A stretch of 46,931 nt of DNA, taken from the NCBI GenBank assembly GCA_017625535.1, contig JAGAKR010000013.1:1-46931 (forward strand), in the 5' to 3' direction. The position numbers and the translations under genes were made by a program. Below, in pieces: positions 1-46,931 of this stretch. The DNA comes from Bacteroidales bacterium. Lineage in GTDB: Bacteria; Bacteroidota; Bacteroidia; Bacteroidales; UBA932. The notes beneath the pieces were generated by a model. It had not been told where the DNA came from. It saw nothing but the letters and a program-made list of their open reading frames with translations, and made no database searches. The stretch's first letter is position 1. The number at the start of each line of letters is the position of its first letter.

Positions 1-729
1 GGGGGCAGGGTATGGCAGCAGATGTTCAGGCTCTTCTTTGAAGACATGAGGAACGCCTGTGCCGTATTCATCACATACAAGGAAGTGCTGCCACAGGTGA
101 AGACAAGGGCTATGATACCAGCTACACTCCCTTCAGAGGGTATGCCACAGATAGAACCAATGGAAATGGCCCCTGTTGAAGAAGGCTGCAGCCGCAGGCT
201 ACATATAAAGACAAATGCCGCGGCACTGGGTCTGGCAATGGCAAATGCTGCAGTGGAGATGGATCTGGCAGAGCACTGGTCGGTAACACTGCCGGTATAC
301 TACTCTGCGTGGGACTACTTCAAGCAGACCATCAAGTTCCGCACCTTCGCCATCCAGCCGGAAGTGCGCTGGTGGCTCTCGGAGTGCAATGACGGCTTCT
401 TTGCCGGAGCACACCTGGGAGTGGCATACTACAACTTTGCCTTTGACGGTGACTGGCGTTATCAGGACCACAACCGCAACACACCGTCCATAGGAGGAGG
501 CGTGAGTGCAGGATACCGTTTCCCAATAAGCAGGAACAACCGCTGGAGGATGGAGTTCACACTTGGTGCAGGAGTATACTCCCGCCACTACGACATCTTC
601 CACAACACACCGGATACAAAGGACGGTCTGATGACACACAGCATCAGGAAGACCTACTGGGGATTGGACCAGGCGGCCGTCACATTCTCATATTCCATTG
701 ATCTGAAGAAGAAAGGAGGCGTGCGATGA
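1..729 (+). CDS. DUF3575 domain-containing fimbrial-locus protein (5' end cut by window)
   Basis: The reading frame is open from base 1 and ends with TGA at 727-729, so the true start most likely lies left of the window; the ATG at 22 is only the first Met seen. The stretch around 'FEDMRNACAVFITY' resembles the end of the N-terminal region found before DUF3575 in Bacteroidales proteins. From about residue 60 of the ATG-22 form to the end the protein has the outer-membrane beta-barrel look of DUF3575: alternating aromatic strands, 'KTNAAALGLAMANAAVEMDL', 'GAHLGVAYYNF', 'GGGVSAGYRFPI'. DUF3575 genes commonly lead FimA/Mfa-type fimbrial operons, and this one overlaps the next gene by four bases (ATGA), so they are co-translated. 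A role in anchoring or exporting the fimbria at the outer membrane is inference from context. Base composition is clearly richer in G+C than the later genes of the operon. Confidence 0.8.
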   Translation, partial: GGRVWQQMFRLFFEDMRNACAVFITYKEVLPQVKTRAMIPATLPSEGMPQIEPMEMAPVEEGCSRRLHIKTNAAALGLAMANAAVEMDLAEHWSVTLPVYYSAWDYFKQTIKFRTFAIQPEVRWWLSECNDGFFAGAHLGVAYYNFAFDGDWRYQDHNRNTPSIGGGVSAGYRFPISRNNRWRMEFTLGAGVYSRHYDIFHNTPDTKDGLMTHSIRKTYWGLDQAAVTFSYSIDLKKKGGVR

Positions 730-1769
730 AAAAGATACTGTACATAATTGTATGCCTGTCACTGCTTCTCACCTCGTGTGACGTGCACCAGTGGCCCGAG
801 ACCCCAGAACTTGTAAAATGCCACCTGTGCCTGAACTACCAGACACAGATGACAGAATGGGAACACCTCTACGACGGTTCAAATGTCATAGAACAGGGAA
901 TAGGCAACACATACGACAACCGCAGGGAATACGGAAAGATCAGATACATCATCCGCACCTATCCCGTATCCGAGAAAATGCGTACTGCATCCGACTACAC
1001 CCAGCAGTTCGAATTCACCAGGGACATCAACAAGGGATATGACCACCAGGTTACACTGGACATCCTCCCCGGCAACTACAACATAATGGTATGGTCAGAC
1101 CTGGTGCAGAAAGAGGGTGATGACCACTTCCACGATGCCGGGAACTTTGCTGAGATAAGGCTCCAGGGAGAGCACAAAGGCAATAACGACTACCGTGATG
1201 CCTTCAGGGGGACAGGCAGCATCGCCCTTGAGGCCAGCATCAAAGAGCAAAAGACAGACACTCTGGAGATAACAATGCAGAGGCCTCTGGCCAAGTTCGA
1301 GTTCATAACAAATGATTTGAAGGAATTTTTGGATAAAGAGATTGAATATTTAAAACAGGAAGCCACTACACGTGGTGAGAATGCTCCAACAAGAGTTGAT
1401 ACAGATAAATATAAGGTAGTATTCCATTATTCCGGTTATATGCCTAATGCATATAATATGAATACAGATAAACCTGTTGATTCTGCAACTGGAGTGATGT
1501 TCGAATCAAAACTTGGGATATTGAATGATAATGAAGCATCATTAGGATTTGACTATGTATTCGTAAATGGTAAGGAAGCCGGAGTATCCGTTCAAATCGG
1601 GTTATATGATGGGGAAAATAGACAGATTGCTCTGTCTGATCCAATTGATGTATCACTAAGGAGAAGTCATCATACAATTCTGAGAGGTTCGTTCTTGATG
1701 CAACAGGCAACGGGAGGAATAGTTATAAATCCGGAGTTTGATGGAAATCATAACATTGTAATTGAATAA
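726..1769 (+). CDS. FimB/Mfa2-type fimbrial anchor lipoprotein
   Basis: This 347-aa lipoprotein has a short signal peptide with a lipobox ending at Cys18 (LLLTSC). Its length, the motif 'LDILPGNYNIMVWSDL' near residue 115-130, and 'RPLAKFEFI' before a second beta-rich domain match the FimB/Mfa2 family, whose members anchor and cap type V (FimA/Mfa1) fimbriae and regulate their length. It sits between the DUF3575 gene (four-base overlap) and a fimbrillin-like gene two bases downstream, the usual place for the anchor subunit. Base composition changes sharply inside the gene near 1310: by hand count 34 of 60 bases at 1201-1260 are G or C, against 21 of 60 at 1321-1380. The frame stays open across the junction, so this looks like a recombination or allele-swap boundary rather than a broken gene. 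The family call is good; the exact subunit role is inferred from homologues and position. Confidence 0.8.
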   Translation: MKKILYIIVCLSLLLTSCDVHQWPETPELVKCHLCLNYQTQMTEWEHLYDGSNVIEQGIGNTYDNRREYGKIRYIIRTYPVSEKMRTASDYTQQFEFTRDINKGYDHQVTLDILPGNYNIMVWSDLVQKEGDDHFHDAGNFAEIRLQGEHKGNNDYRDAFRGTGSIALEASIKEQKTDTLEITMQRPLAKFEFITNDLKEFLDKEIEYLKQEATTRGENAPTRVDTDKYKVVFHYSGYMPNAYNMNTDKPVDSATGVMFESKLGILNDNEASLGFDYVFVNGKEAGVSVQIGLYDGENRQIALSDPIDVSLRRSHHTILRGSFLMQQATGGIVINPEFDGNHNIVIE

Positions 1770-1771
1770 TT

Positions 1772-4366
1772 ATGAAACCATATCAATATATTAGAATTCT
1801 GGTTCTGGCATTTGCAGTCCTTTCTTTTTCAGCCTGCTACAATGATGATAATATGTTATCAGGAAACGGAGAGAACGTATCCGTTGCATTCCGTCCCACA
1901 TTAGGTGATAAGTTCTGCACTCGTGCCATTGGAGATGCTGCAAGTATAGATCAACTTGTAGTTGCGGTATATGAAGGGAATCAAACCTTGTCAAAAGTCT
2001 TTTCATGCTCAGAAGATTGGAGTGTCGCACAAACAAACGGCATTACTCTAACTTTAATAGAAGGACGTTCTTATAAAATTCTCTTTTGGGCTCAAGATAA
2101 GGAGAATACTGCATATACCCTTACTGATGACGGGAAAATATCGGTGGATTACACCGGTTACCTCAATGGCGGGTTTGGAAAGATGGAAGAAATGGATGGC
2201 TTCTATGGAATATCTGAAATCACAGTGGGTTCGCAAAAAAACGAAGACAAGGAAGTAGCGCTGGTTCGTCCTTTTGCCCAACTGAACTTCGCAGACAATG
2301 CCACACAACCAACTTCAAATACGTATAAAACTGTTCTTACATACCATAGCATCCCAACATCATTCAACCCATTTGATGGCACGATTACAATGGGTAACAA
2401 TGATGTGGCTTTCACTTTCTCAGATTTTCCCACAAATGAACATCTGGAAATAGATAACACTGTGCATTATTATGTCTCAAGCAATTATCTTTTTGCTCCA
2501 GCAGAAGGAACTACCACCATTGAGGCTACTCTCAACTTGCAACATCTTGACGGCACATCCATCAATACCTTTGAATTCAAAGGTGAAAAAGCAATTACAT
2601 TGGAGAAGAATAAAAAGACCAATGTATTTGGAAATATTGTAATGCAGCCTGAAACATGGAGCATATGGAATGGTAGTATCCCGACAGAATCCACCTTAAC
2701 CACTGATCCGGAGAACCAGAACCATTACATTATAGATGAAGCTGATGATCTGGCTTGGTTAAGTGTTGAGAATAATGCCAAATCACTTGCCAAAAACAGT
2801 ACTTTCCTGATGACAGTTGATGTGGATATGAACAATGCCAGTGGCCTTGCTGCTATACATCTTCCGTCGGGAAGCATATTGGATGGTGATGGTCATACCA
2901 TTAAAGGACTATTGCTTGAAAATTCTCTGTTAGGCAATGTTACAGACATTACTGTAAAAAACCTTACCATAGAAGAAACAACAGTTGCAAACACATCAGA
3001 CAATTTATCCCATGTAGGAGTATTGGCAAATACACTAAAAGGAAGCAGTACCTTCAGAAATATAAATATCAAAAGTTCTTCCGTAAGTACAAATAATGGT
3101 GCTGCAGGTGGTATTGTAGGATATATTTCCCGTAAAGATCCTGATAATAGGGAAGAAACACTTACTATAGAATTTGATAATTGTCATGTAACTGAAACAA
3201 CTGTAAGTGGTACACAAGGTGAGGGTCACTTTGTGGGATTGCTTAGAGGTTATGACAATAATGAAACTTTGCAATTCAATAATAATTGTACACTTACACT
3301 ATCTCCTGCAGCAAGCCAATCTGATGAATTTGTCTCTCTATACCGCGAAGGTAATGAAGGTGCTTGGCTTGCGGAAAATGACTACTCCAAATATGATGGC
3401 TGGTTGGGAGATGAGGAGTGTTATCGCGGTACGGTAATGTATGGTGATAATCGCTTTGTACCTTGTTGGGATGGAGTAACTAAAATCACACCGCTTACAG
3501 ATGGAAATACCAAACTGATTTACTCTGCGTTTGACTTGGCATATTTTCAAGAAAAGACAGATGCTCAAATTACATTTAAGTCAGATGTTGATATGGGAGC
3601 AAAAGTCTTTGAACCTATAATGACTGCAAATAAGGTCTATGGTAAAAGAGATGATAATGATGACAACTATGTTATCTACAATCTTAAAGTTGATACTGAG
3701 TTCTTGTCAGGACCTTGGTATGGTGGTGCATTTATGAGAAAAATGGCTTCTGGAAGTGTAGAGAATATAACTATTAAGGATGCAAATGTAAGTGTCAAGA
3801 ATGCAGAGGGTGGTGAAGACGCATATGCATCTATATTGGTAGCAACTATTGAAGGTAATAACGTAACTGTAAAGAATGTAAGGATTGATGGTGGATACCT
3901 AAAGGGTATAAATAAAGTAGGAGGAATAGCAGGCTATGTCTCTTGTAACCTTCAAGCAACAAACTGTATAGTAAGCGGATTGACTATAGAGAACTTTACA
4001 GCATCAAACACTGGTGATGCCTTTGAATCTTACGGTGAGATAGGCGGCTTGATAGGATTTATTCAAGGTAATGGTAGCGTAATATCCCAATGTCAAGTAA
4101 ACAATTCAACACTAAACGTAAAAGCATCCCTACTTAGATACAATAATCGGTTCATAGGAACAGCAAATCCTAGTTCTGGTCAAAAGATAACCATTGAAAC
4201 AAATTGTTCCGCAACAGGCAATAGTGTTACCAATGAAAGTAGATTGAAATATGGTGGCATTTTGGGAGGATTAATAGGTGGTAAAACTTTTGACTTGCTT
4301 GGTGGATATTCATTGTCAGTGGCACAAGGAGGGACTGTTTATTATGGTACTACTAAATTGAAATAA
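1772..4366 (+). CDS. Large fimbrillin-like lipoprotein, DUF6562-type head plus GLUG-like repeats
   Basis: The 864-aa product has a signal peptide with lipobox Cys22 (SFSAC). A fimbrillin-type head follows: a 'CTRA' site at residues 49-52, the kind of Arg-Ala junction where gingipain-like proteases mature fimbrillins, then 'IDQLVVAVYEG', 'EGRSYKILFWAQD' and 'VRPFAQLNFADN', shared with the next two genes. Past about residue 315 the protein becomes a beta-helix-like array of GLUG-type motifs such as 'AAGGIVGYISR', 'VGGIAGYVSC' and 'EIGGLIGFIQG', each followed by turns rich in Asn, Thr and Ser. Such repeats are found in surface adhesins. It starts two bases after the anchor gene. A tip-adhesin or accessory-pilin role is inference: the head could be incorporated by strand exchange while the repeats face outward. 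The composition is more A+T rich than that of the first gene. Confidence 0.78.
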   Translation: MKPYQYIRILVLAFAVLSFSACYNDDNMLSGNGENVSVAFRPTLGDKFCTRAIGDAASIDQLVVAVYEGNQTLSKVFSCSEDWSVAQTNGITLTLIEGRSYKILFWAQDKENTAYTLTDDGKISVDYTGYLNGGFGKMEEMDGFYGISEITVGSQKNEDKEVALVRPFAQLNFADNATQPTSNTYKTVLTYHSIPTSFNPFDGTITMGNNDVAFTFSDFPTNEHLEIDNTVHYYVSSNYLFAPAEGTTTIEATLNLQHLDGTSINTFEFKGEKAITLEKNKKTNVFGNIVMQPETWSIWNGSIPTESTLTTDPENQNHYIIDEADDLAWLSVENNAKSLAKNSTFLMTVDVDMNNASGLAAIHLPSGSILDGDGHTIKGLLLENSLLGNVTDITVKNLTIEETTVANTSDNLSHVGVLANTLKGSSTFRNINIKSSSVSTNNGAAGGIVGYISRKDPDNREETLTIEFDNCHVTETTVSGTQGEGHFVGLLRGYDNNETLQFNNNCTLTLSPAASQSDEFVSLYREGNEGAWLAENDYSKYDGWLGDEECYRGTVMYGDNRFVPCWDGVTKITPLTDGNTKLIYSAFDLAYFQEKTDAQITFKSDVDMGAKVFEPIMTANKVYGKRDDNDDNYVIYNLKVDTEFLSGPWYGGAFMRKMASGSVENITIKDANVSVKNAEGGEDAYASILVATIEGNNVTVKNVRIDGGYLKGINKVGGIAGYVSCNLQATNCIVSGLTIENFTASNTGDAFESYGEIGGLIGFIQGNGSVISQCQVNNSTLNVKASLLRYNNRFIGTANPSSGQKITIETNCSATGNSVTNESRLKYGGILGGLIGGKTFDLLGGYSLSVAQGGTVYYGTTKLK

Positions 4367-4408
4367 AAGTATAGGCGTAATGTATGTATGTATTTATAGA
4401 TAAATAAT

Positions 4409-5314
4409 ATGAAAAAATTAATCTATCTACTATTGGCAATACCATTGTTCTTCACCTCTTGTAATAAGGAGGAAGGAATGGTCAGTGAAGAATCCGTTCA
4501 AGTAAGTTTCAGCACAGAACTCCCGAAACGAATCGGCACACGTGCAGGCACGACTGATTTGAATGTGAACAAGGTGGTGTGTGCTGTATTTGAAGACGGA
4601 GAAGAAATCATCACCTTGCGTGAAGTTATTACAATTCAAGAAGGGGAAGATATTGTATTTGCTCCTCGCTTAATTAAAGGTCGCACATACGATGTTGTCT
4701 TTTGGGCTATGAAAGATAACAATTATGATGTGGCTGATATGACCGCCATCACACGTACTTCAGGAACAACTGCTACAGAGAACGATTTTGACGCATTTAC
4801 AGAAAGTGTCGAAATCGAAGTTACAGGATCCAAGTCAGAAACAGTAACACTCAAACGCCCATTAGCACAGTTGAATCTTGGTGTAACATCAGAGGATTGG
4901 AATGCTGTAGCAAGTGTTGAAACGTTTGGAATGACTCCAACAAAGATGGTTATAAAACTGACAGGTAAGGACACATTCAATGCCCTGGCGGGTGCAATTA
5001 CAGGAGAAGAGAAAGAGATAACATATACTCTTGATGTATCTGGTGAAGACCTCGTGGCAGGAGAAAACACCTACAAAAGTATTGCGATGTGCTATATATA
5101 TCCCGATGCCGGACAAGAGAATATAGATATTACATATACCATCTATGACCAAAACAATGAGGCTATTCGGGAGGATGTAACCATTCAAAACATTCCGTTG
5201 GAAAATAATTATCGTACCAATGTGGTTGGTGGGTTACTAACCGGAACAATTACATATACCATCACTTTTGATAAAGATTTCAATACGAATATAAAGAACC
5301 AAACAATTCAATAA
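4409..5314 (+). CDS. Fimbrillin-like major subunit candidate (DUF6562 type)
   Basis: This 301-aa lipoprotein has its lipobox Cys at residue 18 (FFTSC) and a predicted proteolytic maturation site 'GTRA' at residues 43-46. The body matches the head domain of its two larger neighbours: 'NKVVCAVFEDG', 'KGRTYDVVFWAM', 'LKRPLAQLNLGV', and near the C-terminus 'NNYRTNVVGGLLTG' followed by a final strand 'TITYTITFDKDF'. It has the head only, without GLUG repeats, which is what a polymerising shaft subunit would need; that role is inference. In type V fimbriae the lipidated precursor reaches the outer membrane, is cut after Arg, and polymerises by donor-strand exchange. The gene follows a 42-base A+T-rich spacer containing no obvious terminator, so it is probably in the same operon. 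Polymer-forming function is not proven by sequence. Confidence 0.75.
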   Translation: MKKLIYLLLAIPLFFTSCNKEEGMVSEESVQVSFSTELPKRIGTRAGTTDLNVNKVVCAVFEDGEEIITLREVITIQEGEDIVFAPRLIKGRTYDVVFWAMKDNNYDVADMTAITRTSGTTATENDFDAFTESVEIEVTGSKSETVTLKRPLAQLNLGVTSEDWNAVASVETFGMTPTKMVIKLTGKDTFNALAGAITGEEKEITYTLDVSGEDLVAGENTYKSIAMCYIYPDAGQENIDITYTIYDQNNEAIREDVTIQNIPLENNYRTNVVGGLLTGTITYTITFDKDFNTNIKNQTIQ

Positions 5315-5347
5315 ATATTTATTTAATCAATTTTAAAACATTTCAAA

Positions 5348-7639
5348 ATGAAAAAGAATTTGTTTATGAGTATGCTTGCAATGGCAGGTATGCTGTTTGC
5401 GACCTCATGCTCGCAAGAAGAATTGCCAGACGTACCGTCAACTGACGATTACGTTAGCGCAAAGTTTACTATCGGTACTACTGACGGTATTGGTACACGT
5501 GCAACAATCGGGAATGGCACTAAAGCAGACAAGGTCGCTTGCGCAGTGTATGACGAAATCGGTACCGAGTTGAAAAATTTATACAAAGTTGTAAATGTAG
5601 TAGATAAGAAGGCTACTTATGAGGTTCGCTTGGCGAAAGGCCAGAAATATCGTGTAGCTTTCTTTGCGTATAATTCTACTGCTGATGCATACACTGTAAC
5701 AGATTTGAAGGATATTACAGTTAAGGATTCTCAGAACTCAAACAATGAGAATCGTGATGCATTTACTGCATATGTAGATGTAGATGCAACTGTAAACGCT
5801 ATCGAAGAAGATGTAACCCTTTACCGTCCGTTCGCTCAGCTTAACTTGGGTGTAGACAATACAGAATGGACTGATGCAGAAAATGCTGGTGTAACAGTTG
5901 CCAAAAGTAAAATTGTTGTTACTAATGTCTACAATCGATTTAGTGCTTATGATAATGCAATTGTAGCAACTGCTGAACCTGTAACAATGACATTTGCGAT
6001 GAATAATATTCCAACCGAGGATCTCGAAGTTGATGTTGATAGGGATGGTTCAATAGGAAATGATGAAAAATTCAAATATCTCGCATTGAATTACCTGCTT
6101 GTAGGTGATGCAGGAACCGAAAAATCGTTGACAGATGTTGAATTTGTATGGGAAAACGCAGATGCATCAAAAACAAATAATCCTACAACTCACTTCAAGA
6201 ACATTCCTGTTCAGCGTAACTATCGTACAAACATTATTGGTAAACTTCTGACAAATCCTGCTACATTCAATATTATTATTGATGAAGATTTTATTAATTC
6301 TCCTGCCGAAGATTATATTGTAAGTGTGTGGGATGGTGAAAGTGCAACTACTCCTGTAGCTGACGCAAGTGGCGTTTACCATATATCTTCAGCTGAGGAA
6401 CTAGTAGGTATGATGAATGACAGCAAATACCCTAACTGCAATAAATATCAAAACGTAGTATTGGAAAGCGATATAGATTTAGGTGGAAATACCATAAGTG
6501 GATTTGGTGATGATGCGGGATTTTTTGATGGAATTTTTGATGGTCAGGGTCATTCAATCAGCAATTTCAAGATTGATGCAACAAACAGAACATATTATGC
6601 AGGTCTCTTTAACCAAGTATCACAATATTCAGGTGAAAATACAGTAATTAAAAATTTGGTTGTTAAGAATGCTTATGTTTCAGGTACAAGCCAAGTTGGT
6701 GTTATTGCAGGAGGTATGAATGGTAATACAGTAGTTGAGAACTGTAAAGTTTACAACAGTACTGTTAGTGCCGTGAAAAAGGTTGGCTCTGTTGTTGGTT
6801 ATACTGCCGGTGGTACTGTAAAAGACAACTATGCTGAAAATTGTACTGTTACATATAGTGAAAAAGAAGCAGGAGAAATTCTTGGCTTTGAAAATACCGG
6901 TAGTACAGTATCAAACAATACATTCAAAGATATTGTATTCAATCCTACAGCTGAAGCACTTGTAGCTGAGTTGAATCCTGTTAGTGGTGTAATCAATATT
7001 ACAAGAGACTATGAAGTATCTGGTAATTGGACTTCACTTTCATTAACAGGAACAGTTGTTATTAATGGCCAAAATCACACAATTAAGGGAATTAATCAAC
7101 CTTTGGTAGCAGGAACTAGCGGTATAAATATTACAATTAATGATTTAACTATTGCTGATTCAGAGATTGGTGTTGCAGCTATAGAAAATGGTTTGGGAAC
7201 AGCTGCTTTTATCAGTTATATAGATTATTCAGGAAAAGCATCATTTACAAACTGTCATCTTTTAGATTCAAAAGTAACAGGCAATGAGCGTGTAGCAGCT
7301 TTACTTGCATTTTCAGAGGCAACAGAAGTTTCAATTAAAGATTGCTCTGTTGTAGATTGTCAATTAACATCTGTGGGTGGTGCTGCTGGATTATTAGCAT
7401 ACACTCATAGTACAACTACTGTTAAAGATTCTAAAGTTGAAAGAACAACAGTAGAGTCTACAGAAAATAGAACAGGAAAGACAGCTCTTGCTGGTGCTGT
7501 AATTGGTACAGTTAACGCTAATACTACACTTACTAATGTTACAGTTAATGGTAATACAGTTAAAAATAATAATGCAACAGCTCATTCTGATATGGTTGGT
7601 CGCGTTGTAAGTGGAACTTTAACAGTAGAAAATAATTAA
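5348..7639 (+). CDS. Large fimbrillin-like lipoprotein with DUF6562-type head and GLUG-like repeats
   Basis: The 763-aa lipoprotein has lipobox Cys21 (FATSC) and a 'GTRA' maturation site at residues 49-52. Its head (about residues 35-320) is the closest relative in the window to the 301-aa gene just upstream: 'DKVACAVYDE', 'KGQKYRVAFFAY', 'YRPFAQLNLGVDN' and 'NYRTNIIGKLLTNP'. From about residue 335 a second part begins, 'VWDGES', followed by GLUG-like repeats ('VGVIAGGMNGN', 'KVGSVVGYTAGG', 'GGAAGLLAYTH') in a Thr/Asn/Val-rich right-handed repeat. The last 60 residues are low complexity and A+T rich. A fimbrial tip or adhesin role is inferred. It is the last gene of the operon, ending about 50 bases before a strong intrinsic terminator. 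Confidence 0.77.
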   Translation: MKKNLFMSMLAMAGMLFATSCSQEELPDVPSTDDYVSAKFTIGTTDGIGTRATIGNGTKADKVACAVYDEIGTELKNLYKVVNVVDKKATYEVRLAKGQKYRVAFFAYNSTADAYTVTDLKDITVKDSQNSNNENRDAFTAYVDVDATVNAIEEDVTLYRPFAQLNLGVDNTEWTDAENAGVTVAKSKIVVTNVYNRFSAYDNAIVATAEPVTMTFAMNNIPTEDLEVDVDRDGSIGNDEKFKYLALNYLLVGDAGTEKSLTDVEFVWENADASKTNNPTTHFKNIPVQRNYRTNIIGKLLTNPATFNIIIDEDFINSPAEDYIVSVWDGESATTPVADASGVYHISSAEELVGMMNDSKYPNCNKYQNVVLESDIDLGGNTISGFGDDAGFFDGIFDGQGHSISNFKIDATNRTYYAGLFNQVSQYSGENTVIKNLVVKNAYVSGTSQVGVIAGGMNGNTVVENCKVYNSTVSAVKKVGSVVGYTAGGTVKDNYAENCTVTYSEKEAGEILGFENTGSTVSNNTFKDIVFNPTAEALVAELNPVSGVINITRDYEVSGNWTSLSLTGTVVINGQNHTIKGINQPLVAGTSGINITINDLTIADSEIGVAAIENGLGTAAFISYIDYSGKASFTNCHLLDSKVTGNERVAALLAFSEATEVSIKDCSVVDCQLTSVGGAAGLLAYTHSTTTVKDSKVERTTVESTENRTGKTALAGAVIGTVNANTTLTNVTVNGNTVKNNNATAHSDMVGRVVSGTLTVENN

Positions 7640-7689
7640 AAACTCTATCATTCCCTTTAATAGGTATTTACATAAAAGACATCATCTCA

Positions 7690-7722
7690 AGCCCTGCCTT
7701 GCTTCCGCAGGCAGGGCTTTTT
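7690..7722 (+). terminator. Intrinsic terminator of the fimbrial operon
   Basis: A 9-bp perfect stem (AGCCCTGCC at 7690-7698, GGCAGGGCT at 7710-7718) with an 11-base loop runs into a T stretch ending at 7722. It lies between the convergent fimbrial operon and pyrG. On the minus strand the stem is not followed by a T run, so it mainly serves the plus strand. Confidence 0.9.
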
Positions 7723-7764
7723 AATCAAATTCCAGTAAATAATACAAAGAGACAATCTGATGAT

Positions 7765-9360
7765 TCAATGAATTGCACTATTAATAAAAGCCAGGAACAA
7801 AGGATTGGGGTTCAGGACTGTACCGGAGTATTCCGGATGGAACTGGACTCCCACATACCACCTGCAGGCAGGTATTTCAACTATCTCTACCAGACCGCTA
7901 TTGGGGTTCACACCGGAGCACAGCATACCAGCCTCCTCAAACCTGCTGCGATAGCGGCTGCTGAACTCATAGCGGTGGCGGTGACGCTCCTCTATACACC
8001 CTCTGCCATATGCTTCATAAGCCTTTGAGCCCACAGCCAGATTACAAGGGTAAGCACCCAGACGCATTGTTCCTCCCATATATGTGACGCCCTTCTGCTC
8101 CTCCATAAGGTCTATGACATTGTTGGCAGTTGAAGGGTCCATTTCAGTAGAATTTGCATCTTCCAGCCCCAGTACATTCCTGGCAAATTCAATTACCATC
8201 ATCTGCATGCCAAGACAAATGCCCAATGTAGGTACATCGTGGGTCCGGCAATATTCAGCAGCAACAATCTTCCCCTCTATTCCACGTTTTCCGAACCCCG
8301 GGCATATGACAACACCATCCATACCAGATAAGAACTCTTCAACATTGCTCTGCGTAAGTCCCTCACTCTGTATGAAATGGGTCTTTAACTTATGGTCATT
8401 GCAGATAGCAGCCTGAGACAAAGATTCCAGAATTGATTTGTATGCATCCTGCAGATCATATTTGCCCACAAGGGCAATGTTCACCTCTTTGGATGCCTGT
8501 TTCCTGCGGTTAAGGAAATCCTTCCACGCCCCCAATTCAGGTGACTTCACACACGTCATACCAAATTTACGGAGAATTACAGCATCAAGATTCTGTTCCG
8601 CCATTTTTACTGGAACTTCATAAATGGATGGAAGATCAACACACTGCACCACACAATCCCTTTCCACATTACAGAAATTGCCCACTTTATCAAGCAATCC
8701 TCTCCCCAATTCATGTTCTGTCCTCAAGACCAGCACATCAGGCTGGAGACCGAGCCCCTGCAACTCCTTCACCGAATGCTGTGACGGTTTTGTCTTCAGT
8801 TCTCCGGCTGCAGCAATATATGGAACATAGGTAAGATGTACACAAACCGCATCCTGTCCAAGTTCCCATTTCAGTTGGCGCATCGCTTCCAAAAAAGGGA
8901 GCCCCTCAATATCCCCCACAGTCCCCCCTATTTCTGTAATTATAAAATCAAAATTGCCTGCTGAACCAAGAAGGAGCATCATCCTTTTAATCTCATCTGT
9001 AATATGTGGTACCACCTGCACAGTATGGCCAAGATACTCCCCTTTCCGTTCACGCTCTATTACTGTCTTATATATCTTTCCGGATGTAACATTATTTGCA
9101 GCCGTTGTCCGTATATCAGTAAACCTTTCATAATGTCCCAGGTCCAGGTCTGTCTCACACCCGTCTGAGGTTACATAACATTCTCCGTGCTCGTAAGGGT
9201 TGAGTGTCCCGGGATCTACATTTATATATGGGTCAAATTTCTGAATTGTGATACTGTACCCTCTTGCCTGCAGAAGCTTGCCTATAGAGGCTGCAATAAT
9301 TCCTTTTCCAAGTGAACTCACCACACCACCTGTAACAAATATATATTTAGGTTTATTCAT
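7765..9360 (-). CDS. pyrG: CTP synthase (glutamine-hydrolysing)
   Basis: CTP synthase makes CTP from UTP, ATP and glutamine-derived ammonia, the last step of pyrimidine ribonucleotide synthesis. The 531-aa protein has the family's N-terminus directly at the ATG ('YIFVTGGVVSSLGKG', the P-loop-like synthetase start), 'DPYINVDPGTLNPYEHGE' and 'EIGGTVGDIEGLPFLEA' in the synthetase half, and a C-terminal class I glutamine amidotransferase with the nucleophile motif 'LGICLGMQ' and the His-Glu motif 'VQFHPEYS'. Length is normal for the family. It is the last gene of a five-gene minus-strand cluster, 37 bases behind guaA, and converges on the fimbrial operon. No minus-strand terminator with a clear T run was seen after it. 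Confidence 0.98.
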   Translation of the reverse strand: MNKPKYIFVTGGVVSSLGKGIIAASIGKLLQARGYSITIQKFDPYINVDPGTLNPYEHGECYVTSDGCETDLDLGHYERFTDIRTTAANNVTSGKIYKTVIERERKGEYLGHTVQVVPHITDEIKRMMLLLGSAGNFDFIITEIGGTVGDIEGLPFLEAMRQLKWELGQDAVCVHLTYVPYIAAAGELKTKPSQHSVKELQGLGLQPDVLVLRTEHELGRGLLDKVGNFCNVERDCVVQCVDLPSIYEVPVKMAEQNLDAVILRKFGMTCVKSPELGAWKDFLNRRKQASKEVNIALVGKYDLQDAYKSILESLSQAAICNDHKLKTHFIQSEGLTQSNVEEFLSGMDGVVICPGFGKRGIEGKIVAAEYCRTHDVPTLGICLGMQMMVIEFARNVLGLEDANSTEMDPSTANNVIDLMEEQKGVTYMGGTMRLGAYPCNLAVGSKAYEAYGRGCIEERHRHRYEFSSRYRSRFEEAGMLCSGVNPNSGLVEIVEIPACRWYVGVQFHPEYSGTVLNPNPLFLAFINSAIH

Positions 9361-9397
9361 ATCTTATTGAAATTTAAACGATTTATGACACACACCA

Positions 9398-10942
9398 TTA
9401 TTCCCACTCAATTGTTGCAGGCGGTTTTGAAGAGATGTCGTAACAAACCCTGTTTATCCCCTTTACTCCATTAATGATTGCATTGCTTACCTGTGCAAGG
9501 AATTCATAAGGCAATTGCGCCCAATCTGCAGACATTGCATCTGTACTTGTAACCGCACGGAGCGCCACAACCTGCTCATATGTACGTTCGTCCCCCATAA
9601 CCCCCACACTCTGTACCGGCAGAAGAATGGTTCCTGCCTGCCATACTTCTTCATACAATGATTTTCCATCCTTGCCTTTCCAACTGTGCAGTGCAGAAAT
9701 GAATATGTCATCCGCCTCCTGCAACATATGCACTTTCTCTCTTGTCACTTCACCCAACACACGAACTGCCAGACCGGGGCCTGGGAAAGGATGTCTCCCA
9801 ATGAGATTATCAGGCATTCCAAGTTCACGGCCAACCAGTCTCACCTCATCCTTGAACAGCCAGCGCAACGGCTCGCAAAGTTTAAGATTCATTTTTTCCG
9901 GGAGTCCTCCAACATTATGGTGGCTTTTAATCTTTTTCCCGGTAATATTCAGGCTCTCAATACAATCAGGATATATTGTACCTTGCGCCAGCCAACGCAC
10001 ACCTCCCAATTTGCGGGCCTCTTCCTCAAAAACTTCAATGAACTTGGCTCCAATTATCCTGCGCTTATGTTCCGGTTCAGAGACACCCTCCAATGCCTTA
10101 AAGAATTTATCCCCGGCATCAACACCTATAACATTAAGGCCCAAACACTCATAATCTTCCATCACCTTATTGTATTCATCCTTGCGCAACAATCCGTGAT
10201 CTACAAAAATACAGGTAAGGTTATGCCCAACCGCCTTATTCAACAAAACTGCCGCAACAGAGGAATCCACTCCTCCCGACAATCCCAGAATTACACGGTC
10301 ATTGCCAAGAGCAGATTTCAAATCCTTTACTGCAGTCTCCACAAAAGAAGCAGCACTCCAATCCTGTCTGCTGCCGCAGATATCCACTGCAAAATTCTTC
10401 AGCAAAAGCATTCCCTGTTCTGAATGGAATGCTTCGGGATGGAACTGCACACCCCATAATTTCTCCCCCTCAGCCTTATAGGCAGCATACCGGACCCTCT
10501 CAGTAGAGGCTGTGGCCCTGAAGCCTTCAGGCAATCCCGTAATTGTATCCCCGTGGCTCATCCACACTTGTGAACCGTCCCTGAAACCGCAGAACAATGG
10601 ATCTTCCTTATCCAATATTTCCAGATTTGCACGGCCGAATTCCCTTGAACCGGCAGGTTCCACACTGCCTCCGTAGAGTTGGGCCATATATTGCGCACCA
10701 TAACAGATTCCCAAAATAGGGTATCTGCCTCTGATTGGAGACAAATCAATCTTAAATGCATCAGGATCATATACACTGAAAGGTGATCCGGAGAGTATCA
10801 CCCCTATAATGCCTCTGTCATCTGAGGGAAATTTGTCATATGGCAATATCTCACAGAAAGTTCCGAGTTCCCTCAGACGGCGCCCTATCAATTGGGTTGT
10901 CTGTGACCCGAAGTCCAGGATTATAATCTTTTGCTGTTCCAT
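9398..10942 (-). CDS. guaA: GMP synthase (glutamine-hydrolysing)
   Basis: GuaA aminates XMP to GMP. The frame can be read from a TTG at 10951 overlapping the carB stop, but the ATG at 10942 gives the usual family N-terminus ([14 protein letters not shown]) and is preferred; this yields 514 aa. The N-terminal class I amidotransferase has nucleophile Cys80 in 'LGICYGAQ' and '[13 protein letters not shown]'; the ATP-pyrophosphatase domain carries the PP-loop 'GLSGGVDSS'; the dimerisation domain ends with '[11 protein letters not shown]', the expected C-terminus. It begins five bases after carB ends, so translational coupling is likely. Confidence 0.97.
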
Positions 10943-10947
10943 ATCTG

Positions 10948-13900
10948 TCAATCAATATCGTTACCGTATTCCGCCCAACTTTTAATTTCAAGGTCATCTG
11001 CAGCAAGTGTGCAGAATGCACCTATGAAGGCGCTTGCAAGACGGGCATTCGTAATTAAAGGTATATTCAGGTCTACAGCCGCCCTACGGATAATGTATCC
11101 GTTGTCCAATTCTCCTGCTGTAAGATTCTTTGGAATGTTAACAACCATATCCACCTCACGATTATGAAGCATATCAAGTGCCTGGGGGTGTCCGTTTTCA
11201 CTCGGCCAGAAGACCAGAACATTATCTACACCGTTTTCCGTAAGGTATCTTGAAGTGCCGCCTGTGGCATACAAGGTATAACCTTTATCCCGCAGTTGTC
11301 TGGCTGCCGGCAACATCTCGGCCTTTTGTCTGGCATTGCCAGTAGACAACAGGATATTTTTCCCCGGAATGTCATATCCTACAGAGAGCATTGATTTCAA
11401 GAGTGCGGATTGGGTGTCATCACCTATACACCCCACCTCTCCTGTTGAAACCATATCAACCCCCAATACCGGGTCTGCATTCTGCAGACGGTTGAACGAG
11501 AACTGGCTTGCCTTTATACCCACATAATCAAGGTCAAATAATGTTTTTGAAGGCTTCTCCACATCAATGCCCAGCATAATGCGTGTAGCCAGTTCCATCA
11601 AATTCAATTTTAGGATTTTACTCACAAATGGGAATGAACGTGATGCACGCAGGTTGCACTCTATTACTTTAATGTCATTGTCACGTGCAAGGAATTGTAT
11701 ATTGAAAGGTCCCGATATGGAAAGTTCTCCGGCAATCTTGCGGGAAATGTGTTTGATGCGCCTTACTGTCTCCATATATAATTTTTGTGGAGGGAACTGT
11801 ATTGTTGCATCACCTGAATGGACACCTGCATATTCAATATGCTCACTTATTGCATAGGCCATTATCTCCCCGTTCCGGGCAACTGCATCAAACTCAACCT
11901 CTTTTGCATTTTCAATAAAACGGCTCACAACAACAGGATGCTTTTTGGATACATTTGCAGCCAATTTGAGGAAACTCTCCAGTTCACCATAGTTTGAACA
12001 CACATTCATTGCCGCCCCAGAAAGTACATAAGATGGCCGGACAAGAACAGGGAAACCTACTTTACCAATAAAATCATATATATCCTTCATAGAGGTAAGT
12101 GCACTCCATTCCGGTTGGTCCACTCCAATTCTGTCAAGCATTGCAGAGAATTTGTCCCTGTCCTCAGCATTGTCTATAGAAACCGCACTTGTACCCAGGA
12201 TATGCACATTCTGTCCATCCAAACGCATTGCAAGATTGTTTGGAATCTGACCTCCGGCAGAGAGAATCACTCCATAAGGGTTTTCAAACTCCAGAATATC
12301 CATAACCCTCTCAAACGAAAGTTCGTCAAAGTAGAGCCTGTCGCATATGTCGTAATCTGTAGATACAGTCTCAGGATTATAATTTATCATTACACTGCGG
12401 AAACCCTCTTTACGGATTGTATTGAGTGCCTGTACACCACACCAGTCGAACTCCACAGATGAACCTATACGGTAAGCGCCGGACCCAAGTACAACAACAG
12501 AATTATGGTCATCCTTATATTCCACATCACTCTCAATGCCGCTATAGGTAAGATAAAGATAGTTGGTCTGCGCAGGATACTCAGCAGCCAATGTATCAAT
12601 CCGGGAAACTACAGGCAATATGCCATGCAACTTGCGTAATGCCCTTACCTTAAGCGCCCCCCTCTCCAGATCTTCATCAAAACCTATTGCCCTTGCAATC
12701 TGGAAATCAGAAAATCCCTGCCGTTTTGCCTTTTTCATCAAACTTTCCGGCATCTGCTCCAACTCACTGATGCAATGCAGCTGCATTGAAGTGTCAATTA
12801 TGTTTTGCAGTTTGTACAGGAACCACTTGTCAATTTTAGTAAGATTGTGAATCATCTCTACACTATAACCAGAACGCAAAGCACTGCTCACAACAAAAAT
12901 CCTGATATCTGTAGGTTCGCTCAGCGATTTCTCAATATCCTCAATTACAAGTTCCTTATTCTCCACAAAACCGTGCATTCCCTGACCTATCATCCGCAGC
13001 CCCTTCTGTATTGCCTCTTCAAAAGTACGCCCTATAGACATAACCTCACCTACAGATTTCATTGAAGAACCCAAGACCCTCTCCACACCATGGAACTTGC
13101 CCAGATCCCATCGGGGAATTTTGCATACTACGTAATCCAATGCCGGTTCAAAAAATGCTGAAGTTGATTTAGTAACGGAATTCTTCAAATCAAACAAGCC
13201 ATAGCCAAGGCCCAATTTTGCCGCTACAAAAGCAAGGGGATAGCCTGTTGCCTTTGATGCAAGGGCAGATGACCTGCTCAGGCGGGCATTCACTTCTATT
13301 ACACGATAATCTTCAGAATAAGGATCAAGTGCATATTGTACATTGCACTCCCCCACTATACCTATATGGCGTATTATACGGATTGCAAGTTCCCTGAGTT
13401 TATGATATTCACTGTTTGAAAGGGTCTGTGAGGGGGCAATTACAATTGATTCTCCGGTATGTATACCCAGCGGATCAAAATTCTCCATATTGCACACAGT
13501 AATGCAGTTGTCATACGAGTCGCGCACCACTTCATACTCAATCTCTTTCCAACCCTTCAAACTCTTTTCCACCAGAACCTGCGGCGAAAATGAAAATGCC
13601 TTTTCGCATAACAGGTCCAACTCCTGTTCATTGTTGCAGAAACCGGAACCAAGTCCCCCCAATGCATATGCAACCCTTATTATTACCGGATACCCCAACT
13701 CCCGGGCAGCATTGCGTGCATCCTGCAAATTCTCCACTGCCTGGCTGCTTATGGTCTTCACTCCTATTTCATCCAGCCTCCCGACAAATTTTTCCCTGTC
13801 CTCCGTATCTATTATTGCCTGTACCTGTGTACCCAGAACCTTTACTCCATATCTCTCAAGGACACCCTTTCTATACAGTTCAACTCCACAATTCAAGGCT

Positions 13901-14178
13901 GTCTGGCCGCCGAAAGACAAGAAAATGCTGTCGGGACGCTCCTTTTCTATTACCTTCTCCGCAAAATATGGTGTAACAGGGAGAAAATAAATATGGTCTG
14001 CTATCCCTTTGGATGTCTGCACTGTTGCTATGTTCGGATTTATGAGGACAGTCTCAATTCCCTCTTCTTTGAGTGCCTTCAGAGCCTGGCTCCCGGAATA
14101 ATCAAATTCCCCTGCCTCACCAATTTTAAGGGCACCTGACCCTAAAATCAAAGCCTTCTTTACATTGTATCTTCCCAT
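10948..14178 (-). CDS. carB: Carbamoyl phosphate synthase large subunit
   Basis: CarB joins bicarbonate, ammonia delivered by CarA, and two ATP into carbamoyl phosphate for pyrimidine and arginine synthesis. The 1076-aa length is typical. The two homologous ATP-grasp halves are visible: '[23 protein letters not shown]' begins the first, and the matching '[20 protein letters not shown]' opens the second near the middle of the protein. The C-terminal MGS-like allosteric domain includes '[15 protein letters not shown]', the region that binds UMP/IMP in homologues. The ATG follows the carA stop by two bases. Confidence 0.98.
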
Positions 14179-14180
14179 TG

Positions 14181-15227
14181 CTACAACATTTTTAAAAATT
14201 CATCAAAAAGGAACTCCGTATCGGTAGGCCCTGCTGCCGCTTCGGGATGGAACTGCACAGAAAACCAAGGTTTTCCTTTATGGCGGATACCTTCATTTGA
14301 ACCATCATTCATATTCACAAACAATGGTTCCCAATCTTGTCCCAAGGTATTGTCATCAACCGCATAGCCGTGGTTCTGGCTTGTAATGAAGCAACGGTCA
14401 GAGCCAAGATGCCTCACCGGCTGGTTATGGCTTCTGTGACCATATTTCAGTTTATAGACAGATGCCCCACCAGCCTTTGCAAGGAGCTGGTTACCCATAC
14501 AGATCCCAAAAATAGGTTTGTCACCCCTCATGGCACATCTGATATGTTCTACAGTCCGGGGACAATTGTCCGGATTGCCCGGACCATTGGAAAGCAGGAG
14601 ACCGTCATATTCCATATTATTGAAATCATAATTCCACGGAACCCTTATCACCTCCACCCCACGTTTAAGGAGACATCTGATTATGTTCTGCTTCACACCA
14701 CAATCTACAAGGAGAACTTTTTTCAGACCTCCTGCATTATAATGTATCACTTCTTTGCAGCTCACTTCTGCAACATAATTTACAGATCCATATTCAACAG
14801 AGAGCTGGGTATTGTCTGTACCCTCAATTTCTATCTTTCCACACATTACCCCCCTTTCACGCAAACGTTTTGCAAGTGCACGTGTGTCTATCCCTGTAAT
14901 TGCAGGTACATTTTCCCTTTTTAACCAGTCCCCAAGACTCTCTTCTGCATTCCAATGGCTGTAGGACTCACTGTAATCACTCACAATCAGGGCTTTTGCG
15001 TATATCCGTCCACTCTCCCAGAAACTGCTCCCAGGTACTCCATAATTTCCTGCCAACGGATAAGTGAGTACAATCATCTGCCCTGCATAAGAAGGATCTG
15101 TAAGACTTTCTGTATAGCCGGTCATTGCAGTGTTGAATACCACCTCGCCATTTGTACAATGCTCCGCCCCAAATGAGTAACCGTAAAAACGGCTTCCATC
15201 TTCCAGTATTAATGTTGCTTCATTCAT
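14181..15227 (-). CDS. carA: Carbamoyl phosphate synthase small (glutaminase) subunit
   Basis: CarA hydrolyses glutamine and channels ammonia to CarB. The N-terminal CarA domain starts with 'ATLILEDGSRFYGYSFG'; the C-terminal class I amidotransferase has the nucleophile motif 'FGICMGNQ' (the usual His after Gly is Asn here) and 'SVQFHPEAAAGPTDTE'. A TTG at 15233 is in frame, but the ATG at 15227 gives a normal 348-aa protein starting MNEATLIL. This ATG overlaps the purF-like stop by eight bases, implying translational coupling. Glutamine specificity is inferred from the intact Cys and His-Glu motifs. Confidence 0.97.
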   Translation of the reverse strand: MNEATLILEDGSRFYGYSFGAEHCTNGEVVFNTAMTGYTESLTDPSYAGQMIVLTYPLAGNYGVPGSSFWESGRIYAKALIVSDYSESYSHWNAEESLGDWLKRENVPAITGIDTRALAKRLRERGVMCGKIEIEGTDNTQLSVEYGSVNYVAEVSCKEVIHYNAGGLKKVLLVDCGVKQNIIRCLLKRGVEVIRVPWNYDFNNMEYDGLLLSNGPGNPDNCPRTVEHIRCAMRGDKPIFGICMGNQLLAKAGGASVYKLKYGHRSHNQPVRHLGSDRCFITSQNHGYAVDDNTLGQDWEPLFVNMNDGSNEGIRHKGKPWFSVQFHPEAAAGPTDTEFLFDEFLKML

Positions 15228-17046
15228 TTTCAATATAATCTATAAATGCTTTGTTAAGAAGTTTCAAACCGCCGCAAGTGGGATAATCCCCGCTGAAATA
15301 CCAGTCTCCCTGATGGCCCGAGCAGGATTTTTTCAAACCCTCAATTGTCTGGTACAATATCTCCACTTTTACATCAACAGAAACCGGAGCAAGAAGTTCC
15401 GCAATCCTGGCTGAAATCTCCTCATCTGTAAACTGCCCGTAAATCTCCTTCACATAATTGTGAATCATCTCCTTAGGTAACTTCTCCTGTGCCTTGCAGG
15501 AATCATAGACAGATGCAATTACACTCTCCTTTCCCTGTTCTTTCAGGAGCCCGATGGCAGCACGGAATGCAATGAACTGGTCAAGGCTGGACATATCAAT
15601 ACCGTAATAATCGGGGTACCGTACCTGAGGAGAAGAGGATACAATCACTATCTTCCTGGGATGCAGTCTGCTGAGGATGGATATGATGCTCTGCTTCAAA
15701 GTGGTGCCACGTACAATGCTGTCGTCAATTACCACAAGATTATCTTCAAACGGCACAATGCTCCCATAGGTTATGTCATAAACGTGGGCCGCAAGATCGT
15801 TGCGTTTTTCACCTTCAGAGATGAAGGTACGCAACTTGATATCTTTGATGGCAACTTTCTCGCTGCGTACCCTCATTGAAAGTATCTGCTCCAGCTCCCT
15901 GTGCCCAGGATTTTGCCCCAGTTCCTCAATCATTCTCAATTTCAACCCGTTCAGGTAATTGTTGAGTCCTTCCAGCATTCCATAGAAAGCAGCCTCTGCA
16001 GTATTGGGAATATAGGAAAATACAGTATGCACAATGTCATAATCAATGGATTTGAGTATTGCCGGCACCAGATTGTTTCCCAAAGCCTTGCGTTCCCTGT
16101 AAATGTCCATGTCACTGCCGCGTGAAAAATATATCCTTTCAAACGAACAAGGTCTCACCTGCTGCGGTTTGTTCACCTGCACAATATCCATAACACCCCT
16201 CTTGTTCAGTATAAGCGCTTCCCCAGGCTGCAATTCATTAACCGCATCAACGGGCACATCAAGAACAGTCTGTATTACCGGACGTTCAGAAGCCAGAACC
16301 ATAACCTCATCATCCATATAGTAAAATGCCGTACGGATACCCCAGGGATCACGCACGGCAAACATATCTCCACTGCCAGTAATGCCACATATTACATAAC
16401 CGCCATCCCAACTTTGGCTTGATGCCTGCAGAACATTTCTAAGATTCAGGCGCTCCTCTATGGATGATATCAAAGCAACTCCTTCCAATCCTTCCCCACT
16501 GCATTCCCTGTACAGCCTTTCAAATTCACAATCAAGTCTGTAACCAATCTGTTCCAGCATAATATATGTGTCTGAATACCTTCTTGGATGCTGTCCTTCA
16601 CAAGTTATTCCGGCAAATACCTCATCTACATTTGTAAGATTGAAATTACCGCACAATGCAAGATTCCTTGCCCTGAAATTGTTGCGGCGCAGGAATGGAT
16701 GAATATAGTCAATCCCCCTCTTTCCGGTTGTGGAATAACGGAGATGCCCCATATACAGTTCTCCGTAATTGCGGATATCCAGATTCCTGTGTACAGAATC
16801 AAAAATTTCAGATATGGCATTTGTACCAACGGCCCGCTCCCTGAACATATACTCACTACCCGGCACCGCATCAAGTTTTACACAAGCCAATCCGGCCCCC
16901 TCCTGACCTCTGTTGTGCTGTTTTTCCATCAGCAGATAAAGTTTGTCAAGAGCCCACCTCCAAGTCCCGTACTTGTTGTGGTAATATTGGAGAGGCTTCA
17001 TCAGACGGACCATAGCCACCCCACATTCGTGCTTTATCGTTTCCAT
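15220..17046 (-). CDS. purF: Amidophosphoribosyltransferase-type class II glutamine amidotransferase
   Basis: The protein matches PurF, which makes phosphoribosylamine from PRPP and glutamine, the first step of purine synthesis. An in-frame TTG lies 25 codons upstream, but the ATG at 17046 puts the catalytic Cys at residue 8 (METIKHECGV), fitting a short propeptide removed to expose an N-terminal cysteine. The Ntn glutaminase domain has 'HLRYSTTG' (about 101-108) and 'CGNFNLTNV'; the PRPP loop 'VVIDDSIVRGTT' is at residues 438-449. At 608 aa it is longer than the roughly 470-500 aa of classical PurF, as in the long Bacteroidales form that sits beside carAB. Whether it is the main PurF or a paralog cannot be decided here, since a second copy could lie elsewhere. 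It leads the operon. Confidence 0.88.
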   Translation of the reverse strand: METIKHECGVAMVRLMKPLQYYHNKYGTWRWALDKLYLLMEKQHNRGQEGAGLACVKLDAVPGSEYMFRERAVGTNAISEIFDSVHRNLDIRNYGELYMGHLRYSTTGKRGIDYIHPFLRRNNFRARNLALCGNFNLTNVDEVFAGITCEGQHPRRYSDTYIMLEQIGYRLDCEFERLYRECSGEGLEGVALISSIEERLNLRNVLQASSQSWDGGYVICGITGSGDMFAVRDPWGIRTAFYYMDDEVMVLASERPVIQTVLDVPVDAVNELQPGEALILNKRGVMDIVQVNKPQQVRPCSFERIYFSRGSDMDIYRERKALGNNLVPAILKSIDYDIVHTVFSYIPNTAEAAFYGMLEGLNNYLNGLKLRMIEELGQNPGHRELEQILSMRVRSEKVAIKDIKLRTFISEGEKRNDLAAHVYDITYGSIVPFEDNLVVIDDSIVRGTTLKQSIISILSRLHPRKIVIVSSSPQVRYPDYYGIDMSSLDQFIAFRAAIGLLKEQGKESVIASVYDSCKAQEKLPKEMIHNYVKEIYGQFTDEEISARIAELLAPVSVDVKVEILYQTIEGLKKSCSGHQGDWYFSGDYPTCGGLKLLNKAFIDYIENE

Positions 17047-17063
17047 TTTTCTGAAATATGCCG

Positions 17064-17071
17064 CAAAATTA
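17064..17071 (-). promoter_or_regulatory. Candidate -7 box for the purF-carA-carB-guaA-pyrG operon
   Basis: Read on the minus strand these bases are TAATTTTG, an exact match to the Bacteroides -7 consensus TAnnTTTG, 17 bases before the chosen purF start. No good TTG -33 box stands 19-21 bases upstream. The rest of 17072-17301, the divergent gap before the DapL-like gene, is A+T rich and shows no further structure that could be assigned. Confidence 0.45.
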
Positions 17072-17301
17072 AATTTGAAGTGTAAAACAGTATCCTTTGG
17101 GAACAGGGTTTTGAAGAGCAAAAAACCTCATCCTTTAAAATTCAAACCCAGACAAACCACACAGATTAAGAATCATTATAGATGATGGTAGAAAAATTAC
17201 AATTTATAAATATGTATGATTTTCCCGATGAATTTTTGCAGATTTACAATCACAATTTTAATGCATTCTCATTAACTTAGCACCCCAAATCGGGCAATGT
17301 T

Positions 17302-18537
17302 ATGGCACTTTTGAACGAATATTTTTTAGAGTTCCCCAGTGGCAATCTGTTCTCCGACATAGAGAGGGAAATAAACACATTCAAAGTAATCCGTCCCAAT
17401 GCAGCACCCATTGATATGGGGATAAATGATGTCACCATCCCCTTGCCATCATCAATTGTGGAAGCAATGCATAAGGCCGTGGACGATATGTCGGAATCAA
17501 GTACATTTCACGGATATGGCCCTGAACAGGGGTATGAATTCCTTAGGGATGCCATCATAAAAAACGATTTCAACACGCGTGGAATACACCTCACTCCAAA
17601 TGAAGTATTCATAAATGACGGAGTAAAAAGTGAGGTGGGAAATATTGGTGATATTCTGTGCGCAGACAATACTATAGGTGTTGTTGGACCAATATACCCA
17701 ATATACATAGAAAGCAATGTGATATCAGGCAGGGCCGGAGTGTTCAGCCGGGGCAAATGGAGCAATGTAAGTTATCTTGCCTGCAATGAAAGCAATGGAT
17801 TTACCCCAATGCCGCCGGATACTCCAATAGATATTGTCTATTTATGCTCTCCCTGCAATCCTACAGGGGCTGCCTACAGTAAAGGGCAACTGAAGAAATG
17901 GGTAGATTATGCATTAAAGAACAATACCCTCATTCTGTTTGACGCATCATATGAAGCCTATATCCAGTCTCCAGACATTCCTCATTCAATTTATGAAATA
18001 CGCGGAGCAAAAAAGGTTGCAATTGAACTGAGAAGTTTTTCCCGTACGGCAGGATTTACCGGTCTCAGGTGCGGATATACTATAATCCCCAAAGAACTGG
18101 CTGTACAGACTATGGAAGGAAAGAGGGTACAGATAAATTCGTTGTGGAGGAGGCGCCAGAGTGTAAGGTCAAATGGAGTCTCGTATGTAACCCAGTGTGC
18201 CGCTGCAGCAACATATTCACAGGAAGGGCAAAGACAGCTTGGTGAAACCAGAGAATACTATATGGATAATGTACGCCTGATGAGACGGACGCTTTCACAA
18301 TTGAATCTGAAGATTTACGGGGGCGAGCATGTTCCATACTTGTGGATCAAAACACCAAAGGGGACATCATCGTGGGAATTCTTTGAATCAATGCTTTACA
18401 GGGCAAAGGTAATATGCACACCTGGCATTGTATTCGGCCCGGGCGGTGAAGGATATGTGAGGATTAGTGCATTTGCCAATCGTAAAGATTGCACAGATGC
18501 AGCCGCAAGAATCAAAGAGTGGCTGGAAATCAAATAG
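17302..18537 (+). CDS. LL-diaminopimelate aminotransferase paralog lacking the PLP lysine
   Basis: Over its whole 411 aa the protein aligns with DapL, which converts tetrahydrodipicolinate to LL-diaminopimelate: 'FHGYGPEQGYEFL', 'GNIGDIL', 'IVYLCSPCNPTGAAY', 'LILFDASYEAYI', 'PDIPHSIYEIRGAKKVAIE' and 'TSSWEFFESML'. The PLP pocket Asp and Tyr (FDASY) remain. However, in the Schiff-base motif, normally SFSKTAGFTG, residue 248 is Arg (codon CGT at 18043-18045). Other positions usually conserved also differ: 'GINDVTIPLP' for the familiar GIGDxTxPLP, 'RRRQSVRSNG' for NRRQxxKFNG, and 'GIVFGPGGEG' for GxGFGPSGEG. The frame is intact, so selection seems to keep the protein. It may be inactive as a transaminase, regulatory, or altered in chemistry; calling it dapL outright would be misleading. 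No dapF or dapB lies nearby. Confidence 0.85.
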   Translation: MALLNEYFLEFPSGNLFSDIEREINTFKVIRPNAAPIDMGINDVTIPLPSSIVEAMHKAVDDMSESSTFHGYGPEQGYEFLRDAIIKNDFNTRGIHLTPNEVFINDGVKSEVGNIGDILCADNTIGVVGPIYPIYIESNVISGRAGVFSRGKWSNVSYLACNESNGFTPMPPDTPIDIVYLCSPCNPTGAAYSKGQLKKWVDYALKNNTLILFDASYEAYIQSPDIPHSIYEIRGAKKVAIELRSFSRTAGFTGLRCGYTIIPKELAVQTMEGKRVQINSLWRRRQSVRSNGVSYVTQCAAAATYSQEGQRQLGETREYYMDNVRLMRRTLSQLNLKIYGGEHVPYLWIKTPKGTSSWEFFESMLYRAKVICTPGIVFGPGGEGYVRISAFANRKDCTDAAARIKEWLEIK

Positions 18538-18623
18538 GAATTACCCTTTATGATTTGGGGCCAATTGAAATTTTGAGTAACTTGGAGAGCAAATTTTGAA
18601 GGACCAAATCCAAATATCAGGAG

Positions 18624-19106
18624 ATGACAGAAAAACAGATACAAATAAATTACAGGGAATACAATTCTGCTGAGGAAACTGCCAATCATTACTGGAGGCT
18701 GCTGGATGAGGCAGTGAAGGCAACAGAGAGTTCTTATGCCCCTTATTCCAATTTTAATGTGGGGGCTGCTGTGCTTATGGAGAATGGGGAGGTAGTTACC
18801 GGTTCAAACCAGGAAAATGCCGCATCTCCGTCGGGATTATGTGCAGAAAGGGTTGCCTTGTTTGCGGCTCATCACCGCTGGCCGGGAGTGGCCGTAAAAG
18901 CCATTGCAATTATAGGAAAAAGCGGCGGTGCCATTACCGGGGAACTCACCTACCCTTGTGCCGCCTGCATCCAGGTAATGCTGGAGAGCCAGAAGCGCTC
19001 AGGCAAACCGGTTGAGATAATTGTGGGATCTGCAGGGAAGATACAGGTGTTCCCATCTGTAGATGCATTGTTGCCGTTCTCTTTCGGCAATATACCCGGG
19101 AAATAA
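18624..19106 (+). CDS. cdd: Cytidine deaminase
   Basis: Cytidine deaminase hydrolyses cytidine and deoxycytidine to uridine forms in pyrimidine salvage. The 160-aa product shows 'SYAPYSNFNVGAAVLMENG', the zinc and proton-shuttle motif Cys73-Ala-Glu75, and 'PCAACIQ' with Cys112 and Cys115, the three-cysteine zinc site of the tetrameric class. An AGGAG-like stretch a few bases upstream supports the ATG. It follows the DapL-like gene by 86 bases in the same direction and ends before a strong hairpin terminator. Confidence 0.95.
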   Translation: MTEKQIQINYREYNSAEETANHYWRLLDEAVKATESSYAPYSNFNVGAAVLMENGEVVTGSNQENAASPSGLCAERVALFAAHHRWPGVAVKAIAIIGKSGGAITGELTYPCAACIQVMLESQKRSGKPVEIIVGSAGKIQVFPSVDALLPFSFGNIPGK

Positions 19107-19124
19107 CAATGATTATAAAACAGG

Positions 19125-19162
19125 ACGGGTGGCCTACCAAAATAGGCCACCCGTATATTTTT
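19125..19162 (+). terminator. Intrinsic terminator after cdd
   Basis: A perfect 12-bp stem (19125-19136 with 19143-19154, arms ACGGGTGGCCTA/TAGGCCACCCGT) encloses a six-base loop and is followed by ATATTTTT. It separates cdd from the SRP RNA promoter. Confidence 0.9.
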
Positions 19163-19164
19163 CA

Positions 19165-19195
19165 TTTGGGATATTGATAAATTTTCTTACCTTTG
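19165..19195 (+). promoter_or_regulatory. Promoter of the SRP RNA gene
   Basis: A -33 TTTG at 19165-19168 and a -7 TACCTTTG at 19188-19195 are spaced 19 bases apart, an exact fit to the Bacteroides primary sigma pattern. Transcription should start a few bases downstream, near 19199-19202. The same TTACCTTTGTGCCC string precedes rnpB. Confidence 0.75.
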
Positions 19196-19198
19196 TGC

Positions 19199-19304
19199 CC
19201 GGGTAAGTCATATACGACCAGCTCCTGCAAAACTCCCCCAGGGCCGGAAGGCAGCAAGGGTATGCGGTTGTAGCGGTGCGATATATCAAGCTTACCCTTT
19301 TTTT
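19199..19304 (+). ncRNA. ffs: Signal recognition particle RNA (small bacterial type)
   Basis: The domain IV core is unmistakable: 'AGGGCCGGAAGGCAGCAAGGG' spans 19240-19260 apart from its exact edges, with the GGAA tetraloop and the asymmetric AGCA internal loop that binds Ffh. Outer pairing is visible between GGGTAAG at about 19201 and CTTACCC at about 19291, followed by a T run ending near 19304 that serves as terminator. The RNA forms the SRP with Ffh for co-translational membrane targeting. Ends are estimated from pairing and the promoter and could be off by a few bases. Confidence 0.93.
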
Positions 19305-19317
19305 ATGCCCATATCCG

Positions 19318-20928
19318 TCATTCTGCTGCACGCTGCAGCACCTCCACCGCCTTCAGTATCTCCTTGTCTTCCAAATTGATGAACTTAATGAAGTCGTTGA
19401 AACTGTATACAGAACGGATAATCAATCCTTTGAAATACTTGCGTATCTCGTTGCCGGAGATCTCCATATCTCCCTCTTTTGGCTCAACTCCTTTACCCGC
19501 ACAATACTCCAGGAATGCAGTAATTTCACTGTCGGGAACATCATATTTTGCCACAAATTTCTCTGGTGTGCTGTATTTTGCAAGAATCTCATCCCTGTGC
19601 TTGTCGGAATACTCGTTCATATAATCTGTAAGGAGCCCCTTGCGGAGAATCTCACCGTAGAATGGGGTATAATATGAAGTGTCTTGCGGAATGAAGATGT
19701 CAGGCATAATACCGCCTCCGCCATATACGGTTCGTTCCTCCTTCAAAGTCTTGAACTTGAGTGAATCAGGCAGCTGGATGCTGTCTCTGTTGAAATTCTC
19801 ACCCCTGTTGTAGCGCTCTATGAGCTGCTTGTAATACTCATCCTTCTTCCCCTGCTCGTAAGGGCTCTGTATCACCCTACCACTTGGAGTATGGTACCTG
19901 GAAACTGTAAGCCTAAGGGCAGAACCGTCCTGCAGAGGAATCTGCTGCTGCACCAAACCCTTGCCAAAAGAACGGCGCCCAATAATGGTACCTCTGTCCC
20001 AATCCTGTATTGCACCTGCCACAATCTCACTTGCAGATGCGGAATTTTCATCTATAAGTATTGCTACAGGAACATTCTTCAGCAGGCCGTCTCCTGTTGC
20101 GTATTCATCAGACCTGCGCACCTTGGAACCCTCTGTATAAACAATCAATTGCCCCTGGTCCAGGAACATATTGGCAATCTGGATTGCAGCAGAAAGATAC
20201 CCTCCAGGATTCCCTCTGAAATCCAAAATAACACCTTTGGGGTATACTTTCAGTTCTGACAATGCCATTATCAGTTCCCTGAAAGATGTTGCTGCAAAAC
20301 GGGTAAGACGGAAATAGAGGATATCATCATCCAACGCATAATATGAATCTATGCTGTTGAGCGGAATCTTGTCTCTTGTAATTACAAAATCCAACAGTTC
20401 AGGCACTCCCCTGCGATGTACTGAAACCTTTACCTTTGTTCCTTTCACACCCCTCAGATAACCGTGTACACGCTCAATTGTAAGTCCGGTTCCTGAAATC
20501 ACCTCATCATCAACCTTTATGATTTTGTCTCCGGCCCTTATACCCACCTTTTCAGAAGGACCGCCGGGAATGGTGGAGTTAATTGTAAGAGTATCGTTTA
20601 TAAGGGCAAATTCTACTCCTATACCGTCAAAGTTCCCTTGCAGAGGTTCATTCATTGCCTTCATATCCTTTGCAGAGATATAAGATGAATGAGGGTCGAG
20701 TTCCTTCATTATTGCAACAAGGGCCTTGTCTGTAAGATTCTCAAAATTGGCAGTATCAAGATACAGCCTGTTTATGAAGAACATTGCCTGCCCAATCTTG
20801 TTTACTTTACCTGCAAGTTCATTCTGTGAAACCTGCGCAGATGTATTCTGTGCGGTTAATCCCAATCCGCTTGTGCAGAGAAGCACAACAGTTGCAACAA
20901 TATATAGGAAACTCTTTTGTCTGAACAT
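19318..20928 (-). CDS. S41-family C-terminal processing protease
   Basis: This serine protease family (CtpA/Prc-like) cuts exported proteins near their C-termini, in the periplasm of Gram-negatives. From the ATG at 20928 (536 aa) it has a signal or anchor segment 'SFLYIVATVVLLC', a PDZ domain around residues 95-180 ('GGPSEKVGIRAGDKIIKVDD'), and the S41 catalytic core with 'VILDFRGNPGGYL', catalytic Ser298 in 'ENSASASEIVAG' and Lys323 in 'RSFGKG', the 25-residue spacing seen in Prc. An in-frame TTG start at 20964 lies inside rnz and is less likely. It begins four bases after rnz, forming a likely rpsA-rnz-protease run. Its substrates cannot be read from sequence. Confidence 0.93.
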   Translation of the reverse strand: MFRQKSFLYIVATVVLLCTSGLGLTAQNTSAQVSQNELAGKVNKIGQAMFFINRLYLDTANFENLTDKALVAIMKELDPHSSYISAKDMKAMNEPLQGNFDGIGVEFALINDTLTINSTIPGGPSEKVGIRAGDKIIKVDDEVISGTGLTIERVHGYLRGVKGTKVKVSVHRRGVPELLDFVITRDKIPLNSIDSYYALDDDILYFRLTRFAATSFRELIMALSELKVYPKGVILDFRGNPGGYLSAAIQIANMFLDQGQLIVYTEGSKVRRSDEYATGDGLLKNVPVAILIDENSASASEIVAGAIQDWDRGTIIGRRSFGKGLVQQQIPLQDGSALRLTVSRYHTPSGRVIQSPYEQGKKDEYYKQLIERYNRGENFNRDSIQLPDSLKFKTLKEERTVYGGGGIMPDIFIPQDTSYYTPFYGEILRKGLLTDYMNEYSDKHRDEILAKYSTPEKFVAKYDVPDSEITAFLEYCAGKGVEPKEGDMEISGNEIRKYFKGLIIRSVYSFNDFIKFINLEDKEILKAVEVLQRAAE

Positions 20929-20932
20929 AACT

Positions 20933-21901
20933 CTACTCTTTAAATTTATCCAGTTCAATTTCAAATTTCATACCCTCTTTTGCCAGTTCTGTATTCGGGA
21001 ATATCTCCTTTGCCTCCTCCAACATAGTATCAAGGGATTTATATCGGGAAGAATAATGGCCCAATACAAGTTTTCCTGCCCCTGCCTCTTTTGCACAACA
21101 AGCGGCAGCAGAAGAAGTTGAATGGAAAGTGGTCTTTGCAAGTTCTGCAAATTCATTTGTATAGGTTGAATCGTGGTAAACAAGGTCTGCTCCATTAATC
21201 CAGCCCGCCAGTCTCTTGAACGGAAGGGTATCTGTACAGTAGGCAAAAGAACGGGGTTTGTATGGAAGATATGTGAAATCCTCATTTTTAAGGGTCTCCT
21301 CATACTCCACCCTGTTCCCCTCCTCATCAATGAATGATGCAGAGCGCACAAGGTCCTTCCCTTCCTTAAGCCTTGCAATATCATATAATGAAAGATTGTA
21401 TGGCTCAATGAGATGCTTGCGCACATTAAGTTGCGGAGTCTTCTCCCTGAACAGAAAACCGTAGGTCTCCCCCCTGTGCACCAAAGGGAAGGCAAACACC
21501 TCCATTTGTCGGGAGTCATATATCTGTACAGGTTCCTTGCATTTTATGGGATGCACCTCAATTTTATATTTTATCCCCTCCCCAAAATTCTCCATAAAAA
21601 AGGCAAGTATCTTCCCGACAGCTTCAGGGCCATAAATATGCAGGTCCCCCACCCTTCCCCCCATTGCCATAGTGGAAAGAAGGCCGAAGAGGCCGAACAG
21701 ATGGTCTCCGTGCAGATGTGAAATGAATATGTGGTCTATCTTGCCAAAAGACACCCCGAACTTGCGCATCTGCATCTGCGCACCTTCGCCGCAATCTATA
21801 AGGAACAAGCGCTCACGAACCGTAAGGATGTGAGCGCTTGGGTATCTGTTGGCAGTGGGGAGGGCCGAAGCCGTCCCCATTGTCAATAAAGAAAATTCCA
21901 T
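20933..21901 (-). CDS. rnz: Ribonuclease Z
   Basis: RNase Z removes 3' trailers from tRNA precursors. The 322-aa metallo-beta-lactamase-fold protein starts 'FSLLTMGTASALPT' and has the zinc motif His62-Leu-His64-Gly-Asp66-His67, with later ligands in 'YCTDT', 'DLVYHDSTYTNE' and 'LVLGHYSSRY', as in the short bacterial form. The frame could start at TTG 21904, but the ATG at 21901 is chosen. It follows the rpsA stop by three bases, an unusually tight link to a ribosomal gene. Confidence 0.95.
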   Translation of the reverse strand: MEFSLLTMGTASALPTANRYPSAHILTVRERLFLIDCGEGAQMQMRKFGVSFGKIDHIFISHLHGDHLFGLFGLLSTMAMGGRVGDLHIYGPEAVGKILAFFMENFGEGIKYKIEVHPIKCKEPVQIYDSRQMEVFAFPLVHRGETYGFLFREKTPQLNVRKHLIEPYNLSLYDIARLKEGKDLVRSASFIDEEGNRVEYEETLKNEDFTYLPYKPRSFAYCTDTLPFKRLAGWINGADLVYHDSTYTNEFAELAKTTFHSTSSAAACCAKEAGAGKLVLGHYSSRYKSLDTMLEEAKEIFPNTELAKEGMKFEIELDKFKE

Positions 21902-21904
21902 CAA

Positions 21905-23758
21905 TTATTTTGAAGATTTTTCCATCTCGCTTTTTAGAGCAGCAAGAGCATCAATATCACCAAGAGTGGTTTTCTCAATGTTTGCTTTGATCTTCTTAAC
22001 AGCTTTCTGAGTTGACTCAGCCTCAGCTGCCTTCTCTTTGCTCTCTTTAGCCTCTACCTCTCTCTTTGCATCCTCTGCAATTCTTGAGTGAGAAAGAATG
22101 ATTTTCTTGTTTCCTTTGTTGAACTCTACAACTTTGAAGTTCAATTTCTCCTCTGCTTTAGCAGTTGTGCCGTCCTCTTTTACAAGAGCTTTGGCAGGAG
22201 CAAATCCCTCAATGCCGTATGCAAGTGCAACTGTAGCGCCTTTATCGTTGAAAGAAACTACTGTACCCTCGTGTACTGAACCTACTGTAAATACAGTCTC
22301 AAATACATCCCAAGGGTTCTCCTCCAACTGTTTGTGGCCAAGGCTCAATCTTCTGTTCTCAGCATCAATCTCAAGAACAACTACCTCAAGGTTCTCGCCA
22401 ATTGCAGTGAACTCAGATGGATGTTTTACTTTCTTGGTCCAAGAAAGGTCGCTGATGTGTACAAGACCGTCAACACCCTCCTCAAGCTCTACAAACACAC
22501 CAAAGTTTGTGAAGTTTCTTACAACTGCGCTGTGTTTTGAACCTACAGGGTATTTCTCAGTGATGTCAGCCCATGGATCTGCTTTCAACTGTTTGATGCC
22601 AAGAGACATCTTTCTCTCCTCTCTGTCAAGGGTAAGGATGCTTGCCTCAACCTCGTCACCTACTTTAAGGAAGTCCTGAGCGCTTCTGAGGTGTGAAGAC
22701 CAAGACATCTCTGAAACGTGGATAAGACCCTCAACACCTGGCTGGATCTCAATGAATGCGCCGTAGTCTGCAAGAACAACAACTTTACCTTTAACGGTGT
22801 CACCAACTTTAAGGTTTGCATCAAGAGCATCCCAAGGGTGAGCGCTAAGCTGTTTAAGACCAAGAGCGATACGTTTCTTGGTATCATCAAAATCAAGGAT
22901 AACAACGTTGATCTTCTGGTCAAGAGCAACAACCTCCTCTGGATGGTTGATTCTGCCCCAAGAAAGATCTGTAATGTGGATAAGACCGTCTACGCCACCA
23001 AGGTCGATGAATACACCGTATGAAGTGATGTTCTTAACTGTACCCTCAAGTACCTGGCCTTTCTCCAATTTGCCGATGATGTCGGCTTTCTGAGCCTCAA
23101 GTTCAGCCTCAATAAGAGCTTTGTGTGAAACAACAACGTTTCTGAACTCGTGATTGATTTTAACAATCTTGAACTCCATAGTCTTGTTAACGAATACATC
23201 GTAGTCGCGGATAGGCTTAACGTCAATCTGTGAGCCTGGCAAGAATGCCTCAATACCGAATACGTCTACAATCATACCGCCCTTAGTACGGCATTTGATG
23301 TAACCCTTAACAATCTCGTCTTTGTCGAATGCCTCGTTAACTCTATCCCAAGATCTGAGTGATCGTGCTTTTTTGTGTGAAAGAACAAGCTGGCCTTTTT
23401 TGTCCTCAGCGTTCTCTACATAAACTTCTACTTTGTCACCAACTGCAAGCTCAGGATTGTATCTGAACTCTGAAACAGCAATGACACCCTCGCTCTTGTA
23501 ACCGATGTTAACAAGAACCTCTCTTTTTGTAACGGCTACTACAGTACCCTCTACAACCTCGTTCTCAATTACTGAAGAAAGGGTCTCTGAATATTTAGCC
23601 TCAACTTCCTCTTTAGATACACCGTAGTCAGTGTCCTGCTCGAATGCATCCCAGTCAAATTTGTCAATTGCAACAGATGCGTTGCTTTTGCGTTTTTTAG
23701 TCTCAACTGCCACTGGAGCCTCTACCTCCATTACAGTCTCTTTAGTTTCGTTACTCAT
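21905..23758 (-). CDS. rpsA: 30S ribosomal protein S1
   Basis: S1 binds mRNA on the 30S subunit and helps load leaders without strong Shine-Dalgarno sequences, which are typical in Bacteroidota. The 617-aa protein contains about six S1/OB repeats, recognisable by recurring units such as 'GTVVAVTKREVLVNIGYKSEG', 'GVFIDLGGVDGLIHITDLSW', 'GAFIEIQPGVEGLIHVSEMSW' and 'GVFVELEEGVDGLVHISDLSW', with Lys/Glu-rich low-complexity ends. The coding DNA has biased, repetitive codon choice fitting high expression. A promoter and a leader hairpin are listed separately. Rnz and the S41 protease follow closely. Confidence 0.96.
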   Translation of the reverse strand: MSNETKETVMEVEAPVAVETKKRKSNASVAIDKFDWDAFEQDTDYGVSKEEVEAKYSETLSSVIENEVVEGTVVAVTKREVLVNIGYKSEGVIAVSEFRYNPELAVGDKVEVYVENAEDKKGQLVLSHKKARSLRSWDRVNEAFDKDEIVKGYIKCRTKGGMIVDVFGIEAFLPGSQIDVKPIRDYDVFVNKTMEFKIVKINHEFRNVVVSHKALIEAELEAQKADIIGKLEKGQVLEGTVKNITSYGVFIDLGGVDGLIHITDLSWGRINHPEEVVALDQKINVVILDFDDTKKRIALGLKQLSAHPWDALDANLKVGDTVKGKVVVLADYGAFIEIQPGVEGLIHVSEMSWSSHLRSAQDFLKVGDEVEASILTLDREERKMSLGIKQLKADPWADITEKYPVGSKHSAVVRNFTNFGVFVELEEGVDGLVHISDLSWTKKVKHPSEFTAIGENLEVVVLEIDAENRRLSLGHKQLEENPWDVFETVFTVGSVHEGTVVSFNDKGATVALAYGIEGFAPAKALVKEDGTTAKAEEKLNFKVVEFNKGNKKIILSHSRIAEDAKREVEAKESKEKAAEAESTQKAVKKIKANIEKTTLGDIDALAALKSEMEKSSK

Positions 23759-23801
23759 TTTAATTAATTAACTTACTAGCGGGTTAAACAATATTTATAG
23801 T

Positions 23802-23853
23802 CTCAAAATGATTTGAGCGCGCGAAAGTAATGATTATTGCGCAGTTATACAAA
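23802..23853 (-). promoter_or_regulatory. rpsA promoter and 5' leader hairpin
   Basis: On the minus strand a TTTG (-33, bases 23850-23853) is followed after 20 bases by TACTTTCG (-7, 23822-23829), one mismatch from the Bacteroides consensus. The inferred transcript would start near 23815-23818 and has a leader of about 57-60 bases, opening with or just after the palindrome CTCAAATCATTTTGAG (23802-23817). Such a leader could be an S1 autoregulation site, but this is inference. Confidence 0.55.
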
Positions 23854-23912
23854 TTTTTAAGTAAAATTTCCTCATAATCCTTTTTAGAGCTATTTTTGTC
23901 CGAGAAAATTTT

Positions 23913-23955
23913 GGAAGTCGGGTATCGACTTCCCGGGAACCCGGGGACCGACTTC
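23913..23955. repeat. Dispersed intergenic palindrome, family A, copy 1
   Basis: GGAAGTCGG at the left pairs both with an internal CGACTTCC (23926-23933) and with CCGACTTC at the right end (23948-23955); the centre holds CCCGGG and ACCCGGGG. It lies 20 bases before the POT-like transporter gene. Two related copies lie at 36680-36699 and 36778-36821. Confidence 0.8.
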
Positions 23956-23975
23956 TCCGTTAACTTATTGATACT

Positions 23976-25253
23976 ATGAAAAATAAAGGTTTTGAACGCA
24001 ATTTCTGGATTGCAATCATTATGGAATTCTTTGAAAGGGGTGCATACTATGGTGTACTCTCTGTTCTGTCTGTATATCTGGTACTTACCGGAGAAGAAGG
24101 GGGGCTCGGGTTCAGCAAGGCCCAGGCCGGCACAATAATGGGAACTATCCAGCCGTTGCTGTACTTCCTTCCAATTGTAGCCGGAGGCATTGCAGACCGC
24201 TACGGATACAGAAGGATCCTCTTCTTTGCATTCACCTGTATAACAGGCGGATATGCGCTTACAGCAATAACCAGTTCATATATTCCGGTATTTGCATCGC
24301 TCCTCCTTATGGCTGTGGGTGCAGGATTCTTCAAGCCGGTAATATCGGGAACAATAGCAAAATCCACCACTGAAGAGAACTCAACACTTGGATTCGGCAT
24401 CTTCTACTGGTCCATTAACCTTGGAGCCTTCCTTGTACCGCTCATTCTGGTACCAATACTTAAGGCTCAGGGATACCACAACATATTCTATATGGCAGCA
24501 GCAGTAGGATGCATCCTTATGCTCATAAACACATTCCTCTACAGGGAACCCGCTGCAAACGCAGACGCCCCAAAACAGGGAAAAACAATAAAGGAACTCC
24601 TTGTAGGAATAATAGAGGTGCTCAAAGACTACAAATTCATCATACTCATATTCCTCTACTCAGGCTTCTGGATCCTCTATTTCCAGATGTACGGCACAGT
24701 GCTCTGGTACCTTAAGGAATATGTGGATATGACTCCGTTTGATAACGCAGTAAACTCATTCCTGGGGCTGTTTGTAGATAATCCAAACTGGAAATTTGAC
24801 ACAGAACACGTAACTGTAATAAACGCAGGAGTAATCATCTGCCTTCAGTTAATTGTATCAAAACTGGTACAGAACTGGCCTGCCCTCCCAACAATGATAA
24901 TGGGAATAGGGTGCGGAACCCTGGGAATGGCAATCCTGAGCATCAGCGGCTCCCCTTGGATCTTCATCATAGGACTTATGGTATTCACCCTGGGAGAGAT
25001 GACAACCCACCCAAAATTCCTCTCATACATAGGAATCATTGCTCCTCCCGACAAAAAGGCGCTTTATATGGGATACTCATTCCTCTACGGAGTGATAGGA
25101 AGTTCAATAGGCTCATTCCTTGGAGCAAGCCTCTATGTAACAATAATTGAAGAGATGGGCAAACCGCATCTCTTGTGGCTCATCTTCTCCGGAATAGGAG
25201 TTCTGAGCATCGTAGGCCTGCTGCTCTACAACAAGATAGTGAACAGGAAATAA
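23976..25253 (+). CDS. POT-like major facilitator transporter
   Basis: This 425-aa inner-membrane protein has about twelve hydrophobic segments. Transmembrane helix 1 contains 'EFFERGAYYG' at residues 17-26, matching the ExxERxxYYG motif of proton-coupled oligopeptide (POT/PTR) transporters, and 'GGIADRYGYRR' is the MFS loop 2-3 motif. It is shorter than most POT proteins and the loop with 'VDMTPFDNAVNSFLGLFVDNPNW' is unusual, so the substrate (small peptides or another compound) is uncertain. It is transcribed alone, preceded by palindrome A copy 1 and ended by a hairpin terminator shared with the convergent corA gene. Confidence 0.85.
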   Translation: MKNKGFERNFWIAIIMEFFERGAYYGVLSVLSVYLVLTGEEGGLGFSKAQAGTIMGTIQPLLYFLPIVAGGIADRYGYRRILFFAFTCITGGYALTAITSSYIPVFASLLLMAVGAGFFKPVISGTIAKSTTEENSTLGFGIFYWSINLGAFLVPLILVPILKAQGYHNIFYMAAAVGCILMLINTFLYREPAANADAPKQGKTIKELLVGIIEVLKDYKFIILIFLYSGFWILYFQMYGTVLWYLKEYVDMTPFDNAVNSFLGLFVDNPNWKFDTEHVTVINAGVIICLQLIVSKLVQNWPALPTMIMGIGCGTLGMAILSISGSPWIFIIGLMVFTLGEMTTHPKFLSYIGIIAPPDKKALYMGYSFLYGVIGSSIGSFLGASLYVTIIEEMGKPHLLWLIFSGIGVLSIVGLLLYNKIVNRK

Positions 25254-25271
25254 ATATCCTCAAACAAAACA

Positions 25272-25297
25272 AAAGCCCCTTTTCCAAGGGGCTTTTT
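25272..25297. terminator. Bidirectional intrinsic terminator
   Basis: A 10-bp stem (AAAGCCCCTT at 25272-25281 with AAGGGGCTTT at 25286-25295) and four-base loop end in a T run on the plus strand, and read into TTTTGTTTTG on the minus strand. It sits between the convergent transporter and corA genes and can serve both. Confidence 0.9.
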
Positions 25298-25308
25298 CTA
25301 TATCTGAT

Positions 25309-26256
25309 CTATAGCATTTTACGCCGTCTGAAGAGTATTGACGCCAGCAGTACTGAAACCAGCATCATACCAATTACAAAAAGGAAATCCCATTTGCTGC
25401 CGAAAATAGGGAGCCCCAGGTTCATACCAAAAATACCTGATATGAGAGTAGGTGGCATAAACAGCAATGAAACATAGGTAAGAATCTTCATAATCTTGTT
25501 CTGATCCAGATTGATAAGACCAAGAACGGTGTTCTGAAGATACTCCAGCCTCTCAAAATTGAAATTGGTATGGTTAAGCAGTGAAGCAATATCCTTTACA
25601 AGCACATTCAGTTTGGTATGAACATCACGTGGATATTTGTCACTCTTAAGGAAAGAAGATATCATCCTCTGTTTATCTATGATATTCTCCCTAACCATCA
25701 TTGTATTTTCCTGCAACTGGTTTATGTCCAAAAGGAAATCCTCACTTACAGACTCACCGGCACTCACGCTCTTGCTGAACTGTGCAATCTCCTTGGCCAT
25801 AAGCTCAATCATATCGGCATCAAGGTCAATCCTGCTCTCCAGAATTGCCACAAGAATATGATAACCGGTAGGATAAAGTTTGTATGAAACAGAAATCCTC
25901 CTCTGCATATCAGTAAATGTACGCAAAGGTACCTGCCTTATTGTAACCAGCACACCCTCAGAAATGATGAAAGATACAGCCTCCATGCTGTAGTCATCCG
26001 GTCCCGGAATAAGGAAGTTGGTATTTGCAAAGATTGTGGTGTCTGTCTCCGAATAGCGCGATGAACTCTCAATCTCCTCAGCCTGTGCACGGCTCTGAAG
26101 TGTAGTTTCAAGGAATTCCTCCACGCTCCTCTTCTCCTCGCCGGTAGGCTCAAAGAGGTCAATCCAGAGTACATCATCAAAACCCAACTCGTCCAGATAG
26201 GCAATGTCAGATGAGGTAATAATCTGTCCTTTTGATTTATAGAAGATCTCAATCAT
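25309..26256 (-). CDS. corA: CorA-family divalent cation transporter
   Basis: CorA proteins are pentameric channels for Mg2+ (sometimes Co2+ or Ni2+). The 315-aa form starting at ATG 26256 (MIEIFYKS) is chosen over an upstream TTG at 26286. It has the long soluble N-terminal domain, a helical stalk (about 150-255) and two C-terminal transmembrane helices; the first ends with the signature Gly277-Met278-Asn279 ('SGIFGMNLGLP'), and the second is followed by a basic tail. It lies downstream of mntP with a 75-base gap and may be its own unit. Confidence 0.94.
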   Translation of the reverse strand: MIEIFYKSKGQIITSSDIAYLDELGFDDVLWIDLFEPTGEEKRSVEEFLETTLQSRAQAEEIESSSRYSETDTTIFANTNFLIPGPDDYSMEAVSFIISEGVLVTIRQVPLRTFTDMQRRISVSYKLYPTGYHILVAILESRIDLDADMIELMAKEIAQFSKSVSAGESVSEDFLLDINQLQENTMMVRENIIDKQRMISSFLKSDKYPRDVHTKLNVLVKDIASLLNHTNFNFERLEYLQNTVLGLINLDQNKIMKILTYVSLLFMPPTLISGIFGMNLGLPIFGSKWDFLFVIGMMLVSVLLASILFRRRKML

Positions 26257-26331
26257 AGCCTTGGATTTTAGGACTCGGTACAACAATCGGGTTTACAATC
26301 TGCAAATGTAACAAAAAAATTGTTGAATCGG

Positions 26332-26925
26332 CTATTGGAAAGTAACAATATGTTCAATAAGAATCTTTATACCTATGAGAATAAGAATCACACCACCCCA
26401 CATTTCGGCCTTGTTCCCTATTCTGCAGCCGAGTTTCCTCCCCCCCTGCAACCCAATGAAAGAAGCAAGGGCAGTAGCGGCAAAAGTGAAAAATACAGTA
26501 ACAAAAATTCTGGCCGCCCCAATCTGCAGCAGTGCCATTGAAGCCCCAACAGCCACAGCATCTATACTCGTGGCAGTAGCAAGGAAAGCAAGCCTTTTCC
26601 ATGAGAGGAAATTATATTTCCCAAGTTCATCATTGCAGCACTCTCCCTTCTTCCCGATAGCACCGAACAGCATTTTTCCTCCCAGATAAGCAAGGATTCC
26701 GAATGCAACCCAGTGGTCCCACTCAACAATGAAATTGGCAAACTTACCCCCTATGAACCAGCCTGCAAAGAGATATGCGGCCTGAAAAAAGCCAAAGAAG
26801 GCTATAATGGAAGCCTTCTTTGACATATTTACATTTTCCGGCAATGATATACCACCGCTGACAGATACCGCAAAAGTATCAAATGTGAGGCTTACAGCCA
26901 GTATCAGCAGTTCAAAGTATGTCAT
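26332..26925 (-). CDS. mntP: Manganese efflux pump MntP
   Basis: MntP exports Mn2+. The 197-aa protein has six hydrophobic segments and the family's duplicated acidic motifs: Asp16 in 'LTFDTFAVSVSGG' and Asp122 in 'TSIDAVAVGASM'. Length and both motifs fit well. No yybP-ykoY manganese riboswitch is seen; the gene starts six bases after the sodium:solute symporter stop, so it is probably expressed from the upstream operon. Confidence 0.94.
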   Translation of the reverse strand: MTYFELLILAVSLTFDTFAVSVSGGISLPENVNMSKKASIIAFFGFFQAAYLFAGWFIGGKFANFIVEWDHWVAFGILAYLGGKMLFGAIGKKGECCNDELGKYNFLSWKRLAFLATATSIDAVAVGASMALLQIGAARIFVTVFFTFAATALASFIGLQGGRKLGCRIGNKAEMWGGVILILIGIKILIEHIVTFQ

Positions 26926-26931
26926 GCGCCT

Positions 26932-28377
26932 TTATTTCTTTCTGAAGATGAGCAGACCAAGGATTGTGAGACCTGCACAAACTGCTATAAGTGAGAATCC
27001 GAAACTGAATACGTAACTCTCAATGAAGAAACAGATTGCAGGAGAAATTACACAAACATAAGGTACTGCCTTGTCGTTAACCTTAATCTTGGTAAATATA
27101 CCGAACATAAAGAGACCAAGAAGCGGGCCATAAGTATATGATGCAATCTGGTAAACCATATTGATTACCGCATCATTCTTAAGGACGTTGAATACACATA
27201 TCATAATCACAAACAGAGCCGCCATTACGTAAGTTACATTCAATCTGACTTTCTTCTTCTTATTGTCATCCCAGTTGTGTTTCTCAATGCCTACAATATC
27301 AATACATGTTGATGTTGTAAGTGATGTGAGGGCATTTGCACAAGTAGGGTATGCTGCAGAAATAAGACCTACAAAGAAGATTACACCTACAACAGGTCCC
27401 AATGTAAGGGCAACAGTAGGGAATATCTTGTCTGCCTCAAGTTTGCCGGCCTCGGTAGTTACAGCCTGGATAAGTTCAGGATGGCTCTGCATAAAGATTG
27501 CAAGAACGGCACCAAGGGTAACGAAAAGAAGGTTGATAGGGATCATCATAAGGATAGATGTCATAACATTCTTCTGTGCCTCCTTAATGTTCTTGCAACT
27601 CAAACTCTTCTGCATCATTGCCTGGTCAAGTCCGGTCATTGCTATCGGGATAAGGATACCGCTCAAGAACCTCTTCATCCAGTTTGTAGGGGATGCTGTG
27701 TCGGTATTGAACATATCAGAGAAGTGGCTCTCGTGCACATTTTTGAGCATCTCGCCAAAACCCCAGTCCAACTGGTTGCAGATTACACCTACAGAAACCA
27801 CAATTGCCACAATCATAAATGTTGTCTGGATGGTATCTGTATAGATGATTGTCTTTACACCACCCTTCATTGTATAAAGGATTGCAAGACCCACAAAAAT
27901 GATTGCCGCAACAACAAATGGAACTCCAAGAGGCTGGAGCACAAAGTTATAAAGCACAAAAATCACAAGGAATGTCCTTACGGTAGCACCCAAAAGCCTT
28001 GAAATTATGAAGAATGAGGCTCCAGTCTTGTAACTGAATGTACCAAAACGCTGCTCCAGATAGGTATAAATGGAGGTAAGGTTAAGTTTGAAATACAATG
28101 GGAGGAGAATTCCTGCAATGATGGCGTATCCGAAGAACATACCGAACACCATTGGCATATAGTAGAAATTCTCGTTGATTACGTTTCCAGGCAATGACAT
28201 GAAAGAGACTCCACTCATTGAAGAGCCAATCATACCAAATGCAACAAGAAACCAGTTTGAACTTTTGTTACCTGTGTAGTAACTCTTGCTGTCGGCATTG
28301 CGGCTGGTATACCAGGCAATTGCAAAAAGGAGCAAAGTGTAGATTACAAAAGTTGTAAGAAGGATAGTTGCGTTCAT
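26932..28377 (-). CDS. Sodium:solute symporter (SSS family), MurNAc-type transporter candidate
   Basis: This 481-aa, roughly 13-helix membrane protein begins at ATG 28377 (MNATILLTTFVIYT); longer in-frame readings enter recR and lack a membrane start. SSS features include 'NKSSNWFLVAFGMIGSSMSG', 'GNVINENFYYMPMVFG', and 'YTMKGGVKTIIYTDTIQ'. The substrate is not encoded in a recognisable motif. Because the gene lies in the same run as murQ and a BadF-type kinase, and because a Tannerella forsythia MurNAc transporter is known to be encoded with a MurNAc kinase and MurQ, N-acetylmuramate uptake is a reasonable guess. Sialic acid or another sugar remains possible. It starts ten bases after recR and is followed closely by mntP. 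Confidence 0.85.
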   Translation of the reverse strand: MNATILLTTFVIYTLLLFAIAWYTSRNADSKSYYTGNKSSNWFLVAFGMIGSSMSGVSFMSLPGNVINENFYYMPMVFGMFFGYAIIAGILLPLYFKLNLTSIYTYLEQRFGTFSYKTGASFFIISRLLGATVRTFLVIFVLYNFVLQPLGVPFVVAAIIFVGLAILYTMKGGVKTIIYTDTIQTTFMIVAIVVSVGVICNQLDWGFGEMLKNVHESHFSDMFNTDTASPTNWMKRFLSGILIPIAMTGLDQAMMQKSLSCKNIKEAQKNVMTSILMMIPINLLFVTLGAVLAIFMQSHPELIQAVTTEAGKLEADKIFPTVALTLGPVVGVIFFVGLISAAYPTCANALTSLTTSTCIDIVGIEKHNWDDNKKKKVRLNVTYVMAALFVIMICVFNVLKNDAVINMVYQIASYTYGPLLGLFMFGIFTKIKVNDKAVPYVCVISPAICFFIESYVFSFGFSLIAVCAGLTILGLLIFRKK

Positions 28378-28387
28378 AAAAAAGTTA

Positions 28388-29002
28388 TTAAAGTTTGAAC
28401 AGGTGTCTGTTCTGGATAGACTTGCCAAGAGTAAGTTCATCTGTATACTCAAGGTCATCTCCAAAACCCACACCTCGGGCAATGGTACTGATCTTAATGT
28501 TAAGGGCACTCAGTTTCTTGTACAGGAAAAATGATGTGGTTTCCCCCTCCATACTTGTGCTCAGGGCAAGGATAACCTCCTGAACATTTCCCTGCTCCAC
28601 CCTCTCTATAAGTTTCCCGATAGGCAAATCAGCCGGTCCTATACCGTCCATTGGAGAGATAATACCGCCCAAAACGTGGTAAAGGCCGTTGTATTGCTCT
28701 GTATTTTCTATGCTCAGGACATCCCTTATGCTCTCAACCACACAGATTGTGGAGGTATCCCTGCGGGTATCTGCACAAACGGAACAGAGTTCATTGTCTG
28801 TAATCATATTGCAGTTGTTGCAATACCTCACCCCTTTGCGCAACGCTATGAAAGAGTTTCCGAACCTCTCAATATTCTCCACCGGCTGCTTCAACAGGTG
28901 AAGTGCAAGTCTGAGTGCACTCTTGCGCCCTATTCCGGGAAGTGAAGCAAACTCATCAACCGCCTTCTCAAGCAACTGCGAAGAATATCTCTGTTTAAAC
29001 AT
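28388..29002 (-). CDS. recR: Recombination mediator RecR
   Basis: RecR, with RecF and RecO, loads RecA at gaps. The 204-aa protein has the helix-hairpin-helix 'FASLPGIGRKSALRLALHLL', a zinc finger of Cys61, Cys64, Cys73 and Cys76 ('CNNCNMITDNELCSVC'), and a Toprim domain with 'VVESIRDVLSIE' and 'ALSTSMEGETT'. Length is standard. It sits between murQ and the symporter, separated from murQ by an inverted repeat, and may have its own promoter. Confidence 0.97.
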   Translation of the reverse strand: MFKQRYSSQLLEKAVDEFASLPGIGRKSALRLALHLLKQPVENIERFGNSFIALRKGVRYCNNCNMITDNELCSVCADTRRDTSTICVVESIRDVLSIENTEQYNGLYHVLGGIISPMDGIGPADLPIGKLIERVEQGNVQEVILALSTSMEGETTSFFLYKKLSALNIKISTIARGVGFGDDLEYTDELTLGKSIQNRHLFKL

Positions 29003-29026
29003 TGGAATGTCCCTTATAAAGAAACA

Positions 29027-29062
29027 TTCTTCACAACAATAAATGCATCGTTGTGAAGAATA
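29027..29062 (-). terminator. Hairpin between murQ and recR (possible attenuating terminator)
   Basis: A perfect 12-bp inverted repeat (ATTCTTCACAAC at 29027-29038 with GTTGTGAAGAAT at 29051-29062) encloses a 12-base loop. On the minus strand it follows murQ by 17 bases and is trailed by GTTTCTTTATAA, a weak T-rich tract. It could be a terminator, a processing site or a regulator-binding palindrome. Confidence 0.5.
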
Positions 29063-29079
29063 TTCCCATTTCAGTCAAA

Positions 29080-29898
29080 TTATTTCTTGATGGTGTTATA
29101 GTAGTCAACAGCATTTCTTACAGAACCGTGCTCAAGCAAAAGTGATTTTGCATACTCGTAATCTGTAATGTCTGTCTCACCCATAATCATTCTTGTACCT
29201 CTGTCTACAAGTTTTGCATTTGAAAGCTGCATATCAACCATCTTGTTGCCTTTAACGTGACCCATCTTGATCATTGTTGAAGTTGAGATCATGTTAAGGA
29301 TAAGTTTCTGTGCTGTACCTGACTTCATTCTGGTAGAACCTGTAACGAACTCAGGACCTACAACTGCAACAATTGGAATATCAACCTCTGCAGCAACTGC
29401 AGCACCTGGGTTACAAGTGATACAGCCTGTAAGGATACCACGTTTCTTTGCCTCTTTAACTGCACCTATAACGTAAGGGGTACTTCCGCTGGCTGCAATA
29501 CCTACAACAACGTCGTTCTCACCTACGTTGTAAGGCTGCATGTCTCTCCAGCCTCCCTCCCAGTCGTCCTCGGCGTTCTCAACAGCTTTTCTGATTGCTG
29601 TATCGCCACCTGCAATAAGGCCGATGATGAGGTCGAATGGAGCACCGTATGTAGGAGGAATCTCAGATGCGTCAAGGATACCGAGACGTCCGCTGGTACC
29701 TGCTCCAAGATAGAACAGTCTGCCGCCTTTCTTCATCCTCTCAACAATACCGTCTACAAGTTTCTCAATTTCAGGAATACATTTCTCAACTGCCAATGGA
29801 ACTGATTTGTCCTCTTTGTTCATGTTCATCAACAACTCTGCGGTTGTCATCTGATCAAGATTGGCATAATTTGATGATTGCTCTGTTACTTTAGTCAT
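29080..29898 (-). CDS. murQ: N-acetylmuramic acid 6-phosphate etherase
   Basis: MurQ removes lactate from MurNAc-6-phosphate to give GlcNAc-6-phosphate in cell-wall sugar salvage. The 272-aa SIS-fold protein carries 'YLGAGTSGRLGILDASEIPPTYG' with acidic residue Glu79 in the usual place, 'GIAASGSTPYV', and the family signature 'GPEFVTGSTRMKSGTAQKLILN'. The length is slightly short of the E. coli enzyme but covers the fold. It follows the kinase gene by 37 bases. Confidence 0.96.
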   Translation of the reverse strand: MTKVTEQSSNYANLDQMTTAELLMNMNKEDKSVPLAVEKCIPEIEKLVDGIVERMKKGGRLFYLGAGTSGRLGILDASEIPPTYGAPFDLIIGLIAGGDTAIRKAVENAEDDWEGGWRDMQPYNVGENDVVVGIAASGSTPYVIGAVKEAKKRGILTGCITCNPGAAVAAEVDIPIVAVVGPEFVTGSTRMKSGTAQKLILNMISTSTMIKMGHVKGNKMVDMQLSNAKLVDRGTRMIMGETDITDYEYAKSLLLEHGSVRNAVDYYNTIKK

Positions 29899-29935
29899 AG
29901 TTGTATGTTATATTAATTTGTTATCGGGAAGAAAA

Positions 29936-30775
29936 TTAAATTGCATTGGTGTGGTACTCTACCAGGCCGTCAATAGGTGATTTGATGATCTTGCCTATTG
30001 TTGCGCCGTTCTGTGCAGCCACATCCTTGAGGATATCCTCATAGTAGTGTGCAATTGAACCTACAAGGTTTACAGGATAGTTCTTGTAATCGTAGTGTAC
30101 AATGTTCCTCTTGAAGAACTCATCAAAGCTGGTTCTGATGAGGTTGTTGATATGAGGGTTGTCCCTGAACTCAGAGATGAACGGAGAGAAGGATGCAAGC
30201 CATTTGCTTGGAAGCGGCTCACGGTAAACCTTCTGTACAATCTTCATATAGTCAAGGTCATATCTCTTCACAAACTCCTCCTCAATCTCTTTTGGAAGAA
30301 GGCCTTTGATGAAATCTGCCATAAGTTTCTTTCCAAGAACTCCGCCGCTGGCCTCATCACCAAGGATGAATCCGCCTGCACGCACATTGTTCACAATCTC
30401 ATTGCCGTCATAAAAACAGGTGTTTGCACCGGTACCCATAATGCAGGCAATACCTGCGCTGTGTCCGCAAAGTGCCCTTGCTGCTGCAAGAAGGTCTGAG
30501 GCAACAAAAGATTTGTTTCCAGGGAAAACTTTGTCAAATGCATCGCTGAGCACTTTGGCAAGTTCTGGGGCAAGGATGCCGGCACCATAGAAATAGATCT
30601 CTTTAACGTCTGTTCCAATTGCTGGAACAACTTTCTCCTCAAGTATTTTTGAAATGTCCTCTGAAGAAAGGAAAACAGGGTTGATACCCTCAGTATTCAC
30701 TGACTTTACAGTACCATCCTCTGCAATGGCACGCCAGTCAACTTTTGTAGAACCGCAGTCGGCAATAAGTAGCAT
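29936..30775 (-). CDS. BadF/NagK-type amino sugar kinase, MurNAc kinase candidate
   Basis: This 279-aa ASKHA-fold kinase starts at ATG 30775 (MLLIADCGSTKVDW), the normal family N-terminus; an in-frame start 18 codons upstream precedes the promoter-like box and is rejected. Phosphate-binding motifs are 'ADCGSTKVDW', 'CIMGTGANTCFYDG' and 'GFILGDEASGGVLGKKL'. The family includes N-acetylglucosamine kinases and the MurNAc 6-kinase MurK of Tannerella. Position directly upstream of murQ, whose substrate is MurNAc-6-phosphate, makes MurNAc the likely substrate; this is inference. A -7-like box is 30 bases upstream and the palindromic tandem array lies beyond it. Confidence 0.88.
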   Translation of the reverse strand: MLLIADCGSTKVDWRAIAEDGTVKSVNTEGINPVFLSSEDISKILEEKVVPAIGTDVKEIYFYGAGILAPELAKVLSDAFDKVFPGNKSFVASDLLAAARALCGHSAGIACIMGTGANTCFYDGNEIVNNVRAGGFILGDEASGGVLGKKLMADFIKGLLPKEIEEEFVKRYDLDYMKIVQKVYREPLPSKWLASFSPFISEFRDNPHINNLIRTSFDEFFKRNIVHYDYKNYPVNLVGSIAHYYEDILKDVAAQNGATIGKIIKSPIDGLVEYHTNAI

Positions 30776-30805
30776 ATTCTTAAGTGTATTTAGGTTATAT
30801 TCACG

Positions 30806-30813
30806 CAAAAGTA
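30806..30813 (-). promoter_or_regulatory. Candidate -7 box for the kinase-murQ operon
   Basis: Minus-strand TACTTTTG matches TAnnTTTG exactly, 30 bases before the kinase ATG. A TTTG lies upstream at 30827-30830 but at 13 bases, shorter than the usual spacing, so the -33 box is unclear. Confidence 0.5.
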
Positions 30814-30868
30814 CAAAAAAATACAACAAAAATTACACTTTAAGCAAATAAACCTCTCAAGCCGTTAA

Positions 30869-31076
30869 ACTTTGTGCAGTTCAGCCACATTTCACGCACA
30901 AAATGTGATTTCATTCCCGACAGACTTTGTGCAATTCAGGTCCATTTCCTGCACAAAACATCATTTCATCGCAGACTTTGTGCAATTTCACCTCACTTCC
31001 TGCACAAAGTGTGACACTTCCGGCAACTTTGTTCAATTCCGCCTCATTTTCTGCACAAAATACACTGCACTCAGTC
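30869..31076. repeat. Four-copy degenerate tandem repeat of about 51 bp with internal palindrome
   Basis: Units begin at 30869, 30924, 30975 and 31026 (spacings 55, 51, 51), each opening with ACTTTGTGCA or a one-base variant and containing a later TGCACAAA, so each can fold into a TTTGTGCA-loop-TGCACAAA hairpin. The arms are better conserved than the loops and linkers. The last unit abuts the stop of the thiamine fusion gene. It occupies most of the space upstream of the kinase gene and may be a regulator-binding array, a transcription or processing element, or a selfish palindrome cluster. Confidence 0.85.
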
Positions 31077-32427
31077 ACCAAGTACAGTTACACCCGGTCA
31101 CCGGGTACATATGCCACAGAGGGCCGCTCCCTTTTCCCAGATCCATAGGGGCAGCAGATGCAATTGCCTGACGCACATACAATTTTGCACAATTTACAGC
31201 CCCAGCAATATCCTCCCCTTTGGCAAGGAAAGAGGCAATTGCAGAAGACAAAGTGCATCCTGTACCGTGGAGGTTGGAACTTTTCACACGCTGCAGAGTG
31301 AACTCATATATATCCCCGCCGGCACAAAGGATATCGCACATTGCATCACTGGAGAGGTGACCACCTTTAACAAGAACCGAACAGCCATATTTTCTATGCA
31401 GCTGCAACGCCGCTTTACGCATATCATCCAAAGAAGAGATGGAAAAGCCTGCAAGTTTGGATGCCTCCATTATATTAGGGGTAATGAGAGTGCTGCGCGT
31501 AAAGAGTTCCTCCTCCATTATCTTTATGGTTTCCTCCTTTATGAGCATTGCACCGCTGGTGGAGATCATCACAGGATCACATACAACATATTTTGGGGAA
31601 TACTTCTCCAGGGCAGAGGCAATGGCCCGCACTATGCCTGTATCATACACCATACCTATCTTTACTGCAGATACATCCAAATCATCAAAAACTGCAGAAA
31701 TCTGCTTCCCCACAAGCTCCGGAGGAAGCCCGAGAATATCTGTAACCCCACACGTATTCTGCGCAGTGATGGCAGTGATGGCAGATGCAGCATAACAGCC
31801 GTTGGCAGAAATGGCCTTAATATCTGCCTGTATTCCGGCACCGCCCGAACTGTCGGAACCGGCTATTGTAAGGACCACCGGAGGAGTAACCAGTTTTCCC
31901 CATACGCTCCCGAGCATTGCAGCCCCTCCGAATCCTATTTCATCCAGCCAGGAGAGGCGCTCAGGGGTAACACCCCCCAAAGCATATACTTTGGAATCAA
32001 TGATACCTTTCTCCGCAGCTTCCCTCAGACTGGCACCTGAAAAGGCAGAGGCATATCCTTTTTTTGATATGCTGTTGAAGATTGGACTCAAGAAGAGATA
32101 ATTACAGGAATCCTTATGTTGCTCTACCTCTTCAAAGGTGTGGCAGGAACGGCTTATACTACCCGAAAAACCGTCGGGAACAGTACGGCACCGGCTGTTC
32201 AAATGTATCCCATAAAGTCCATATCTTGCAGCAAGGTTAAAATGGCTGTGAATCACAATGCTGGCCCGGCATTCTGCTGGCAGTTCTTCCAGAATTGAAA
32301 TCATTTCCTCTTCAGATGCCCCAGGCTTGCGCAAATGTACAAGATCATATCCCCCATTCAGGGCTGCCTCTATAGCTCCGGCTTCCCCCGGAAAAAAATC
32401 CTCCAATGTAATTGCTATAACTCTCAT
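31075..32427 (-). CDS. thiD: Fusion of a ThiE/TenI-like domain with HMP(-P) kinase ThiD
   Basis: Residues 1-176 form a ThiE/TenI-like barrel ('DLVHLRKP', 'YGIHLNSR', 'YLFLSPIFNSISKKGY', 'YALGGVTPERL'); residues 182-440 are ThiD, with 'VLTIAGSDSSGGAGIQADIKA', 'VCDPVMISTSG' and the catalytic region 'LHGTGCTLSSAIA'. ThiD phosphorylates hydroxymethylpyrimidine (phosphate). The N-terminal domain lacks the ThiE motifs GxHLGQxD and TxTK, whereas a good ThiE is encoded elsewhere in the operon, so this half is more likely TenI-like (thiazole tautomerase) or structural. It overlaps thiF by four bases (ATGA) and is the last gene of the thi operon, ending at the tandem array. Confidence 0.92.
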   Translation of the reverse strand: MRVIAITLEDFFPGEAGAIEAALNGGYDLVHLRKPGASEEEMISILEELPAECRASIVIHSHFNLAARYGLYGIHLNSRCRTVPDGFSGSISRSCHTFEEVEQHKDSCNYLFLSPIFNSISKKGYASAFSGASLREAAEKGIIDSKVYALGGVTPERLSWLDEIGFGGAAMLGSVWGKLVTPPVVLTIAGSDSSGGAGIQADIKAISANGCYAASAITAITAQNTCGVTDILGLPPELVGKQISAVFDDLDVSAVKIGMVYDTGIVRAIASALEKYSPKYVVCDPVMISTSGAMLIKEETIKIMEEELFTRSTLITPNIMEASKLAGFSISSLDDMRKAALQLHRKYGCSVLVKGGHLSSDAMCDILCAGGDIYEFTLQRVKSSNLHGTGCTLSSAIASFLAKGEDIAGAVNCAKLYVRQAIASAAPMDLGKGSGPLWHMYPVTGCNCTW

Positions 32428-33104
32428 AAGTTTAAAATGTAACTGTGCATTGTCATCAAATCAATTGTCCAAAGTTTATTGTAAAGGACCTCACCATATC
32501 CGCACAAAACCTTAATTGCTTCGTGCGCCATTACTCCCCCAACAACCGCAGGGGTCATCCCAATTGTTGCGGGAGATACATCATCACTTGGGGATGGAAA
32601 CAGGTCCCTGTACCTTAAAGATGATCCCGTACCGCCAAAAACCGAAACCTGCCCTTCAAACCCCTGTATTGCCCCATATACATATATTTTTCCCGACAAA
32701 CTGCACACTTCATCCAGAGTGTACCGTGTCTGGAAATTGTCTGAACAATCAACAATTATATCATATCCTGCAACCGCATCAATGGCATTTGAGGAATCAA
32801 GCCTGTACAGATGGGGCACCACTTGAATGTTTGAATTGAGTGACAGAAGTTTTGATGCTGCAACAGATGCCTTGTAAAGCCCTTTGTCGGCTTCGGTATA
32901 AAGTATCTGCCTCTGCAGGTTGCTTTCAGAGACAATATCATCATCGGCAATACCTATATGTCCCACACCGGCGGCAGCCAGGTAAAGGGCAACGGGAGAA
33001 CCCAGCCCCCCGGCCCCTACAACGAGCACTCTGCCTGCAGCAATTTTCTTCTGCCCCTCCTCTCCTATTTCCTTAAGGAGTATCTGTCGGGAATAGCGTT
33101 CCAT
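32424..33104 (-). CDS. thiF: ThiF/MoeB/HesA-type sulfur-carrier adenylyltransferase
   Basis: ThiF adenylates the C-terminal Gly of ThiS before sulfur transfer. The 226-aa E1-like protein starts at ATG 33104 (MERYSRQILL), one base after the thiH stop; longer readings enter thiH. It has the nucleotide loop 'VVGAGGLGSPVALYLA' (about 28-43), 'ESNLQRQILY', 'DCSDNFQTRYTLDEV' and 'IKVLCGYGE'. The zinc-binding CxxC pairs of E. coli ThiF/MoeB are absent: 'RYRDLFPS' stands where CYxCLFP is expected. It lies between thiH and the thiD fusion, so ThiS is the expected partner. Confidence 0.9.
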   Translation of the reverse strand: MERYSRQILLKEIGEEGQKKIAAGRVLVVGAGGLGSPVALYLAAAGVGHIGIADDDIVSESNLQRQILYTEADKGLYKASVAASKLLSLNSNIQVVPHLYRLDSSNAIDAVAGYDIIVDCSDNFQTRYTLDEVCSLSGKIYVYGAIQGFEGQVSVFGGTGSSLRYRDLFPSPSDDVSPATIGMTPAVVGGVMAHEAIKVLCGYGEVLYNKLWTIDLMTMHSYILNL

Positions 33105-33105
33105 A

Positions 33106-34233
33106 TCAGATTCTTGTTTTGTCAAATGATGAATCCCAATCTTTCCATACAGGCTCCCTGCCAAGTTCCCTGAGTCTGCTGAACACCTCAGACGGAGTAC
33201 GCTCATCACTTACGTGGAACTGCTCAAGGGATTGTGGGTAAGTGTAATACCCGCCCGGATCGGTCTTGCTTCCTGCACTCATTGTGGTAACCCCCAATGT
33301 GGCCATATTGTCCCTGAATGCAGGCAATTCCCTTGTTGAATAGGAAATGTCAACAGTATGGTCAAATATGCGCATTGCAAAAGTGAGCTGGGCCAGTTCC
33401 TTATCCGACATTATTACATTTGGCTGGAATCCGCCGTTTTCCGCCGGACGCATCCTTGGAAAATTCACGCTGTATCTGGTTCTCCAGTATGTACGCTGCA
33501 GGTAACGGAGATGGTGAGCCATCATAGTTACATCAGTACGCCAATCCTCAAGCCCAATAAGCACACCAAGGCCAATGGAATGGACACCTGCCTGTCCCAT
33601 TCGGTCGAAACCGTTGAGCCTCCAGTTGAAGTCTGCCTTCCTGCCGCTTGGATGATATACGTTATATCTCTCTTTGTTGTATGTTTCCTGAAAACATATT
33701 ACCCCGTTCAGGCCGTGACGGGCAAGTTCACTGTAATCTTCAGCAGAGAGGGGCATCACCTCTATCTTAAGGTCATCAAAGTATTTTTTTGCAATGTCAA
33801 GTGCCTGTGAAAGATACTTTACACCGGCTTTTGCAGGGTTCTCGCCTGTAACAAGCAGAAGGCTCTCAAACGGCCCGCTCTCCTTTATTGCACGGAACTC
33901 ATCTTCCATCTGGCTGAAAGTGAGGATTGTCCTGGGCATAGGATTGGATGCGTGGAAACCGCAGTACACACAACCATTGGCACAGGAATTTGTAAGATAA
34001 AGAGGTATGAACAACGATATGGTTTTTCCAAACCTCTCTTCTGTATAATGGCGGCTCAATGCTGCCATCTGTTCAAGGTATGGCTCAGCAGCAGGTGAAA
34101 TGAGTGCCATAAAATCATCCACATCGCACCTCTCCTTTGCCAGAGCCCTCCTTACATCATTGTCTGTTTTGGAAAAGATCTTCTTTGTTGTATCCTCCCA
34201 CGAAATATTGCTCAAATAATCCGAAAAAAACAT
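33106..34233 (-). CDS. thiH: 2-iminoacetate synthase (radical SAM)
   Basis: ThiH cleaves tyrosine to dehydroglycine and p-cresol, supplying the C-N unit of the thiazole ring in anaerobes. The 375-aa protein has the radical-SAM cluster motif Cys84-x3-Cys88-x2-Cys91 ('NSCANGCVYCGF'), preceded by 'ISLFIPLYLT', and later 'FQETYNKERY' and 'FPRMRPAENG', all expected in ThiH rather than oxygen-dependent ThiO. It follows thiG by ten bases. Confidence 0.96.
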   Translation of the reverse strand: MFFSDYLSNISWEDTTKKIFSKTDNDVRRALAKERCDVDDFMALISPAAEPYLEQMAALSRHYTEERFGKTISLFIPLYLTNSCANGCVYCGFHASNPMPRTILTFSQMEDEFRAIKESGPFESLLLVTGENPAKAGVKYLSQALDIAKKYFDDLKIEVMPLSAEDYSELARHGLNGVICFQETYNKERYNVYHPSGRKADFNWRLNGFDRMGQAGVHSIGLGVLIGLEDWRTDVTMMAHHLRYLQRTYWRTRYSVNFPRMRPAENGGFQPNVIMSDKELAQLTFAMRIFDHTVDISYSTRELPAFRDNMATLGVTTMSAGSKTDPGGYYTYPQSLEQFHVSDERTPSEVFSRLRELGREPVWKDWDSSFDKTRI

Positions 34234-34243
34234 TGCACAACAT

Positions 34244-35020
34244 TTAATTGTTCAAAAAACCGGTAAGAGGGGATGAAGCCTGGGCTGTAAGGTTTGCTCC
34301 TGTACTTCCCAATCCTGCTTCGTAGGCCTTGCGGCCGGCAATTACAGCCTCTTTAAATGCAATTGCCATTTCTACAGGATTCCCCGCAACAGCAATTGCA
34401 GTATTCACAAGACAGGCAGCTGCACCCATCTCCATTGCCTGTGCCGCGTGGCTTGGTGCACCTATGCCGGCATCCACCACAACAGGGACATTTGCCTGCT
34501 CTATGATAATCTGAAGAAAATCTTTTGTAAGGAGACCTTTATTTGTCCCGATAGGTGATCCCAGGGGCATTACAGTTGCAGCACCAGCCTCTTCCAGATG
34601 TTTGCACAAAGTAGGGTCTGCCTGACAATATGGAAGCACCACAAACCCCATTTTAACAAGTTTTTCAGTAGCCTTAAGGGTCTCTACAGAATCCGGAAGC
34701 AGATAACGGGGATCCGGATGTATCTCAAGTTTAAGCCAGTTTGTTCCAAAAGCCTCCCTGGCCATCTGGGCTGCAAATACAGCCTCCTCTGCATCACGTA
34801 CACCGGATGTATTCGGCAACAACTGAATGTCAGGAGCCGCAATATGGGACAACAGTTCATCATTGCTGTCACCCAGTTCCACACGTTTCATTGCCAGGGT
34901 AACCATTTCAGTACCCGAAGCCTCAATGGCTTCTTTCATCAATCCATAAGAAGAAAACTTGCCTGTTCCCATAAACAGCCGGGAATTGAATTCTTTCCCT
35001 GCTATAACCAATTTATCCAT
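34244..35020 (-). CDS. thiG: Thiazole synthase
   Basis: ThiG joins deoxyxylulose-5-phosphate, dehydroglycine and ThiS-thiocarboxylate into the thiazole phosphate. The 258-aa barrel protein has '[14 protein letters not shown]', the Schiff-base Lys97 in '[17 protein letters not shown]', and the phosphate-binding glycines of '[13 protein letters not shown]'. The length is standard. Its start overlaps thiE by eight bases. Confidence 0.97.
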
Positions 35021-35651
35021 TATATCTGTGTTTTAAAGTTTCAATAAGTTCTACAATTTTGTGCATCTCTTCAACAGGGTCATCGGCCCTCAATACCGAA
35101 CCGCTCAATGCTATTCCATTCACCCCTGTTGCCATAATTTCGGGGATGTCATCCACTGTTATTCCTCCAATGGAGACAATGGGGATATCAATTCCCTTTT
35201 CTTGCATTGCTGCCACTATACGCCTGTATCCTTCAATTCCCAGTACCGGACTGAGTTTCTCTTTAGTGGTGGTAAACCTGAAAGGACCACAGCCTATATA
35301 ATCTGCACCTGCAGCATAAAGAGCCGTTACATCCTCTACAGTATTTGCCGTTCCACCTATTATAAAGCCGGTTCCAAGGAGTTCTCTTGCCTGTTGTACC
35401 GGCATATCATTCTTGCCCAGATGTACACCGTCTGCCCCAAGTTCTTTTGCAAGATGTACATTGTCATCTATAATGAACACTGCTCCCGCAGCACGGCAGA
35501 GTGCCATAGCTTCTACTGCGGTCTTGCGCATTGTCTGATCATCAGCATTCTTCATTCTCAACTGCACCCAGCGGCATCCCCCTTCAAGGGCAATCTTTAC
35601 TGAATCCAGATATGAGTATCTTTCTGTAAAATGTGTAATGAACTGCACCAT
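35013..35651 (-). CDS. thiE: Thiamine phosphate synthase
   Basis: ThiE couples HMP pyrophosphate and thiazole phosphate to thiamine phosphate. The 212-aa barrel shows the full active-site set: 'WVQLRMK', '[23 protein letters not shown]', 'GTANTVED', and '[21 protein letters not shown]'. These motifs are complete, in contrast to the ThiE-like half of the fusion at the operon's end. It starts four bases after thiS and overlaps thiG. Confidence 0.95.
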
Positions 35652-35655
35652 CTTG

Positions 35656-35853
35656 TCATCCTCCGCATACAGCTTTTACAATGATTATATCTGCCCCCTC
35701 TTCCAGTCTGGTGCTGTTCCATTTTTCCCGGGGAACCATTTGTCGGGACAATGCCACTGCTATCCCTTTCTCCGGCATTCCCAGTTCTGTTACAAGTTCC
35801 GGGATTGTTGTTGCAGAAACTTCTGTTTCCTTGTTGTTTACAATAATTTTCAT
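35656..35853 (-). CDS. thiS: Sulfur carrier protein ThiS
   Basis: ThiS is the small ubiquitin-like protein whose C-terminal glycine is made a thiocarboxylate for thiazole formation. The 65-aa form from ATG 35853 (MKIIVNNKETEV) has the family's usual start and ends in the required Gly-Gly ('AVCGG'). Another in-frame ATG at 35859 adds two residues; anything longer would enter the riboswitch terminator. It is the first gene after the TPP riboswitch. Confidence 0.93.
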   Translation of the reverse strand: MKIIVNNKETEVSATTIPELVTELGMPEKGIAVALSRQMVPREKWNSTRLEEGADIIIVKAVCGG

Positions 35854-35885
35854 ATGCATGGTAATTTTAAAGCAAGGGGGCAGGC

Positions 35886-35918
35886 AAAAAAAATGCATAC
35901 CATATACGGGGTATGCAT
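35886..35918 (-). terminator. Riboswitch expression-platform terminator before thiS
   Basis: On the minus strand ATGCATACC (35910-35918) and GGTATGCAT (35893-35901) make a perfect 9-bp stem with an eight-base loop followed by a run of seven T. It lies between the TPP aptamer and thiS, as expected for transcription attenuation when TPP is bound. Confidence 0.88.
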
Positions 35919-35933
35919 CTAAAAAAATATCCA

Positions 35934-36003
35934 CAATTCCTACGGCAGTACTAACTGCATCAGGTTCGAGGGTATAATCTCAGCCACTTAAGGCACCCCT
36001 ATG
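35934..36003 (-). promoter_or_regulatory. TPP riboswitch of the thiamine synthesis operon
   Basis: The minus strand contains the conserved THI box in order: GGGGTGCC, GGCTGAGA, ACCC, GAACCTGATGCAGTTAGTAC and GCCGTAGGAA. These form the TPP-binding aptamer. It is followed by the terminator hairpin and thiSEGHF-thiD. No clear promoter box was found in the 50-base gap after pnuT; a short TCCGG/CCGGA hairpin at 36032-36045 may be a weak terminator of the uptake operon. Confidence 0.96.
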
Positions 36004-36054
36004 TTTTATTAAAAATATATGTCAAAATATTTCCGGACTGCCGGAGGATTACCC

Positions 36055-36660
36055 TCAGCTGTCAAGAAGTTTCCCTTTGTGCTTCCAGTGGATGTATCCA
36101 TAAACCGAAGCCGCCGCATTTACAGTATAAAGTGCGGCTGTAGGATAAAGCTGTAGTCTGAGAGTCATTATTACGGTTATTATGTTTACCCCCAGCCAGA
36201 CGAGCCACTGCTCTCTGTATGATTTTGAAAGCCAGAATGTTGCTATCGCACTGAGTACAGTTATGCTGCTGTCTGCAAACGGCATTGGGTCTTCTGTAAG
36301 ACGGCTGAGCACCAGTACCATAAATGCAGTTGCTGCCGCATAAATTGCCAGACTGGCTGCCAGCACTTTAAACGGAAGTATCCGGTAATATATCCCGCTA
36401 TCCTTCCCTTCCAGTTTTTCTTTCCCCTCCAGTTTTCCTTTCCCTTCAATCTTGTCCTTACCCCACAGGATGAACCCATAAATGCTCACCAAAACATAAT
36501 AAATCTGGAACGCCATTGAGGCATACACCCCCTGCTGCATATATATTATTGCATACACCACCGCCATTACGAACCCCACGGCCCACATTCCGTTCTTCTG
36601 CTTAATTTCCAGATACAGATATACCAATCCAAAAGTAACTCCGAAAATCTCTAAAAACAT
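36055..36660 (-). CDS. pnuT: PnuC-family transporter, thiamine type (PnuT)
   Basis: PnuC-family proteins move vitamins by facilitated diffusion; those under TPP riboswitches carry thiamine and are called PnuT. The 201-aa protein from ATG 36660 (MFLEIFGVTFGL) has about seven helices and family motifs 'GVYASMAFQIYYVLVSIYGF' and 'WLVWLGVNIITVIMTLRL'; a TTG at 36669 is less likely. A cytoplasmic loop after helix 3 holds three hexapeptides KDKIEG-KGKLEG-KEKLEG (residues 68-85; DNA 36406-36459), an unusual charged insert. It is downstream of the TPP-regulated TonB receptor with a 172-base gap carrying two palindromes, and ends just before the second TPP riboswitch. Confidence 0.92.
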   Translation of the reverse strand: MFLEIFGVTFGLVYLYLEIKQKNGMWAVGFVMAVVYAIIYMQQGVYASMAFQIYYVLVSIYGFILWGKDKIEGKGKLEGKEKLEGKDSGIYYRILPFKVLAASLAIYAAATAFMVLVLSRLTEDPMPFADSSITVLSAIATFWLSKSYREQWLVWLGVNIITVIMTLRLQLYPTAALYTVNAAASVYGYIHWKHKGKLLDS

Positions 36661-36679
36661 AATAATCAAATCTTTACTT

Positions 36680-36699
36680 GGAAGTCGGTCCCCGACTTT
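36680..36699. repeat. Dispersed intergenic palindrome, family A, short copy
   Basis: GGAAGTCGG, two bases, then CCCGACTTTC forms a near-perfect hairpin matching the outer arms of the copies at 23913 and 36778. It lies 20 bases upstream of pnuT. Confidence 0.75.
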
Positions 36700-36777
36700 C
36701 TATCTGTTTTATATTTACCTAAATCTCAATTAGTTAGTACAATTCAACCCCATCTATAGGTATCTGTAGGGCCGATT

Positions 36778-36821
36778 GGAAGTCGAGGACCGGGTTCCTG
36801 GAAACCCGGGGACCGACTTCC
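36778..36821. repeat. Dispersed intergenic palindrome, family A, copy 2
   Basis: The 44 bases start GGAAGTCG and end ACCGACTTCC, with CCGGGTTCC and GGAAACCCGGGG inside, closely resembling the copy at 23913-23955. It stands just downstream of the TonB receptor stop and could act as its terminator or an mRNA-stabilising hairpin. Confidence 0.8.
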
Positions 36822-36832
36822 ATCAAAAATAT

Positions 36833-39136
36833 TTAAAATCTCAACGCCATTTTTATCATAAAGTTGGCAGGGGCCTGGGCAAAGACGCCCTGTTCTACGT
36901 ATGGGGCAGAGCCGTCGGCGAACCAGGCCTGGTAAATCCAGCCGTATGACCAGTATTTGTTGTTGAAGAGGTTGTCAACTGTTGCCGCTATTGTGAGGGA
37001 AGGGGTGTTCCCTGCTGCCATTCCACCTCCTCTGCCGGCATTTCCTCTCCTTAAACGGAACTCTTTGGAGATGTTCAGTGAAGAGACAAAATATGCCGGA
37101 ACTTTGGAAACCTCCGAGTTGAAATTGTCCATATACTGCCTTCCTACATATTTGCCGCTCAATGAGCACTCAAAGCCGGCCCCTGGGGTAAGGGTTGCCA
37201 TAGCCATCCCAATCACCTCAGGCGAGAGGATAAGATCTGTTTTTTCAAAGAACCTCTCTGTCTGGGCAACAGGATTCCAGTCAACAGGGTTGTCGTAAGT
37301 ATCCACATAAGCTGTGTAATCTACTGCCTTGTTGCGGGAAAGGGTGAGGTTGGCATCAAGTCGCAATGCCTTACACATCTGCCAGGCTGCTGCCAGTTCT
37401 ATTCCCCGACGGTAACTGCAAGGAATATTCTCTTTTATTACATATCCCACCTCTGAGAGCCTGCCTGTTGCAACCAACTGGTTCTTGTATTCCATAAAAT
37501 AAAGATTTGCAGAGAGGGTAAGTTTTTCCGAGCCGTAGCGGTACCCAAGTTCCACATCTGTAAGTTGTTCTGCTTTCAACTTCTCTGCAGAACCTGATTT
37601 GATGCTCTCTTTAATGTCACTGCGGCTGGGTTCCCTATGTGCAATTGCAACAGAAGCGTATATGCGGCTGTTCTCACCAGGTGCATAAGTGAGCCCGGCT
37701 TTAGGATTGAAAAAACTGTAGGTTTTCTGCCAATCCAGATTGGCAAAATCCTTGTCCATACCCTCCAGTTTGTAGTCAACTCCCCTGTACTGCAAATCTG
37801 CATATGCTGTAAATGCCCCGGCAAACTCCACTTCCGCACGGGCGTAAGCGCTGTAATCCTGTTTTGTGCCGTTGTTGCGATACCACCTGTAGTTCTCCGC
37901 CAAAGGCAAATGTTTACACCAGAGCACATCCCCAAAATGGTTTCCGTCATAATGGGCGTAAGAGATTCCGGCACTGGCATTAACATACCCTTTATTGTAA
38001 TACAGTGATGTGTTTGCTGCCCAATAACTGTTGTCCATAGCCTGCTGCACTATAAAATCACTCTTCTTATAGGTAACCTCAGGGGTCTCAACCGGCTCCA
38101 AGCCATATTTGGAGAATTTGGCATCGGCCTTGTAATTTTCATAATAACCATCTCCCTTCGTAAAGTTCAGGGTTGTGTTCCAGGCCATAGAGTTGGAAAT
38201 TTGTCGGGAATAAGCAGCCTGAACATAATGCTGCTGGTAATTGTCCGTTTCATTGTCGTAGTAATGGACATTCCCCATCTCATCATAATACTCTCCGGCA
38301 ATGTTGTAGCGGCGGTCCTTTTCATACATCTCCAAAGAAACGCCCTCCCAGGTTATACCGGTAGTCTGGTCGCCAAATATATAACTGAGTTTCAACTGGT
38401 TGTTGTCATTTTTCCACCCGGCTGTCGCATACAGGGAATTGAGGTCTGCCTTGGCATTCCTAATATAGCCGTCGGTTTGGCCGTGTGAATAGATGAGGTC
38501 AAATGAGAACCCCTTTGGAGAGGTACCCGTACCTGCAGCCACAGTGCTCATATAAGTCTGGTACGAGCCCACAGTAAATTCTGCCGCCCCATATGCCCTG
38601 CTTCCCGACGGAGTTGTCTCAAGGTTCAGACTTGCCCCAAACGCCCCGGAACCATTTGCCGATGTCCCCACACCCCTCTGCAACTGCGCCGATTTAAGGA
38701 AAGAATGTATTGATGGGAGATTCACCCAGAACACCTGCTGGCTCTCCGAGTCATTCATACCTATACCATTGATTGTTACATTAGTACGGGAATCATCTGT
38801 ACCCCTCACAGACATTTTTGTATACCCCAGGCCCAGACCGCCCTCAGTAGTTGCCACAACCGACGGCTGCAAGGCCAACATCATTGGAAGGGAATGGCCG
38901 GATGACTCCCGCTGCAGTTGCTTCCTTGTAATTTGGGTGTAAGTTACCGGAGTATTCATATTCGCACGATTGCTGCTCACAACAATACTGTCCAAACGCT
39001 CCTCCTTCTGAAAAGTAACGGTGTCCTGCTGATTCACACCCAATGCCCCTTCTGTGCACCAGATTGAACTCTCCGGGTGTGAATTACCGGTTAATGGGAA
39101 AAATAAAATCCCGCAAAAAAGCATTAGTTTTCTCAT
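36833..39136 (-). CDS. TonB-dependent outer-membrane receptor for thiamine (predicted)
   Basis: The 767-aa protein has a signal peptide (MRKLMLFCGILFFPLTG), a plug domain from about residue 50 ('LDSIVVSSNRANMNTP', 'VRGTDDSRTNVTINGIGMND'), and a 22-strand-type barrel ending in 'KMALRF' with a C-terminal Phe. It has no N-terminal carboxypeptidase-like repeat and no SusD partner, so it is a simple vitamin-type receptor rather than a glycan SusC. A TPP riboswitch directly upstream and pnuT downstream give the substrate: thiamine or its phosphates. Thiamine TonB receptors controlled in this way are known in Bacteroides thetaiotaomicron. Binding residues cannot be assigned from sequence. Confidence 0.9.
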   Translation of the reverse strand: MRKLMLFCGILFFPLTGNSHPESSIWCTEGALGVNQQDTVTFQKEERLDSIVVSSNRANMNTPVTYTQITRKQLQRESSGHSLPMMLALQPSVVATTEGGLGLGYTKMSVRGTDDSRTNVTINGIGMNDSESQQVFWVNLPSIHSFLKSAQLQRGVGTSANGSGAFGASLNLETTPSGSRAYGAAEFTVGSYQTYMSTVAAGTGTSPKGFSFDLIYSHGQTDGYIRNAKADLNSLYATAGWKNDNNQLKLSYIFGDQTTGITWEGVSLEMYEKDRRYNIAGEYYDEMGNVHYYDNETDNYQQHYVQAAYSRQISNSMAWNTTLNFTKGDGYYENYKADAKFSKYGLEPVETPEVTYKKSDFIVQQAMDNSYWAANTSLYYNKGYVNASAGISYAHYDGNHFGDVLWCKHLPLAENYRWYRNNGTKQDYSAYARAEVEFAGAFTAYADLQYRGVDYKLEGMDKDFANLDWQKTYSFFNPKAGLTYAPGENSRIYASVAIAHREPSRSDIKESIKSGSAEKLKAEQLTDVELGYRYGSEKLTLSANLYFMEYKNQLVATGRLSEVGYVIKENIPCSYRRGIELAAAWQMCKALRLDANLTLSRNKAVDYTAYVDTYDNPVDWNPVAQTERFFEKTDLILSPEVIGMAMATLTPGAGFECSLSGKYVGRQYMDNFNSEVSKVPAYFVSSLNISKEFRLRRGNAGRGGGMAAGNTPSLTIAATVDNLFNNKYWSYGWIYQAWFADGSAPYVEQGVFAQAPANFMIKMALRF

Positions 39137-39194
39137 TGAAAAAATGTTTTTTATGCAGGAGGGTGTCTAAAAAAAGACTCTATAAACCGAGGAT

Positions 39195-39278
39195 GTGGGA
39201 CGTCTCCCACGCTTTCCCTACGGCGGTACTAACCGCATCAGGTTTAAAGGGTATAATCTCAGCCGAATGGCACCCCCA
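39195..39278 (-). promoter_or_regulatory. TPP riboswitch of the thiamine uptake operon
   Basis: The minus strand shows GGGGGTGCC (ending at 39277), GGCTGAGA, ACCC, AAACCTGATGCGGTTAGTACC and GCCGTAGGGAA, the THI box. Just downstream is a 6-bp hairpin GTGGGA-GACG-TCCCAC (39195-39210) and, 19 bases on, a T run inside AGTCT-AGAC. The hairpin is not immediately followed by the T run, so control could be by termination or by hiding the start region. The TonB receptor starts at 39136. Confidence 0.95.
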
Positions 39279-39414
39279 AGCAAAATGTTAAAGTTTTGTT
39301 TGTTATGTTTTTTTGCGCACTGCATCACTGCCTTGCACAAATGCAAAGGTAAAAGCATTTTCCAAAACACAAAACTTTTTTTTCAAATTCCTTCCAGTGG
39401 TGCATTTCATCAAC

Positions 39415-39502
39415 ATTCCGTTCGGGATTCGTCACAATTTCCCGAACAAAGTATCTTTTCCGCAGAAATCCGTTCGGGAAATGGGGTGATTCTTAGAACG
39501 GA
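39415..39502. repeat. Dispersed intergenic palindrome, family B, copy 1
   Basis: Two nested hairpins built from CCGTTCGGGA and TTTCCCGAAC units (39417-39447) and CCGTTC...GAACGG (39470-39502), with AAAGTATCTTTT between them. A similar arrangement occurs at 46404-46495. It overlaps the upstream part of the rnpB promoter region. The stretch 39279-39414, between the riboswitch and this repeat, is A+T rich and shows nothing else. Confidence 0.72.
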
Positions 39503-39511
39503 GGATCTTTG

Positions 39512-39542
39512 TTGTGGGATAATTGAGTTTTTTTTACCTTTG
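39512..39542 (+). promoter_or_regulatory. Promoter of the RNase P RNA gene
   Basis: TTG at 39512-39514 and TACCTTTG at 39535-39542 are 20 bases apart, fitting the Bacteroides -33/-7 pattern. The sequence TTACCTTTGTGCCC is identical to that in front of ffs. Confidence 0.75.
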
Positions 39543-39544
39543 TG

Positions 39545-39979
39545 CCCCGGCGGGCTGTCCTATCGCTCAAGAAATTGGGAGGAAAGTCCGGGCAGGAAAG
39601 GGCAGTGCACTGTGGAAAGCACAGATAGGCGAAGAGTTTATGCAAGGGTAACAGAAAACTACCGCCGCAGGAGCCTGATCTACTGGATCAGGCGGGCACA
39701 ATCCAGATGGCCAGTGCTGTATTCTGGCAACAGAAAACAGCCGGTCAGATGGAGCACACTGCGGTAAGGGTGAAAATGTGGGGTAAGAGCCCACGGATTA
39801 TGATGGCGACATTATAGTGGTATCCTACTGCATCCTGCAAGGCCATGTATACCGGCAATCAAGGGTTGCCCGTCCGTTGCCGGGGGGTAGGCTGCGTCAG
39901 ATAAATGATAGGAGCTTCTTAGGGTATCCCTCCCGGGATGCCAGTCTGAGGTACAGGACCCGGCTTATAGGCCCGCCCA
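39545..39979 (+). ncRNA. rnpB: RNase P RNA, bacterial class A
   Basis: RNase P RNA is the catalytic part of the enzyme that matures tRNA 5' ends. Hallmarks are 'GAGGAAAGTCCGGGC' (39580-39594 region, CR I), the P4 partner and CR IV/V around 'TACAGGACCCGGCTTATAGGC' near the end, 'AAGGGTGAAAATGTGGGGTAAGAGCCCAC' elements of CR II/III, and the closing P1 pairing of GGCGGGC at the 5' end with GCCCGCC at the 3' end. The ends are set from P1 and the promoter and may be off by a few bases. Its terminator follows. Confidence 0.97.
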
Positions 39980-39986
39980 TAAATTA

Positions 39987-40024
39987 ACATCCCTGGCAAA
40001 CAACTGCCAGGGATGTATTTTATA
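39987..40024 (+). terminator. Intrinsic terminator after rnpB
   Basis: A perfect 12-bp stem (39987-39998 with 40005-40016) with a six-base loop is followed by ATTTTATA. On the other strand it follows the glutaminyl cyclase stop and may also help end that transcript. Confidence 0.85.
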
Positions 40025-40026
40025 TA

Positions 40027-40791
40027 TTACTTCTCAACCAGTTTAACCTTATACATTTTTGGCCAATACTTGCCGGTAAGATAAATCTCTCCGCTAGCCG
40101 GATTGTGGGCAATGCCGTTAAGGACATCAGTGGTTGGCTTGCGGAGTGAACTTGGAAGGAGACCTTTGCAGTCTATCTTCCCTTTAACATTTCCGGTGGC
40201 CGGATCAATTATTACAATAAAGTCTTCCACATATACGTTGGCCCAGATATCTCCGTTAATATACTCCAGTTCATTAAGGAAAGTAAGGGGCTTACCGTTC
40301 ATCTTAATCTCTTTTGAAGACCTTACCGCAAAAGTCTGCGGATCAAGGAAGTAAATCTTTGAGGTGCCGTCGGAGAGGATAAGGTCCTTGCCGTTTGAGG
40401 TGAGGCCCCACCCTTCACGCGGGTTGTAGAGTTCTCCCAAGTACTTGAATGAATTGATGTCGTATACAAAACATTTGTGCTCCCTCCAGGTGAGGATATA
40501 CAACAGGCCGTCCTGCACACACGACCCCTCCACAAAATAGCGGCCGTCAAAATTCAGGCGGCGCAAATCCTTGCCGCTCTGCACGTCCACCTTCCTGAAA
40601 TACGAAGAGCCATACTGCCCGCAACTCTCATAAAGTTCCCCGTTATGGAAAAACAGTCCCTGGGTATAGGCAGCCCTATCGTGAGGAAGTGTTTCCACAA
40701 CCTGCAACTTATACTCTTTAACCTTCTGGCCACTGCAGGCAATCGGCAAAATGACCAGACAAAACAATATGAATTTTCTAAAAAATCTCAT
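40027..40791 (-). CDS. Glutaminyl-peptide cyclotransferase, beta-propeller type, lipoprotein
   Basis: The enzyme family converts N-terminal Gln of proteins to pyroglutamate. The 254-aa form from ATG 40791 has a signal peptide with lipobox 'LPIACSG'; longer readings begin with a non-signal sequence and are rejected. Repeating blades ('AYTQGLFFHNGELYES', 'FDGRYFVEGSCVQDGLLYILTW', 'LTFLNELEYINGDIWANVY', 'VLNGIAHNPASGEIYLTGKYW') match the plant/bacterial (type I) glutamine cyclotransferase family. As a lipoprotein it should work in the periplasm, where Bacteroidota often have Gln exposed after signal cleavage. It appears to be a single-gene unit. Confidence 0.92.
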   Translation of the reverse strand: MRFFRKFILFCLVILPIACSGQKVKEYKLQVVETLPHDRAAYTQGLFFHNGELYESCGQYGSSYFRKVDVQSGKDLRRLNFDGRYFVEGSCVQDGLLYILTWREHKCFVYDINSFKYLGELYNPREGWGLTSNGKDLILSDGTSKIYFLDPQTFAVRSSKEIKMNGKPLTFLNELEYINGDIWANVYVEDFIVIIDPATGNVKGKIDCKGLLPSSLRKPTTDVLNGIAHNPASGEIYLTGKYWPKMYKVKLVEK

Positions 40792-40858
40792 AACAACAAT
40801 TTTAGAGCCCACAAAAATAATCATATAAAATTGTCCAGCAAAAAACAAGCCGGAGAAC

Positions 40859-40886
40859 ACAAAAAACGGCGCATTGCTGCGCCGTT
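40859..40886 (-). terminator. Intrinsic terminator after the cysteine desulfidase gene
   Basis: On the minus strand AACGGCGCA-GCAA-TGCGCCGTT (stem arms 40865-40873 and 40878-40886) runs into TTTTTTG. The 9-bp stem and T run give a clear terminator 20 bases after the stop at 40907. Confidence 0.9.
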
Positions 40887-40906
40887 AGAATACCAGATGA
40901 GAGGGA

Positions 40907-42283
40907 TTATTTGCAAACCATAATGTCCAGAATCATCCTGTCGGTGGTCTGCATACCCTCGGCACCTATACGTCCAAGGTTGCAGATGGTCTTCTCTATG
41001 CAGTCTTCAATGATACCGTCGTTTGAAGAGATACAGATATTATCCATTGCAAGAACCGCAGCCTGAACAGAAGAAGAGACACCGGATGCCACTTTAAGGG
41101 CACATCCTACTTTGGCGCCGTCGCAAACCATTCCGGTAATGTTTCCAACCATATTCTTTATGGCTGAACAAACCTGCTCATATCCGCCGCCGTGCAGGTA
41201 AACGATACCGCAAGATGAGCCTGTAGATGCAATCACACAACCGCACAAAGCAGAAAGTTTGCCCAGATACCCCTTAATGTGAATAGCCACCAGATGACTC
41301 AACACAAGAGCACGTGCCAACTGCTCCTCTCCAACTCCCATTTTCTCGGCCACCGCAATAACCGGCATTGTAACAGTAATTCCCTGGTTGCCACTGCCGG
41401 AGTTGCTCATTGCAGGAAGAGTACATCCGGCCATTCGGGCATCAGATGCTGCAGCAGTTGCAGCCATAGCATATGTCATTACAGATGAGCCGAAAACATC
41501 AGAATGCTCACGAGCAAGAATAGTCTTGCCCACACGCAAACCATAATCATCCTTAAGACCTTCCATAGCAAGAGCCTTGTTCAACTTCACAGAATCCAGA
41601 ATGAACTTTATGTTCTCAAAAGATGCCTCCTGGGCAAATTCCAGAATCTCCTTCACCGACAATTTATAGTCGAGTGTAGTCTTCTCAGCAGCAGAAGAAG
41701 CAGCAGAACCCGAGGCAGCACTGGCCCCTGCAGCCGAAGTGCAGGCCGAACCGGCACAATTCATAGGCTCAATGTGCTGTGGAGCAAGAATCTCCTCACC
41801 GTCGCGCACAACAGAAACAATAGAGTCGTGGTTGTTCTTTATCTCAGTGGCAGCAGAATGTTCCACACCTGCAGCATCGGAGCCGTAAGCCCAAGCCTTT
41901 ATATAAAGTTTCATTGTGGTATCAGCAAGCACCACCTTTACCTTCTTGGCATCAACCATCTCCTTGGCAGCATCAATTGCAGCAGGAGAAAGGTCCTTCA
42001 AAACTTCAAGGCCATAGCAACTCTTTCCGCAGGTAACAGCCAAAGCAGAAGCAATGTGCAGTCCTATCATACCGGTACCGGGTATTCCCACTCCCATTCC
42101 GTTTTTTAGGATATTTGCACTCACTTCAACTGTAAGATGTGAAACCTCCACACCAATCTGGCGCAAAGCCTCACAAGAACGGGCTACAGCAAGTGAAACC
42201 GCAATGGGCTCAGTACAACCCAATGCAGGTTTAACCTCTTTCTGTATAAGTTCAATTATTTCAAGTTCTCTCTGTAAGGTCAT
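40907..42283 (-). CDS. cyuA: L-cysteine desulfidase / L-serine dehydratase-like protein (UPF0597, CyuA family)
   Basis: CyuA-family enzymes (E. coli YhaM) degrade L-cysteine to pyruvate, sulfide and ammonia with an iron-sulfur cluster. The 458-aa protein has the signature 'VKPALGCTEPIAVSLA' (Cys23), 'GMGVGIPGTGMIGLHIA', 'SNSGSGNQGITVTMPV' and several conserved cysteines in the C-terminal half ('LSALCGCVIAS', 'SSCGIVYLHGGG', 'GMVCDGAKVGCALK') that could hold the cluster. Residues about 178-200 are a low-complexity Ala/Ser insert not expected in the family. A D-cysteine desulfhydrase-type gene lies beyond the amidase. The precise substrate is family-based inference. Confidence 0.88.
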   Translation of the reverse strand: MTLQRELEIIELIQKEVKPALGCTEPIAVSLAVARSCEALRQIGVEVSHLTVEVSANILKNGMGVGIPGTGMIGLHIASALAVTCGKSCYGLEVLKDLSPAAIDAAKEMVDAKKVKVVLADTTMKLYIKAWAYGSDAAGVEHSAATEIKNNHDSIVSVVRDGEEILAPQHIEPMNCAGSACTSAAGASAASGSAASSAAEKTTLDYKLSVKEILEFAQEASFENIKFILDSVKLNKALAMEGLKDDYGLRVGKTILAREHSDVFGSSVMTYAMAATAAASDARMAGCTLPAMSNSGSGNQGITVTMPVIAVAEKMGVGEEQLARALVLSHLVAIHIKGYLGKLSALCGCVIASTGSSCGIVYLHGGGYEQVCSAIKNMVGNITGMVCDGAKVGCALKVASGVSSSVQAAVLAMDNICISSNDGIIEDCIEKTICNLGRIGAEGMQTTDRMILDIMVCK

Positions 42284-42300
42284 AGTTAAGGTTATAGTGT

Positions 42301-42335
42301 AAAAACTCAGTTGCCCCTGCAGAGAGGGACAACTG
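42301..42335 (-). terminator. Intrinsic terminator after the golvesin-domain amidase
   Basis: The minus strand reads CAGTTG-(T)-CCCT, a short loop, AGGGG-CAACTG, then AGTTTTTACAC. The stem has one mismatched pair (arms 42308-42318 and 42325-42335). It separates the amidase transcript from cyuA. Confidence 0.75.
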
Positions 42336-42342
42336 AAAAATA

Positions 42343-45342
42343 TTAATTGGCATTAAAGAAATTCAGAACCTCACCCATCAATTTCTCAATCTGGCAAGGG
42401 GTTGCAAGTGTCTCAACAGGGAAGCCCAAAGTTACAGTCTTGTATGCACCTTTATAGGCCACACCTGCAGAAATGTTGTTGTCTGAATACCTGAAGATTG
42501 TAAATGCATCATTGCTTGCAGGAACAAGTCCGTCGGGAGACTCAACAGCATAAATCTTCTCATTCAACTGGGTAGAGAAGTTGAATTTTCCGTTGAATCC
42601 GAATGGGTTTGGAACTGCTGCCAAAGCGCCCTCTTTGCTGGCATAGTCTGTCCTCCATTTGAATTTCAATACATTCTGGGCAAACTCCATACCCTCCTTG
42701 GTAACCTCAGGGGCATCAAACAGGTCAGTAGCAATGTTGGCACCTGAAACAAGGATATTTCCGCCGGCAGCACAGTAATCTGCAATTGCCTTCTGCAAAG
42801 CAACAGGGAACACCTCATACTTCAAGCCAAAAACACCACGGCCAATTTTAGTCTTGCCCTGCTTACCCATAATCACATCCACAACCTTATAGTTGTTCAT
42901 ATTCACCTTTCCGGCCTCAACTGCACCTGCAGAAGCAGAAACAAAACTGTAACCGTTCTTCATAAGTGCAACACCGTGAACATATGGATAATCAAATGTA
43001 TTTCCGGCAAAAACCTTATCCTCCATATCTGCATAAGAAGCACCAAAACCAGGGGCGTCATCATCCATCCAAGGAATCTCGCGGCGGAACTCGTGCTGGT
43101 CGCCTATATAAGACCAGTCTGCCTTGTAAGGAACTCCGTGGTCATAAACATTATTGAAACCAGCAAAAGTTGAATCATCTTTAGGGAACACTGCAGGTCC
43201 GCTAACCCTCTCAAAACCGTTCACAACAAGTGCAAGTTTGCCTGCTGCAGCAGAAGAAACACCTGCAGAAAGTTCCTCTGAAGGGAATGAAGCACCACCC
43301 TCATTTATTGCAACAACCTTGTAACTGTAAACACAGTCTGGGGCAATAGGGAGAACGGCAACTGTATCCTTAACCACAACGCCGTTGTCAAAACCGGCAC
43401 CATTTATCTTGGTATAGACAACATAACCTGTTGGCTCTGCTGTAGGCTCCTGAGGATCAGAAACCGGGCTCCAACTCAACCTCACCTTATCAGTACCGTC
43501 CAACTCTGCAGCAAAATTCTTAACTGGAAGTGGCTGTACAACATAAGGCACATTGTTAACAAGGCTCAAATATTTGAGCATACCCTTGTAGATTGCACGG
43601 CTAACTGTAAAGCGGAATGAAGGGTCAAGACCGTACTTCATATCTGCAAAGTTCTGGTGCGAAAGAAGTTCAAGCAACATTGCAGGAACTTCCGGTGTAC
43701 GTGACTCTGCATAAGAGCGGTCCCACAAACCTCTACGGCTCCAGTTAGGCTCGTAAGCCGCACGGATATCATTGGTAATCTCGGTCTGAACTATATCTGT
43801 ATACTCCCTTGCAGTAAACCTGCTCTTTCCGTTGGCATATTTGTCAGAACCGTTTGAAAGTTTGGTATAGATTGCAAGCACACCCACAATAGAATCATCA
43901 GGGAAAGTGCCGGCATCTGTATGGAAGGCAAATGAAAGGTCTACAGGAATGTTGTAGCCAGGAGCAGAAGGGTTCATCTTGCTGCCTCCTACAAGAGCGT
44001 TAACCCAACGGCCACGGCTCATATAATCATCTGTATAATCATTCTTAAGTTCTGTATATGAGTAGATTGAATCTGCAAAACCGGCCCACTGCAACCAATA
44101 TCTTGCACCCTCTGTAAAACGTGGATATCCGCTGGTAATGGCCTCCACATTATAGGCAGGAAGTTCTGTAGGTTTCCTTGCAATGTTACCCATTCCACCG
44201 CCAAATTTAACAGCATCAGCAGTAACAACAACACCCTGTTTTCCCGACAGATTGCTCAAATATACCCCCTGCTCGGCAGAATTCTCAGAGAATGGGAAAG
44301 TGCCCAGGTAAATCCAGGTGCCACCGCCCATCTTCTGGTTAACCTTGAACTGGGTTTCACCGCCATTGTATTTTACAGTATAAAGTGCATCAGGGGCACT
44401 GTTTGGCAAAGTCTTGTATGAAACATAAACAGCATATTCACCACTCTGCGGAACCTGAGGAACCCATTTTGCAACACTCTCTGCAGCCTGTTTCTTACCC
44501 TTTACAACAGCATCAACAGCCCTGTAAGTACCCATAACAAAAGGATTCTCGCCGTGCTCATAGGCAGCCTTTGCATTTGCAAAACCATCCTTGCCGCTTC
44601 TCCAGGCATTGGCACCCGGCTGCTCTGCATAACCGCCAAAGAGTTTGTCGTTATCTACAATAACCTCATTTACATTATAATCCCTCTCGCGTGGAAGAAG
44701 CACATTTGCACCTGCATTCTCAAGCATAGGAACAAGGAAAGGCACTACATAGCTCTGGGTATAAAGGTCCTCCACAGTGTTGAGGATCCTTGCCCTCTGC
44801 CACTGCCATCTCTGGGTAGGCTGGTTGTAATACCAACCGTGGCTCTGCCATACGGCAAGATGTCTTCCCTCCAGACCGTAAGGAATGTCAAAAGGTTTTG
44901 AAACATTCTCAACCAATACAGGCTCCTGCACCTTTGCCTTCTTCACTTTCTTAGGCTTTGCTGGGGTAGTGTAGGCCTCTGAATAGAACTTGGAAGCCAA
45001 CTCCTGCAGTGTGGATCCATTTGCATACAAGGTTACATCCATACCCTTGTATTCGTCGGGAAGATTATCCTTGGCAATCCTGTACAAATCCTTTACAGTG
45101 TTGTCCCTGAAAGAATAGTCACTTGTGAGTTTTGAAAAATGGATATCAATGCTCTTGCCATTAACAATTGCAGAATCCACCTTAACCTTTACAACAATTG
45201 ATGCCACAGGCTTAAGATAATCTGCGGCGGCCTGTGAAAGTGCGGCAAATTTCTCCGCATCCTTTACAACGGTCTGCGCTCCCGCCAAGTTGCACAAAAG
45301 CAGCAAAGCGGCAGCCATTGGGAATAATTTTTTCAGAATCAT
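42343..45342 (-). CDS. Exported N-acetylmuramoyl-L-alanine amidase-like protein with golvesin and FnIII domains
   Basis: This 999-aa secreted protein ('xanthan lyase'-type in many annotations) starts with a signal peptide ending near Ala22 (LAGAQ). An Amidase_3 core is split by an insert: Zn-ligand candidates are His168 in 'WQSHGWYY', Glu191 in 'NTVEDLY' and His474 in 'SFAFHTDAG', with catalytic Glu558 in 'MLLELLSH'. The insert, about residues 285-385, is a golvesin C-terminal-like beta domain ('GEYAVYVSYKTLPNSAPDALYTV'). A fibronectin type III domain follows (about 615-710, 'VRLSWSPVSDP'), and the last 250 residues look like a class I amidotransferase/DJ-1-like fold ('YCAAGGNILVSGANIATDLF'). 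Peptidoglycan amide hydrolysis is the best guess; the substrate is unproven. It is divergent from the dcyD-like gene. Confidence 0.85.
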   Translation of the reverse strand: MILKKLFPMAAALLLLCNLAGAQTVVKDAEKFAALSQAAADYLKPVASIVVKVKVDSAIVNGKSIDIHFSKLTSDYSFRDNTVKDLYRIAKDNLPDEYKGMDVTLYANGSTLQELASKFYSEAYTTPAKPKKVKKAKVQEPVLVENVSKPFDIPYGLEGRHLAVWQSHGWYYNQPTQRWQWQRARILNTVEDLYTQSYVVPFLVPMLENAGANVLLPRERDYNVNEVIVDNDKLFGGYAEQPGANAWRSGKDGFANAKAAYEHGENPFVMGTYRAVDAVVKGKKQAAESVAKWVPQVPQSGEYAVYVSYKTLPNSAPDALYTVKYNGGETQFKVNQKMGGGTWIYLGTFPFSENSAEQGVYLSNLSGKQGVVVTADAVKFGGGMGNIARKPTELPAYNVEAITSGYPRFTEGARYWLQWAGFADSIYSYTELKNDYTDDYMSRGRWVNALVGGSKMNPSAPGYNIPVDLSFAFHTDAGTFPDDSIVGVLAIYTKLSNGSDKYANGKSRFTAREYTDIVQTEITNDIRAAYEPNWSRRGLWDRSYAESRTPEVPAMLLELLSHQNFADMKYGLDPSFRFTVSRAIYKGMLKYLSLVNNVPYVVQPLPVKNFAAELDGTDKVRLSWSPVSDPQEPTAEPTGYVVYTKINGAGFDNGVVVKDTVAVLPIAPDCVYSYKVVAINEGGASFPSEELSAGVSSAAAGKLALVVNGFERVSGPAVFPKDDSTFAGFNNVYDHGVPYKADWSYIGDQHEFRREIPWMDDDAPGFGASYADMEDKVFAGNTFDYPYVHGVALMKNGYSFVSASAGAVEAGKVNMNNYKVVDVIMGKQGKTKIGRGVFGLKYEVFPVALQKAIADYCAAGGNILVSGANIATDLFDAPEVTKEGMEFAQNVLKFKWRTDYASKEGALAAVPNPFGFNGKFNFSTQLNEKIYAVESPDGLVPASNDAFTIFRYSDNNISAGVAYKGAYKTVTLGFPVETLATPCQIEKLMGEVLNFFNAN

Positions 45343-45354
45343 TTATTTTAATGT

Positions 45355-45374
45355 TAATTTTGCAGACAAAGATA
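45355..45374. promoter_or_regulatory. Overlapping divergent -7 boxes for the amidase and the dcyD-like gene
   Basis: Plus-strand TAATTTTG (45355-45362) and minus-strand TATCTTTG (45367-45374) both match TAnnTTTG. They lie in the 50-base gap between the divergent starts at 45342 and 45393, so the two promoters interlock. Neither has a clean TTG at the -33 position. Confidence 0.5.
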
Positions 45375-45392
45375 ATACAAAAACCTTTTAAT

Positions 45393-46376
45393 ATGGAAAA
45401 ACTTACACTAGCAAACCTCCCTACCAAAATTGAGAAACTTGAAAGGCTCTCTGCTGAATTTGGCGCAAACATATGGTTGAAAAGGGACGACCACACCGGA
45501 TCTGAGATTTCCGGAAACAAAGTAAGAAAACTGGAATTTTGTGCAAAGGATGCACTGGAGAAGGGTTGTGACCTGCTCATAACCTGTGGTGGAATCCAGA
45601 GCAACCACTGCCGTGCAACAGTTGCAGTAGCAACAAAATTGGGAATGAAATCTGCTGTTCTTCTCAGAATTTCCGAGCAGCCACCTGTAAAAGGAAACTA
45701 CTTCCTTGACAAACTTATGGGTGCAGATGTAAAATTCTGTACAAGACCTGAGTACAGCAACAGCCGAGGAGAGATTATGGAGGCTATGGCAGAGGAGTAC
45801 CGCAAACAAGGCTACAAACCATACGTAATTCCAGAGGGAGCATCAAACGAAATAGGAACCCTTGGCTACTACAACTGTATGAACGAGATAGTGGCACAGG
45901 AGAAAGAGATGGGTGTAAAATTTGACACCGTAGTTGTTGCTACCGGTTCCGGCGGAACTGCTGCAGGCCTCCACCTTGCAAACCAGTTGCACGGATATGG
46001 CAAACGAGTTATAAGCATGGCAGTATGCGATGATGTAGAGTACTTTACAAACATCATAGACAACATCTCAAACGGTGCATTGGCATACCTTCCAGAATTT
46101 AAAGACGCAAAACTGGACCGCAGCCAGATTGAGGTTATAGACAAATATGTTGGCCTTGGCTACGCAATAAGCAGACCTGAGGAGTTGGAGTTCATCAAAC
46201 ACGTTGCCCGCACAGAGGCAGTTATCCTGGATCCTGTATACACCGGCAAGGCAATGTACGGTCTGTACAACGAACTCAAACCGGGCGGAGCAATCCCTCA
46301 AGGCTCAAACATCCTCTTCATCCACACTGGAGGAATGTTCGGCCTCTTCCCTGTAAGCGAACAATTTGAGTGGTAA
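45393..46376 (+). CDS. dcyD: D-cysteine desulfhydrase / ACC deaminase family PLP enzyme
   Basis: The family splits D-cysteine to pyruvate, sulfide and ammonia, or deaminates 1-aminocyclopropane-1-carboxylate. The 327-aa protein from ATG 45393 (MEKLTLANLPTKIEKL) has PLP Lys43 in 'SGNKVRKLEF', 'TCGGIQSNHCRATV', 'NYFLDKLMGAD', the phosphate-binding 'ATGSGGTAAGLHL' and 'FIHTGGMFGLFP' at the end. Upstream in-frame codons run into the divergent amidase gene and are rejected. D-cysteine activity is favoured by similarity to DcyD and the nearby L-cysteine desulfidase, but is not proven. An intrinsic terminator follows. Confidence 0.88.
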   Translation: MEKLTLANLPTKIEKLERLSAEFGANIWLKRDDHTGSEISGNKVRKLEFCAKDALEKGCDLLITCGGIQSNHCRATVAVATKLGMKSAVLLRISEQPPVKGNYFLDKLMGADVKFCTRPEYSNSRGEIMEAMAEEYRKQGYKPYVIPEGASNEIGTLGYYNCMNEIVAQEKEMGVKFDTVVVATGSGGTAAGLHLANQLHGYGKRVISMAVCDDVEYFTNIIDNISNGALAYLPEFKDAKLDRSQIEVIDKYVGLGYAISRPEELEFIKHVARTEAVILDPVYTGKAMYGLYNELKPGGAIPQGSNILFIHTGGMFGLFPVSEQFEW

Positions 46377-46403
46377 CCCCATAAGGGCCCACCCCTGAAA
46401 AAC

Positions 46404-46453
46404 AATACTCCGTCCGGGAAATGATATGTTTTCCCGAACGGAGTATCTTTTTT
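46404..46453 (+). terminator. Terminator after the dcyD-like gene, built from palindrome family B
   Basis: AATACTCCGT-CCGGGAAA and TTTCCCGAACGGAGTATC (ending 46447) form a long, almost perfect stem around a short loop, followed by TTTTTT. The arms are the same units as in the repeat at 39415-39502. Confidence 0.85.
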
Positions 46454-46463
46454 GCGTCAGTTG

Positions 46464-46491
46464 GTTCGGGAAAATGGGTGGTTTCCCGAAC
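46464..46491. repeat. Dispersed intergenic palindrome, family B, copy 2
   Basis: GTTCGGGAAA (46464-46473) and TTTCCCGAAC (46482-46491) make a perfect 10-bp stem around ATGGGTGG. It directly follows the family B terminator and precedes the stop of the Rpn-type gene by 17 bases. Confidence 0.75.
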
Positions 46492-46508
46492 GGAAACATT
46501 TATGATTC

Positions 46509-46931
46509 CTATAGAGCCTCAATCTGCTCAACCGGAAGACCAGTATATCTGGAAATGAGAGCCACATCCATCCCTTCTGCCTTCATAGATTTGGCAATAG
46601 AAACTTTAGCCTCGAATTCACCTTCTGCTTTTCCTTCTGCTTTACCTTCTTCCCTCACCTTAACCGTAGCATACTCAATACAACTCATTGTATCCAGATA
46701 GTTCTTAAGTTCACTCTCATAACGCATCTGGTCCTTCTCTGAAAGAGAACCTATATCTGCTGTATCCAGAACTCTATAGAACACTTCCTTTGTCTTTTGT
46801 GGCAGTGTTGTGTTGGCTATCTCCTGCTTCAATTCATCTATTGTTTTCATACCGGCCTGCATTTCTTTTAGCAAATATAACAATAATTCATAGTTTGCTT
46901 TGCACTCCCCAAGACTTTCTGCCTTTAGACA
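46509..46931 (-). CDS. Rpn-family recombination-promoting nuclease / transposase-like protein, C-terminal part
   Basis: The frame is open to the window edge (first residues 'CLKAESLGECKANYELL'), so the gene's 5' end lies outside. What is visible is the C-terminal helical tail of PD-(D/E)XK transposase-like Rpn proteins: 'KTIDELKQEIANTTLPQKTKEVFYRVLD', 'MRYESELKNYLD', then the charged linker 'EEGKAEGKAEGEFEAK' and the small helical end 'MDVALISRYTGLPVEQIEAL'. The nuclease domain itself is not in the window. These proteins are abundant in Bacteroidales and often variable in copy number. Function of this copy is unknown. Confidence 0.82.
   Translation of the reverse strand, partial: CLKAESLGECKANYELLLYLLKEMQAGMKTIDELKQEIANTTLPQKTKEVFYRVLDTADIGSLSEKDQMRYESELKNYLDTMSCIEYATVKVREEGKAEGKAEGEFEAKVSIAKSMKAEGMDVALISRYTGLPVEQIEAL

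Follow-up and report, generated by a model that had tools for sequence, protein, structure and literature searches.

What does a protein of the LL-diaminopimelate aminotransferase (DapL) family do when the lysine expected to bind its PLP is replaced by arginine? The question is raised by one gene of the window, meaning here the whole 46,931-nucleotide stretch of DNA from a Bacteroidales bacterium that was analyzed. The gene is a single open frame of 411 aa, and its product scored 521.6 bits against the LL-diaminopimelate aminotransferase model TIGR03542 (cut-off 364.7), which places it in the DapL sequence family; DapL structures were also its best matches with both phmmer and Foldseek. In Lys-type relatives the Schiff-base loop reads SFSKTAGFTG or SYSKTAGFTG. 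The residue aligned with Arg248 of the window protein is lysine in three solved DapLs and corresponds to K270 of the Arabidopsis enzyme, which, like K282 in Chlamydomonas, binds PLP covalently (PMC3102117). The first-pass annotation had reported a CGT codon for arginine inside the Schiff-base motif, and both the codon and the alignment bear this out (Table 1). The window protein hence lacks the PLP-aldimine lysine of a DapL, as do all 17 members of its clade.

Table 1 Features of the window around the Lys-less DapL-family gene.
Feature	Position	Strand	Basis
carB-like large subunit (name given from general knowledge)	10948..14178	-	81-86% identical to the same-place gene in 10 relatives
carA, carbamoyl-phosphate synthase small subunit	14181..15227	-	Pfam PF00988 and PF00117; same order in relatives
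PurF-like / glutamine amidotransferase-like protein (name given from general knowledge)	15220..17046	-	divergent from the Arg-clade gene in 17/17 loci
Divergent intergenic region	17047..17301	.	13 regions aligned
Lys-less DapL-family protein, member of the Arg248 clade	17302..18537	+	TIGR03542 profile; phmmer and Foldseek; clade tree
Schiff-base loop, SFSRTAGFTG, residues 245-254	18034..18063	+	translation and alignment
CGT codon for Arg248 at the position of the PLP lysine	18043..18045	+	codon read; Arg in 17/17 clade members
Cytidine deaminase, at the place taken by type III glutamine synthetase in 12/17 clade loci	18624..19106	+	profile scores

For comparison, contigs were scanned and the best 80 of 408 encoding stretches were kept, to which further searches added more. 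Partial matches shorter than 900 bases were left out, as was L006/L147, a 121-aa sequence that lies at a contig end and does not include position 248, while L012, from the same genome as L005/L150, was left out of the first tree and its counts. After removal of L151, a 26% match that is an aminotransferase and not a DapL, from 172 distinct proteins, the final set comprised 171 distinct DapL-family proteins. All 114 distinct dapF-linked DapLs in this set had lysine at position 248. The window protein belonged to a clade of 17 distinct proteins from 17 genomes, every one with arginine, and SH-aLRT support for this clade was 100 in both quick trees. The Lys-to-Arg change thus defines a clade, the outcome that the first-pass annotation had proposed to look for in a homologue tree. 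The stem of the clade was long (0.68 in the 88-row tree, with 14 Arg rows, and 0.81 in the 130-row tree, with 17, the dapF-linked rows of the latter being a random part), and the Lys-type copies of Arg-clade genomes fell outside it in both trees. The arginine was encoded by CGT in ten members, CGC in five, and CGG and CGA in one each; its presence in 17/17 with four synonymous codons argues that the residue itself is selected. The clade is rare in the family and order samples, since at E 1e-180 only two of 398 family genomes matched (the window genome and G006), and three of 393 genomes in the order sample (the window genome and two with Lys-type proteins at 62-63% identity).

Outside position 248, much of the active site is retained. 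E75, K109, N186, D214, Y217, S247, R256, and R387 were kept in all 17 clade members, Y132 in 16, and N291 in 14. By analogy with fold type I enzymes, we take N186, D214, Y217, S247, and R256 to be the cofactor-pocket positions, and each was kept throughout the clade. Of the residues assigned to substrate recognition in the Chlamydomonas enzyme (PMC3102117), K142 aligns with K109, E110 with E75, and N321 with N291; the window protein has all three. Position 46, initially considered as the substrate glutamate, was rejected after mapping, which placed this glutamate at the conserved E75. The first-pass annotation had also stated that other near-invariant positions differ, and this was confirmed for G42 (asparagine in 16 members and histidine in one) and for K289, which is arginine in 17/17. 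Furthermore, Y183 was replaced by serine in all members, and Y15, presumably the counterpart of the substrate-contacting Y37 in Arabidopsis, was replaced in all by N, D, S, A, T, or G. Being replaced and variable at Y15, the clade may bind a different ligand. An AlphaFold model of the window protein (mean pLDDT 78.8, pTM 0.82; weak stretches 1-11 and 133-143) had DapL 6oxm as its top Foldseek match (TM 0.89, 45% identity). The matches that followed were Arabidopsis DapL, and matches 2, 4, 5, 6, and 10 were, by their titles, K270N/K270Q variants in complexes. The ligands of these complexes are presumably LL-DAP and L-Glu, and the complexes imply that a DapL without the PLP lysine can still crystallize with a ligand.

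From the chemistry, it is very likely that ordinary transamination is lost. A Lys-less protein should be unable to form the internal aldimine, so that it would not cycle as a transaminase and LL-DAP would no longer be made. PLP and an acidic amino acid, either glutamate or DAP, could still form a stable external aldimine within the pocket, an idea taken from our reading of the K270N/K270Q Arabidopsis crystals. The role that we infer, and favor tentatively from sequence comparisons, is that a DapL copy residing in a nitrogen-assimilation gene group gave rise to a pseudo-aminotransferase with bound PLP and acidic amino acid, which would report or buffer glutamate/PLP status for nitrogen assimilation, probably via a partner. 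A glutamate/PLP role seems the most likely one because binding of PLP and glutamate needs no DAP pathway. Against a sensor, Arg248 could itself block PLP binding.

The first-pass annotation had offered a sensor or different chemistry as possible roles, and judged from sequence both are possible. In the second, the protein would be an enzyme that works without an internal aldimine, using PMP or non-covalent PLP, and Arg248 would act as an acid/base group or bind anions. ColD provides a precedent for chemistry of this type. The conserved cofactor pocket and the retention of Arg248 through synonymous codon change agree with such an enzyme, and the fixed Y183S and K289R together with the near-fixed G42N look like re-tooling. 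However, arginine is a poor base, and the only neighbor shared by 17/17 loci is the PurF-like gene, which suggests no nameable new pathway. We know of no DapL with chemistry altered in this way, and consider this alternative somewhat unlikely.

The pseudo-aminotransferase reading draws on the gene neighborhood. The PurF-like protein encoded divergently upstream had no Pfam match at 1e-8, and was 67-76% identical to its counterpart in the loci of 13 relatives. In the intergenic region between the two genes, TAACTTAG at 17273-17280 aligns with the TAnnTTTGCA block of several relatives, which we take to be a Bacteroidetes -7-like element, and is one base off TAnnTTTG; among the 13 aligned regions, the exact TAnnTTTG was absent at this block in the window and in L018. 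A common upstream regulatory motif was also sought by eye in these regions, and just the promoter-like block was seen. Downstream, the next gene on the same strand was type III glutamine synthetase (GSIII) in 12/17 clade loci, and in seven of them (L007-L011, L013, and L017) the match ends are separated by 18-26 bp. In the other five, the next recognized gene was an Lrp-type regulator (G006), dapF (L143), gltB (L144), the cytidine deaminase of the window, or none (L018). The cytidine deaminase scored 90.6 bits with NF004064 (cut-off 74) and 101.4 with TIGR01354, under its cut-off of 113.65. In L009, L011, L015, and L143, the Arg-clade gene is followed on the same strand, after a few kb, by dapF and a Lys-type dapL. 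The earlier remark that the gene lies away from lysine genes hence applies to the window only; in relatives it is found near dapF/dapL and nitrogen-assimilation genes.

Related gene groups have been described in Prevotella ruminicola. According to PMC5552732, glnN-2, gltBD, and dapF form a cluster in strain 23, with glnK, amtB, and asnB in a neighboring one, and ammonium limitation raises the transcripts of all of these genes, although enzyme activities in the same study were higher without ammonium limitation, against the direction of the transcripts. PRU_1974, an aminotransferase, and PRU_1973, a glutamine amidotransferase, are plotted with those genes in that paper and have no assigned pathway. 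We infer that they represent the gene pair seen here, with PRU_1974 as the Lys-type counterpart.

DapL copies next to GSIII are not confined to the Arg clade. A DapL match was present in 49/61 genomes of the wider group, many with two DapLs, and where both places could be read, most pairs consisted of one copy after dapF and one before GSIII. By a blast-based rule, which counted dapF up to 700 bp upstream and GSIII up to 400 bp downstream as linked and under which genes near contig ends, such as L063, may be misclassified, 44 DapLs were GSIII-linked without a recognized dapF upstream: 28 had Lys, 3 had Met, and 13 had Arg, the latter comprising L208 and 12 members of the window clade. The Met genes (L163:4218-5444, L191:2443-3669, and L206:2321-3547) have lost R387, which is Gln in each, and their dN/dS was 0.10-0.13. 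L208 (2375-3595) has AGA for its arginine, together with K109Q and N186V, and E75 is lost in all four. Two further GSIII-linked copies keep Lys248 and have lost other near-invariant pocket residues, namely L157:4388-5614 (S15 and H132) and L190:2447 onward (H15 and C132). In L209 (2622 onward), the match of a dapF-linked, Lys-type DapL ends prematurely at 308 residues, next to a second DapL piece.

The 130-row tree requires three lysine-loss changes. In AU tests on 58 rows, a single clade of all Lys-less rows was not rejected (p 0.283), and neither was a grouping of L208 with the Arg rows (p 0.302) or with the Met rows (p 0.549); in the 58-row tree, the Arg clade adjoined the Met group, with a support of 26. 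From these sequence data, the lysine appears to have been lost one to three times. The AGA codon of L208, as compared with CGN in the window clade, fits separate losses and is no proof of them.

These copies also bear on a regulatory subunit that would pair with a canonical DapL or with the adjacent GSIII. DapL active sites are formed by both monomers (PMC3102117), a Lys-type DapL was found in 7/17 clade genomes, and GSIII is the next gene in 12/17. Moreover, the three Met genes and L208, Lys-less and GSIII-linked as well, each share a genome with a dapF-linked Lys-type DapL. The window genome (G000) and G006 do not fit: no canonical DapL was found in either, and each shows one GSIII, located elsewhere and outside the lineage linked to the Arg-clade gene (by FastTree, with a long-branch warning). 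The linked lineage was not found in these two genomes, which weakens a strict partnership with the adjacent GSIII. Draft genomes make single absences weak, yet canonical DapL was found in none of the 39 genus genomes. We regard such a subunit as unlikely.

The host genome is 88.63% complete, and the second, canonical dapL that the first-pass annotation had proposed to look for was not found in it, the next best match being 28% identical. Fourteen of the 39 genus genomes, the window's included and one of them a single-contig genome, were tested for the DAP pathway. Neither dapA nor dapB was found in any of the 14, and ddh (DAP dehydrogenase) was not found above cut-off, ten genomes having a weak match of ~35 residues. 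Among 12 other Arg-clade genomes, dapA was present in 11, dapB in 11, and ddh in 10, with dapA and dapB together in 11/12. Due to the missing dapA and dapB in the genus genomes tested, the window's included, there is no evident supply of DapL substrate. The first-pass annotation had counted the lack of another dapL and of any alternative lysine route, if combined with measured aminotransferase activity, against its reading; of this, no other dapL was found, and searches for dapA, dapB, and ddh were negative as well. The cell-wall meso-DAP of the genus, or its substitute, is likewise without an evident source. DapF was present above cut-off in the window genome as a divergent copy on contig C5 (L146:6746-7573), 27% identical to the dapF of relatives, kept though dapA and dapB were not found, and with neighbors that we take to be lpxB and surE.

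At E 1e-30, a DapL match was found in three of the 39 genus genomes: the window genome, G006, and G020, where it was a 121-residue piece at a contig end, short of position 248. The other 36 (73-96% complete) had no match, and the Lys-less gene hence seems dispensable there. We read this as a gene that outlived the DAP pathway in a few genomes of the genus and was lost in most, with the proviso that draft assemblies are incomplete. For the window genome and G006, there is good support for a retained function other than DAP synthesis. Slow LL-DAP synthesis, unaided or with another lysine, is very improbable: the score lies far above the TIGR03542 equivalog cut-off and K109 is kept, but the family depends for catalysis on the Schiff-base lysine, and neither dapA nor dapB turned up in the host or in the 13 other genus genomes tested.

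Purifying selection on the gene was also evident. Omega, calculated from 14 genes of each type, was 0.050 for the Arg type and 0.031 for the Lys type. The mean protein divergence ratio for the ten pairs involving the window genome was 0.86 relative to the PurF-like protein and 0.92 relative to CarA, as compared with 0.90 and 0.93 for the 36 pairs without the window genome and G006; by this measure, the window copy of the Lys-less gene has not evolved faster than these two neighbors. A sequencing error or decaying copy, to which the 36/39 genus genomes without a match might point, has next to no probability, and is refuted for the clade as a whole by arginine in 17/17 members with four codons, the low omega, and the lack of internal stops in the 172 proteins compared. 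The first-pass annotation was therefore right to see an evolved protein: it is full length, under selection, and carries further fixed changes.

A broader scenario, which we consider doubtful, would be that in Bacteroidales a second DapL, after capture by a glutamine-synthetase/nitrogen gene group, lost the PLP lysine repeatedly, with Arg or Met in its place, and turned into a PLP-amino-acid sensor without catalytic activity, which adjusts nitrogen assimilation and persists even where DAP synthesis is gone. If the protein is indeed a PLP-glutamate sensor, gut bacteria would have a nitrogen-status reporter of a new kind. Aminotransferases are often named from family score alone, and TIGR03542 was passed by all ten further proteins scanned (five Arg-clade members, the three Met proteins, L208, and L157, which keeps Lys). 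The equivalog model thus accepts Lys-less proteins as LL-DAP aminotransferases, and DAP and lysine synthesis may be wrongly predicted. Natural Lys-to-Arg and Lys-to-Met versions are available for comparison.

A full-text search of open-licence PubMed Central papers found no description of a natural Lys-less DapL. Compared with DapL proper (TIGR03542; Arabidopsis, Chlamydomonas, and Verrucomicrobium), the window protein has the same full-length fold and most of the PLP and substrate contacts, but has Arg for the PLP lysine, replacements of Y15, G42, Y183, and K289, and a host in which dapA and dapB were not found. It resembles the K270N/K270Q variants of Arabidopsis DapL (3ei8, 3ei9, and 3eia), solved as complexes by their titles, in having no PLP lysine; those are engineered and carry Asn or Gln, whereas the window protein is natural and carries Arg. 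With the GSIII-linked DapLs of Bacteroides-like genomes its clade shares the place before GSIII, and some of those are also Lys-less (Met in L163, L191, and L206; Arg in L208), but 28/44 there keep Lys, and E75 and R387 are kept in the window clade. Natural PLP-fold proteins without the lysine include LCB1 of serine palmitoyltransferase and ColD. The window protein shares with these the fold type I and the absence of an aldimine lysine, whereas LCB1 and ColD belong to other families, have other replacing residues, and have known roles.
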